NCBI GenBank assembly: GCA_022592445.1
Contig: JABYQR010000093.1
Span: forward strand, 1-64,000
Length of the DNA: 64,000 nt
Direction: 5' to 3'
From: Cytidiella melzeri
Taxonomy: Eukaryota; Basidiomycota; Agaricomycetes; Polyporales; Irpicaceae
Below are positions 1 through 64,000 of this stretch, piece by piece. A program made the position numbers and the translations under genes. The notes beneath the pieces are model-generated. The model ran no database searches. It saw nothing but the letters and a program-made list of their open reading frames with translations, and had not been told where the DNA came from. Positions within the stretch are counted from its first letter, which is position 1. Every line of letters starts with the position of its first letter.

Positions 1-117
1 GTCATGTGAGCAGTCTGTCACATGTACTTGATCACATGCAAGAGCCATGTGCCATCAATAAGATAAGATAAGAAAATATAAGGAAAAGAAAAGATAAGAG
101 TGTGCATGTTTGTGACA
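1..117 (-). mobile_element. LTR-A family fragment (cut by the window edge)
   Basis: The sequence matches the start (minus strand) of the LTR-A repeats at 3095-3591, 40254-40758 and 46949-47438. Shared features are the run CACATGTACTTGATCACATG, the GATAAGATAAG stretch and the terminal TGTCAC when read on the minus strand. It lies inside the 3' part of the Tc1/mariner transposase pseudogene, so it was inserted later. The rest of the LTR and its other target duplication lie outside the window. Confidence 0.85.
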
Positions 118-1121
118 AGTTGCTGCTTCCAAGACCGTAATTCTAGATGGTCCCAGACATTCTCCAGAATATTCAAATCTGGTGAATTTGGAGGCCAGAG
201 CAATACAGTGATCTTGTTCTCCTTGAATCAAGCTTTGATGTGTGCTTTGGCCCATTGTCCTGTTGGAAAACGATCTGTTGGCAGGTCAAATCTTGGTCTG
301 TCAATGTGCCCAGAAGAGACTCTGATGGGATGAAGCAATAAAGCTTTGCATCCATCTTCCCATTAATGCGCTATAGCCTTCCTTTTCCCTTCAAGGTAAT
401 GCATCCCCACACCATGATACTTCCACCCCTGTGATTCGCTTTCTTCTGCATGTTCTGGTCCCAAAACTCCTTGCCCTGTCTTCTTTGGCAGTATTCCCTC
501 CTATCTGAGCCAAATAGATTAAATTTGGACTCATCTGAGAATACCATTACCCCCCACTCTTTCTGCCCCCATCTGTTTGTATGTCCAGCCCACCACTTGC
601 ACTTCTTTTTATGAGCTAAAGACAGAAACAGCTTTCATTGATGCGCATATCCCTTCAGCCCAATCTTTGGAAGGTTGTGACTCATTGTTGGGGAAGCCAC
701 TTGTGGAAATGGCTTGCGCTGCAGGTCTGTAGCGTTGCATGCCCCTTGCTGTGCCAGAAGTAAAGTGGTGTGACAGAGATTGCAGTCTTGTAAAACGCAA
801 GAACAACCTGTCTTGGGCTTGTTTGCATAGAAATTGGGATTCTGAAATAGGTTTTTGATGGTGGTATACTGGTGGACGGGGACTTTCTTGTGAATGTCAT
901 CCACACTGGCACCTTCATTATGCAGAGCAAATTTGGGCCTTTTTTGGTAGGGGTACACTGCACCATATGTGTGGTCTAGAGTTGGGAGAGTGGGTGGTAT
1001 GTAAAAAAGCACAAGAGTGGTGAAGTGAAAGGATTGAAAAACAAGAATACACAATTTTGAGCTCAAACAGAGTGCAAAAAGTTGTGTGCTTATGGTGTTG
1101 CAATACGTTTTGCCGCTACTG
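118..1121 (-). pseudogene. Tc1/mariner-type transposase, decayed
   Basis: On the minus strand the three acidic blocks of a Tc1-like DDE transposase are readable in different frames: FSDESKFNLFGSD near 510-550, VWGCI near 400, FQQDNGPKHTS near 250 and WPPNSPDLNILENVWDHLE near 140-200. An N-terminal helix-turn-helix part (NATDLQR) lies at about 640-800. The 5' terminal repeat is probably the GCGGCAAAACGTATTGCAAC stretch read on the minus strand and ending near 1121. Frameshifts and stops break the gene, so it cannot make transposase. Its 3' end was hit by an LTR-A insertion. Confidence 0.85.
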
Positions 1122-1364
1122 TGTTAGGGGAGCTCAGAGTGGGCTGCTTTTTTGTGATTTTGGGTCTGATTGATGCTTATTAAGTTGGCATCATTCCAGT
1201 TAATCAGCCTGCTAATTGTGGCACACTCTGAGCACCCTACCAACATCAGTGTGATTTTGGTTGATTCACACTTCAAAGATCAGCAGCATACTTGTAATTC
1301 CTCTAGGATGCGAGTTAACCTATTAGCAACAGTTTCTGTGAGAAGACTTCTTGGTTAGTATAAG
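1122..1364. other. unassigned sequence between the Tc1 remnant and LTR-E
   Basis: No coding potential or known repeat is recognised here. It presumably belongs to the older DNA into which both the Tc1 element and LTR-E were inserted. Confidence 0.4.
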
Positions 1365-2111
1365 TGTCACGGAGACGAAGCTCGACGCAACTATGTGGAA
1401 GACAACGAAGAGGTGGTGGCAGGCTTGAAGCACGATGCTCTCACCAGCTATCAAACTTTATGCAAGTTGCTAGCCCAGTAAAGACCAAGTTAGTATTGAT
1501 ACTACTCGCTATGTAGTACAAGAGGGTTATTGCTTACCTAGCCCAGTAAAGACCAAGAGGTTGAGATGGGGGCTAGGAGCGTACATGTAGCTGCTTATAT
1601 AGACTTCAGGGACCTGCGCACAGACCATGTTAAGGGCAGGCTTTGCAAGAAGCCGTGTGAGCAAAGAACAATAGAACTACCTAAAGGAGAATAATAGCTA
1701 TTGTCTAGACCTTGCCAAGAACTCTACTCGTGAGACAATCTATCTAAAAGGAGACCAACTATTGTATTCCATTCCCACACCTGTGAGAACATCCTTCCAT
1801 AAAGAGAACAATAGGGAAAGAACAACAGGAGCCCATGTGAACGGTATCTATGACGTCAAACCCTAGCTATGGGCTGAGCCATGTGTCTGTAGCCATGTGG
1901 TCTTACTTAAGCTAAGTCACATGCCAGTGTGACGTAGTAGCAAGTAACGTGACCATGTGGAGCATCTAAGCCACGTGATACGGGCGCTTAATAGACGTGA
2001 AACAGGGAGTTTATGCAGAGAAGGTTGCAACTGGGTTGCAGCCCGGAGTTTTATAAATAGAAACGAGAGGTAAATTGCGAAAATCAAGGGCTACTCAGGC
2101 CATCCACGACA
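1365..2111. mobile_element. solo LTR, family E, with target duplication ATAAG
   Basis: The segment begins TGTCACGG and ends CCACGACA, the TG...CA form of LTRs. It is flanked by identical 5-bp sequences ATAAG at 1360-1364 and 2112-2116, as expected after retroelement integration. No internal coding region is attached, so it is a solo LTR left by recombination between the two ends. No second copy is present in this window. Confidence 0.8.
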
Positions 2112-3094
2112 ATAAGACTGCCTATTGAATACGCCTACGTAGCTATCATGTACACTATGTTCCTTTAGGCACATATCTGGCTGCCAGATGGACCAAACCA
2201 GAAAGGGGTCAAGACTTTGTCAATTGACACCAAGTACATACGGTCCCCGTAGAATGACAGATCCCACTCCATAACATTGATGGGACTCAAAATCAAGGAG
2301 GATGTATCACACACAGAGCGGATCTCAAACTACAAGTTGGAGCTATCAAAGAGAATGCAACATTTTAGGTCACCAACATCAGACCAGAAGATTGCATTCT
2401 AGGCCTACCATGGCTTTGCAAAGCAAGCCCAAAGATTAATTGGGCTACCGGAGAAATGGAATTGGAAGCCGAAGAAGACTTCAAACCCTTCCAGTCTATC
2501 ACAGCCAATCAGAAGCAGACACAAGCCTGGCTCAGAGCTGATATTGTTGAGGACACCATGGAAGAGCTTTGGTCCTGTGCTAGCTTTACGTACTCCACAG
2601 ACATTGCTGCTAAAGCCCATCAATGTAAAGAACAGCAGATGTACAAACAGATGGTTCCAGAGAAATACTGTAGACATCAGAAAGTCTTCTCAGAAGAATC
2701 ATCATAGCACCTCCCAAAGCACCAACCCTGGGATCACACAACTGATCTAACAGAGAACCCAAGGATGTTCAGATCCAAGGTCTACCCCATGTCTCCGAAT
2801 GAACAAGCAGAGCTAGACAAGTTTATTGAGAAAATCCTAGCAAAAGGATGTATCCCATCCAAGTCGCCCATGGCCTCACCGGTGTTCTTTGTCAAGAAGA
2901 AGGATTGCAAGCTTCGGCTTGTTTAGGATCATTAACGGTTGAATGACATCACAATCAAAAACCACTACCCACTCCCTTGGTATCAGACATCACCAATTGA
3001 CTTTGTCAAGCCAAGATTTTCACTAAGTTTGACATACAATAGGGTTATCATAACATTTAGATCAAAGAAAATAACAAATAGAAGGGTGCATTTG

Positions 3095-3591
3095 TGTCAC
3101 AAACATGCGCAATTTTTCCCTTTCTTGTCCTTTTTATTTTCCTTATCTTATCTGATCAATAGCACATGGCTCCTGCATGTGATCAGGTACATGTGACAGA
3201 CAGGTCACATGACTATAGAAGGTGCTGGAACATTGTGGAACATTGTAGAACATTGCACCATAGCACACCATATGTTCCCACAGCAGTGTTAGGAACAGAC
3301 CCGGTACTAGGGGTCCTTGTCTGAGATGTATATAAACTCACCCTTAAGCTCCCTAAAGACCTCAGATTCTACCTTCTGGTCTTTAGGTAATGTCCACCCT
3401 GTACTAGGTCCATTGCTGTACTAATATAAGCCTGGTCTTTAGCTCACTGCTGGCTGATCCCTTGTTGTCGTGTCTCCAACCCTCCTCACCACATATATCC
3501 CTGTCGTCATTGTCCACGCAGGTTAGCTCATTGTTCCTCCACCCCGTGGTCATTCCCTCGCTCTGCATAGAGTTTGTTTGTGTTCCTGACA
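3095..3591 (+). mobile_element. solo LTR-A inside the old chromovirus, target duplication ATTTG
   Basis: It starts TGTCACAAACATGC and ends GTTCCTGACA. Identical 5-bp flanks ATTTG lie at 3090-3094 and 3592-3596. Removing the LTR plus one flank restores the RT reading KGAFVTT, stop, GLFKPKVMLFG. It belongs to the same family as the LTRs of the 40-47 kb retrotransposon, in the opposite orientation. Confidence 0.92.
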
Positions 3592-3967
3592 ATTTGTAAC
3601 AACCTGAGGGCTGTTCAAGCCCAAGGTGATGTTGTTTGGCATGACCAATTCTCGAGCCACGTTTCAAGCAATGATGAACTCCATCTTTGCTGATCTCATT
3701 GCGGAAGGAAAGGTCTCTGTGTACCTGGATGACATCCTCATCTTCAGCTCAGACATCACAGAACATTGGAAACTCGTCCATGAGGTACAAGTGAGACTTG
3801 AAGCCAATGACCTGTACCTTTGCCCCAAGAATTGCAAATTTGAACAGTCACAAGTCGAGTACTTAGGTCTGATCATTGGTAACAGAAAAATCTGCATGGA
3901 CTCAGGTAAAATAGAAGCCATAACCAAGTGGCCGGTACCACAGAACCTCCGTGATGTACGTGGCTTT

Positions 3968-4707
3968 TGTTACAAACGGTCTTCACACCCTATTATTTTT
4001 CTTCACTTCTTTGACTATCCTGATAACCAGTAATCTTCTTGACATTTGCCTTGACAATCCAACTTGTCCTTCCTCCCTCATTCCCTGACCCACATCACCT
4101 CCGTTCAACACGGACTATTATGTCATTGGTTGTCTCCTTGTATCCATCCAAACCTCGGACCTAACTTTAATTGATTACCATTGCCTTGGTTCAACCCTCG
4201 GCTTTTCCATACCTCCGTTACCATTCCATTGGGTCTAACCCCGTCTCTCCCCTGTTTTGGGCCCAACCCTGTCTATCTTCTGTTTTAGGTCCAACCCTGT
4301 CCATTCCCTGTTTCGTGTTCAACCCCTTTTCTATTGATCTTCGCCTCATGGCTCACCTTTCTATTGTCCCTTGTTTCTGCACCTTGACAGTCTTTTCTCC
4401 CATTGGCTTTCCAAAGCAGTTATTGTTCTCAGTGTATTGTTCTTCCTTTCTATTCCTCCGATTTGCTACCACTACTCCGGACTGGTCTAAAAGTAGTTAG
4501 GTCAACATGCATAGATAGCCACTAGACATGGGGATAGAACCTCAGTCTATCCACTTCGTATCAATATTCCTTCTATCAACTCATCATCTGTCTGCCATTG
4601 TGCTTGACAGCAACCATGTGGCCTAGACCATCATTTGACCTTGTGTGTACTTACACCAAAGGGTTCTGACTTGACAACTTGTCTCTTGACAATAGTTGGT
4701 CTTAACA
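3968..4707 (+). mobile_element. solo LTR-B inside the old chromovirus, target duplication GCTTT
   Basis: It starts TGTTACAAACGGTC and ends GGTCTTAACA, with perfect 5-bp flanks GCTTT at 3963-3967 and 4708-4712. Removing it rejoins the RT reading LRDVRGFIGFANFF. A second copy of the same 740-bp length is at 10192-10931 on the other strand. Degenerate copies of a roughly 30-bp unit (CCAACCCTGTC...CCTGTTT) lie inside it. Confidence 0.92.
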
Positions 4708-5052
4708 GCTTTATTGGATTTGCAAACTTCTTTTGACGCTTCATCAAGGATTTTGCATGGCACACTCGTCCCCTCCACAACCTCACTAAGAAAGATCAGC
4801 CTTGGAAGTGGGGAGAAGCACAGCAGACCACTTTCCAGATGCTCAAAGACGTGTTTACCCAGGAACCTATCCTAGTCACGTGGGAACCAGACCGACCTAC
4901 ACATATTGAGGTCAATGCATCAGGCTTTGCAACTGGAGGTCTTCTGTTACAGAGACTATAGGATGTACAATGCACCCCGTAGCATTTCAATCCCAGTCTA
5001 TGGACGAAGCAGAATGGAACTACGAGATCTATAATCAAGAAATGCTCGCTAT

Positions 5053-5740
5053 TGTCACAGATTTTCAATGTTTCTACAAGACTTGCCTTACCAGGCAACG
5101 GTATTATTGGAATATTTAAGTGCTTGTCAAGCGCTTATCCGGCGTCTATTTAGGCGCTTATCCAGCACTTATCTGGCGCTTATTCTCAGTGCCTATCAAT
5201 TGATGCGCTGATGCGCCTCCTGTCTCTGATGCGCTGATGCGCTCCTGCCTTTATCTGTGTATCACATGATAGAACTCTCTGGAACATTGTGGAACATGCT
5301 GGAACTATGATGTCATAGTATAGAACATTCCATTAGATGATGTCATAGTATAGAACCTTCTGGAAAAGTCTAGCCTTGTCTTAGAACAAGCTAGAACAAG
5401 TCTAGCCTTGGAACTGGGTCATGGGGTCAGGTCATGGGGACAATTGCTATTGGTTGATTATTGAAGTGGCACCACTAGGGCATAGGGCATGCTTAGTAAG
5501 GTAGATTAATTTGCTTACTCATGTAGGTATTAGGGGTCTTAGGGTAGTACCTGGGGTCCTCCCCTTCATGTATATATAGAGGCACTCCTGAGGGCATATC
5601 CCCTCAGTCTTATCCACTCTGTTGATAAAGGACTACCTTGTACTCTCCAGTACTTCGCTCACCACATCTCTTACTCTCTATATCTCTATCTCCCCTTCAA
5701 GTTAACCACTTATCTGGTGAGTGTAACCTTAACTGTTACA
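5053..5740 (+). mobile_element. solo LTR-C inside the old chromovirus, target duplication GCTAT
   Basis: It starts TGTCACAGATTTTC and ends CTTAACTGTTACA, with perfect flanks GCTAT at 5048-5052 and 5741-5745. It contains short direct repeats (GCGCTTAT, GATGCGCTGATGCGC) and a promoter-like TATATATAGAGG. A second copy lies at 10118-11588 on the minus strand. Confidence 0.92.
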
Positions 5741-5759
5741 GCTATCATCAGAGCTCTGG

Positions 5760-6549
5760 TGACATGGATAGTCCAACAGACCGGATTTTTCCAACATTGT
5801 CACAAGTTTATAGCCTTAAGCGCCTATCTAGAGCGCTTATTTTCTGGCTAGGAGTGTTACCAGACCTAACCCTAACCTGGGTCACGTGACATCCTGCCTT
5901 ATTTATCAATAGTCCAGACCCAAACCCTAGACTCAGTCTGGAGCGGTTCCAGATCAACCTAGGCTATTGTTCTATTGTTCCTCTTCCATTGATAGGGATT
6001 CCCCAGGGATTCCCCCAGTTTCTATTGTTCTATTGTTCCTATTCTATTGTTCCATTGTTCTATTGCTCTAGTGTTCTAGCTCTATTGTTCTCCGTACCCT
6101 GCTCCTTGACAGTTACTCAGGTCCTTGACAGTTACCCTGGTCCTTGACAGTTACTCTGGTCCTTGACAGTTACTCAGGTCCTTGACAGTTACCCTGGTCC
6201 CTTATTGTTCTATTGTTACTCCAGCCCCACAGTTACTCCAGTCCCTAGTGTGGGAACTTGTGCACAGACCACCCAGCCACAGTATATATAGTAGACCTTA
6301 CCCTCCCTAGCTCTGCATCTTGACCTCTCTGTCATTTGCACTGCTAGGTGAGTTACTGCATGTAACTTAGTATCATACCATATTAACTCTGTCATTTGCA
6401 CTGCTAGTATCCGGCCTCTGTGCCTGCTTGCCTGCTTATCATCGACTTTGACCTCGTTGTCGTCGTTGGAGATCTACTTCCACTTCTACTTCCTCCCCTC
6501 TTCACCCTTGTTTAGGGTTTATCAGCATAGCAGCAGTCGCTCCGCGACA
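5760..6549 (+). mobile_element. solo LTR-D inside the old chromovirus, target duplication TCTGG
   Basis: It starts TGACATGGATAG and ends GCTCCGCGACA, with perfect flanks TCTGG at 5755-5759 and 6550-6554. Removing LTR-C and LTR-D together restores the RNase H reading LAIIRALEDWRHYLEEL. It is the same family as the chromovirus's own 3' LTR at 8450-9063, so a relative jumped into this copy and then collapsed to a solo LTR. It is longer than that copy partly because of a tandem repeat at 6103-6197. Confidence 0.92.
6103..6197. repeat. five tandem 19-bp repeats inside LTR-D
   Basis: Five exact-length units read TCCTTGACAGTTACTCAGG with small changes (CTCAGG, CCCTGG, CTCTGG). The array is missing from the LTR-D copy at 8450-9063. 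Confidence 0.95.
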
Positions 6550-8436
6550 TCTGGAAGATTGGCGCCATTACTTAGAAGAATTAACCGCGCCCTTTGAGAT
6601 CATCACAGATCATAAAAATCTGCTGTACTGGTGTACCACTCAGGACCAGTCTAGACGACAAGCTTGGTGGTCCTTGTACCTTAGCCAGTTTGATTTCATG
6701 TCAACACACAAACCCGGAGAGACCCTTACTCAAGGTGACCCGCTGTCCAGAGTTAGAACCTTGGAAGTGTTAGATGCATCAGACAACAAAGAACAAGTTG
6801 TGCTGAAACTCAAATACTTTTAAACCATAGCTGCCTCAAGTACTCTAGAAACAGACCTGTTGGAAGCTCAAATTAGAGACATCAGCCTTTGAGAAGCAGA
6901 GGTTGTTTAGGGATTAGCCAAACTTAAGAAGGACAGACCCCGGAAGTTGACGGACGGTGGGCTGGAGTGGGAAGAAGACAGCGGACTGGTGTACTACAAA
7001 GAAAAGCTATACATTTCCAAGGATTGAGAAATCCAAAAGGAGATTGTACGTTGATGCCATGATGCGTTACCAGCAGGACATCCAGGCAAACATGCCACCC
7101 TGGAACTAGTAACACAGCACTATTGGTGGCCTCACATGGCATCATTTGTGGAACAATATGTCCTTGTATGTGACAAATCTCAGCAAACCAAACCAGCACA
7201 GCACCCGGTTGCCCCAATACAGCCCATCGAAGTACCAGACAGACCTTGGCAGGTGGTCGGTGTAGACTTAGTCAGACCACTCCCACGTAGTAATGGTTTT
7301 GACATGATTGCCATGTACACAGACTTGTTCAGCAAGCAAACACATGTAATCCCGACACAGGCTACTGTCACAGCAGACAGTATAGCCAACCTTCACATCA
7401 AAGAAGTGTTCAGGCTCCACAGCATTTCCCAACAGTTTATATCTGATAGAGGACCCAGTTTGCAGCTCGTGTCATGCAAGCGTTGTACAAACGGCTAGGC
7501 ATCACTGGCACTATGACTACAGCCTAACACCCTCAGGCCAATGGTCAAACAGAAAGAGCTAATTGAGAGGTAGAAAAGATTCTACCACTCTTTGTTGACC
7601 AACGACAGGATGATTGGGCAGGATACATCCCAGTGGCTGAATTTGCCATCAACTCTCTGGTCAACTCATTTACTCAGCACTCTCCATTTGAAGTCATGTA
7701 CAGGTATCTACCGGACTTTACCATACCCATTGGTTGTCAAAGTTGCCTGCTAAACCTAGATGCACGTCTAGGAAAGCTCAGACAGGTTCAGGCAGAAGCT
7801 GAAGCTGCCTCGCGTCTATCTAAGGAAAAGATGGCTGAAGCCTCCGGATACACCCGCAAAGCTACTCCAGTCTTCAAGAAAGGGGACCTCGTGTGGTTGT
7901 CTTCCAAGAACGTCGAAGTACATCAGTAATATGACAAGCTAGGACCTAGACAGCTTGGTCCCTTCACAGTCCTTCAGAAAAACCGGTGAACATACACATC
8001 AGATCAAACTCAAATCTGGATATTGTATTCATGACAACATCAATGTTGAATGGCTATCCCCGTACAGAGGAAATAAAATAAATGGGCCAATACCAGAACC
8101 ACCAGCACCAATAATAGTAGACGGTGAACAAGTTTATGAAGTTGAGAAGATCCTAGATAGTTGGATCTATCAGAAACAAATGCAGTACCTAGTCAAATGT
8201 AAAGGCTATGGAGAAGGCAATGTAACGTGGGAACCTGCAGTAAATCTGACCAATGCAAAAGAGAGCATTGCAGAGTTCCACGCCAGACATGGCAATGCAC
8301 CCCAGAAATTGCCCAAAGCACTCTTCGACTCCATTCCTTGGAAACCGTTGGAGAACATCACAGAAGCTATTGCATCTGACCTCAAGTGAGCAAATAGTAG
8401 ATTTTCTGGTCTTAGTTCATCGAGGCGATGAATTTT

Positions 8437-8449
8437 AGGAGGGGGGTAA
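8437..8449 (+). promoter_or_regulatory. polypurine tract of the old chromovirus
   Basis: AGGAGGGGGGTAA directly precedes the 3' LTR start TGACATGG and follows the end of the chromodomain reading frame. This is the expected place for the plus-strand primer of reverse transcription. The same 13 bases occur in the LTR-A element (40759-40771, minus strand). Confidence 0.85.
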
Positions 8450-9063
8450 TGACATGGATAGTCCAATAGAGACCGGATTTCTCCATCATAGTCACAAGTT
8501 TACAGTATCAGGCGCCTATCTAGAGTGCTTATTTTCTGGCTAGGATTGTTACTGTGCCTAACCCTAACCTGGGTCACGTGACATCCTGCCTTATCTATCA
8601 ATAGTCCAGACTCAAACCGTAGACTCAATCTGGAGCATTTCCAGATCAACCTAGGCTATTGTTCTATTGTTCCCCTTCCATTGTTCTACGTACTCTGGTC
8701 CCTTATTATTACCCTGGTCCCTGATTGTTCTATTGTTACTCCAGCCCCACAGTTACTCCAGTCCCTAGTGTGGGAACTTGCACACAGACCATCCAAACAT
8801 GGTACATATAGTAGACCTTACCCTCCCTAGCTCTGCATCTTGACCTCTCTGTCATTTACACTGCTAGGTGAGTTACTGCATTCAACATAGTATCATACCT
8901 TATTAACTCTGTCATTTGCACTGCTAGTATCCAGCCTCAGTGCCTGCTTTCCTGCTCATCATCAACTTTGACCTTGTTGTCATCGTTAAAGATCTACCAC
9001 CCCTTCCACTCTACTTCACTCCCTTGTTAGGGTTATCAGCATAGCAGCTGTTGCTCCTCGACA
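8450..9063 (+). mobile_element. 3' LTR (family D) of the old chromovirus
   Basis: It begins TGACATGG right after the polypurine tract and ends CTCCTCGACA. It aligns along its length with LTR-D at 5760-6549 apart from the missing tandem repeat. It contains promoter-like ATATAGTAGACC and a repeated GTCATTTRCACTGCTAG unit. The matching 5' LTR is not in the window. Confidence 0.88.
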
Positions 9064-10039
9064 ACAGGTAAGGGAAGTGTGCAGGACTACCAGGTGCATC
9101 ATTGGTAGTGGGGGAGCTGTTGAAAGTGGAAAGACGAGCATAATTGTAAAGGAAGTGAATAAAGGCTCTGCCATGACCAAAGGAAGAGTTGAATAGGAAG
9201 AAAAGGGGTTTGGAAAGACATAGAGAAAAAATGTTGAATCTGAGGAAGGAGGTGGGAATTGGTAACATGCAACATGTGGTGTTTGGAGATGAGTGTTGAG
9301 GAGGATGCCTTGTTGGTATAGGGTGAGGGAGGTCCAGAAGGTGCTTATAAGGTGTTGCTTGTGATCCACATGGATATGACCTAACTGGTCACAGTTTTAT
9401 CCAAACAAAAGTGTTGTGTCATGCAAGAAGGCAGTGATGGCACTGGTATAGTGAAGGGCAGATAAAGGAATAGAAGAAACAATAATAAAAGCGAGGTAAA
9501 CTGGAATGAAAATTGATCAACCATGCGTTTCAATCCAAAGAAACATGCAGGGAAAAGGATGGAGATCACAGTAGTGACAAAGACAATGTAAGAGAACAAT
9601 TTAGTTCCACGTAGGTATGAAGGAACTGGTGGCAGAGCAACTCTTGATGTAGTGTGAGCCTCTTTCAAGGGCTTCATGTTGTTTATGAATAACAATGTTG
9701 ATGTGATATTAGATGAGGAGGACAGAGAAGATGAGGGAGGCAGGGGCAGCAACTTGCGGGAGTAGCGCCAGCAAGTGGCAAGATACAATTCCTGAAGTCC
9801 AAAATGTGATTTGAATGTTTTACATCTCAAATGAAAGGATGTGTTTAGTTTATAGTAAAGCATGTGTATTTCAACTGAACATTTGCATCCTTAACCAACT
9901 GTTATTGACAGATCACAGTTTATTTCTGTAGTATGACCATTGTGTTCAGTATGTTTATCAGTGTGTATCCCATTGTGAGACCATATATGAGCATTGTTAT
10001 GAATAATATGGCAAGTGAAATGGCTGTCAACATGTAGTT
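9064..10039 (-). pseudogene. unrecognised broken reading frame, part 1
   Basis: On the minus strand this DNA continues the reading frame of 11944-12360 once the LTR-A insertion and one TAGTT are removed: the frame runs from RYEFNLRGINY straight into a hydrophobic stretch (LTAISLAILFITMLIYG) and stops near 9920. Further down, 9381-9863 holds a serine-rich and hydrophobic minus-strand frame without a recognisable family. It may be an old transposon gene or a decayed host membrane-protein gene. Confidence 0.35.
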
Positions 10040-10117
10040 TGTCAGGAACACAACCAAACTCTGATGCAAGCAAACTCGCATGGACAATGACAATGAGGGG
10101 GATGATGATGATGAGAG

Positions 10118-11588
10118 TGTAACAGTTAAGGTTACACTCACCAGATAAGGTGGTTAACTTGAGGGAGAGAGAGAGAGATAGAGAGTAGAGTTGTTAAGAC
10201 CGACTATTGTCAAGGGACAAGTTGTCAGGTCAGAACCCTTTGGTGTAGCTACACTCAAGGTCTGATGATGGTCTAGGCCGCGCAGTCACTGTCAAGCACA
10301 GTGGCAGACAGATGATGGTTCGATAGAAGGAATATTGATATGAAGTGGATAGACTGAGGTTCTAGCCCCATGTCTAGCAGCTATTTATACATGTTGACCT
10401 AACTACTTTTGGACCAGTCCAAGGTAGTGGTAGCGAATCAGAGGAACAGAAAGGAAGAACAATACACAGAGAGCAGCCACTACTCTGGAAAGCCAATGAG
10501 AGAAAAGACCGTCAAGGTGCAGAAACAAGGAACAATAGAATGGTGAAACATGAGGCAGAGATCAATAGAGAAGGGGTTGAACCCGAAACAGGGGATAGAC
10601 GGAGTTGGATCCGAAACAGGGGATAGACAGGGATGGACCTGAAACAGGGGATAGATGGGGTTAGACCCAATGGAGTGGTAACGGAGGTATGGAAAGGCCG
10701 AGGGTTGAACCAAGGCAATGGTAACCAATTGGAGTTAGGTCCAAGGTTTGAATGGACACCAGAAGGCAACTGGTAACATAATAGTCCGTGTTGAACAGAG
10801 GCAATGTGGATCAGGGAATGATGGAGGAAAGACGAGTTGGATTGTAGAGGTAATTGTAAAGAAGATAACTAGTTATCAAGGCAATCAAAGAAGTAAAGAA
10901 AAATAATAGGGTGTGAAGACCATTTGTAACAAGAGTGTTAGTGAGAGTGTGTACTGGGGAGTACAAAGTAGTCCTTGATCAACAGAGTGGATAAGACTGA
11001 GGGGATATGCTCTCAGGAGTGCCTCTATATATACATGAATGGGGAGGACCCCAGGTACTACCCTAAGACCCCTAATACCTACATGAGTAAGTGAAGTAAT
11101 CTACCTTACTAAGCATGCCCTATGCCCTAGTGGTGCCACTTCAATAATCAACCAATAGCAATTGTCCCCATTACCTGACCCCATGATCCAGTTCCAAGGC
11201 TAGACTTGTTCTAGCTTGTTCTAAGACAAGGCTAGACTTATCCAGAAGGTTCTAAGAACTATGACATCATCTACTAGAATGTTCTACGCTATGACATCAT
11301 AGTTCCAGCAGGTTCCAGAAGATTCTAGAAGGTTCCAGAGAGTTCCATCATATGATACACAGATAAAGAAAGGAGTGCATCAGCGCATCAGAGACAGAGG
11401 GTGCATCAGTGCGTCAATTGATAGGCACTGAGAAAAAGCACCGGAATAAGCGCCTGATAAGTGCCGATTAAGTGCCTAAATAGAAGCCGGATAAGCGCTG
11501 GATAAGTGCCAGATAAGCACTTAAATATTCCCAATAATATCATTGCCTGGTAAGGCAAGTCTTGTAGAAACATTGAAAATCTGTGACA
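10118..11588 (-). mobile_element. solo LTR-C nested in LTR-A, target duplication GAGAG
   Basis: It starts (plus strand) TGTAACAGTTAAGG and ends AAAATCTGTGACA, the reverse complement of the LTR-C ends. Flanks GAGAG are at 10113-10117 and 11589-11593. It is itself interrupted by LTR-B at 10192-10931. Confidence 0.92.
10192..10931 (-). mobile_element. solo LTR-B nested in LTR-C, target duplication AGAGT
   Basis: It starts (plus strand) TGTTAAGACCGAC and ends CCATTTGTAACA, reverse-complement to the LTR-B copy at 3968-4707 and the same 740-bp length. Flanks AGAGT are at 10187-10191 and 10932-10936. It is the youngest layer of a three-level nest. Confidence 0.93.
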
Positions 11589-11943
11589 GAGAGACAACAA
11601 CAAGGGAGTGGCTGACAATGAGCTAAAGACCAGGATATATTAGCACAGTGATAAGACTAGTACAAGGTGGACATCACCTCAAGACCAGGAGGTAGAATCT
11701 GGGGTCTTTAGGAAGCTACAAGGTGGGTTTATATACATCTCAGACAAGGACCCCTGGTACCAGGTCTGTACTTCTAACACTGCCATGGAAACGTATGGTG
11801 TGCTATGGTGCAATGTTCTACAATGTTCCACAATGTTTCAGCACCTTCCATGGTCAGGTGACCAGTCTGTCACATGTACTTGATCACATGCAAGAGCCAT
11901 GTGCCATTGATAAGCTAAGATAAAAGTGTGCATGTTCATGACA

Positions 11944-12960
11944 TAGTTAATTCCACGCAAGTTAAATTCATATCTACTAGCCTGCATAGCATGTTCAAAT
12001 TTGAATGAAATGTCATTACTTCTATGATAGCAGGTGCACTTTTCCTGTGATGTGATGTGCCTTAAAGCAATTCCTCCAGTTGGAAATAGTTTGCCTGTTA
12101 CATGAGCCATTACACTTGATTTATTCTTCCAGCCATTCTTTGTGCAGCACCATATAGTAGATCTATCATATGGTTTAATTTCATATTACAGTAAAATACT
12201 ACTAATTTTGAATTGGTAACTGGTAAAAGCATATACTTACAAAGTTCTCCTACATTGTTACCAGTTGCATCTATGAAAGATATATCTGGTAGAGCCTGAT
12301 GCAGGCAATCTTGATTGATGGTTATACCATCTTCAATGTCACTATCTCAATATTCAGATCCTCAAAGATATTACAAAGAATTGTCAAGTAATCATTGCCT
12401 GTCGGAGTTGATTTTGTTCATTTGTCACTATTGTTAATCTTGATGTTGATAAGTGTAGTAAACGAGCTATCATGTGCACAACTATATGATCAACTGTCCC
12501 TGTTGAATTCCTTGAGACCAAGTGAATTGGATAGTACTGAGTTCAAATTGAATTTTTGTGTCTTATGGGTTTGGTTCAGTGTTTGACTTTTTCTAAGCCC
12601 TTTGTACCCTTGTTGATTGATTTTATACCTTGCACCTCACTAAGATGTTTGTTTCAGTTTTGACTTTAGCAGGTACAAAGTAGTCTACTGTAGCATTTAT
12701 ATGTTCACTTGGTTGATCTTCCAATGTATGAGTGACTGTCTTATTTGTATTTTATCTCCCTTGGTTCTGTTCAATGTTTGCCAGACTGCCTCTTCAAACA
12801 GATCCTCAATGCTGTAAACATCTTTACCATTCCACTTTAACAGTTGTGCCAGAGTTTTAGATATGTATTCTATCCCTCTGGCATGTCAACATGATGATAT
12901 GCAATGATTACCACGAACACCGTTGGGTATTTTTTCTTGAATCTCAATTAAGTGATTTTG
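11944..12960 (-). pseudogene. unrecognised broken reading frame, part 2
   Basis: A minus-strand frame containing VMAHVTGKLFPTGGIAL and YHRSNDISFKFEHAMQASR lies at 11949-12140. It may be joined through a GTAAGT...ATAG intron to an upstream piece (DISFIDATGNN) near 12250-12310. Composition is AT-rich. No family is recognised. The upstream limit is unclear and stops accumulate beyond about 12400. Confidence 0.35.
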
Positions 12961-13059
12961 TCAAGTAGTGCTAAAACAGAAAATTCCTGTCTTCAATTGC
13001 CTGACAATCCTCCTATCATATGCTTATTTGAGAGGTCTCATGTAACTCATGTTATGTGA

Positions 13060-14240
13060 TAAGCTCACCCATGAGACAAGCAAGCATTAATGGACTTTTG
13101 TCATTGGTAACAACTTCTGTTACTAATGTGCCCTGTATAACCGACTTTGATAAGTTGTTTTGTTACTGGCACCAATTTTTCTAGTAAATTGCTCAGTTGT
13201 TAAGTAATTTTGTTATTGGTAACAACTTTTGTTACTAATGTGTCTGGTTTACCTGCTTTCATAATTAGTCATCTTACTGGTAGCAAATATTGTTACCAAT
13301 GTGTTTGAAACACTCACTTTGATAGATAACTTTGTTACGGGTAACAATTTTCATTACCAATGTGCTTGGATCACTTGCTTTCCTAAGTAATTGTTATTGG
13401 TCAAACTTTTGTCATTGATGTGCCCACCTTATCCACCTTGATAAGTAATTGTTTTACTAATGTGCTGGAATTAGCTGCTTAAATAAGGAATGGTGCTATT
13501 AGTTATTATCCACTTGCCCAGAATACTTACTTTGATAAGTAATTTTGTTATTGATAATAACAATGTTACTGGATTACCCACTTTCATTGGTGACTTTGTT
13601 ATTGGTAACAACTTTATTACTAATTGACCCTAATTATACACTCACAGAAGTAATCTTGTTCCTAATGTGTCTGAATTACTCACTGTGATAAGTAATTTTG
13701 TTATTGGGTACAACTCTCATTACTAATGTTCCCACATCACTCACTTCAATGTCACTGGTAACAATTCTCACTAGCAACTTTCAATTTGATAAGTAGTATT
13801 GTTCTTGATAACAACTTTTGTTACCAATGTGTTTAGATCACCCACTTTCATAAGTACTTTGGTGACAGGTAACTGTAGAAAATTGGGCGCAGGGAAAGGT
13901 CGCCTGCACGAGTCAATTTTGCTATGGACTTTACAACACCAAAAATCGTAGCTTTATGTACTAGTACAATGACTCCCATCTGAGCTCCTAAATCCAGTCA
14001 CCTGAACGTTTTGTGGTGCCAAAGTGCTGCAGCTTGAAACACAAGCCTCAAACTTCAATAGTAACAACTTCCATTATCAATTTGGTCAGAATACTTACGT
14101 TGATAAGTAATTCTGTCATTGGTAGCAGCCTTTGTTAATAATGAGCTTGCATTACTCACTTTCAAAAGTAATTTTGTTGGAATTTACAACTTTTGTTACT
14201 ATTGTGTTTAGATTATTCACCTCCATAACTATACTGGCCA
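13060..14240. repeat. degenerate palindromic minisatellite
   Basis: Roughly 65-70-bp units recur many times, each with GATAAGTAATTTTGTTATTGG followed by GGTAACAACTTTTGTTACCAATG-like sequence. Each unit contains a near-perfect hairpin, arms TTGGTAACAA and TTGTTACCAA. Units are diverged and some truncated. A stretch at about 13876-14055 is unrelated and interrupts the array. No coding potential. Confidence 0.85.
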
Positions 14241-14324
14241 TATATCTCATTAGTAGAAGTAGAAGCAATCCTATCTTGTTGATGTGTCCACTTTGCAATG
14301 AAACTATCACTCTTAGTTGTAAAT

Positions 14325-14400
14325 GCTCCCATAGCTGAGTGGTTTATTATGCCTGTTAGTATTGCATGGTCCTGGGTTCAATTCCCCTCACTGGTAAACA
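14325..14400 (+). repeat. tRNA-like head, probably of a SINE or a tRNA pseudogene
   Basis: The segment has an A-box-like TAGCTGAGTGG and, about 40 bp on, a B-box-like GGTTCAATTCC set in a T-arm (GGG TTCAATT CCC). The acceptor stem does not close: GCTCCCA at the 5' side has no partner after the T-arm. It is therefore not a working tRNA gene. It resembles the pol III promoter head of a tRNA-derived SINE, with the following sequence as possible body. Confidence 0.45.
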
Positions 14401-14428
14401 TTCCCCGCATGTAAGCGCTGGTTCTCCG

Positions 14429-14461
14429 TGTCGAAGCGCTGCAATAGCAGCACTTCGACAC
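14429..14461. repeat. strong hairpin
   Basis: GTGTCGAAG-C-GCTGC and GCAGC-A-CTTCGACAC pair across an AATA loop with a single C/A mismatch. It lies downstream of the tRNA-like head and could belong to the same short element. Confidence 0.8.
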
Positions 14462-14739
14462 TAGCTGCGTTCAGCGTGCATCTGACCTTGAATCTGAGTC
14501 TGAGCACTGTTTTTCAGTAAACTGGCCATAACTTACTCAGTTTTGCACCAAATTACACAATTCTGCGGCCAAAATGATTGAAGAACATAGGGCTATTGAA
14601 TGGTGTAAATTTCACTGCCATTGGTGTAGATGTGCTTGCTGTAAAAATCGAATACTGTGTTTTGATCGGAAAAAGCGCCCACATAACAAGTTTTGAGGTG
14701 TCCCAATTGTGTTGTATTTTTAAGTTTTCTGCTCAAAGT

Positions 14740-14935
14740 TGTTTGCATCCATTTGTTCCTGCCGCCTGCCTTTTGTCATTCCACGCGGATTACCCATTTT
14801 GGATCCCCCTTTTTGTCTTGACTGTTTTGCTAGAATAATATAAAATCCTTGTGCTTTTGTAGCTATTCTATTGACATTGTGTTCTTTGATTTGAGCCCCC
14901 CTCCCATGCGCGCATCAAAACCCTGCCATTACAAC
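14740..14935 (+). repeat. dispersed repeat shared with 63550-63755
   Basis: Both places share TTCC(A/G)CGCGGATTAC, AATAATATAAAAT, TTTTGTAGCTA, ACATTGTGTTC and GCGCGCATCAAAACCCTGC in the same order and spacing. It looks like the end of an unidentified transposon or SINE. Confidence 0.8.
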
Positions 14936-16160
14936 AAATTGCAACCATTGTGGTAAGAGAAAGAGTGTTAATCTTTGCATTCCCCATCAAATCTTGTGGC
15001 ATAGAACAACAGCTTTACATGTTGCGACAGCTCAAAGCACTGGCATGCACTGGAACAATTCTTCATTCTTTAGGAATTGTAAATGTTGACCTCATGGATC
15101 TTTTCAACTCAGATGTCTTGGGCTGGTCGATGGACATGCACAGAGTGGCATGTATTTTGGACATTGGTATTTTGCACTCTTCTTGTGGGGGTACATTGAA
15201 TGTTACAATTTGAGCTGAAAGCTGCAGTGCTTTGGCCCCAAAATTGCTTAGGTTACTCAAGTTTAGGAGCTCTTATTGGAGTTCTTCAAGTTGTACTAGT
15301 TTGTATAATTGCCAAATTTCTACATACAAATACCCATTCTGGTTTTTCATCTTTTCATTTGCACCCTTGTATTGTCATTATTGCAGCTTGTTGCAGTTGT
15401 CTTTCTTTGTTACCTACTCTCACAAAAAGCCTTTCTAGCATCCTCATCAATCTTTGGGGCCCATTTTTGGCAAGCTTAGCACTCTTCTAACCCACTCGTG
15501 CACATGAATGCCTCTCTTGAGGTCTGGTGTGTTCCTGGTTTCTTTGTGTTCAGGGTAGTTTTTTGTGTTTTACTGTTTGGCTCCACTTATAACTTAATTT
15601 GAATACATCAGTATCACAACAGCAGACAAGCAGTGTACTGTAGCTACACAGCCCTCAAAGTTGGTTTCTTTGATTTAGTACTTGTTCATAGTTGGCTGGT
15701 TTGTGATTGTGCATATGTGTCTGGCACTGGAAGCTTAGTTTTAGAAGGGACATGCACCAGGTGAATTGGTGTGACATCTTTGTCACCATTCTGGCACCAT
15801 TGTTCCCCCTATCATCACATCATGTTATGGAGGTGCTCCACAGTCTAGTGGAAGGTGTTTCCACACCTCTGAAACACTGAAGCTGCGCTTTGTTTCGCAG
15901 CAAAGCAGCGTACTGCCTTGACAACGGTGCACCACCAGTTTTTTTTTAACTTGTACACAGCTGATTGTTGCCCTTTATGGAAGGACTGCCAAGTAATTAC
16001 ACATGTGAAACTCAAATTAAGATTTGATAGGAGACTAGACAAAACATGTCCTTGAAGCTGGAGGCAGTTCCTGACGCATTTACCATCAAAGCTACAGGAG
16101 CTAACTCCACACATTCCCAATTACATATCCTTAGCACATGTGAGAACTGCTTGTCACATC
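14936..16160. other. no gene recognised
   Basis: Only short open frames occur on both strands (for example 14950-15213 and 15845-16120) with no recognisable family. Composition is T-rich with many TTG/CTT runs, more like decayed repeat than the host genes to the right. Confidence 0.5.
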
Positions 16161-16180
16161 AGCATGTCACATGAACCCCA

Positions 16181-16200
16181 ATGTATATAAAGCCCCTTGC
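16181..16200 (+). promoter_or_regulatory. TATA-like element
   Basis: ATGTATATAAAGCCCC lies about 350 bp upstream of the secreted-protein start, followed by pyrimidine-rich leader sequence. Its assignment to that gene is tentative because of the distance. Confidence 0.35.
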
Positions 16201-16541
16201 AACCATCCTCTTACCTCAGCACATCTCTGAACTTGCTGCTCCTGGTATTTTTATTGTTTCAGCGCTGGTCGGTCAGTACATTGTCACTGTGTATTTTGCA
16301 CTTGCCTTGGTTCACTGTACTGTACTGACATCACTCATACAGCTAGTCATTTCACTGTCTTTCCAAACCCTTCTTAAATTGCCCTTTAACATCCTCAACT
16401 GTCACTGGCTAGTAAGTAGGTTGTTGTCTGCATTGCGGTTGCCATGGGCCACTCTACTTACATCACTCTTGTAGCTAGCCATATCACCATTCCTTTCAAC
16501 CCTTTTCAAACCATCCTTCAACATCCTATACCTGGGCCATC

Positions 16542-16955
16542 ATGCGGTTCTTGACCTTTCTCATTTTGTTCGTTGCCATTGTCACCGCCACATTCCATTC
16601 GTTGGCTGTGTCTGCTGCCCCAGTGTCCTCCCCTCCCACTCCCTCCAGCTTGGGGAGACAGAGCACAGGCGACTTTTCCAGTCCGCATGTATCTGATCTC
16701 AACAGACGGTCCATTTTCAACTGGTTGAAGAGACTACGTCCGAGCCGGAAGTCAAAAACGGTACCCCCGCCGCAAATATCGGGATCACGGACAATGTCGC
16801 ATTCGTCGATGATAAGGATAAGCCAGCTGTCGCCAGCTCAACGGGCAGAAGCGGAAAAAGAAGTCCAGCGATGGCGAGATTCGCGAGGAAGTTCGCAATT
16901 GTCACTCAATGGCCAGGCGATGGCGGAATGGGAGGGAGTGCGTGATCATGTATAA
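16542..16955 (+). CDS. small secreted protein (hypothetical)
   Basis: A 137-residue frame opens with a clear signal peptide: MRFLTFLILFVAIVTATFHS, hydrophobic residues 4-22, probable cleavage after SAA near residue 27. The mature part is proline/serine-rich, then basic (LKRLRPSRKSK near residues 63-73), then a charged helix-like stretch (AQRAEAEKEVQRWRDS near 100-115). No cysteine pattern or known domain is visible. It would be exported; such small secreted proteins are common in fungi. From about residue 64 an overlapping frame also stays open to about 16940 (ending GDGGMGGSA), so an intron or frame switch is possible. Function unknown. Confidence 0.55.
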   Translation: MRFLTFLILFVAIVTATFHSLAVSAAPVSSPPTPSSLGRQSTGDFSSPHVSDLNRRSIFNWLKRLRPSRKSKTVPPPQISGSRTMSHSSMIRISQLSPAQRAEAEKEVQRWRDSRGSSQLSLNGQAMAEWEGVRDHV

Positions 16956-18189
16956 GGCTCTGGGGTCCTGATGTTTCATCTGCTGAATAGACTGTGTAGC
17001 CGTTTTCTTGGCATCGGAGACAACTGCGTCAACTGCGTTACTCTTAAAGCGACGTAGAGTTGTATGTACCAGGTCTTGACAGCAACGTTCACGTTCTCTC
17101 ACTATCCGCCGCCTTGACGTAGCAAGTACGCCGCTGTCTCCGTCGTAGGTACAATAGCGCTCCCCCTTGTACTCGTTCAATCAGGATAAAATAAGCCCCT
17201 ACATTGGGAGCCGTCTACTTTGCAACAGGTCAACGTCTGTATGAGCGACAAGATGGTCAACAAGCTCAGGCTTGTGCAGAGATGGTATCCCATTCGATTC
17301 TATCGGGTACACAGGTGTGTCCCACAACCGAGTCCAAATGTCCTCGCAAACAGAAAGAGCATCATTCGCGAACAACGGGTTGGCATAGCCATCGCGGTCG
17401 TGGCCAGAGACTGTCAAGTCGGATAACCCGTGTGTTTTCATTCATTCATCTTTGCCAGGTAGCAGCATGTTCTTCGAACAAGGTCATTTGTCCTACTAGG
17501 CAAATCACCCTTCTTGGACGACAATCGTCTTCAGAATATCGTTTCAGCCTTTTCATACGAGCTCTAAACTTTCTGTTGGATTTAGCAAGGCTTCGTAAAG
17601 AACATCCCAAACCAAGAAACAATAAGCCCACTCGTTGCTAACCTCGATAGTCCACCTGCCAGTGCGCGGACAGGTTAATCATCTGTGCCAGTACTACGAG
17701 TAGTACGCCATTCCGTAGAGGTTGAGGCCCTTGTGTTTACCACTCTACCTGAGCATGGCGGAAGAAACTAGGAAGAGAAGTGGGAGACATATGTGCCAGG
17801 TGACAAGCAATGTCGCAGGCCTACTGGCGGTCTGTACATTGTGACGCATCATGCATCATGCTGGTCGCGTCGCTCGAACGTTCGTCAAGCATTCGTGAAA
17901 AATTTACGAAAGACTATGCCCCTCAAAGTGAGTCGGGTTGCAAACAGCTAGCCTGATTGTGAGCAGTAAGAGGTCAGTACACACTCACATCGTCACAGTG
18001 CGGTATACCATACTTTCCGCCGTGTGCAAGCTTGACGCATTTGTCTGGAGGATCACGAGTTCGCGTTGCGATCACAGGAGTTACACATTGCACGGTTCCG
18101 CAGATATACACAAATTGACGTAGGCGTATTCATCAACTAGTACCGGAAGTCCTTCATACCAGACAACCTGGCATACATTGGTACTTGAT
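16956..18189. other. intergenic, no gene recognised
   Basis: Short frames on both strands show no conserved motif. The right end is the 3' flank of the minus-strand gene that ends at 18190. Confidence 0.5.
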
Positions 18190-20185
18190 TTAATTCGGGT
18201 GAGCCTTGAGCCAGGCAGCCCGAGGCCAAAGGTTCTGCCCAGAAGGTTCGTTCTCTGGTAAGAAATATCTATCGCATCGTGTTACAGAGTCAATTCACTG
18301 TGGTCGCTGGTATACGTGTAAGTCTGGGTACTCACAAGTGTGTCTCGCCAATCTGGGTGTATTTCGGCATCTTTTCGCCCTTGCCGTTGGCTGGAATATC
18401 TAGAAGTAGCGTCGAGTTCAATATGTTCAGCGATGCGTAATGGGAAGTAGCACGCACTTTGCCCGATCCAGCCCATCCAAGTCTTGTAGGGCATCACGGC
18501 CGCATGCTATTTGGCGTGTAAAAGTCGGGATTAGGCGCTATCTAGCCTGGTTGGTGGATTGAACTCACAGCATGGCTGAAAAAGTAGACGGAGTCACCCG
18601 TTTTTGGGCCCACCGGAGGTATCACCTTTCCTGGTTCGTAGCTGTCGCTGTATTGCAGGTCCTTCAGTTTGCTCTCGGTCTTGACATACACTCTCGAGTG
18701 GTTATCGATCACTGCAACCCAATTTAAGCACCAATTGTAACTGTCATGATTGGGAATCCGACTCACAATGTCCAGCGAAAATGAACACATTCTTGTCCTT
18801 CGTGGTACCGTCGATATCCGGGTCGATATCGAACTGCCAAACAGAGTTAGCCAATGTCTCGCGCTGTGTGTACACTTTGTACAAACCGCGAGAGCGAAGC
18901 CTGCGTCGGGGCTACCAGTAGGTCCACTGGTGGTTGTGTTCGGAGGGCGGGACAGATAGCCAAGGGTCCGTGTGATGCCGTCCTTACGATACTCTGTTAT
19001 GAGCTTATCGCCCTTTCCTTCGACAAGAATGGCACTATCCCAGAACACTCCGGCGTCCACATCCTTGCCTTTGATGCGCGCATGCAGCGTCTTCCAATTG
19101 ATACCTGCCAGCTGCGTCGCCAAGATAAACGCGGCCTCAAGGCACATGGGACCAATGGCCCCGGTCTGGTAATACTTGATGTCACTAGCACCAGCGTGCA
19201 CAACTTTAACACCAGGGAAAGGATTGAACTTCGTCGTGGCCGGCGTCGTGGGGCGGCCGACCCAGTCTTTCTTGCTCTTGACGATGGCCTCCTCGTTGCT
19301 GCGCAACAGATCTTGCAGCTTTTGGGGCCACATCGCCTTTGTGAGTGAGTCTGTGGCTTTGCCGAAAGAATCGAGGTAAGAAGCGACAGGCTTGTCGCTC
19401 GCAAGAGTGCGTAAAGTTTCCCAGGTGTTGATCGCGCGCCAGCATTCTGCCCACCTCCAGTTTGGGTTTGCTTTTTGTTTGACTGGTTCGTTAGTGTCCG
19501 CCTCGGCAAGGTCAGCGTTACCCATTCTGTTGTTCATCCCTGGATATATATCAGTCTACTGTTCACGAAAGTCAGCCCTTCACATACATTCATCTACGAA
19601 GTCCTGGCGGGCTTCAGTGTTAGATAGCCAGCACTGAGAGCCCTCGTACAGCTTCTTCACGAACTTCGTCGCGTGAGTATACTGTTGGCATGTCAGCTGA
19701 GGGACGTCACGCGGGTTCGACGGATCTCACGTCTGTAATTTTTCTGTCAAATGGGAATGTGGTTGACGGCTCGTCAAGACTATGGCAGAGTAAGGGAGTA
19801 AGTATTGTGAACCGACAATGAGAGGAGAACACTAACGGATCCGTTTCACTGTTACTCTCACTGGCAGCTTTGGTTGTTTTTGCATCATTGCTAGCATAAA
19901 GAGCAATATTCCCGCGTTTTTGATCCTCTTCTGTCGCGGGGATATCGGGGAGCTCGGACAATCGCTCTATCATACGTGTGAGCTGTACGCAACAGCAATG
20001 GGGCATACAGAAACAGTACCTTCCAGCGACGCAGCATGTACTACGACTTGTGGTCGGACAGGCAGCCCTTCGGAGTTGAGCAGAAATTCCACTTCGTCTG
20101 AGGATATGGGGTGTATGGTCAGTACTGCGACGGTACACAACGCGGTGTCACATTTACCGGTGGCAGACTCGTGGGTATCAGACAT
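18190..20185 (-). CDS. unrecognised multi-exon host gene
   Basis: Starting at ATG 20185 (MSDTHESATGK), a chain of exons can be joined in frame on the minus strand: to ASLE; RLSELPDIPATEEDQK; EPSTTFPFDRKITD; YTHATKFVKKLYEG; then WMNNRMGN from about 19542. A GTCCCG...GCAG intron near 18900-18955 leads to GLYKVYTQRETLANS, and a GTGAGT...GCAG intron near 18716-18763 leads to IDNHSRVYVKTESK. Further exons run to about TAA 18190, but the last joins are uncertain. The length is roughly 500 residues. I do not recognise the family. YYQTGAIGPMCLEAAF followed far downstream by FAGH and IDNHSR recalls the Q/C...H...N order of papain or calpain folds, which is only a guess. It looks intact and host-like. 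Confidence 0.6.
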
Positions 20186-20299
20186 GGTAGGAGATTGTCG
20201 CAAAGGTGGAAAGTAGGCGAAGGACTAGAAAGCTCTACGGGACAAGACATGAATGAGCTAGCTATAAATACAAACCTAAGCGCTTACTTCCAATACTCG

Positions 20300-21213
20300 T
20301 GACGAACATATTCCTGTGCTCGAGGCTAGAGTTCCATGCTACGACCATCGCGGACATGGAAAGAACTGAAGAGCTCTGCATTCAATAGGCGCTATCTGCA
20401 AAACCTGCTAGTCAAGGTTCAGTAGAAACATGGAAATATCACACGAAATGTAGAAAATAACGACAAGCACGCGATGGATAGCACGTACGAATGCATGTCC
20501 TCGAATCTTTTGCATTGAGTCGAGCATCAGCTGGTCATTGGACCCTTTCCTAGTACAGGACTATAACGGACGAAGTGAACACATCCCGAAACATCGTGCG
20601 TATCGAATTTGCAACTGACAGTCACTGGAGATTTGCAGACCACCAAGCCCCTACCAGCCTCAACCAAATCATTCTACCACAAGAGTATGTCTTCTTCGTC
20701 AGAGATGGCGGCACGACAAAATGCGATATCTTACCTGTTCACTCGAACGAAAGCGTGACATAAGGGATTGTCTTTAAATAGGTCACGTCCAAGTGTCGCA
20801 GAGTCGAAGCACTGCAAGGGTGAAATTGGGGATGTACACGGTGGTCCAACGTTAACCTAAAGATTCGATTTAGCGCTCAAACTTGTACCCACTACCATGT
20901 TATGTTAAGTAGGTGAAGGCCGTGTTGCGATGCAGGCATAATTCGCGTAGGAGAGGCTAGAAACATGCGTGTACGAGCATTAGCCGCAGGCAGACGGCAA
21001 GTGTTACTCTTGGACGCATCCCGCTTTATTATTCGTCGAGCGTACGTTGGCAATCGACAGGAATTTGCGCCCCTCCGAGTCAAAGTAGCGGCGATGTCAA
21101 TGTAGTATACATAGTTCCAACTTGTCGATACCTTACAAGTGTTCGTTATACATTTAATGATATGGAGAGCAAAGGAATGTCCTTCATAACAATCGCTGCA
21201 GAAGCTCCAAGCT
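20300..21213. other. intergenic, no gene recognised
   Basis: It separates two minus-strand genes and should hold the promoter of the 18190-20185 gene and the terminator of the P450 gene. No clear TATA box, repeat or reading frame of interest was seen. Confidence 0.5.
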
Positions 21214-23901
21214 CACGTCGGAAGCTCCTGAGCCTTCCCCTCGTGCATCTTCACCCACAGACCGCCCTGAGCCAATGAATACAACTCAACACATACCAAG
21301 CGTTTGTAGAAAAAAGACTAACCTTTGCATACAACGTCAAATGCGATCTTGCCCAAAACTTCTCAACCCCTTTCCTTCCCGGTGTACCCTTCCACTCTGG
21401 CCTGACTCTCGACCCCGGCTCAAGAGAGTCAACGTCCAATGAGATGCTCTCAAAGTTCTGCATGAGCTTGATGAGGAAGAACGACATCTCGTTGTATGCA
21501 AATTGCTGGCCAAGGCAAATGCGTGGCCCGGCATTGAAAGGGAGGAATATGAACGGGTTCGGAGTAAGGTATTGGTGAACGCGATGGTCGATGAACCGAT
21601 CCGGGTCGAACTCTTCAGCTAAATTGAGCGATGCGATCGAATATCAGCACTATTACAGCTTTTGCAGAAGTAGAACATCCGCTGCGGACATACCATCGGG
21701 TCCCCAGTAGTCTGTACGCCGGTGCATGCAATATACGGAGTACATAACCCTGTGAGAGTATTTAGGGGGCTACGCGTGTTGTGGATCATTGACTTACGGA
21801 GTCCCTGCAGGAAGGAATATCGGCTTCGTTGGATCTGGGCCAGGGAGAGCTGCATCCTTCAGGTTGTACCTACACGGACAACGTATGAAAATCCACGAGC
21901 GTTCCTATAGAATAAATCCTTACCGTATGTTCCAAGGTCTATGTCCAAAACGGGTCATTTAAGTCTCAGAATCGGTGTATCAAAAGGTGCCGCTTACACA
22001 GCAGGATAGAGCCTCATCGACTCTGTTCGAGGACAAAGCTGAGTTTACGTTGACATATCCGGGAAGACAACCCACCATTGATCACAGCTCTGAGGTACTT
22101 CATTGCACGAACGTCGTCATAATCCGGGCGGCGGCTAGGACCGACTTTCTCCAGAACTTCCTCTCGGAGGCGGCGCATCACGTCAGGATATTGGGAGAGA
22201 AAATACACGACCATCGTGAGCATCGCTGCTGTCTGGTTTTGATTGTCATGTGTTAGCTGAGCGATTTCAAACCATCTGTCTGCTCACAGTGTCACGCCCG
22301 GCGATCATAATGTTGAGCACCTCGTCACGAATTACCACAGGGTCTGTTACAAGACATATGAGCATTATGATACCTATGACTGGATCAGAATTGTGAATGA
22401 CGCACCGTCGGTATACTTCACAAGATGATCCAAAAGCGTATCGTCATCTAGAATCTCGCCAGCTACGCCGCCCGTTCCCGCCTTCTTCGCAGCCTTATGC
22501 CTCTCCAAAGCGGACTCTAGAATCGGCATGAGGTACGCATTGACCACACGCATAGGCTCCGCGGTCTTATCCTTGAAAAGTTCGTACCACGGCCAGATTG
22601 GGCCAATACGGCTGCGCCCCGCGATCGCCTCTTGCGCCTCCGCGAAAGCGTTGGCAAAGTCTTCGGCAGGCGACTTGGATCGTATTTTGAGTTCCATGGG
22701 CGCGTTCCACGCGTATGGGAGTGTTGTGCTAAGGCTGTCGACACATGCGCCGAAGAGAAATTCGGTAGCAGAGTCGAGAGTGAAACGGGAGATGACGTCC
22801 TGCAAAATAGGAGTTAATGTCGGTGGCGATACTGGAGACAATGCAAGATCTTGTCAGTACCTGGAAGTCGACAGCGTACCCGTCTCTAACTCTGTCTTTA
22901 ATCTTGGCTATTGCGTAGTCTAGGTGCAAACATGGGCTCGGAACAGCTGTGAGGCGCAGGATAATACTGACCTGCGTGGCGCTCAAAAAGCTCAAAGTGG
23001 CTTGTGCGGTCCTTCGAGAAGAATGGGCGCGTCATGGAACGATGAAACCTGGAATTGGAAGTTCAGTGGCGGAGATTCGAGTTTAAGAAGGAAGCGATAA
23101 CGACGCACTTCCACATCTCGCCTAAAGCGAGCCCGAAACGGCAACCCAGTAAGTTCATGCCGTCACACTCGAGCGCTTTAACGACGTACCGTCCGAGTTA
23201 AATACACCCGTTCCTAAGACAGAACCCATAAACTCGTTGAACCACTCGCCTGGGCGTGTGAATGTTGTGACGCGAGGGCGACGAAGGAGTCAAGGAAGAC
23301 AGATACCTTTGACATAGTTTTGGAAGTCTGTCGCTAGGACCGTCTGTGGGATGTCGAGTTGAGTGGCGTATAAACAATCCATCCTATGCTGAACATACCT
23401 TGATTATGTTTACGTCAGACGTGATCAGGGTCCTGTCCCACAGGATGTAGAGCTCGAAAGTGTGCCCGATCTCTAGCATCTTATCCCAGATAAAGTCACC
23501 TTGCCGCACGGAGTGTTCACAAACACTCAACGAAGAACGGTGAGAATAGACTCACTGACAAATGCGTTCTCGTTCAGTTTGGGTAACTTGGCCAGGATGT
23601 CAACGCTTCCAGCGATCGAACCTTGCCATCGCGGTGGGGAGGTGGCACCTAATCTCGCGGCCCTGCGACTTTCGCTCCATTCACGCAACTTCAATTTGAC
23701 AGTGAAGAAGATTGGAATACTAGAGAGCGCAGAGAGAGCCACGACCCAGCCCGGAAGGTAGGACGCGACTTCCGGAGAGAGACGACCCCTGAGTGCAATT
23801 AAAGCAAAGACAGTGATCACCATAGGATACACCAGCAGAATGAATTGCTTTAACGCAAGCATAGCGACGTTGAGATTCGTAGTCTGGTGCTCCATAGTCA
23901 T
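21214..23901 (-). CDS. cytochrome P450 monooxygenase (CYP63-like)
   Basis: About fourteen exons encode a full-length microsomal P450. Residues 1-70 hold hydrophobic membrane segments (start [11 protein letters not shown]). Then come [16 protein letters not shown] (helix C), the I-helix oxygen-binding motif NIMIAGRDT near 22300, the ExxR motif as ESMRLYPAV split by an intron near 22020-22080, and the heme signature [16 protein letters not shown] near 21500-21560 with the axial cysteine. The last exon ends in QELPT, stop at 21214. It would sit in the ER membrane and use electrons from P450 reductase to oxidise a hydrophobic substrate. The [12 protein letters not shown] segment recalls fungal CYP63/CYP52-type enzymes, but the family assignment and substrate are inferred. 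No inactivating change is seen. Confidence 0.9.
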
Positions 23902-23959
23902 GGCTGAACGTGGGTTCAGAGTCGATGTGCAAGAGGCGCAGTCTTATAGGTCGGGACAC

Positions 23960-25690
23960 ACATCACAACAGGAGCCGAGGGGTGATCGATTTTTCACATG
24001 AATGTCTGTAATAAAATTAGGTATCAGCGCTCGAAGTTCAAGGCTGTGAAACGTTGACTTTGCCCTTTACGCAGGAGCCCTGCAACTCATCGCCGTTAAT
24101 TGCTCTCCACAGTGAGACCTGCAGAGCCACTCTCACATCTGGAACCAATAGAGAGCGACAACTTGAGATGCTTGTTATGTCGAGCAGACACATGGTCGTG
24201 TCAGTTGACGGTCTAGCCCAATCTGAGCGGACGCCATCTGCTCGGAAGCTATCATGAGAAAGACTCTCCGCAAGCGTGTTGATTTGTCACGGGCATTGCA
24301 AGAGAGGAATTGCGTAAGATTCTGCATTGGTCTCGTATATAAGCTTATTGGTAGTCGGTGGGTGTCAAGTAAAGTAGCTGTTCGTCCCCCTCGCGAATGT
24401 AGAGGTCGAACAAGGACACGCTGCATGGTAGCATGTCAGCGCAGGGAATGTGAAGTCGGATGGCTGGCGTACGGGGCAGATAGGAGTGGCTCGCAAAATT
24501 GATATAGGAAAGCTAAAGAGGTTGAATTGACAGGTGTGTGAATGTGAATGTCAAGGAAAAGTAGTCGAGGTCTTGTCCAATCACCCAACGACCGACATAT
24601 GATTAGGACACGCGGGGTAGGGGAAAACCTTACACTCTACCAAACCGCTGTCAGGCTGCTGCAACACGACAGCTGTCACGCCTCGTTCCACAAGTAGCAG
24701 TCTGGGGGCATACGCTGAATAAATTCTTAGCTGTCACTCTGTCGGGAAATAGTGACGGCGACTGTGGAGCGATGAATCCTATATTCGCTACTTCAGCTAT
24801 CTTCGTGAGTCAGAAGGAATCAAAGTAGACATACACAGCTAGCCACACTCTCCATTAAAACCCTTCAATCCTGCCACCGATGACGAAAGCTCCTAGTCTC
24901 CAAGCGGATTCAACCAAAAATCTCATTTGCGTGCCAGTGTAACGTGCCTCAGTGTTGACCTTAGAGCAGTATGGATTTGACAGGATTTGAGGGCGTGATA
25001 CACAAGTGTTCGCCCCGACATAGAGAGAACGTGCCTAGTATTGACCCTGGAGGTGCTTTAACCTTCGCAAATTCATAAGCGTATTGCGCTATAGTTGACC
25101 GGACCTGAAGCACGCGCTCAGCTGCGACAGACTCCCAACACGTACAGAGCCAGAACGAACAGGGCCAGAACGAACAGCTAGCAACAGACATACCTCCGAG
25201 AAAGAACTGAGACACGGTCCAGCTTTTCCCCCTAGTTGAACACGGCAGTCAATTAAATGGTAGCTACAGTAATCGAAGAAATTTGAGACGCGTGTTGGTT
25301 TCCCCATTCGACGACTCCGGTCAAGTCGTCGAAATGGGTACTTATCCCGAGGACCAACGAAAAGGTCCGCGTCAGGACAGAACTCTGAGGTTCTGCCCTC
25401 CCTCGGGACTCACCTGTCGTTGCGGTTATTGAGCTGTAAGTGGATTGAGGCGATGTTCTGCATGTAAGACGGTGGGTCAGCGCAATGAAAGGAGTAGCAA
25501 GGGAGTAACGTACGGGAAGAGAAAGGAGGGAATCTTGATCGCCGGACAGGTCGGTGCGACTTGAGAAGGCTATAAAGGGTGGCAGAAACTGAACGCGAAG
25601 AGTGTAGATGAAAAGAAACAGGGCGGCGGCTAAGATGTGGGCATGAGCCTCTTTTCGATAGGTGTACTTTCTTTTCAAGCGTATTTTTAG
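23960..25690. other. gene-poor intergenic DNA
   Basis: This is the 5' flank of the P450 gene. Short frames only. A small direct repeat (CAGAACGAACAG twice at about 25150-25180) is present. No gene, RNA or transposon recognised. Confidence 0.5.
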
Positions 25691-25739
25691 TCGCCCTCCT
25701 CCCGCCTCAGTATCATGATTTTTTTTTCGAATATCGCCG

Positions 25740-26740
25740 CCCTTTACCTTCGCTAGAGCACGCGCACACGCATCTTGAGTCGTGGCCCTTGCACCGTGAG
25801 GTCTTCAATCTCACCGCGGTCGGCGTTGACTTGCGCAGCTGGCATGCGGTGCTTCTAGCTCTTGACGCTATTCCATCTAGCTCTTGAGTCTTAGAAGTCG
25901 ATGCCTGAACAATACACCTCTTCAGCACTTGCCCCTTGCAGTCTTCGGCCCTCACAAGGCTGTCTTCTCGATGGCAGTCTCAATACACCTAGTGGGTGGT
26001 ATACGCGTCTTGATTACGGCTCTTGAATCTAGGTATCTTTACCGCTAGCGTTACCAACGGACGAGTTGCATGGAATTCTCCCTGGCTCTTGACGCCGTGC
26101 CGTCTGGCCCATAAAGTGAGTGAACACACAGGTCTTGAGCTCATGCCTTTCGGCTCTTCAGGTTGGGCACTTGTATGCGGCCCTTCTGGCTCTCGACGCC
26201 ATCATGTCTGGCCCGTGAGTCTGAAAGCTTGATGCCTGAACGATTCACCATCTTCAGCACTTGGCCCTTGCGGACTTCGCCCCTCAAAAGGCTGTCTTCT
26301 CGATAGCGTTCTCCATACACCTATTGAGTGACACGCGTGCCTTGTTGCACGGCTCTTGAATCCAGATGTCTTCACCGCTGAAGTTCCCAACGGACGTCTT
26401 GCTTTAGACACCTCCTGACTCTTGACGCCGTCCCGTCTGGCCCATACATGATGTGAGTGATAACATAAGTCTTGAGCTCGGGCCTCTCGGCTCTTCAGGT
26501 CCCGACCCGCACTTGAATGCGGTCCTCCCAGCTCCTAAAACCGTCTCAAAAGGCCCGAGAGTATGTGAACATGCGAGTCTTGAGCTCAGTTTCCGACCAA
26601 GTAGCTTGTATGCGGTCCTCTCGGGTTTTGGCGTGATCCCATGTGGCCCGTGAATGAGTCTGAAATCCTGCCCTCTTGCTGCTTGACGTCAACACATGTG
26701 GCCCGTGATTCCGTTGTCTTGATTCTTGAGTCGTAAAGCT
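25740..26740. repeat. low-copy tandem repeat, unit about 335 bp with smaller sub-repeats
   Basis: Two long units follow one another: GATGCCTGAAC...CTTCAGCACTTG...GGCTGTCTTCTCGAT...CCAACGGAC starts near 25898 and again near 26231. Within them a shorter phrase, CTCTTGACGCCGTCCCGTCTGGCCC and variants, recurs about six times up to 26710. Similarity is clear but imperfect. No protein is encoded consistently through the array. Confidence 0.8.
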
Positions 26741-26744
26741 GTTC

Positions 26745-29000
26745 AGCGCAGTTCACTTGCAGCCTTTGTTCTTGTCAATGTCTTGCTGGCTCAACCCGTC
26801 GGCACGTCGGCGCAGAATATGAGGAAACAACGAACAAACAAGTCGGAAGATGAAGAGATGGAGCTTGAAAGCACAGCGCAGGTCAACATCAATGAAAGGG
26901 GGAGTGAACAAAACGCGACGAGAGGAGGAGACAAGCTGAGCGAAGGGAGTGGCGGGAGGCCAGAAGAGTAGAGGAGGGAGAGACGAGAGTCTTTGAGAGC
27001 TCGACTGCCCGGCTTATATACGTCTCGCGTTGCGCCACACGTGCCCAGCTTATCTGTGGTCATGACCAAGGGTTGCCTCCGGGGCTTCTTTGTGGCCCGC
27101 GTCGCTGTGGTCATGGACTCAGATCCAGATCTGGGCCATAAATCATGACCATCTCCGGTGGACAGACTGTTGAAGCCAGAATGCTGCTATGCTCGCTTCT
27201 GCGCGACTGCACCGCCGTGGTATGAGGCTTGAGACTGCAGTGCCGACTTGGTTCGATGGAGCTCCACATCGCCCATTGTCGTGGCAATGACCGTAGGGAG
27301 CGGTTACTGAATCTAAGACACGAGGCGAGGAGAACACGTTGTACGAGAGCGGGCGCGTTTGTGCTTTGTTGTGGCCATGGCCCATGCACGCGGGCAAAGG
27401 ATCGCCACACAAGCAGTTGCATGGAGTTTGGGCCACTGCTGCGCGAGTACAGAAAAGAGGCGTATTTGGGCCGTATATGCGAGATTGTAATCTAGAAGGG
27501 CAGGCAGCACTGGTGGAGTCGCCTTGAGAGAAAGTCTGTCAGGAAATTGGAAGGACTCGCCGTGTCAGATCTCCCAGTCACCAGTGCGCCCCCTCTCCAT
27601 TCCAGCTAGCAGTTTAGTCAAGAGCAGCCAAAGAACAGGAGAATGCAGTAGAACAAAGATTATTTGCCTGAACTATTTGGGGAGGGTATCTGCAGCAGCA
27701 TCCTCAACGGCGATAGCAAGAGGGACGCTACGTTGCTGTTCAAGGGAGGCCACAAAGGCAATCGGCTCGATCGGACCTGCCGAGCTGCTATTACGTAATG
27801 CTAGTTCTATAATCTCCAATAAATGCTCACTGACAGCTGCAGCAAGTTGCGGACGACCACCATCTCAATCTCATTCTCAGCCTCGCCACGCCCACCCACT
27901 ACGATCTGCGTGTGATAGGTACGGTACAATGTCATCGTCTTGGGAAGGCGTGTATGTTAATGTAATTCACGTGGGTAGTAATCGGCCGCTCGACGTCCGC
28001 AAACACCTCGTCATCACCACGGTGGCGATGCTTTCTGCATTTTTGCAGAGAATTTCGCCGCAGTGATGGTATGCGGAGGAAATGCGAATGCATCGAAAGG
28101 TTGTTGCTCTGCTGCATTTCTTGAACCATCCTCACATCAGGGCAGACAAAGTTCGTGGACAAGACGCATGTCTTCGACATGTGCATATGTGTGGCATTAC
28201 CAAGCATGCCAAAGGTGCACGTCAAAGCGAACCAAAGCCTTTCCGACACGCTTCGGACGCCTATAAAGAGCACGAGAAGAACGTACATATACCAGCCTAC
28301 TCCGCTCCCTCCTTATGTCACATTTCTCTCTGTCTCCCGCACGCCTAACCTTTCATAGACACGAACATCATGCCAATCCGGCGTCACGCGATAGCATTTC
28401 GCATCTCGTAGCACGGATTGGTGGGCTGTATGCGGACAACTTGCACAGCATCTGGCCTGATTCGGGGCACTCGCCGCGCTGTATCCGTACGTACGACCTA
28501 CCATGATGCATTATTACCCCCAAGGAGAAGGACTATCGCCAGGCCAGGTCGTGGGTATTCCAGACAGAAATGATGCTTTGCCGCCGCTGTCAAGTCACAT
28601 TCTTCGCTGTTGGACACCAAGGTATGCAGCCGAGTAGATGCGGTTTATTGCTATTGATTGCCTTCCTTTGAACGCTTTGCCCGTAGCTGACTGAGCACTG
28701 GTAAATCTCCGACATGTCAACCATGTGGCGGACTGCTGCCTGAGATCTTTGGCAACACGAACAGCGAAATCTCATCCTGAAAGAGAGCTGCAACGCGCCT
28801 CAGCACACAAAGTTTGGAGCCACGATTGTTCTGTCTGCGCTCTGTCAGCCAATAGCATCTTTTGGATGATGGACATCAACATTTCGGCGTTCTGTTATCA
28901 TTGACTTGTACCATCTGCCATGGTTGAAGACGCTGCACACCGTCGCAGTTTGTGCGTCGGGGGTGGGAATAGAATATACCCATAAATAGGTAGAACAAGA
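26745..29000. other. gene-poor intergenic DNA
   Basis: No convincing gene. The longest frame (27524-28066, plus) lacks recognisable motifs. A minus-strand frame ending at 27673 (LAAAVSEHLLEIIELAL) looks protein-like but has a stop just upstream and no clear exon partner, so it is not called. TATATATTCGG near 29007 may be the peroxiredoxin promoter. Confidence 0.45.
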
Positions 29001-29093
29001 CGGGGGCTATATATTCGGTGAACCTTGAGACGCTTGCGAGGTCTCTTTGGACAACTCACCACCAAAACCCCCCTCTCATCTACCACCACACTG

Positions 29094-30168
29094 ATGTCTC
29101 GTAAACCATTAAGACTCGGCAGCGTAGTGCCTGATTTTCATGCACAGACTACTGATGGCCCCATCAACTTTCATGAGTGGATAGGCAACTCATGGGTGAG
29201 TCGTTATCTCAGCTGCAGGGGTATGGCCCTGTGTCTCACATCACCATCGCACAGGTCATGTTCTTCTCGCACCCGGGAGATTTCACTCCGGTGTGCACGA
29301 CAGAGCTTGCGGATATCTCTCACCGGTGAGCTAAGTGTACCCCCTCTGGCGATCCCAGTTTACTCACCGACCGTTTGACGCGCCGCAGCCAACCTCAGTT
29401 CCACGAGAGGAACGTAAAGGTGATCGGCATCTCAGCTGATGCCCTCCAGGAGCACTACGAGTGGATCGAAGATATTATCGAGATTGGGAACAAGACCGCT
29501 CCGACATGTGTCGAGTACCCCATCGTACGTTCTATTATCTGTAGCATATCAACGCATGTAATTCGAGCGTGGTTGTAGATCGCCGACCCGGAGAGAAAGA
29601 TAGCAAGACTCTATGATATGTTGGACGAAGAGGACATGACCAACGTTAGTTCTGACGGCGAAATGTGTCTCGTACGTTTGAATGTGATGACATATTGTGG
29701 CCCATTCCTCCTTACTCTTGGTTTAGATACGGACCGTCTTCCTCATCGATCCCAAGAAGACGATCCGGGCTATGCTGATATACCCTGCCTCGGTTGGACG
29801 CGACTTTGACGAGATCCTAAGGTACACAATATTCCGGTTAGTCGAGAAATGTTTTCGCTAATCACTCACCGCCTTCGCAGAGTCTTCGATTGTGAGTGCA
29901 GCGGTCGCTCCTGCTACATTACTTACAGCTACGGTTTATTCAGCCCTTCAAACCGGAGATAAACACAAGGTCACCACACCTGTGAACTGGCGGAAGGGCG
30001 ACGATGTTATCGTACATCCTTCGGTGTCGGACGAGGATGCGCAGACCCTCTTTCCTGGCTTCACGACTCACAAGGTACGTTTCCCTTACGTCTCTCGGCT
30101 CGCTCTTCTACTCACATGACATTGTCAACTAGCCATACCTTCGTACAACGCCGATGCCGTCGTCATAG
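29094..30168 (+). CDS. PRX1: 1-Cys peroxiredoxin (PRDX6/Prx1 type)
   Basis: Seven short exons joined by GT-AG introns give a 224-residue protein, the usual length for this family. The peroxidatic site is [10 protein letters not shown] with the active cysteine at residue 48 and the supporting threonine at 45. The family's reverse motif [14 protein letters not shown] is near 153-166, and the C-terminal arm includes [14 protein letters not shown]. The enzyme reduces hydrogen peroxide and lipid peroxides, using one cysteine resolved by an outside thiol. Yeast Prx1 is mitochondrial, but no clear targeting peptide is seen here, so a cytosolic place is as likely. The start ATG at 29094 is the first in frame and follows a TATA-like element near 29007. 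The gene appears intact. Confidence 0.93.
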
Positions 30169-30748
30169 CTTGAGGCACATGAATATACATTCCTTGGACC
30201 TTGTTTCTTTCCCGTGACATGTACACTAGATGCATCGATCAGTTGTTGACTGCTCTGTAGTGTCCGCGGACGAGTCTTATAATTTATGCTGCTCGACAAC
30301 GCTCACTTGGGTTCAGCATTAACCCTGATGCACACGCTTCACTGCCATAAGACTCGAATATTCTGGATCAGACATAAATGCGCGTGTCCTTCTCGAGTTG
30401 CCAGGTCTTACTGTATCCTGGCATGCTTGACACACGCATGGTACTACCACCACTCGAGATCACAGTCGCACTTCGTCCCACTCTGGTCACCAGTTCACGT
30501 CAAGCAATGTTGTTCGACAGCTTTGAAGTGCACGTCGCCATGAGTCCGCGCGGACTGAAGCTGCAGAACGCTCCTAGGATCACTCGTTGCTCTTGAGTGG
30601 TGGCGAGAATGGGGACAAACGATACAAAGTACATGCGTAGTGATATAGTTCACATTTTCGAAGGCGTTCATAGCGGTGGCGGTGGAATCATGGAGCCGTT
30701 GCTGGCTAAAGAGTGAAAATAACATTCAGCTGGATTCAATCACTTGTA

Positions 30749-31789
30749 CTACTTAGTGGGCGTGGTTAGCCCAAACCAAACGTCCAGCAGCTTCCATACG
30801 CGTACTCGTTCCGAATTGACCAATTCCTCAACTCTTTTCTTACATCCGCTGCATAAGCTATCCCAGTTGATCTCTGATAAACCCTTGAATGCTCGGTGAT
30901 GGTCTAGAAGTCCCTCCGGTAACAGCTCCCTTGAACACGTTTTGGCGAACCAGGCTGCCTGCACATCGCAAGGTTTTCCGCGATTTGCGAAGCATCGTAT
31001 AGCTTTCAAACCTTGCGGCTGACTGCGAAGAGTGCGCCACTCTTTCTGCCATTTATGACGCGCTATTACCAGGACGATCAAGTCGTCATGGCGTAATTCT
31101 TCATGAAAACCACGGCCGACAGGTTGTCCAACCTCAAGAGAGAGTCCGAAGACTTCGCTCCGTAACAGATCGTAAAGGGCCCGTTTGCGAACCTGAGGGA
31201 GGTTGTACTGTTTGGCGAGGTTGAGGACGTACGCAGCATTTGGCTGAGGATGTTCACTGATGAGATGGAAGTCTACTGGCCATTTCGATGATAGCTGTTC
31301 CTTCGCGTAAGACAGCACGGAGTGAAAGGATAGCACTGAGGCTGATCGGAGAAGTAAGGGTATGTTGTTGTAAGGAAACTCAACCGCACCGGTGGCGAGG
31401 TTTCTACAGCAATAATGTCAGCCAGAAAAATCAGTTGATATTGCTGTTATACGACGGACGTACAGCGCGTTTTCCAAAACCCACAACAGGGCTTCAAACT
31501 CTCCTGTGGAGACCGGCTCAGAAAGTTCGTACAAGGAGACACCGTCGATCGTCCTCCGTTTTGATCCACTGGGAGCAAAGTCGTGGCCTTCCAGCATCTC
31601 CGCGAAGAAAGTAGACTGCTCGATGAGCTTCCCTCGGTACAGTCGGTATAGGGTGGTTTGAAGCTTGATGACAATAGTGCCATCTTGGAACCAGTAGGTT
31701 GAGCTTCGGGTTTCCCTACGCGTGCAGATCTGACAGCTGCATGTACCGTCATGAGCGTCGAGATGCGCATCCTCTTGGCTGCGCTTCAT
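30749..31789 (-). CDS. BTB/POZ-domain protein
   Basis: Two exons on the minus strand, with a GTACGT...TGTAG intron near 31345-31420, give about 320 residues. Residues 30-100 show a fungal BTB domain: YWFQDGTIVIKLQTTLYRLY, then FFAEMLE, as in the many Agaricomycete BTB proteins that begin with a YWFDDGN-like strand. The C-terminal half has ASVLSFHSVLSYAKEQL and ends in a cysteine pair (CSGCKKRVEEL) near residue 295. These proteins are thought to act as dimerising adaptors, often for cullin E3 ligases. The exact role here is unknown. An AG acceptor just before the ATG (near 31795) leaves open a further upstream exon. Confidence 0.82.
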
Positions 31790-31799
31790 TCCAACTGGA

Positions 31800-32900
31800 A
31801 TATGATGACACGCCCTTTAGAGGTCAGTCAATGGAAATACGCATGTGAAAGAACTCACAAGCACTCTGAATGCTAGAGTGGCGAAAAGACGTGGTGGGAG
31901 TAGCCGTCAAAGCCCTTCCTTCCAGTCCAGCCCCAATGAAAGAGCGCGTGGCAGCCTGCAGGCGAGCACGTAGGCTTTGCCGCTACCGATACTACCACAT
32001 AGCAGTACTGTTACGCACAGCTGCTATGTGGCAATCGATAAGACATCGATGTTATGGATAAAACATACATGAGCTGGATGTGGAAAAAATGGTACATTAA
32101 TGCCATTGAGTTTTCATCAAAATGTTTCAAATAATTCACTATAAAATATGACATGTTCATCTTACCAAATATTTTGAATAAACGCTGCATATATATGTAC
32201 CTTTTAAACACCATCAAAACTGCTACATACCTCGGTCAAGTTCTATACTCCCATGCCTTCTTGCTCAAATTCCAGAAAATGTTTGAAGAAATTGAAATAA
32301 GTGGCAGTTTTGTGTGTGAAAAAAGTGTGTATATATCATGATGAAGTAACTGCACAATAGTATATTATATATATATTATATATATATTAGAATGAATGTG
32401 ACATATTTCTTATGGAAAACAACCAATTCAACATTTTCCACAGAAGAATTTCACCATCAATACAGAAGGAAAACTATGACAAAACAGACAATTCTTATGG
32501 CTGATTTGGCAGCAAAAATGGTCCACTCAAAATGATCACACAAAGGCATACACATATGAGGCAGGGGAAATATGTGGAAGTATGTACACTATTTAAGTGC
32601 CTTCTTCAAGGGGTCAAATCCTTGTGGTTACACAGTGTTAAGAGGTGTTCATAAATGTTAACACTATATGTTATAATGTTGTTTTCTACACCTTGTTTCA
32701 AGGATGCTTCAAGGTAGCAGAGTTCCCACACTCTTAATCAGGGAATTATGCACCTGTATATGGTAACTACAGTAGTAACCATCACATTAGCTGTCACATA
32801 CAGATATGGGTTGTGCAGACTGTGGCATAGAGCACTATAGAAGTACTGCATATATATGTATGCCTGTGTTATGGTGGCATAGAAAATGACATGAAAGGCA
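31800..32900. other. AT-rich sequence, no gene recognised
   Basis: Left of the hAT element the base composition turns AT-rich. TATATATATTATATATATATTA lies near 32360. No gene or repeat family could be named. Confidence 0.5.
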
Positions 32901-32906
32901 CATTGT

Positions 32907-33235
32907 ACAACTCTAGAGGATGCCTAAAGCATATGTCTGAGGCCAAGTACTAGCATGAATCATTTACTCAATATATATGCCTCTGGTACAAGTGCTGAGC
33001 CCAATCATATGCTGAGTGATACACTATGTAATACAGTAGAACAGCTGAAGTAGATATTGCTGGTAGTTGCTTACATCAGTAGATACAGATAGGTATATAA
33101 GCTGAGCTGTGCTTACATCAGTAGATACAGATAGGTATATAAGCTGAGCTGCTGAAGCAGAAAGAGAAATAAGACTCATCTTCAAAGCTTAACAGCCTCT
33201 TACCCTTGCACAACACTTCCACTTTGTTACTCAAG
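32907..33235 (+). repeat. dispersed repeat shared with 48355-48650 (LTR-like)
   Basis: Both copies contain TACAACTC(C/T)AGAGGATGCC, CTCTGGTACAAGT, ATAAGACTCATCTTCAA and ACTTCCACTTTGTTA in the same order. GTATATA before AGCTGAGCTGCTGAAGCAG resembles an LTR promoter. This copy has an extra tandem duplication of about 41 bp (33070-33150). Clear ends and a target duplication could not be fixed. Confidence 0.75.
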
Positions 33236-33514
33236 GGAGTTTGAGTAGTTGCAGTGACACAACAAGAAACCCAAAATTCTGTAACCTCAAATCAAACACA
33301 AAAGTGGACATACACATATTCAGACTATGAGCTGGGTAGGAATTAAATCCTCTGGCTTTGCACACAGCTGCAATGCCTGAAAGCTTGTATTACCAATAAT
33401 TTCCTTCTCCGACATGCACTGATTTGAATAAGGATTACTCTTGTTGGAGAATAAGAATATTGCTAGGGTTACAGTATTGGCCATGACTACTACAGCTCGG
33501 GGGTAAACTGGCAA

Positions 33515-33592
33515 GTTAATAACCCAGAGTTACTAACCAGGGTTAGTAACATGTTATTAACCATATAGTCGGTGGTGGTCGGGTTAATAACC
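33515..33592. repeat. cluster of GGTTARTAAC palindromes upstream of the hAT gene
   Basis: Alternating inverted copies of GGTTA(A/G)TAAC occur: GTTAATAACC, then GTTACTAACC-AG-GGTTAGTAAC (33529-33550), GTTATTAACC (33553-33562) and GGTTAATAACC (33582-33592). Such clustered half-sites near the end of a DNA transposon could be transposase binding sites. No equal cluster is seen downstream of the gene. Confidence 0.6.
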
Positions 33593-33762
33593 TGTTAAGC
33601 GCCTCCCGCCATCAGTGGCAAAATACACGCCGCCCGGCGCCCGCAACAGCTGCCCTGTCAAATCTCTCAGACGTGATTGCACATAGAAGAAATTTGTAAC
33701 TCAGTAATAAAAATTTGTAGTGTAATAGTAGGAGCACTAGCTCAAGTCTTATAGCTACATTT

Positions 33763-36700
33763 ATGACTCCTGCGAGGCTTGGTATTAACCTGCGCCCGCA
33801 ACCTAAACTCTGCTCTGCAGCGCAGCCCACCCCCTGTCCGACTATGGGTGAACTAGTCACCTCAGATGAAATTGCCACCAAGCTTCGCACACTTCATGCC
33901 CTGTTATCTTCGTTACCTGCCTCCATCCCTACTGGTAGACTCCATTACAACTTCGAAGGATTTACTCCGAACGAGTCCGATGTCGACAACTATGGCCTTG
34001 AGGGGGCATTGAATCACGCGATGGAGATTGCCTTTTGCCCTCAGGGGCGCCAGAATGGCCCAATTGTCTTCAAGGAGCAGGGCCCAGGACTGGTAGCAGT
34101 TGTGCACATTCTCGAGGACTACTTGACCCGTTATTTGCTGAGCGCAATCCTGCTTAAGTGGGTCGAGGATTTGACCGAGGCTGCAAAGAGTGCTATGGGA
34201 GAAGGAGCCATGGTAGACCTTGTAAGCTGTTGCTATACCATGATAACAACTGGTACTCACGAGGTTTTACCATTCATGGTTTCCAGGCTGATGTGATAGG
34301 CAGCATGTCAAACCGTGATCAAAGGAAGCCCGATGTCGGTGCACTGCAAAACTCAAGGTCCAAGTCAGCATATGATGTTCTCGGGAATCAGGGGACTCAC
34401 CCTACCGCAAGACAAGCTGCAGGCCATAAGCGACCAGCCGCAGATGCTAGCCAACAGCGCGAGCACCAGAATGAGACACGTACAGCAAAGAAGGCAAGAA
34501 ATGCTCACGAAGCGCACACAAAGCGCATCATGGACCGTTACATTGACTGCGATCCGCCGGTGAAAGGGAAGGGTGGTCGGAAGGTGGAACCACTTCTTGA
34601 AAGGGTTTCTCGGTATGTGAAACTTGCCAATGCTAACGACGAGGACAGTGGGAAGAGTCATTGGCGCTGCGAAGGCGCAAAAGACGGCTGTCCCGTGTAC
34701 TGGACCGGTCATCGTCAGGCTCAACGTGTATACAAGCATGCTGCAGATTGTGCGCACCTTCCATCAGAGCTCAGGCGTGCCGTGAACGAGCACCTCGGCT
34801 CTAAATCCTCAACAACACAGCTGGAAGAGTACGAAGAATTAGTGCAACCTGATTCTGGAGAAACTGATGCGAGCTCCGAAAAGCTCACCAAGCCTCGGTC
34901 TGCCAGACAGCTGGCCTTTGCAGGGATGTTTCGACAAGCTGGGAAGGAACGTCGCCATCTCCAGCACGCCATCAACATAACAGCGTTTGTGGTTGCTGCA
35001 GGGATTCCACCATCAGTAATCGACACGGCTGAATGGAGAAAGATGTGGGAAGCTGCAGACCCTACATACGAACCCTTCAGCAGCACGACTCTTGTTGATA
35101 CCCACATTCCTCGTGAGGCAGGTCGAGTACGGACAGAAGTTCTGAAGCTCTTGCAAGCACCTGGACACGAAGGTTTCACGCTTTTGTTTGATGGCGGTAC
35201 AACTCGTTGCGTGGACTCGGTCTATACCATTCACATCACAACACCCGGTCGTGTTGTGTATTTATGGGAGGGCCATGAGTCATCAGCGCAGTCGCACACA
35301 GGTGGCCATCTAACTGAGGAGATCATTAAGGTGCGCGAGAGGTCTTGAGTCCCACTGATGTACTTACATGATATGCTAGGGTTTGAACACCGTTGGGCCT
35401 CTCCTATTTCGCGGTATCGTGTCAGACAATACGGGAAATACACGACTGGCTCGTACTATGGTTTCGAAGACATTCCCTTGGGTTGCAAACCTTATTGATG
35501 CACCACATCATTTCCAGCTGATGCTGAAAGATATTGGTGGGCTGCATTATTTCAAAGATGTAAGCAAGTCACAATGCAGACATAAGCGTATAAGACTCAC
35601 ATCGTGCATAGATCATTGAGTGCTGTCGCCAAACGATCAGGTTCTTTAGGAAGTCGTCGTATGCAAATGCACACTTGCGTGAGAAGCGTAAGGACCTCAG
35701 AATCAAGACAGGTCTCACCTCCTTTGGGAAAACACGTTTCTCGACTGTCTACTTATCGGGATGTTCACTTCGTACAAACATGCCAGCAATCAAAGCGCTG
35801 TGCAACGCAAACACGGTGAACCTGAAGGTCAGAGCATGGAATATTCTCACACTCACCTTGTGACCAATCTATACTATATAGGCTTACCACAATCGCTTTG
35901 TTGACGGCTTTGCAAACACTACTTTCTGCGCAAAATTAGACGAACTCCTACTCATATTAGCACCCGGAGCAAAGTCAACGATGTGTCTTGAGTCGACAAA
36001 CTCTACTGTATCGGACGTATATGTTTTTTGGCTCGCCACACTCGCTGAGCTGCACGACATCATCACAGACCGCCACAACCCCATGCCTAATGAAGTACGT
36101 GAGGACATACGACGCATCGCTAATTTCCGATGGAAAGGAATGATTGAGCAGTTGCCTACTACTGATGTATATCATGCAGGTTTCATCCTTGATCCACGTA
36201 AGTGCCTGATATTTTATCTTAAGTTGCTCGAGTTTTACTCACTTACGTCGGTATTGGGAAATCCAGGCTATCGGACGTCCGATATCCTCCATTGCGCAAG
36301 TGCAAATCCTCTTGCGATTGCGCCTATCAGAGTGAATTCTTCGCGGCAAGCACCAGTTCCGACCGCAAATCTTCCGGATCCAGTTCGACGAGCGGGGCAG
36401 TTCTTGCTTGGGCGCCTGCGGATTGAGTACAATGACCGCAAGACACCCATTTGCGGTTTGAGAGAAGACGAGGCCGTTGACCTACTGAAGGACCAAATTG
36501 GGAGATACTATCGAAGCGAGCCACCATTCGATTGCCCTGTTACTGGTGACAAAGGTCCGCGTGAGTGGTGGGAAAGACTAAATGCAGATCACTCGTACAT
36601 TTCTCAGCCTATTGCGGTATGCATACTGAATCCTCTCCGCCTGAGGTGGAACCGCGACTAATCTCTCATTGGCAGCAACTCGCCACATATCTGATGGGCC

Positions 36701-37313
36701 TCACGCCAAACTCAATGAGTGATGAGCGAACAGCCTCGTACTTTACATGGCAAAATTCTCACCTCCGCGGTGCGCAGAAAGTATCAACTTTAGTCCGCAT
36801 GGCCCAAATCAAGCAGTTCAAAAAGACTCAAGAGCCGGTGAGTGTGGTTTTGCATCCAGCCCAGAGCTGACACTCACGTACAAGCAGGATGCGCGCAAGG
36901 ATAAGCGGCCAACAGTCAAATTCCGCGAGCTCAGCTCGACTCTTCGTTTACATCAAGGTGGAGATCTTGACCTTGATGTCCCAGTCGATGGTGTTCAAGG
37001 CAAGGCCGGGAGAGTGAACAGAGCTGAAGCCGATGACAGTGAGGATGAAGCGAACATTGATAGCGACGACGACAGTGATGGAGCAGGCGGAGATGGGGGC
37101 TTTGACGCGTGGGGAGCTAGACGGACAGGACAAAAGTACGACCACGAACCGGGCGTTAGATTTATTGCGGGTGACCTGGCTAACCTTCAATTGCACGCAC
37201 TTCGAGACTTGCTCTCTGACTCACCTTTAGTGGCACCAAAGCAGACTCAGCTTGCACCAGCCGTTCAAAGGGGTCCACCGCGCAGGCTACAGGAGTCTGA
37301 CTATACCATGTAG
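33763..37313 (+). CDS. hAT-family transposase, apparently intact, eight exons
   Basis: Exons 33763-34221, 34287-35330, 35380-35559, 35612-35827, 35882-36197, 36267-36616, 36676-36837 and 36888-37313 join in frame through GT-AG introns to a 1050-residue protein without any stop. A BED-like zinc finger (CEGAKDGCPVYW with later H and C) lies near residue 300-330. A DUF659/hAT RNase H-like core follows: first acidic site LLFDGGTTRC, second IVSDNTGN, then FGKTRFSTVYL. The C-terminal dimerisation block includes MSDERTASYFTWQNSHLRG. An acidic tail follows. This enzyme would cut and rejoin the element's ends. The intact frame suggests recent activity or recent loss. No terminal inverted repeats or 8-bp duplication could be found; the right side runs into the helicase element at 37586. 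Confidence 0.9.
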
Positions 37314-37585
37314 AGTACTAGCATAAACCCATGCGCCGCACAGGGAGTCCGATTTTGGTAGAAGTTGTAGTATGGCTCCCCATTGGTCAAAATTCACATT
37401 TGCTTCAATATATGAGAATTGTGGTCCTAATGTCGTTTCCGTTGTCGTACAGACTCAACGCAGCGAATAAATTCACTTGCGAGAGGATGGTGGTCGTCTG
37501 AGGTGCGCGGCCGACAGATTACGCATCAGCGCTGGTCTCCTTATTCGGATAGAGCGGCTGTTGCTGTGACGCAGGTGGCGTCCTG

Positions 37586-37713
37586 TAGTCTCGGTCCCAG
37601 ACGGTCCGGGCTTGCTATCCTTATAAGGGAGCGGAGAACGAAAAAAAGTGAGGAGCGAAGCCCGAACGTCTGGTGTCTCTTGGACGCCCGGGTGTAGATG
37701 AATCGCACGTGAA
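37586..37713 (+). repeat. terminal repeat of a DUF6589-helicase type element (third copy)
   Basis: It begins TAGTCTCGGTCCCAGACG, contains GGAGCGGAGAACGAAAAAAA, and ends with CGGGTGTAGATGAAT...CACGTG. It matches the two inverted repeats at 56904-57044 and 63302-63426. It lies 137 bp upstream of the helicase ATG, as in the complete element. An inner hairpin pairs 37597-37612 with 37658-37673. Confidence 0.88.
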
Positions 37714-37849
37714 GGTCGCGTCGCGCTCACAATCGTGTCCAGCTCTGGCGTCTACTTCATTTGTGCGCACACAACTCGCTTTCCTTTGCTTAGTTCTTGC
37801 TTTCCTTCTTGTCCCTCTCATTTCTTTATGCCATAACTTATGAAATAAT

Positions 37850-40253
37850 ATGCCTGTGACTATTACACCGGTTGAAAGACCACGGTGGGATCCCCTCGAC
37901 GCCCTAACACAACCAAGACTCAGCTCTGGACGGCCGAGTACTACTGTTAGACAAACCCCGACGACTACTCAACCTCTGCGCGCTGCCGCTGCCTCTCGAG
38001 CTATCGCCAGTGGTGAGGAGACCTACGAGACAGTTTTATCTCGCCTGCAGCCGCTTGCCCCAAAAACAGTCAGTCATTCCCGGTCTTACAGGCTCCTCGA
38101 GGAAGCTCGTGCACATGCAAAAAAAGTTCGCAACTATTGCTTCGAGACTTACAGGAAAACCTTGTGCGCAGAGGTCCAACGGAGATGTAATGGTGTCACG
38201 CCGTATTGGTATCAAGTGGACGTCGCCGAGGCGTTCCATCTCGGATTGGACGTCTCAATTCTTGCAGGGACTGGCTTCGGAAAAACTCTGCCGTTTGTGA
38301 TGCCGCTACTTGCAGATGAGACTGGTGAGACCAAAGTGATAATCGTCTCACCTCTGAACGCACTGGAACGCAATCAGGTAAGCCTCACTCATTGATCATG
38401 CTAATAACGTTAATCGCCGCTCACTATATGCGCCTCGTCTTGTTGAACAGGCTAAACGGTTCTGCTCTATGGGACTAGCAGCCACTGCAGTCAATGGCGA
38501 GGACTATACAAACGAGCTCCATCAGGTGAGACAAGAATCTCCGCTTGGAATTGAATACCATTTACTCACTTCCTTTGGATAGCAACTCGAGGCGAACTGT
38601 TTTCGCGTGATCATCACGTCGCCAGAGATGATCCTCAAGCACCCTAAGTTCTCAAAGCTTGTCAAAAACTCGGAATGGCTCAAGAATACTATAGGAATCA
38701 TAATTGACGAGGCTCACTGTGTCGCGCAGTGGGGGGACAATTTTCGTGAAGCGTTCACCGCGCTCGAGCAGACACGATCGTTTGCTGCGCGAAAACCAAT
38801 CATGATCGCGTCTGCCACTCTATCGCCTGGGATGCTCGAGAAGGTGTACGACAAGCTGTCGTTCTCCCGCCACAAGACATTTCAGCTAAATCTTGGGAAT
38901 CAGCGACACAACATTACTCAGCTTGTTTGCCGGCTACCGGGAAAAGGACGCAACTTCAAGGCATTGGACTTTCTTTGGGAACCCGCCACTCGTGGCGAGT
39001 CTCTTCAACGTGCGGTTGTGTATGTCAAGACGAGAGAGCTTGCAATGGACGGATGGTTATACGGCACCTCAAAAGTCCCGCGAGAATACCACTTGAGGCT
39101 CGGATTCTGCCATAGCATGCGCGAGGATCGAGCGAAAGCTCGAGTGATCAGGCTTTTCATGGAAGGTGCGATTGATATTGTCTTTGCAACAGACTCGATG
39201 GGAATGGTGAGTGCGGATTGATTGCAATGAGCATGATTTCATGACATGACAGGGCATGGACATACCTCGTTGCCCAGTCACCGTCCAGTTCATGGTGCCT
39301 GATTCCATTAGCGACTATACCCAGCACTTTGGACGAGCAGGACGCGACGGAACACCTGCTGTTTCTGTCCTACTGGTAGAGCCGTCAGTGTACCAGATGA
39401 CCAAGAAGCGCAGACCTACCATTCAGCAACCTGTCTCTGTAAAGAAGGAGGATGACAATGTAGATGTGGCATCAAGTCTGAAGCATAAGCGTCCAGAGGA
39501 AGTTCACCGTCAGGAATTAGGGGACACGCAACAACGTCAGGGTCCCAGCGCGGATCACGAAGGTGTCCCTGAAACACAAGAACGTCAGGGTCCCAGCGCG
39601 GATCACGAAGGTGTTCCTGAAACACAAGAACGTCAGGGTCCCAGCGCGGATCACGAAGGTAATGTGGCTCACGGTGTTCCTGAAAAAAGATCTTTATTGA
39701 ATACACACAAGCTCCCCTCGCTCTCGATGAACTCGAACAAGCATTTGATGTCGACGGGGAGATGCAGCATCGCAAGCGCATGGACCCCGAGATGAGAGAG
39801 CTCTGCATCACAACTGCATGCGTACAGGATGTCTTGGATGCTTTTTTTGACAATCCCCCACGCGTCAGAGGTGAGCTTCATGATCAGCATGTCCTCTTGG
39901 CTAACATGTATCATTTGTTTCAGAATTGATAGTGCCGTGTTGCCACAGCTGCATCAAAACGCGTGGCACGGCACAAAATCCGTACTCCGAGGCGGACACC
40001 AAGATACTGGCCATGATGCAGCAAATCGAATCTACGCTCGCACCCCCTGCCGACACCGCAAATGCAGAAGATGTACGCAAGGACTTGCGACGAGGCAAAC
40101 GACGGGATGCTGTCTACTGGGCTCTACGCAGCTGGCGACACGACTACTGGTTCCTACATTACTCTACTTGTGGATTCCCGATGCAAACTCTGCTACCCGA
40201 CAAGTTCCTCAACTTCCTTGCAACAAACGGTCATATACGCACCTCAGACGACC
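37850..40253 (+). pseudogene. RecQ-like helicase of a second transposon copy, 3' end cut off
   Basis: From ATG 37850 (MPVTITPVERPRWDPLDAL), exons interrupted by three short introns encode RecQ-type DEAH helicase motifs. These are AGTGFGKT (Walker A), DEAHCVAQWGDNF, SATLSPGML, DSMGMGMDIPRC and QHFGRAGRDG. They are followed by a linker with three copies of a 48-bp repeat (39535-39660), a frame change near 39680, then a C-terminal zinc-binding-like part (CCHSCIK) and FLNFLATNGHIRTSDDL. The frame is lost at 40254 where an LTR begins; the intact relative at 60062-63174 continues for about 280 more residues. It would unwind DNA 3'-5' if functional, but this copy is truncated. Confidence 0.88.
39535..39660 (+). 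repeat. 48-bp coding minisatellite in the helicase linker
   Basis: CGTCAGGGTCCCAGCGCGGA and what follows recur at 39535, 39583 and 39631, giving the protein repeat ERQGPSADHEGVPETQ. The related helicase at 60062-63174 has a single QGPSTDG here. Confidence 0.92.
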
Positions 40254-40758
40254 TGTCAAGAACACAACCAAACTCTTATGAAGAGCGAGGAAGTGACGAC
40301 GGGGAAGGGACGACGAGCGAACTCGCGTGGATGATGACGACAGGGGTAATGATGATGAAAAGGGGGAGAGACGACGACGAGGGAGCAGCTAACGATGAGC
40401 TAAAGACCAGGTTATATTAGTACTGTGAAGGACTAGGTACAAGGTGGACGTCACCTAAAGACCAGGAGGTAGAATCTGAGGTCTTTAGGGAGCTACAGAG
40501 TGGGTTTATATACATCTCAGACAAGGACCCCTGGTACCGGGTCTGTACTCCTAACACTGCCGTGGGAATGTATGGTGTGCTATGGTGCGATGTTCTACAA
40601 TGTTCCAGCACCTTCTATGATCATGTGACCAGTCTGTCACATGCACTTGATCACATGCAGTAGCCATGTACCATCGATAAGATAAGATAAGGAAATTGAG
40701 AAGGTAGGATAACGAAAATAAAAGGAAAAGAAAGGAAAAAGTGTGCATGGTCGTGACA
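40254..40758 (-). repeat. 3' LTR (family A) of the chromovirus
   Basis: On the plus strand it reads TGTCAAGAACACAACC to GGTCGTGACA. It follows the polypurine tract directly when read on the minus strand. It contains promoter-like TATATACATCTC on the plus strand, TATATAAACC-like on the minus. Confidence 0.92.
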
Positions 40759-40771
40759 TTACCCCCCTCCT
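40759..40771 (-). promoter_or_regulatory. polypurine tract of the LTR-A chromovirus
   Basis: Minus strand AGGAGGGGGGTAA lies directly before the LTR start TGTCACGA. It is identical to the tract of the older LTR-D element at 8437-8449. Confidence 0.88.
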
Positions 40772-43700
40772 AAAGGCCTTTTCTCCGGAAGGCAGGAGTT
40801 GAGTCTTTTCCGTCTTCCCACAAGGATACGCGTCGTAGAGTTTCTGAAGGTAGCTTCTCAAAATTCTCATTAATTGGTCGGAAATTCATTGCCAAGAATA
40901 GAGATGCAGCGATTGGTCGTGGAGCTCCTGGGTGTCGTCTGTGGAAATCCTTTACGGCTTCATCGGCATGAGTGACGTTGGTGGCTGGTTCCCAGGAATT
41001 TTCTGATTCTGGGTATCCTTTCCACTTAACACGGTACTGAAACTCCTTCTTTCGCCCGAAGATCCTTGAATCAAGAATCTGTTCTACCTCGTACTCCTCT
41101 TCTTCGTCTACCACAATCGGCTCAGGTTCAGGAAATTCCCGGTTAGGGACCAAACTTGCCGTCTTGGCTGGTCGCAACCTATCCACATGGAACACCGGGT
41201 GACGCTTGTCCCGAATGGTAAGTTTAACCCGGTAATTCAAATCCCCAATCTTTTCTAAGATCGCATAGGGACCATCTCGTTTTGGTGCTAGCTTTGCCAC
41301 CGGCTGTTCCTTGGGATGTTTTTCACGTTCCACGTACACTTTGTCACCAACTTCAAACTGCGGAGCTTTTGCAACTCCATGATCGTAGAACCGTTTCATG
41401 CGTTCTGCCGTAAGTTGTAGCGCAGCTTTAGCATCTTCTTGGGCTTCTCGTAATGCTCGAAGACGTTCGTCTGCTGCGGGAACATTGGACACTGGGTTCA
41501 AAGGCACCTGGAATTCCGGTAAATACCCATAGATCAGTTCGAAGGGAGCCTTCCCGGTGGACGAGTGTACTCGGCTATTAAGCGCAAACTCCGCAATCGG
41601 TAACCAATCTACCCAGTCATCCTGTCTGAAGGAGCAGAACACTCGGAGATACTGTTCTATCTCTTGGTTCATACGTTCTGTTTTGCCGTCTGTCTGAGGG
41701 TGATACACGGTGGACATGGACGACTTTACTCCGAGTGCATCGTAGATAGCACGAAGGAACTTGGACGCGAACACTGATCCACGGTCTGAGATCATCTGTC
41801 GAGGTACACCATGGAGTCGAAACACGTTTGCAATATAATCCTGCACGTGTTCGGGGGTTTTCATGCTTTCCCGTGATGGGTAACAGTGCACCTGCGCGGT
41901 TGTTCGATCAACTGCAACCGTGATGGAATCGTATCCTTTACATGGCGGCAGCTTGACAATAAAGTCTGTGGTGACGCTTTCCCATGGAGCATTGGGCGGC
42001 TCTAGTGGATTGAGTGGACCGCGTGGTGGAGCGGGGTATGTCTTTGTTCTTTGACAGGTGTCACATGTGTCTACATAGTCATTGACAAAGCGTGTCATGC
42101 TGGGCCACCAGTAGTTCCGAGATAGCAGTTCCAGTGTCTTGTACCTGCCTGGATGTCCGGCGGCGGGTAAGTCATGATGTCTCCGAACCAGTTCTTTTCG
42201 GATTTCGTCATCTTTAGGGACATAAACTTTTCCCCGGAACAATAACAGCCCGTTCTCCACGTTCCACTCTTCGAGTCCCCGACTAAGAAGACGAGGTCCG
42301 AGTTTCTTGACTTTGGCAAGTGCTTCTGCCACTTCAGTCTCTCGCAGAGAACATTCACGGATACGTTTTAACAGGTCTCTGTCTGGTTGTACGCTAGCTT
42401 GCCCCCGTTGAGAAGCAGCGGCTCGGAAGACCTCTGGTCCTAGGACTATTCGTGATAGATTATCTTCTTCGTCCTTGACCTCGTGTTGGCCTAGCCTGGA
42501 CATAGAATCCGACTTTCCCATTGATTTTCCGGGCTTCGGAATGATTTCAAAGTTAAAACGTGAGAGGAACAACGACCAACGTGCTTGACGGCGTGTCAAG
42601 TTACGAGCTGTCTTCCAGTACTCGAGGTTCTTGTGGTCAGAGAAGATAGGGAATTTCTCTGGTAGCCCTTCCAAGTAATGACGCCAGTCTTCAAGGGCTC
42701 GTACAATTGCCATGAGTTCTCGGTCGTAGATCTCATAGTTTCGTTCAGTCTCAGTCATGCCTTCAGACCGATAGGCTACTGGATGCCACGTGCCGTCTTC
42801 GGCTTGTTGTTCCAATACCCCTCCCATTGCATACCCGGATGCATCCGTTTCCAAACGTGTGGGTCTATCAAAACTCCACATTGCCAACACCGGCGCTTCC
42901 ACAAATTGTCGGCGGAGTTCATCAAACGCCGACTGTTCTTCAGGGCCCCATTTCCAAGGAACCTTGCCCGTGAGACGGTCTAAGGGCTTACATATTTTTC
43001 CGAAGTCTTTGATGAATCTCCGGTAGAAGTTTGCAAACCCACGGAATCGGCGAATATCAGAGACATTCTGCGGTACAGGCCACTCAGCCACTGCCTTTAC
43101 TTTGACAGGGTCCATGCGTAACTGATTGTGACCAATGATAACACCAAGATATTCTGTCTCTGAATGCTCAAATTCGCATTTTTCCGGTTTAAGAAACAGA
43201 TCATGTTGTCTGAGCCGTCTCAGAACTTCATGTACCACCTCGCGGTGTTCGGAGATCTCCTTGGAATAGATGAGGATATCATCTAGGTAGACAGTGACCT
43301 TGCCTTCAGCAATAAGATCAGCAAAGATGTTGTTCATCATGTTCTGGAATGTGGCCGGGGAATTGGTAAGACCAAAGAACATGACCGTAGGTTCAAACAA
43401 TCCTCGGTTGGTGACAAATGCAGCTTTGTGTTCATCGCCTTCCTTGATGCGGACGTTATTGTACCCCCATCTGACGTCTAGCTTAGTGAAGAACTTAGCA
43501 CCGCGCAATCTATCCATGAGTTCAGAGATTAACGGCAGTGGATACCTGTTTTTGATAGTGACTTCGTTCAACTTCCGGTAATCCTGCACTGGGCGTAACT
43601 TTCCATCCTTTTTCTTGACAAAGAAGAAGGGTGACGCCATTGGGGATTTCGACGGTCGAATGTACCCTTTCTCTAGGTTCTCTCGGATAAACTTATCAAG

Positions 43701-43790
43701 CTCTTCTTGCTCAGGGTGTGACAGCGGGTAAACCTTTGCATGGAATCCTTTTGCCTCCGGAACTAACTCAATTGCATGGTCGTACGATTG
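40770..43790 (-). CDS. pol: Pol: reverse transcriptase, RNase H, integrase, chromodomain
   Basis: An open minus-strand frame, 956 codons from MASPFFFVKKKDGK and in frame a little further upstream to about 43790, carries all Pol domains. RT has KLDVRWGYNNVRI and the catalytic VYLDDILIYS (residues 117-126 of the 956). RNase H has ETDASGYAMGGVL and YDRELMAIVRAL. The integrase zinc part is HHDLPAAGHPGR...CDTCQR. The integrase core shows TTDFIVKL, MISDRGSVF and GKTERMNQEI as the D, D and E sites. A C-terminal chromodomain (EYEVEQILDSRIFGR to NSWEPATNV) would guide insertion to modified chromatin. The domains look intact. A frameshift near 43790 cuts it off from protease, so translation as one polyprotein is lost. 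Confidence 0.93.
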   Translation of the reverse strand, partial: QSYDHAIELVPEAKGFHAKVYPLSHPEQEELDKFIRENLEKGYIRPSKSPMASPFFFVKKKDGKLRPVQDYRKLNEVTIKNRYPLPLISELMDRLRGAKFFTKLDVRWGYNNVRIKEGDEHKAAFVTNRGLFEPTVMFFGLTNSPATFQNMMNNIFADLIAEGKVTVYLDDILIYSKEISEHREVVHEVLRRLRQHDLFLKPEKCEFEHSETEYLGVIIGHNQLRMDPVKVKAVAEWPVPQNVSDIRRFRGFANFYRRFIKDFGKICKPLDRLTGKVPWKWGPEEQSAFDELRRQFVEAPVLAMWSFDRPTRLETDASGYAMGGVLEQQAEDGTWHPVAYRSEGMTETERNYEIYDRELMAIVRALEDWRHYLEGLPEKFPIFSDHKNLEYWKTARNLTRRQARWSLFLSRFNFEIIPKPGKSMGKSDSMSRLGQHEVKDEEDNLSRIVLGPEVFRAAASQRGQASVQPDRDLLKRIRECSLRETEVAEALAKVKKLGPRLLSRGLEEWNVENGLLLFRGKVYVPKDDEIRKELVRRHHDLPAAGHPGRYKTLELLSRNYWWPSMTRFVNDYVDTCDTCQRTKTYPAPPRGPLNPLEPPNAPWESVTTDFIVKLPPCKGYDSITVAVDRTTAQVHCYPSRESMKTPEHVQDYIANVFRLHGVPRQMISDRGSVFASKFLRAIYDALGVKSSMSTVYHPQTDGKTERMNQEIEQYLRVFCSFRQDDWVDWLPIAEFALNSRVHSSTGKAPFELIYGYLPEFQVPLNPVSNVPAADERLRALREAQEDAKAALQLTAERMKRFYDHGVAKAPQFEVGDKVYVEREKHPKEQPVAKLAPKRDGPYAILEKIGDLNYRVKLTIRDKRHPVFHVDRLRPAKTASLVPNREFPEPEPIVVDEEEEYEVEQILDSRIFGRKKEFQYRVKWKGYPESENSWEPATNVTHADEAVKDFHRRHPGAPRPIAASLFLAMNFRPINENFEKLPSETLRRVSLWEDGKDSTPAFRRKGL

Positions 43791-44717
43791 TGTTCTGGCA
43801 GTTGTTGAGATTCCGTTTCAGAGAAAATGTGAGCATGTTGACGATATTGTTCAGGTACCATCTCCTCAAAGTTTTGACTGGTTTAACCCGGTTCTCGACC
43901 TCAGCTAGTTCACTAGAGTATGTGTATCCCGCTAGAGTGAACAGGTGTTCGCCTTCCTGTACCATAGGTGTCGGACATGTACGTACAATGCGTCGGGGAG
44001 TTCCTTTTCCACCGAGCTGAGTAGTGGCCTGTGCCTGTAACTTCGGCAATTCGGCCCCATCCAAACTTCCTGAACCTTCCGTGGTTTCCTCGATGTCTTC
44101 TTCGGCCTCCTCCGTATCCACCGGCAAGTACGGAAGCTGTTCCACAACTTTCCGTAATCCCGGAGTTCTCTTCTTCCGTTTAGGCTCAGCTGTTCTCTTA
44201 GCTGCAGCCTCCCTCGCTTCATCAACCCGTTGCCTGGGTTTACATGCATCAGGACATCCATCCATCCTGATGATGCCTTCGTACCAATCAATGGTGGGGT
44301 TATGATACCGCAACCAATCGATTCCTATAATTACGTCTTCGGGTCCAATATCAGTGACCGTGAAGATGGTCCTCTCCTCGTGGTCCCCTATCCTCATATT
44401 GAGAATGGCAACTTCGTCAATAGCCCCGTCTCGATTTGGGGTTCCGTCTATGTTGTACACCGGAATGGGTTGTTTCAACTTCCGGGTTCTGATACGATGC
44501 TCTCGAACAAACCGTTTATGAATGAATAGTGTCGAGGCTCCACTATCAATCATTGCTGCGACTTCTTTAGATCTCCGCACTCCTGAAACTGTGATGGGTA
44601 CGTGAAAATGTTCCGATTCAGAGCCAGTCTCTAATACATCAGACGCGAGTACGGAAAATCTATTGTTACATGGTATACGCGGGGCACGTGCTTGCGCAGC
44701 TCGAATCACGGCCCGAA
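43768..44717 (-). pseudogene. retroviral-type aspartic protease region of the chromovirus
   Basis: The minus-strand frame contains the active-site strand MIDSGASTLFIHKRFV and the later flap and hydrophobic pair (NIDGTPNRDG, VIIGIDWLRYHNP), typical of Ty3/gypsy proteases. It follows gag after a stop (TGA at 44720-44718), in another frame, with no ATG of its own. Near 43850 and again near 43790 the expected protein continues in other frames (VPEQYRQHAHIFSETE, then AIELVPEAKGFH). Two frameshifts thus separate it from RT. Confidence 0.85.
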
Positions 44718-45919
44718 TCAAAAACCCTCCTCAAGTCTCTTCTTGAGGTCGGCGTTCTCCGCCCTCAACTTCTCCAGTTCTCCTAGCACGGCTTTGAGTG
44801 TTACTTCCGACACTCCCGACGAGCTCGACGCTTCTTCCCTCTCAGGCTTCTTTTCTTCGGCCCGAGAAGAAGATACCTCTCCAGTGGTAGCAGCCACACG
44901 AGTCCCTCGAGGTGGTGGGCGTGGGACTGCCGGTTTGGTGCACGTGCGTGCGATGTGACTGGGGTCGGTGGTAATCTCTTGACAGTTGTAACACCGCCGA
45001 CCTTGTTGCATTTTGGAGGCATCGACCTCCATGGGAACCGGACCGTTGGAAGGACGGGGAACCGGAGTAAACCTGGGCTGAGACTGGGTGGGTCTCGACG
45101 TAGTTGACGGGGGAACAGACGGAGTTTTCTTTTCCGTCGTCTCCCTGATGCGGGCGTATGCGGCTGCCATTTTCAGGGACCTATCAATCCAGCCTTGGTA
45201 ATTGGCTGGAGGTGCTTCGGCCGTTGCCAGCCGCCCGTAGATGTATTCAGGGAGACCCTTTATGAACCGGATCTCCTTGTCTTTGTCGCTCAACCCGTTG
45301 ATGCGACCCACGTATGACTGGAAGTCAGTGACGTATGTACCGACATCCCGCGCGTTCTTTTCCTTCTTTTCAGCTCCACAGAGCTTCTCCAGTTCGCGAA
45401 TGGCAGTATCCTCGGGCGTTGCATCGCCGAAGTACTTTTTGAGTTCGGTTTTGAACTTAGCCCACGTGTCAAGATTGGCCGGCAAATCACCGTTGTGGTC
45501 AGCCATGTGATCTGTGACTGGTATTGCCCATTGGGCAGCTTTCTCCGACAGACGGTAGATGGCCGTCAGGACCTTGGTTTTCTCGTCCGTGATACTGGCA
45601 GTCACCCAGTAAGCCTCACACTGGGACAGAAAACGTTCCAGGTCACACCATGTTCGCCCTTGTATCTATCGGGCTTGGAATCATTGTTGTTGACCGTAAC
45701 CTGCGGTCTGGGCATTGCTTGCGCGACTGCAGCTACAATGGCTGCAACCAGGGCGGGATCAACCGCGGGTGTTGTCATTGTGGTGGGAGTGGGGGAAACG
45801 GTTTCAGGAGCAGTGATGGGATCAGGAATAATGGGGTTAACGTCTGGTGGAGCCGGTGGGTTTTCCGGTACAACTAAACTGGTATTGACTTTGACTTCTT
45901 CAGGAACTCCGACAATCAA
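44718..45919 (-). pseudogene. gag: Gag with an unusual zinc knuckle, one frameshift
   Basis: The N-terminal part (from about 45919, MIVGVPEEVKVN) runs to KPDRYKGEHG, then the frame shifts near 45640. The capsid-like part continues with DLERFLSQCEAYW, LAKFKTELKKYF-like and FIKGLPEYIYGRL. A nucleocapsid zinc knuckle near 44990 reads CYNCQEITTDPSHIARTC, spacing C-x2-C-x8-H-x4-C instead of the usual C-x2-C-x4-H-x4-C. The tail holds a coiled-coil-like stretch (LGELEKLRAENADLKKRLEE). Gag would package the element RNA. The frameshift probably inactivates this copy. Confidence 0.85.
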
Positions 45920-46251
45920 CGGTATTTGACTGTTATCGCAAGCTACGTATCCAGAGTATCGTTGTCCTTCTCTGAAATGACGGGATACTACAAACTTTTG
46001 ATTTCGATTTGGACACGGCTGTTGTTCGCAGATTTCAATATATGCGTGGTCCTCTTCGTTATCGTGACAATCCTGAAGATCGTCGGGATCGAAGACGTGG
46101 AAATGATTATCGCACTCAATGATTGCTATCTACTACAAAGGGAGTTTCTCAAAATATCCTCCGTCTGCTACAAATGCAACTCGACTCGTGACTCTGTCAA
46201 CCTCTTGCGTATTGCGTGAAGTTGATCTGTCCTACTGACTGCAGCCCCAGT

Positions 46252-46881
46252 TCAGTGCTTTGAGCTGGGCAGGCGTGCGGTGGAGAGTACTTCCTCCGTA
46301 TGCTCTGTGAGGTACAGAAGCTTGTCGTTGAGTAGCAGGACTGACTTGACCTGTGAGTCGTTGCGGTCACGGGTAAGCTCGATCAGGATCTTGAGGCGTC
46401 TGGTGGTGGCCTCAATCTTCGGCTTGAGATGCGACTTGTCCTTGATAGAGAACTTATGGAAGTCGAGTGTCACCGGTTTCTGCGCGTCCGGTCGAGGTGG
46501 TGCGGGTGCCCGGAGATGCGATCCTTGAGAGACGGTTTCTCAATACGGTCGCGAGAGTTTGCGTACGTTCGGTGCGTGTCGTTCCTTGATAGACTCGTTG
46601 TCACGAGCAAACTTTTCGTGGTCGAAGTGTGGGAGTCTAGTACCGAGAGGATGGTAGTGAGGACGGCGTGAGACGTACGAGACGATGGCTTCAAGGTCCT
46701 TCTCTGTGTAGAGATGGGGACGACCTTGTTTGCGCAGTTCTTGTCGAGCCTCGAAGAAAGACACGGGTACGTTACGACGGATGCGTACGTCTTTCGGCAC
46801 TACAACCACAACGTGAGAATGAAGATCAAGGGTCCGGGCCAATACAACGTACTGGTAAACCGGGGGGACTAAACTTTTCAA
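46252..46881 (-). pseudogene. possible extra frame between 5' LTR and gag
   Basis: A minus-strand frame of about 210 codons is open except for one TGA near 46540. It contains RRNVPVSFFEARQELRKQGR and, after the stop, FHKFSIKDKSHLKPKIEATT, both charged and helix-like. No ATG starts it. It resembles no domain I know. It may be an N-terminal part of Gag or a leader-encoded protein now decayed. Confidence 0.4.
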
Positions 46882-46948
46882 AAACTTTGGGGAAAGGAAA
46901 ATGTGCGGTTGCGCGACGTCCAGGCGAGCGTACGGAGATTCTACCTAA

Positions 46949-47438
46949 TGTCAAGAACACAACCAAACTCTATGAAGAGCGAGGAAGTGACAACAGTGGG
47001 GGAAGAGGAACGACGAGCGAACTCGCGTGGACGATGACGACAGAGGTAAGAGTGATGAGGGAAGAGAGAGAGACGACGACGAGGGAGCAGCTGACAATGA
47101 GCTAAAGACCAGGATATATTAGTACAGTGATAGACCTAGTACAAGGTGGACGTCACCTAAAGACCAGGAGGTAGAATCTGAGGTCTTTAGGGAGCTACAA
47201 GGTGGGTTTATATACATCTCAGACAAGGACCCCTGGTACCGGGTCTGTACTCCTAACACTGCCGTGGGAACGTATGGTGTGCTATGGTGCGATGTTCTAC
47301 AATGTTCCACAATGTTCCAGCACCTTCTATGATCATGTGACCAGTCTGTCACATGCACTTGATCAAATGCAGTAGCTATGTACCATTGATAAGATAAGAT
47401 AAGGAAATTAAAAGGAAAAAGTGTGCATGTTCGTGACA
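46949..47438 (-). repeat. 5' LTR (family A) of the chromovirus
   Basis: On the plus strand it reads TGTCAAGAACACAACC to GTTCGTGACA. It aligns with 40254-40758 but lacks a short block near the left LTR's end and differs at many bases. Confidence 0.92.
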
Positions 47439-47975
47439 ACGGTCATCTTTGTGCGTAGTGTGTTTGGGTATCTCTGTGGATGCCAAAGGGTTGATCAAAG
47501 GACTGAATGTTTCCAGAGTTGACACAGGTGAGTTGGAAGGGGAGCTGGAGTTCACGCTACTGAACCAAGATGTGATGAGTTTACCGCCCCTCGCAGTAAA
47601 GGCCCGTCGCTTTGCGGCATGTCCTCGAATGGTACTGGCAGCATTTTTTGTGTAGCGGCGCTTTCGATTTGTTTGCCGCTTTGCATTCTCAGCTTCGACA
47701 GCCACTTGCTGAGCAGTAGTGAGTACTCAGGCAGAAAAAGTGACATCTGACTCATTGTCTTCATCCAACCAGCCTCTCTCCACCTCATCCAAATCCTCTC
47801 CACTCTCTTCCTCAAAGTCAGACCATTCCAGAGGAGCTGCTTCCGCTTCCTCATCAATCGGTGGAAGCCATTCATGCTCAGGGTCTGGGACCTCCTCAAG
47901 TGTGACCTTGGAGGCTTCTCTTGCCTTCACAAGGTTTTTGGCACGGGCCTGAGCAGCTTTAGACTTCGGAGCCAT
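47439..47975 (-). pseudogene. N-terminal piece of a lineage-specific transposon-like gene
   Basis: From ATG 47975 (MAPKSKAAQARAKNLVKARE) the minus-strand frame is acidic and then meets a TGA at 47729-47727. The same frame continues with AQQVAVEAENAKRQTNRKRR and KLITSWF. Agaricomycete genomes hold many repeated hypothetical proteins with this layout: a basic start, an acidic stretch, a basic coiled coil and then a LSVKEFF/ITSWF-like motif, usually next to transposons. The frame is cut by the LTR at 47438, so only the first 180 or so codons remain. Confidence 0.6.
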
Positions 47976-48354
47976 TGTAGGAATTAGTTGTAGGGAGTAT
48001 ACAGTGTATTTTAACCTCCTCCGCTCTTCCAATATGTGCCTTATAGATCACGTGCTACTTATGTAATGATTATGTAATGTGCTGAATATTGGACCTCTCT
48101 GGACCCATTGTTGCGCGAATCAACGTGAAAACACCAAAAATAGCTTATGAAAAAAAATCAAAAACTCTGTATTGGAAAGGTATATACTACAGGTAGCAGA
48201 ATTTTTCTTAATACAAATCAAAGCTCTTTAGAGACCTCATCCAACATATTAAGTGCTTTGCAGCTAAGTGCAATGGTGCGGTCGCTGATAGGTTTGCAAG
48301 CGGCGTGACTTTCCACTTATGTAAGGGGGGGCCGTTCCTGATGGCACCTGCCTT

Positions 48355-48650
48355 AGTACAACTCCAGAGGATGCCTAAAGCATACATCTGAGGACAAGTA
48401 CTAGCATGAGTCATTTACTCATTATGTACGCCTCTGGTACAAGTACTGAGCCTAGTCATACAATGAGTCATGCATGAGTCATGCACTTAGTAATACAGTA
48501 GAATAGCTGAAGTAGACATGTATAGTAGTCGCTTACATAAGTAGATACAGACATGTATATATGCAGAGCTGCTGAAGCAGCAATACTAATAAGACTCATC
48601 TTCAAGGCTTAACAGCCTCTACCCCTCGCACACAACTTCCACTTTGTTAG
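48355..48650 (+). repeat. second copy of the LTR-like dispersed repeat
   Basis: It aligns with 32907-33235 without the 41-bp duplication. It sits between the broken gene at 47.4-48.0 kb and the start of the right-hand host island. Confidence 0.75.
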
Positions 48651-49052
48651 TACGTGCCTTATATGGGTGACTTTGTAATGTCTGGCGCTTAATATAAACT
48701 CCCGCCGCGCAATACAAAGTATTATCTTTTTTTGATTATTTACCCGATGCGGCCTTGTCTCCGGTGGTCCGCTGCGCCGACAGCCACACGGCAGCTCGCA
48801 GTGAATTCAGTCCATATTGGAGGCCATATGGATACTTGGCCATGGCCAAACCATGTAGCACACCAGACGTCGGGACGACATCACACATTCATCTCAGTGA
48901 TATACCTGCCTTTTATCGCCTGTCCTCCGCGCTTCCATCCGCCCGATCTCTGACTCGCTTGGGTGAACGACTCGGAGGGAAAGAAACGCAGTGGTACCGA
49001 GAGATCCACATTTTCTACACCATACACAGACCGTTGTCAAACATAGTATCTA

Positions 49053-50804
49053 CTAGAACAGTCCGACCAAGTCTGCGAACGGATCTTTCCCTTGCGTCTG
49101 TGCCGTGCCGCTTGGATTCGCTTGTTGCGACGGGACCTGCGCTTGTATACGTGGTGCGGCAGAAGATGCCACGGTTTCAATGGCCCCACTTGTTCCAAAC
49201 CCAGACGACGACGCGGTGTTGTGTGAGGCAAAATAACTGGGGCCACCCGCCGATGTTGCTATGCGCTGTGTTGACTGCGGTGTTCCAGAAAGGCGTATCG
49301 CCCCAGGAGGCGGGGTACCTGCTGGAGTGCCGAACTGCGGTGAGATGGGACTGACACCCGGGCGACTGGCGTAGTTGACTGGGGGCTGAGGTAATACTCC
49401 AGTGGGATTGGGGGATGCAAACGGTGAAGCTTGGGTCTGTGCGTAGGCAGGTAGCGCAGGCTGTGTATTGCCCGATAGTGTGGGCAGTGAAGTCGAAGGG
49501 GACGGGCCGAAAAGGCTTGCAAGTTCGTCTACTTGCGATTGCGGGGCAGACGAAGTTGGCGGAGCAGAGACATCGTCAAAGTCGATGAGTGTCAATTCGT
49601 TCTGAGTGCGTGCATATTCTGACGGTATAGGGTTTGCGGCCGCTGCATAGTCGCCTCGTTTGAACGCATCGTATCGATTGAGAACAGTGTTGAGCTGGTC
49701 GTTGATTTGCAAGAAAGTGTCTGAGGCCACGACTTGAGTAACTCGACATCGGTGCGCCGTCTGAGCTTACCTAGTGATTCCGGATCGTCAGTCTCAGCGT
49801 TCGAGATCCACCCCTGGATCTTCGGCCGTGCGCTTGTAAGAATAGCTGCGATTTGCTGTACCAGAAGACTCAGTGGCTCGGTTCGGTGGCTAGGGATGCG
49901 GGACGCACCTCGTATACATCTCCGTCCGCGAATCTCTCCCCCCTCTCAACGTCGACATTATCCAGCATATGATTCAACAAAATCACCTTCGACTCCAACT
50001 TGTTGAGCTCCGTCAAAGCTTGTGAGCGATAATCTGGTTTCGCGTCGGGGTTCGCTCCAGCGAGACTTTTCATCAGCTCTTGTGCTTGTACGAGATCTCG
50101 AGGTGTCCCCCGGCGAATGAGTTCCTGAAGCTTCGCTGACTGAGCCTCACGATCCTCGTTCTCCAGTTCGTCTGCGGTTTTCAGATTCTGCTGGTATGTT
50201 AGCCAAAGGAGTGAATGTACGAAGGGGAGAGACATTACCGTCGTGGTTTCCGTGGAGGATGCATGTCGTGGCGGGTTGCGGAAACGGTATCCCTTGAACG
50301 TCAGCAACCGATGCATATCTCTTATGTTTCCAAAATCGTCTTTGTATCTCGACTCGACACATATCCCCTCTTTCCATCCGTTGATGAGGTCCAAGATGCG
50401 TGACATGACGGGACCGGGATATGGCGGAGGTCGTTCTGGAAAGCGGCGCACGAGTTCGTTGAGAAACTCCTTTGTGGCTATCTGAAGCTGGAACGGATAT
50501 CCGCATGACTGTACGAGAGTGTCCAGCAGAGCCAGAGCGAGAATGGCGACGTGCGGGTTCCGATGATTGACTAGCTGCGCGATGGTCATCGCTGCTTCTC
50601 GCGGGCTGGCACAGGAGAGTCAGTGTGTACGTGAGCAAGTTGTATGTGTACATACGTGTTTGATTTCTTCTGATTGATATACTCTGCCACCTCAAGGTTG
50701 AGAGCATAGTTTGGCTCTGGCTGAGATGGATAGGTTGCTCGAGTGATGAGAATCTTCAGCGGAGAAGAGTCCTGCAACCACACCGAGCCTGTCGTCGGGA
50801 ACAT
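49053..50804 (-). CDS. GGA-type clathrin adaptor (VHS-GAT protein)
   Basis: Minus-strand exons join in frame: start MFPTTGSVWLQDSSPLKILI (ATG 50804), intron near 50600-50655, then REAAMTIAQLVNHRNPHVAI, intron near 50177-50230, the GAT region, and further introns near 49800-49910 and 49728-49775. Residues 15-155 form a VHS domain (LLDTLVQSCGYPFQLQIATK, VMSRILDLINGWKEGI, YRFRNPPR). The GAT part includes EDREAQSAKLQELIRRGTPR and DTFLQINDQLNTVLNRYDAF. A long proline/serine/threonine hinge follows, ending GKDPFADLVGLF. GGA proteins bind Arf-GTP, ubiquitin and clathrin to sort cargo from the trans-Golgi to endosomes. A gamma-ear domain is not visible; the protein ends after the hinge. It appears intact. 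Confidence 0.88.
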
Positions 50805-51159
50805 CGCGGCTTGTACACACTCTAGGTCCCGCAGAAACTGTGCTGTGAAGGTGTGCGACGGTGTTGTAGGCAAAGGGAGGTTGGTGTAGCAGAGAAAGCT
50901 GCGGCTGCCAATTGACTCTACTGAGGAGTCGGACTGAAATGATCGCGGCACGCAGCTTACGCTTCGACCATCATCACTGTTTTCGATCCTACCTCGTACA
51001 CTACAGTGGCCGCATGCATCGAAACACTGACAAAAAAACGACATTGCACAACGGTCATATGTTTTAAAATCTACTGGCCCAGCGAGTGAGCACCCTTGTT
51101 TCAACATCGTGTAGCCATACATACTGATCAGCCACGTATTCTCAGCTTGCTCCACTCAA

Positions 51160-52333
51160 ATACATGCACTCACGCCAACGTAGGAGATTGGAGAATTGCT
51201 GAACAGCTGAGCGTGCGCTAGAGATATGAGAGCGAAGCAGTGAAATGGCCTTGTGCGATATGAACGTGTCTGATTGCGCTGGCCTAAAATCCGTACGTCA
51301 AACATCGGACATGTCCTGCTTGTGAAGTTGCAGACCTAGGTGGCTTGCGATCTGCTTGATGTGAGTCAATCAGCATGGCGTACACTTCGAATCCCACTGA
51401 CTGTCGTAGTTTGCAACGTTTTATCCTGTCCCTATATGACTTTTCAGCAACGGTTGTGTCTGAATTCTGAGCGGTGTACATGTGTAGGTTCTTTGAACGT
51501 ATTTGAGGTTTCGTCAGCTGACTCAGCTCAACCTGATTGCAGTGAGCGCACCATTGCCATGCTCCGACGCTCTGGAGGGTGTTTGCAAACTTGGAATGGT
51601 ACGTCGGAGGTGACTCAATTTCGGGGGCCGTGCGTACCACCGCACGCCGCAACTCACATGCCGAGCTGAGTTAACAGACCATTAACAATGCACTGCTTAC
51701 AGGTAGGCTTCTAAAATTACCCCTGATTCAGATGTTGACGATCGGGTTGCGTTTCGATAGCAGGTCAGGTCGCGCACATTGTAACTGCAGAAACCCTACC
51801 GCCGTGTTAGCACGTCGACAGCCTCGCTAAGCAAGCCGCACTACAGGCTTCCAAATGGATCTCTTGCCGGCGATGGAAGCTGTGTAGTGCACCTCTTCAA
51901 TCACCACCTAAACGCATTGAGACGGAAAAAATTCAGGGAGGTTCAAAGCCAACGAACTGCCTTCCATAGCTGGAACAACAGTATTTCTAGATGTTCGTAG
52001 ACGAATCAGTGACTGTAAATACATAACATTGAATGTCACCTTGGCGAGAAGATTGCTTTCCATCATTGCCCGCGAGGTACAAAAGACGACCGACACCGCT
52101 TTGCCGCTCTTTACTGCTGGCAGTCATCTCAGCCTGTTCGCTCGTTCGCCCAAAATCATTTTATCCACCTCCGCTGGTCGACAATCTCGCTCTAAACCTC
52201 AAAATCAACAACTCCGAGTCGATGTCTCAGTTATCCACAGCTAGCAAGGGCAGAATCTGTCGCAGCGCGTTCGTCGTTTAGATGCTTACTTGGCTTCGCA
52301 CATGTTGACAGCCTGTATAGTTCACACACAGGG
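51160..52333. other. intergenic, no gene recognised
   Basis: It lies between the divergent GGA gene and the hypothetical gene at 52334 and should contain both promoters. Short frames show no family. No repeats were noted. Confidence 0.5.
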
Positions 52334-53427
52334 ATGGTACCTACGAGGCTCCTCACCGAGCATACAGCCGACGCACAGGCAATTGGGACACGACCAAGGC
52401 CCACACGGAGCCTGTCGCAAGGCAGCCGCGGGTTCAGCGTGCAAGCCATTGGTATGCACTACGACCCTGCTCAAGGTTTCAATAATTCAGGCAAAGCCGC
52501 TTCCGTTGGGCTCAACCTGCCGCCTGCTCTCATAAATACTGACCGCAAGACGTCACCAACATCCTACGACGGACAGTCATCCTTACGACGCCTGCTTCCC
52601 CTTGACACCAAGATGGCGCTCCAAGCTGGGCATACGGAAATTGCGATGGAGGTGGCAGAGAAGGTGGCCATGCTCTGTCATACCGACGAGCCTATTTCTA
52701 CCGACGCTCCTCTCTCTGGTGCTGTCGTGTCTCTCAGAAATGCTACCAAGGTGAAAAGCTGGTTGCAAGAGCGGTTTGACTTTGACAAAAGCGCTACGGA
52801 GCTCATGACTGATGCCATCACACCGGAAACTCTTGCTGCAGAAATTCTTGGTAAGCTTTGTGATCTTTTATCAATGCTGCATCAAAAATCCATGACAATA
52901 AACGACAGCGATTGCCACCACCGCGTTACCCGAGAGGCCTTGGTGCACGGGCTCAATCCCAATCATTTTCGACGGGCTCGACTTTGAAGTCAGCCAAGAG
53001 GACATGGAATTTGGCAGCCTTGATACTACTCCTCCCCGGGAGTCAAAGCAGGTTGCACCGCACATAGGCGCTGTCCCCGTGCCTGTGTTCAGTCCTCCTA
53101 TTCTAGTCTCGCCTTCCACCGAGGTCGGGCCTCCAAGTGCCACCAGGGACAAGAAAACAGGACGCAGCCCGCCTGCTTCAGACGGTAGATTCAGCAAGAA
53201 GGCTGGGTATGTTCTGAGCACACTATTGTCTCGCAGGCAAGCATTCTGACGATTACTTTTTCAGATTCGCTGTCGGCCTGCTTGCTGTCGGTGCATTGCT
53301 TGGCTCCCCAAATTGCCCTTCATTCGACCAGTTCGACTTGTCTTTACCCGAGACGCCATCTCCGTTCACCATTTACTTTGCCCCATCCGAGCTCTACTAT
53401 GGACATCATTCCCGACCGTATGGCTGA
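52334..53427 (+). CDS. hypothetical protein with C-terminal membrane helix
   Basis: Three exons join in frame. An intron GTAAGC...GACAG near 52851-52910 and one GTATGT...TTCAG near 53207-53265 link MVPTRLLTEHTADAQ, SIPIIFDGLDFEVSQEDMEF and a hydrophobic C-terminal stretch FAVGLLAVGALLGS. After this come about 45 residues rich in proline and aromatics, ending HHSRPYG. The N-terminal 60 residues look like a mitochondrial targeting region (basic, serine-rich, few acids), though this is a guess. No enzyme motif is seen and I do not recognise the family. Confidence 0.6.
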
Positions 53428-53892
53428 CCGGCCAGGATCGCTTTTCGAGAGGGAACTCACAACGTCGACCGACAGTGAGCTCTCTCTCGAACCGTAGAAT
53501 AAAGGCAGACAGAAAAGATGGTGACACAGACACTTTGCTCATTCTAATTGAATATCAGTTACGTCTATGCTGGAGGGAACTGTTGACTATATGTACTGGT
53601 CATACTGCTCATGCTGATAGTCAATGAGATGAACATATCCCATACTTCAAAAAAGCCTGAAGACGCGCTTCAGACGCGTGTGTGACAAATGACACGCGTT
53701 ACGTCACGCACTTTCTGAGCGTTCGAGGGAGCGCTAATTTGTACAGTCCTCTCTCTCTGGAGGCGCTCCCGACTCGCAGGCTTTGCTACTAGAGCCCTTC
53801 CGCCTTCTCGCTACCCTTCTCGTCGTGCCCAAGTACCCCAACATTGTCGGCTACATCTACTTAAATTGGCTTGCTACTAGGAATCATAGGCA
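53428..53892. promoter_or_regulatory. spacer holding the UBA2 promoter region
   Basis: There is no reading frame of interest. Pyrimidine-rich tracts (CCTCTCTCTCTGG, CCGCCTTCTCGCTACCCTTC) precede the UBA2 ATG, as is usual in fungal promoters without a clear TATA box. Confidence 0.4.
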
Positions 53893-56485
53893 ATGGCTGG
53901 ACGTACCTCGCATGCCACGGCCATACTAGGCCCGGAGCTGGCTGCTCGACTCCCTGAAGTGAAAGTGTTACTCGTCGGAGCAGGTGGAATAGGATGTGAA
54001 TTGCGTAAGCGACTCGAACTATTTGTTTCCGACGATTGAGATTGAGGGAGTTCACAAAGTCGCGTGCTCGGCTGCTGACCTGCGCTTTCTCACTCTAGTG
54101 AAGAATATCGTGCTCACCGGGTTCGGTCGCATAACACTGCTAGATTTGGACACCATCGACCTGTCCAACCTGAATAGACAGTTTCTGTTTCGCAAGAAAG
54201 ACGTGAAGCAAAGCAAGGCAATGGTACGTAGATCCTCTCCTGCGTACAGGCTGATGAGTGACGGTCGCTGCTACTTCAGGTAGCAGCAAAAACTGCTGCA
54301 GCATTCAACCCGAACGTCAACATCACTCCAATACACGGCAATATCAAGGAGGCGCAATTCGATGTGGAGTGGTTCAAGTCGTTTGATCTTGTTCTCAATG
54401 CGCTGGACAATCTAGGTAATGATTCACCGGGCATTGCGTACGCTATGTCATCTGAGGATGCTACCAGATGCCCGCCGACATGTCAACAAGATGTGCATGG
54501 CTGCCGGTGTGCCTCTTGTGGAGTCTGGGACAGCTGGGTATCTAGGCCAGGTGCAACCCATTCTCAAGGTGAGTTTTCGCAATCCGTGTTATCCGTCAAC
54601 CGTCACGAGGATGTGCACAGGACCGCACGGAATGCTTTGATTGTGTGCCAAAACCTACGCCGAAAACATTTCCTGTCTGTACCATTCGGTCAACACCATC
54701 ACAGCCCATTCACTGCATCGTTTGGGCCAAAAGTTACCTTATTCCGTGAGCATGGCAGATCATTGTTTCGACATCTCCTCGTGGACTGACGCGGATGCTC
54801 CGCAGGCAGCTGTTTGGAGAAGACGAAGATGTTGGCGGTGAAGGTGAGTTGGACGAGGCCGAAAAACAGGGCGAGAATGGTAGGTATTGCAGATTATGCT
54901 TGGGCCAGCATTTGGCTTTTCTCATAGGTTATCAGCGCAGGAGATTGCCACCCTTCGTAAAGAGGCTCAAGCGTTCAAGTCGGTTCGCGCAGCATTGCGA
55001 ACAACCTCCAGTACTCACAGCGACGCAGCAAAGTTGGTCTTCCATAAGGTGTGAATCGATGTTGCACTTGATATCATTTTCGAAGATTTACGAGTACTGT
55101 GCCAGGTTTTTTACTCGGATATCAGTAACCTTCTTTCCATGGAGGACATGTGGCGGTCAAGAGCGAAGCCAACTCCTCTAGAGTTTGACGGCATCCTGGA
55201 TGGAACGTTCACCCTGTCCCAGGCCTTCCAACAGCCAAACGGTGCTTCGCCACATGCACCTGTGAACGGGAACGTCGCTAGCTCTTCCGCAAGCGGCAGC
55301 GGGAGTGCTGCTACTGAGAAGCTCCTTAATGGATCGTCATCAAGTTCAGCTGCCGGACTGAAGGATCAGCGGATGCTGACGTTACGCGACAATTTGGAGC
55401 TTTTCATCTCTAGGTGCGCCCCCAATTAGTCGTCTATCTACCAAAACAAAATGCCTACCAGATATCGATATCTAGTGCTAATCGGCTAGCATCACGAATC
55501 CGTGACGGCGAAGAGACCATCTCCTTCGACAAGGACGATGATGACACGCTCGATTTTGTAACAGCGGCAGCTAACCTTCGTTCTGCGGCATATGGTATTC
55601 CCGGAAAAAGTCGCTGGGAGGTCAAAGGTTGGCTGCACGTATAAAAGTGTCGATGCAGTTCTGATGCTGTCCCCAGAGATGGCTGGCAACATTATCCCCG
55701 CCATAGCAACAACGAACGCAATCATCGCCGGACTTATCGTTCTTCAGGCGTTGCATTCGCTCAGGAAATCATACAGTGCCCTGCGAAACGTGCATGTGCA
55801 ATTTAGGCCCAACCTACCGCTCAGCACCATCAACCTCAGCTCGCCGAACCCCAAGTGTGGAGTCTGCAGAGACGTATACACGCAAGTTCTCTGCGATCCA
55901 GCGCGTGTGACGCTTGGGGAAGTGGTCCAAGGCGTGCTCGGTGAAGGCAAGGGCAGCGGAACGGGACCTCGAGAGGTTAGTGTGTATGAGGAGCAGCGAG
56001 TTCTAAGTGATCCCGACTGGGACGATAACAACGCACGGACATTGGAGAGTCTGAATGTCACTAGGGGGAAGTTCCTGACGATTGTAGACGAGGAGAGTGA
56101 ATATGCGACGATACAAGTGGCCATTGGCGCGTTGCCGTAAGTTTTTCTCGACGCATGTCCTACAATGCCTAGCAGCTGTGCTAACGATTGGTGTAGGCCT
56201 AACTACTCTGCTGAGGACGACGCACTTTCCCTACCTCAGCCGTTGCCACTGCCACCGAAAATAGTGAAGGAGGAATCGACCGCGCAAAAAAAGCGTTCAG
56301 CTCCCGACGACGACGAAATTGTCGAAGAGCCTCCAGCTAAGCGAGCACGAACGAACGGGTTGGCTTCCTTGGCCCCGCTGGGTAGCCCCACCAAAAAGCG
56401 CATATTAGAGGAAGATGGTATATTGTTGCTCGAAACGGCGGACGAGAAGGTTGAAGTCGACATTGACGTGATAGAAATTGACTGA
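53893..56485 (+). CDS. UBA2: SUMO-activating enzyme subunit 2 (UBA2)
   Basis: From ATG 53893 ([20 protein letters not shown]) about ten exons join in frame. The adenylation domain shows [13 protein letters not shown] (ATP binding), [30 protein letters not shown] and [16 protein letters not shown] pair and the later CGVC pair form the zinc site. The catalytic cysteine that takes SUMO as a thioester is in [20 protein letters not shown]. The ubiquitin-fold domain follows ([15 protein letters not shown]). A basic, nuclear-signal-like tail ([20 protein letters not shown]) ends DVIEID. With AOS1 it activates SUMO in the nucleus and passes it to UBC9. Introns are placed to keep the conserved frame. 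No defect is seen. It is a single-copy essential housekeeping gene in fungi. Confidence 0.95.
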
Positions 56486-56894
56486 AACCACGGCGTTCAG
56501 GGACTATTCTTACTGCTTTTGCCGTTGCATTCCTTTTTATGCTAGCTTACAATGCATCTAATAGCTCCGTGGTGTTCTGTGGGCTCTGTATGTATCATGC
56601 CCCTTCAGAGTTGATGCAATGTTGCTGTCGAGTAAAGGCAACGTTGGGGTGCTGCTCATCGGAACCCAGAGGCCATGATGGCCGATTCCGTAACCTTAGA
56701 TCAAAGTACAAACATGGAAACACGCCTAGGCGGACTATGAGGTGGGCGAGAATTGGACTCTGTTGCACCAATTATTTCATACTGTGACCGAAGCCAATTC
56801 ATCTACGGGTTGATTTTGTTGGATAATTCAGCCACTTCCATAACGATGGGCGGGCGTGCGTGAATCACACGGAGGCGGTGGGTGGCAATTTGAA
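56486..56894. other. short spacer between UBA2 and the DNA transposon
   Basis: It holds the UBA2 3' flank and the left flank of the insertion site. No gene. Confidence 0.6.
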
Positions 56895-56903
56895 GTCGCC
56901 AAC
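56895..56903. repeat. target site duplication, left (GTCGCCAAC)
   Basis: Identical to 63427-63435, directly outside the TAGTCT end. Confidence 0.9.
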
Positions 56904-57044
56904 TAGTCTCGGTCCCAGACCCTCTGCACGCTGCCACGTGCGCTGCCTTCCTGTTTTGGGGGCGGAGAACGAAAAAAAAAACCAGGAAGCCAGCTGAGGG
57001 TCTGGTGTTCCTGGCCTATCCGGGTGTAGGTGAATCCCACGTGG
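56904..57044 (+). repeat. left terminal inverted repeat with inner hairpin
   Basis: It pairs with 63302-63426. It contains GGCGGAGAACGAAAAAAAA, GGCCTATCCGGGTGTAGGTGA and ends CCCACGTGG. The inner hairpin arms are CCAGACCCTC (56915-56924) and GAGGGTCTGG (56996-57005). It carries about 18 bp (TGCACGCTGCCACGTGCG-like) that the other copies lack. It likely also serves as promoter for the DUF6589 gene. Confidence 0.9.
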
Positions 57045-57158
57045 TTGTGATTATCTGCGACTGTGATTGCAAATCACGGCGCAATCAATTTACGAGTTTT
57101 GTACACTACACGTTCCAATAAACTTTGCTTTCCCCCGTCTCGTCTCGTTTGCCCTCAA

Positions 57159-60010
57159 ATGCCTCGTGCACGCGTTCCACGCCAGTACTTTGAAGGTGCC
57201 GACCTCAAGGACGAAGACGACTCGGACTCTGGTGACGAGTCTGAGCCCAGCCCTGCCAGAGGACCGCTTGGTAGGACAACACGGTGCGCGAGCCGCCTTG
57301 AGACCACCTCGCATCGACGGATTGCCGCGAGGTTGAGATGCACCATCGACTTCATGGCGCTACAGGGTCTGGACGTTGCCACGCTTCTGTATTATCTCTC
57401 CTGGAACCTGGACGACGAGGAAGACGAGCAACTTGATGCAGATGACCGAGACAACCTATTCACGCATACATCGAACCTCGGTGTAATCAAGTACGCACGC
57501 ACCGCCCTCACGCACTACGACAAACTGCCTCAGATCCTAGATAATTTGCGGTGCCCCCCCGCGCAAACACGGTAGAGGAATTCGATCGCAGGGTGCTCGC
57601 GAGGCCATGGATGCCTGGTCACTCGACAATGTGAAGATGCTCGTTTTGAAGGACTTGCACGCCCTCTCTGCCATGATGACCTGCCCCCCTTCCAATTTGA
57701 CAGAGGAGCATCTGCTGTCAATCAACCTCGTCGACTCGGTTCGAGAGGCCCGAGCTCTCGCGCCAACTCTCTGGGATCTGTTACTCTCGGCGACATGTAC
57801 TCCACGACAGCTCAAAAAGAATACGTACAAGGATCCTTCAGAGGTACGCTGTATGTGCGCGTAGCGATTGAACCCACTCAAATTACTGCGCAGGTCATTT
57901 TCATAATTATGTGCCAGCTGTCCTTCTCGCGCTTGAGCAAACGCTGCAAGTACCAGTAGCTGATGAGCATCTACTTCAAGTCCTGCGGAGTATCAGGCAA
58001 GGCCGCCGATACGCTCTATCTCTGGAAGATCTGCATGAACCAGAAATGGATTTACGGCATGCTCAAGAGCATTGGCAATAGAAACCACCAACAAATGCTC
58101 AACGACATTCATGTCCTTGGCCTACCTGTCGCTGGTAGTCACAACAACCTTGATCTCGGTTTCAAGACATACAAACAACGCACCGACAACAAGAGCCATT
58201 TTGACAGCGGCTGCGCCGCCACTATTTACACCTTCACCGACGCAAGCTGTGTTGCCCCCAATGCGAAGGCCTTCCAGCAGAAGTGGCACAAAGGTGCCAA
58301 GGACCCTATCTCCTCCCTCGATATCTTCGACGCAGAGACTTCTGGAGCCGAGCGCTTGTTCCAGGAGAACAAGTATACCGTGCTCAAGATCTTGATGATG
58401 AGCACGGAGTTCTCCTTCGAGACGTACACCCAACGTTTGCACTCTGTTTTTGCGCGGCCACCTGCTGTATTGCAGCTCCCCATAGGTCGGGAGCACGCCA
58501 CTCGCCAGTATATGCTCAAGACCGTACACAAGGAGGAAACCTCTCTAGATGGCAATGACAAATGCATGCAAGAGTGGTTCTCGCAGGCAAGTGCTCCGCT
58601 CTCAGACTCTCAGATCAGAAAATGTACTGAATTGGCTACCCTCCGCAGATACGACTCAATGACAATGAAACCCGGCAGAGTCTCACGCAGAACAAGATCA
58701 TCCCGTGGATTGGAGATCAACTCACTGTCTGACGCCTTCGCACTCTGAAGAAACTACGCAGCTGGGACCTCAACTGGTGGAACCGCATGGAGGAGATCCT
58801 CGAGCTATTCGGATGGTTCCACGCGCAGATATACCAAGAACACTCAATCATCAAGCAGCACTACACTACGACAAAGGGTATGGGCCTCAAGATGGCCTTC
58901 GATGTGCTAGAACGCAAGGGGCTTGGGGCACCGTCAGTCCAGGGGAACTACCATCAGATTGCACAAGAGGCTCTCAAGCATGTAACGATGGCTCACGTTC
59001 GAGACCTTTGGCAGCTCGTTGGCAATGCTCAAGATCTCACTGAGTTACGTGCCAAGACTCTTGAAGATCTCAATGCTATTGCTGAGAAGATTGTGACTGA
59101 CTACGCCTCGACGAACGCACTCACAAAGCTGGACGCTTTGCCGCGAGAGGAGCAAGATGATCTATTCAAGAATGCCGTGATGTACTGTCGCGATGGCCTC
59201 GACTACTGGAACCTCGACGACGCAATGCTCTCAGGGGATGTCGGCCGCATGGAGCTTTTGCTCCCGCGACTGCTCTATCGGTACCACGGCGGGAACAATT
59301 GCAAGTACACCATTGAGTTTCTTAAGTTATTTCAGTCCATCCTCCGAGAGTGGCCAGAGGATTTGAAGTATGTCTTGCGCTCATACCCGCGTAATCGTCA
59401 CTAATACTGCTCTAGGGAATTCGTGATGCGTCACTGCTGGCTTGCAAACACAACGGGAGATAAGGACGCATTTCTCGCGTACGACATGGTGCAAGAACAT
59501 AACATCCGGGACATCAAGGTAAGCTGTTCAGCTCTTATAGACAAAGGCAAAACTCATATTCACGCGAAGTACACCTTCATGGTGCTCAGGCCTTTCGCAA
59601 CATGGGATTATATTCACAAGATCTCGGCCTCTATTCCCACCCAGCGGAAGGTGAAGGACCATGTCGAGGCAAACTTCAACCACTTCCGACGCGGCAAGTC
59701 TCACACCACTCCCGAGGCTGAGAAAGACATCAAGAACCTACAAGATGCGTATCAAACCACAAGAGTGCATGTGCGCGTCCCCGGGCAACATCTCATGGCA
59801 GTTGATCGTGCGAAGGACTTTGTCGCCCTCGGGAGTGATCAGCTCAAACTCGATGCCACAATCAAACGCTGGTCGGAAAGACGCACCTCGTCTCGTGCTA
59901 CCACAGAAGATTGGGAGCTTGAGCCTCCTATCCATACACACGCTGATTCTGACGACACAACACAAATGCAGGTAGGCATACGACGCGCAGATGGAAGTGC
60001 AAATTCGTAG
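57159..60010 (+). pseudogene. DUF6589-family protein, putative transposase, with three disabling changes
   Basis: ATG 57159 opens MPRARVPRQYFEGADLK. In-frame continuation needs a 6-base C-run where seven stand at 57554-57560; the frame then gives PRKHGRGI and AMDAWSLDNVKML. Introns are inferred near 57842-57893, 58589-58650 (GC-AG), 59367-59416 and 59520-59569. Conserved DUF6589-type stretches are SCGVSGKAADTLY, QRTDNKSHFDSG, IGREHATRQYMLKTVH, WFHAQIYQEHSI, LERKGLGAPS, CWLANTTG, DMVQEHNIRDIK, DHVEANFNHFRRGKSHT and KDFVALGSD. A TAG near 57957 and a TGA near 58720 interrupt it. DUF6589 proteins are abundant, uncharacterised and transposon-linked in Agaricomycetes; a transposase role is my inference. 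It is probably dead here. Confidence 0.82.
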
Positions 60011-60061
60011 TACAAACACGTTGTAATCTAGTCATGCAATACATACACGCCTGCAACACCT

Positions 60062-63000
60062 ATAACTGTCCTGTCTTGATGGGTTTCCAACAAAGCTTCA
60101 CAGGCAAGTTGCGAGGGGCATTACTGGGCTGAGGCTGAGGGTGAGCTTGCGCCGCCGACGGAGGAGTGGGTTGGAAGGAAAAAGGTGCTTGCATCGTGCT
60201 CGGAAAGGGGGTCTCGGATGACAGCGGGAACTGGGGTGGAACATAGAGGCAAGGCAAATTTGTGTCTGGAAGCAAGCCATAGTACGGGGTAAAAGACAGC
60301 AAGGGCGAGGCAAGAGACGACGAGGGCAAGACCAGAGACGACGAGGGCGAGGCAAGAGACGACAAGGACGAGGCAAGAGACGACGAGGGCGAGGCAAGAG
60401 ATGAGAAGGGAAAGACGAGAGACGACAAGGGCGAGGCAAGATTCAACGGACTGGAAGGTGACGCGGAGGCAAGGAACAAGGAGATGGAGGACTGAATAAG
60501 AGCAGCGTCCAACGCCGGAAGCAATTGGGACACCCTCTCCTGAGGGATTGGCACCAGAAGGGGATCTGTGCGTACAAAGCGTTTGCTGGATCCGTTGTAC
60601 ATGGCAAACAACGTTTGGCCGGGAGTAGTCTGCAGGGGCAAGTCCTTGTTTTGCTGGACAAGATTGAGCAGATGTGCATTGCGGCTGTCCTCTAGGCGCG
60701 TTTCGTCTCGGATCACCTTATTTGCTTCCGTCTTCTGACGCTTTTGAGATGCAGTAGCAGCCAGCTGTGCAATATGTTGCTCCTCAGCTCGAGCAACCAC
60801 ATTGAGAACTTCTTGACCGAGGCGAGTGGCGAATCTCCATTCAGGAATGAATAGCTGCAGCAGATCGAGAGTCGAGACATGGGCATTTGTTGCTATAAAG
60901 TTGAGGTACTTGTCCGCGAGCAGGGTTTGAGGGGGGAATGAGCACTTGCTATAGCTCTGCTGCCAACGCTCAATTCTCCAGCTATGCAAGGCTTGAAAGA
61001 CAACTTCTCGACGATTTCCGCGCCGTTCTTCCCTGCGAATCTTCGCCATGCCGGCTTGTCGTTCAGTCCGAGGGAGAGGCTGTAATGCAAACTCAATCCG
61101 ACTTATCAGGCCTAAGATCTTTATGTTGTCCTCCGTATGAGGGACTTTGGCAGTACCTCGCTTCTTGATACAGTTGTGGCAGCATGGACAGTGAGAGCTG
61201 AGAAGTAATCAAAGGTAAGTGTTCATGATCATTGATCAATGTGTACTTACAACGAACACGGGGCAGATTGTCAAAGAACGCATCAGATATCTCTTGCACG
61301 CAGGTTGATGTAATGCACAGCTCCCGCATCTCGGGGTCCATACGCTTGTGGTGTTGTAGCTCTCCATCGACGTCGAAAGCTGCCTCTAGCTCATCGGGCT
61401 GTTCAGTGGCAGGTACATTTTGTCCGTGAGTGACGTTGGTGCCATCAGTGCTGGGACCCTGAAGAATTCCAGCGTGTTCCTGTGCCTGATGTTCCTGTGC
61501 CTGGTCCTCGTGACGCTTGCGCTTGAGCGCTGCCGGAGAATCAACTTCTTCCTGCTTGATACTCGATGATGCAGGAGGTTGGCTGCCCTCGGATGCAGAC
61601 TGCTTGGCGGTAGGCTTTCTCTTCTTTGTCATTTGGTAAACTGATGGCTCGACAAGCAGAACTGATATTGCAGGATCTCCATTTCGACCTCCTCGGCCGA
61701 AATGCTGAGTGTAGTCACTGATAGAGTCAGGGACCATGAATTGCACTGTGATGGAACACCGCGGTATGTCCATACCCTTGGAACCTTATGCGTCAAAAAT
61801 TGCTGATGAGAAATTGTTTGGACATACCATTCCCATAGCGTCCGTGGCGTAAACAATGTCAATCTTCTCTTCCATGAATAACCGTACCACACGAGACTTG
61901 GTTCGACTCTCTCGCACGCTATGACAGAAGCCCAGCTTCAGACGGTATGTGTTGGGTATTTTTGAGGTTGCATCTAGCCAGAGCTGCATGGCAAGCTCTC
62001 GCGTTTTGACATATACAATTGCACGCTCGAGAGGTTCGCCCCGGAAGGCTGGTGCTAAGAGGAAGTCGAGCGAGTCACAGCTTCGCGCTGCTGCTGGTAA
62101 GCGACATACAATTTGTGTAATGTTGTGACATTGATTACCGAGATTGAGATGAAAGGTTGTTTGCTTAGAGAAGGATAGCTTCTTATACACCATTTCAAGC
62201 ATGCCAGGAGATAGCGTCGCAGAAGCAATCATCAAGGGTTTACGCGCTGTGAACAATCGGGCCTGCTCCAGGTCGGTGAACGCCTCACAGAAATCATCAC
62301 CCCACTGCGCGACACAATGTGCCTCGTCCACAATAATTCCACCCACATTCTTCATCCAACTCAAGCTCCTCATGAGCTTTGAGAACCGAGGGTGCTTCAA
62401 GATCATTTCCGGAGTGGTGATGATGACACGGAAGTGATCAGCTTCGAGTTGCTGGAAACTAAGGTGAGTCTTTGTAATAACATGTGAATCGCGTGAGATA
62501 TCACCTGGTGCAGCTCGTGCGAATAGTCCTCGCCATTGACAGCCACAGTGGTCAGCCCCATATCACGGAACCGCGTAGCCTATCAGAGTGAGTGAGTGCA
62601 TGGCACATATAGTCAGCTTCGAGTACATTGACAATCCTCATCAGAAACTCACCTGGTCACGTTCGAGAGCATTGAGAGGTGAGACAATGATCACCTTTGA
62701 ACTGGACTCCTCGACAAGCAGTGGCATGACAAAGGGGAGTGTTTTCCCAAAGCCTGTTCCCGCCACAATCGCGACGTCCAACTCGAGATGGAAGGCTTCT
62801 GCGACGTCTTCTTGATACCAATACGGTACGCGTCCATGACATCTAGCTTCAATCTCGTGTCTGACTCTACTCCGCCATGTCTCGGAACAATACTGGCGAT
62901 CTTTCTTTGCCTGTTCTCGGGCCTCTTCGAGTAGCTTGTATGACCGAGCATGGTTGACCGTCTTTGGAGCCAGGGGCTGTAGTTCATCCAGAATAGACTC

Positions 63001-63174
63001 ATATGTATTTGCTGCTGAAGGCTGTGATGGAAGGGACGAGGTCGTGCAAGACGCAGTTGTCAAAGATTGGCTACCAGACAGGGCTGCAGTAGCTTCGGGG
63101 CGCGGGCGAGGTGCCATCAGGGCGTCGAGAGGGTCCCATCGCTGCTTGTTGACTCGTGTAATTGTTACTGGCAT
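60062..63174 (-). CDS. RecQ-like DEAH helicase encoded by the transposon
   Basis: From ATG 63174 (MPVTITRVNKQRWDPLDAL), short introns near 62640, 62460-62580 region, 61780-61830 and 61200-61250 join the motifs AGTGFGKT, DEAHCVAQWGDDF, SATLSPGML, DAMGMGMDIPRC and QHFGRGGRNG, the RecQ order I to VI. A charged linker, a cysteine motif (CCHNCIKKRG) and a long C-terminal half follow, with a Ser/Leu/Ala/Pro repeat (21-bp units, 60303-60445). It should unwind DNA 3'-5'. Compared with the copy at 37850 one base seems missing near 61187, at an exon start, so this copy may be frameshifted. No RQC or HRDC domain is obvious. Fungal telomere-linked helicases are distant relatives by motif. Confidence 0.85.
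60303..60445 (-). repeat. 21-bp coding repeat in the helicase C-terminus
   Basis: About six and a half units of GAGGCAAGAGACGACGAGGGC and variants (plus strand) encode SSLASPS-like repeats on the minus strand. Confidence 0.88.
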
Positions 63175-63301
63175 ATTGTTGAGCAATAAGACATGGAGGG
63201 ACAATGGAATAGCGAGACAGAGACGAAGTAAGTACAGGATCGCGCGTAGTGCTTATAACATAAGCGCCCGCAGTGGACGCGTTGTGGACGTGACACGATT
63301 G

Positions 63302-63426
63302 CCACGTGGGAGTTCACCTACACCCAGATAGGCCAAAAACACCAGACGTTCGGGTGCCCCCCTCTCTTTTTTTTCGTTCCCCGCTCCCTAAACAGGAAGG
63401 TGCCCGAACGTCTGGGACCAAGACTA
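63302..63426 (-). repeat. right terminal inverted repeat with inner hairpin
   Basis: It is the mirror of 56904-57044. The inner hairpin arms are CCAGACGTTCGGG (63342-63354) and CCCGAACGTCTGG (63403-63415), around CTCTCTTTTTTTTCGTTCCC. It lies about 128 bp upstream of the helicase ATG and may serve as its promoter. Confidence 0.9.
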
Positions 63427-63435
63427 GTCGCCAAC
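63427..63435. repeat. target site duplication, right (GTCGCCAAC)
   Basis: Identical to 56895-56903, directly outside the AGACTA end. Confidence 0.9.
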
Positions 63436-63549
63436 TGCCCTCGCCCTGCCAAATGCAGCGCGGCTTTGCAGTGCCGGGTAGCTCCGATGACGTACTCCAT
63501 CATGGTCCAACTACGTGTAACTTTTTACAACCTGTTGTTATTTTAGGTT

Positions 63550-63755
63550 TCTGCCTTATTTTTGTTTGTTTCCGCTTGTTCCCGCCGCCCGCCTTTCATC
63601 ATTCCGCGCGGATTACTTGCTTTGATATTCCCCTTTCGTCCTATCTGCTTTACTAAAATAATATAAAATGCGTGTATTTTTGTAGCTACTCAATAACATT
63701 GTGTTCCTTTGTTTCGAGCCCCCCTCCCGTGCGCGCATCAAAACCCTGCAAAAAC
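63550..63755 (+). repeat. second copy of the repeat at 14740-14935
   Basis: Same order of shared blocks as the first copy, better conserved GC-rich parts. It is followed at 63788-63830 by AAGAATATTGCCAGGGCTACAG, similar to a stretch at 33446-33485. Confidence 0.8.
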
Positions 63756-64000
63756 AACACAACCCGCCCTTACTTATGGAAGTGGCTGTAAGAATATTGC
63801 CAGGGCTACAGAGTTTGCCATCACGGACCATAGAAGGGAATAGATATTACTATATATGATATATTACGTCAGACATCCATTGCTTTTGCCAGCCACTCCG
63901 GGACTCGACAATGGCGCTGCGGGCAAAGGCCGATTGCACATGATGTGAAATTATTGTGAGAGTTATTTGATATGTTAAAAATCCCGTGGATATCTGGTTA
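63756..64000. other. unassigned sequence at the window end
   Basis: Apart from the short match to 33446-33485 no gene or named repeat is seen. Confidence 0.5.

Follow-up and report, generated by a model that had tools for sequence, protein, structure and literature searches.

A well-delimited transposon of an already published kind in Cytidiella melzeri, with a RecQ-like helicase and a probable DUF6589 transposase

Academ elements carry terminal inverted repeats, and the AcademH group reportedly goes back to Kojima 2020 (Mob DNA 11:15). A RecQ helicase was described for Academ (PMC3627910), recQ_fam and DEAD domains were found in fungal Academ copies, with recognisable protein domains in 1,568 of 1,938 (PMC6416283), and Academ is present in Marasmius oreades (PMC8290104). 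AcademH duplicates 9 or 10 bp of its target, the difference in duplication length between AcademH and AcademX was linked to their helicase and nuclease (PMC10045372), and the group was called low-copy (PMC10799480). KolobokH is a fungal DNA transposon with a DDD/E transposase and a RecQ helicase (PMC9587614). According to the consulted parts of these sources, the union of transposase and RecQ helicase is already in print as Academ/AcademH (PMC3627910, PMC6416283, PMC10045372), and the original prediction that the element analysed here represents an undescribed transposon class is therefore not supported.

The window (the whole stretch of 64,000 nucleotides that was analysed, part of contig C725 of the 49.7 Mb genome of Cytidiella melzeri) harbours a real, well-delimited transposon of this published kind. 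Its two additions to the published picture, as far as consulted, are DUF6589 as the probable transposase and terminal hairpins with matching, changing arms. In databases, the DUF6589 proteins of many mushroom-forming fungi are labelled hypothetical.

The element spans exactly positions 56904–63426 (6523 bp) with inverted ends TAGTCT...AGACTA, its left junction reading ...GTCGCCAAC/TAGTCTCGGTCC and its right junction ...GGACCAAGACTA/GTCGCCAAC... (slash, element boundary; Table 1). GTCGCCAAC is a perfect 9-bp duplication flanking the element; among tested lengths of 4–14 bp, only 9 bp gave one mismatch or fewer. Left and right terminal repeats agreed at 83% across 99 bp, and their outermost 17 bp differed at one base. 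The left flank is a dispersed repeat, interrupted by the insertion. With the joined flanks and a single GTCGCCAAC as query, 27 matching places were obtained, 20 of them spanning the junction, e.g. C401:28458-28627 with an 81% match; the four aligned copies (C401, C101, C10, C327) showed no gap at the junction, one 9-mer (GTCGCTGAC or GTCGCCGAC), and gaps elsewhere. These uninterrupted repeat copies are paralogous, not orthologous, empty sites. The pattern TAGTCTCGN{2,3}CCAGAC occurred 218 times in the genome, compared with one occurrence of the reversed control pattern. Chance repeats at the junction were ruled out by the duplication-length test, the empty-site matches and this pattern count. 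The predicted 6.5-kb unit with TAGTCT...AGACTA ends and identical 9-bp flanks was thus confirmed, with exact coordinates and paralogous empty sites.

Table 1 Features of the transposon at the window locus (positions in the window)
Feature	Position	Strand	Remarks
Left target duplication copy GTCGCCAAC	56895..56903	.	Present once in paralogous empty sites
Left terminal inverted repeat (TAGTCTCGGTCCCAGAC...)	56904..57046	+	C722 and C146: 100% identity
Left terminal hairpin, base CCAGAC/GTCTGG, stem CCTC/GAGG	56915..57005	+	-25.9 kcal/mol, z -4.0, 0/200 shuffles as good
DUF6589 gene, probable transposase, looks disabled	57159..60010	+	NCBI annotation BC835DRAFT_1416081 (P0094)
RecQ-like SF2 helicase, several exons, convergent to DUF6589	60060..63174	-	Limits from ORFs, not full gene model
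Right terminal inverted repeat (TAGTCTTGGTCCCAGACGTTCGGG... on - strand)	63284..63426	-	
Right terminal hairpin, base CCAGAC/GTCTGG, stem GTTCGGG/CCCGAAC	63342..63415	-	-17.9 kcal/mol, z -2.8, 3/200 shuffles as good
Right target duplication copy GTCGCCAAC	63427..63435	.	

Elsewhere in the window, a relic at 37586–39221 stems from another such element; it comprises a right-type end and a helicase exon (69% identical) in which stops are present and an open piece of 212 aa is left. It is followed by a Ty3/Gypsy-like retrotransposon at about 40770–45665. Apart from the main copy, no DUF6589 match was listed on the window's contig, the relic being without one.

Searches with the left and right ends yielded at least 40 and at least 30 places, respectively. 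Full two-gene relatives of the window element are located on C722, C146 and C17, and 1.0–1.9-kb elements bearing its ends on C98, C325, C168, C42 and C22. Perfect duplications were found in 23 of 30 end-pair rows (9 bp long in 17, 8 bp in 6 and 10 bp in none). The first set contributed 8 of 11 end pairs, with 9 bp on C725, C146, C98 and C325, and 8 bp on C722, C168, C42 and C22; a perfect duplication was missing on C17, on C285, where a 9-bp pair with 2 mismatches was seen by eye, and on C512, whose left end was guessed and which was scored as a miss. The second set of 19 rows comprised 13 perfect 9-bp duplications, 2 perfect 8-bp duplications, 1 of 9 bp with one mismatch, and 3 without duplication; the third C166 row, which only pairs the outer ends of two elements, was scored as a miss. 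In the C17 relative (C17:58234-64756), the exons compared were 95–96% identical and both ends looked intact, with no duplication, possibly owing to recombination between copies.

Gene-less elements with the same ends are usual for non-autonomous derivatives. Here, short elements of 181–823 bp, too short for either gene, carry the same ends and perfect 8–9-bp duplications (C7, C65, C106, C68, C118, C158, C2, C12, C157; L073-L076, L078-L082), so the ends seem to be sufficient in cis. The original prediction had named ends that mostly enclose other content as evidence against itself, and such content was found in part, since many of the short same-end elements are gene-less. At six places, an element lies inside or adjoins the end of another (L061:433 and 7378, L064:413, L088:1513 and 1503, L093:45, L099:21, L105:21), the L105 case being weak (TAGTCTC only). 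They account for 8 of 119 outer flanks of 20 bp; among 20-mers taken from the window as background, the figure was 40 of 2800. The arrangement may reflect self-targeting of ends or, alternatively, nested insertion where repeats are abundant.

The DUF6589 gene scored 183 bits against PF20231 on its best-scoring exon in the Pfam scan of window ORFs. Judged from its sequence, the window copy looks disabled, with a frame break near 57.55 kb and in-frame stops at 57957 and 58730, sites through which P0050 from C722 is open; the window element is therefore probably unable to move alone. Among 42 DUF6589 homologues, D436, D453, H471 and D610 were invariant (42/42), and D271 (40/42) and E636 (41/42) nearly so (P0006 numbering); the first conserved D is replaced by N in the window copy (P0094) and in one other of the 42. 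This conservation suggests D271, D436 and E636 as the likely catalytic triad, and DUF6589 is most likely a DDE-type protein with an RNase H fold and the corresponding chemistry. DUF6589 matched neither the known transposase profiles nor the solved structures, and any other Pfam family had matches, all weak, in at most 2 of the 42 proteins. Since no other gene was seen in the element besides the helicase, DUF6589 is taken as the transposase by elimination. Relatives with names were fungal among the best 120 of 173 matches, for which the 7999 candidates sharing most words were scored, and in a single viral-contig search for DUF6589 elements no relative was found. The term DUF6589 was absent from the literature searched, and no description as probable transposase was met in the Academ/AcademH literature consulted by search.

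On the opposite strand, the helicase exons matched DEAD and Helicase_C (Pfam), and Walker A, DEAH and CCxNC motifs were recognised by eye. The best NCBIfam match was recQ_fam in 3 of 3 helicase pieces, including one window exon, at scores below the full-length cut-off, the pieces being exons only. In the solved-structure search, helicase Q5 (RecQ5) ranked best, and BLM and WRN chains also matched. The C-terminal helicase ORFs of four families showed, by eye, CC[DHN]NC after a further Cys, an arrangement also present in the RecQ zinc site. A recQ_fam family search of the genome gave 32 matches (30 of 184 candidates scored). The strongest, on C87, and an exon group at C668 were both without a DUF6589 match and are probably host genes.

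PF20231 matches were grouped into 82 DUF6589 loci in the genome, some of them fragments. A helicase match lay within 6 kb in 56 of the 82 and was convergent in 55, about 1.7 being expected; this count used 85 of 89 helicase rows, the second pieces of four helicase loci being omitted. C17:66141 is the single non-convergent case, and a convergent helicase match is present there too, at C17:70245. Identities of both genes to the window copy covary (Spearman 0.63 for 26 pairs; 0.46 within 23 diverged pairs). Ten two-gene elements were examined at both ends, and in eight (C725, C722, C146, C151, C93, C713, C127, C161) both genes lie inside ends with perfect 8–9-bp duplications; the exceptions were C17, without a duplication, and C53, without a left end. 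Five of the eight (C151, C93, C713, C127, C161) represent diverged families, the right end of C713 being degenerate. As these perfect duplications recur across diverged families, the two genes move as one unit, and the prediction that DUF6589 and helicase make up a single transposing unit is strongly supported.

A reading as neighbouring host genes, with ends belonging to an unrelated short element, might draw on the short same-end elements that enclose no genes, and on the 27 of 82 DUF6589 loci without a convergent helicase within 6 kb (26 without any match there, with one query); among these loci, C93:6-1253, without a helicase match, borders the end of its contig, and for C132:35635 and C168:108996 a convergent helicase match lies 7–8 kb away. 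Against it stand the eight elements at different sites with both genes between perfectly duplicated ends, an association far above chance, and the separation of the host-like RecQ gene on C87, and probably that on C668, from DUF6589. With unit movement and genome-wide association, independent host genes were ruled out, and we regard this reading as exceedingly improbable.

The locus is best explained, with good though not full confidence, as a disabled two-gene transposon of the Academ/AcademH kind, in which a DUF6589 DDE transposase would act through 9-bp staggered joining with the helicase as partner in the reaction. The transposase would bind the TAGTCTCG...CCAGAC ends, and a cut at TAGTCT would release the element, which would then be joined to the target at a cut staggered by 9 bp, or at times by 8; the staggered gaps would be filled in by repair, giving the target duplication. 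Cutting, staggered joining and gap repair are proposed on account of the duplications and the known behaviour of DDE transposases. The RecQ-like partner might remodel hairpin-capable ends or cruciforms, or open the strand-transfer product for repair; its step in transposition is put forward as a proposal. The 8-bp duplications count against this explanation, as they fall outside the 9 or 10 bp published for AcademH. Further points against it are the lack of transposase-profile and structure matches for DUF6589, the absence of 10-bp duplications, the 27 DUF6589 loci without a convergent helicase within 6 kb, the missing duplication on C17 and missing left end on C53, the degenerate right end of C713, and the hairpin arms that are absent or unpaired.

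In many ends, an 11-nt tail (TAGTCTCGNNC) precedes CCAGAC; a variable arm, a loop and the complementary arm come next, and GTCTGG closes the structure. Eleven ends, hand-picked and all with both arms, were folded; folding was better than the shuffle mean in 11/11 (z -2.7 to -7.7), with the stem beginning at nt 10–12 in each. The first set of ends had the distal GTCTGG in 47 of 67, and its 20 clusters showed an own-arm identity of 0.68 at 8 positions versus 0.44 between ends (0/20000 permutations as good); these clusters include rearranged ends and the 181-bp element L078, in which the opposite end takes the place of the "distal arm". For a second set, another 40 ends were drawn from the places listed by the pattern search, following the list as far as C162 and skipping seven close neighbours of others. 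The distal arm was present in 20 of the 40, against 2.6% by chance in shuffled letters, and 10 clusters, about half of them new relative to the first set, gave 0.69 versus 0.44, with 0 (8 positions), 1 (6 positions) and 12 (10 positions) of 20000 permutations as good. Combined, 104 distinct ends, 66 with distal arm, formed 25 clusters with 0.68 versus 0.44 (0/50000 permutations). Equal own-arm and between-end values would be expected from one drifting ancestral palindrome, so that pairing was kept or made again.

The base CCAGAC/GTCTGG and its position about 10–12 nt from the end are fixed, and the stem is family-specific yet matching within an end. At stem positions 4 to 8, three Watson–Crick pair types each were found, with 7 to 16 of 25 clusters unpaired. 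In the right stem of the window family, a stepwise change is visible from GTTCGGG/CCCGAAC (C98) via GTTTGGG/CCCGAAC (C17) to GTTTGGG/CCCAAAC (C22). The left stem is unlike the right one in the window's family, in C151, in C93 and in the C2/C12/C157 elements. In C713 and C161, GTCAGGG starts the stem at both ends, and the loop exceeds 130 nt or no arm was present in the piece examined.

Template switching is able to correct quasi-palindromes, and this process, or repeated inverted duplication, could match the arms without selection. That the hairpins are such a by-product, without function in transposition, has a considerable, if less than even, probability: the distal arm was missing where tested in 38 of 104 ends, misses which include ends that are truncated or rearranged as well as some hairpins, shorter or longer, beyond the place tested, and C713 and C161 share the short GTCAG stem at both ends. 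Against this, base and position are kept while stems that differ between families still match within an end. From the hairpin-capable sequence, hairpins are presumed to form in the cell. Only tentatively, and with some doubt, we suggest that the ends are recognised through their DNA structure, the RecQ-like helicase acting on hairpins or cruciforms and thereby licensing cutting or repair. If so, this would be a cut-and-paste transposon using structured ends, as single-strand (IS200/IS605) and rolling-circle (Helitron) elements are known to do. The matching hairpins are a candidate reason for a helicase in a DDE-type transposon, a question posed by AcademH and KolobokH. Hairpin ends in Academ were not mentioned in the literature searched, as far as its consulted parts go, which lay outside the original AcademH description and are not proof of absence. 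With DUF6589 tied to a mobile element, many DUF6589 genes and their RecQ-like neighbours may count as transposon genes.

Among other known transposons, a MULE (MuDR) was rejected, as Pfam scans gave no PF10551 match in nine window ORFs or 42 homologues. Helitrons have a Rep/HUH nuclease and a PIF1-type helicase and produce no target duplication; they were ruled out by the RecQ-type helicase, DUF6589, the terminal inverted repeats and the duplications. Helitron2 shares with the window element a helicase, a hairpin at either end and compensatory changes, and differs in its RepHel protein and short asymmetric inverted repeats (PMC3627910), whereas the window element has long terminal inverted repeats, an 8–9-bp duplication in its family and a RecQ-like helicase. 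KolobokH resembles it as a fungal element with a RecQ helicase beside the transposase; its helicase is encoded downstream of the transposase domain instead of in a convergent gene, and the Kolobok duplication is TTAA (4 bp) (PMC9587614). The varied 8–9-bp duplications found here ruled it out.

The window element has the superfamily II/RecQ-type helicase of AcademH and the terminal inverted repeats of Academ. It could instead belong to a separate superfamily, a different transposase lineage with its own acquired RecQ helicase, like KolobokH: 6 of 23 perfect duplications are of 8 bp, a RecQ helicase also occurs in that other fungal lineage (PMC9587614), and the likeness to Academ concerns features, not transposase homology. 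We consider this unlikely, since helicase type, 9-bp duplications, fungal host and the pairing of helicase and transposase fit AcademH as described in the consulted parts of the literature. AcademH is, like the window element, a helicase-bearing transposon with 9-bp duplications in Basidiomycota (PMC10045372, PMC10799480); differences are its 9 or 10 bp against 9 or 8 bp in DUF6589 elements (PMC10045372), and its low copy number against the 82 DUF6589 loci, fragments included (PMC10799480). Architecture, duplication length and host, likened to the published description, thus point to membership in AcademH.
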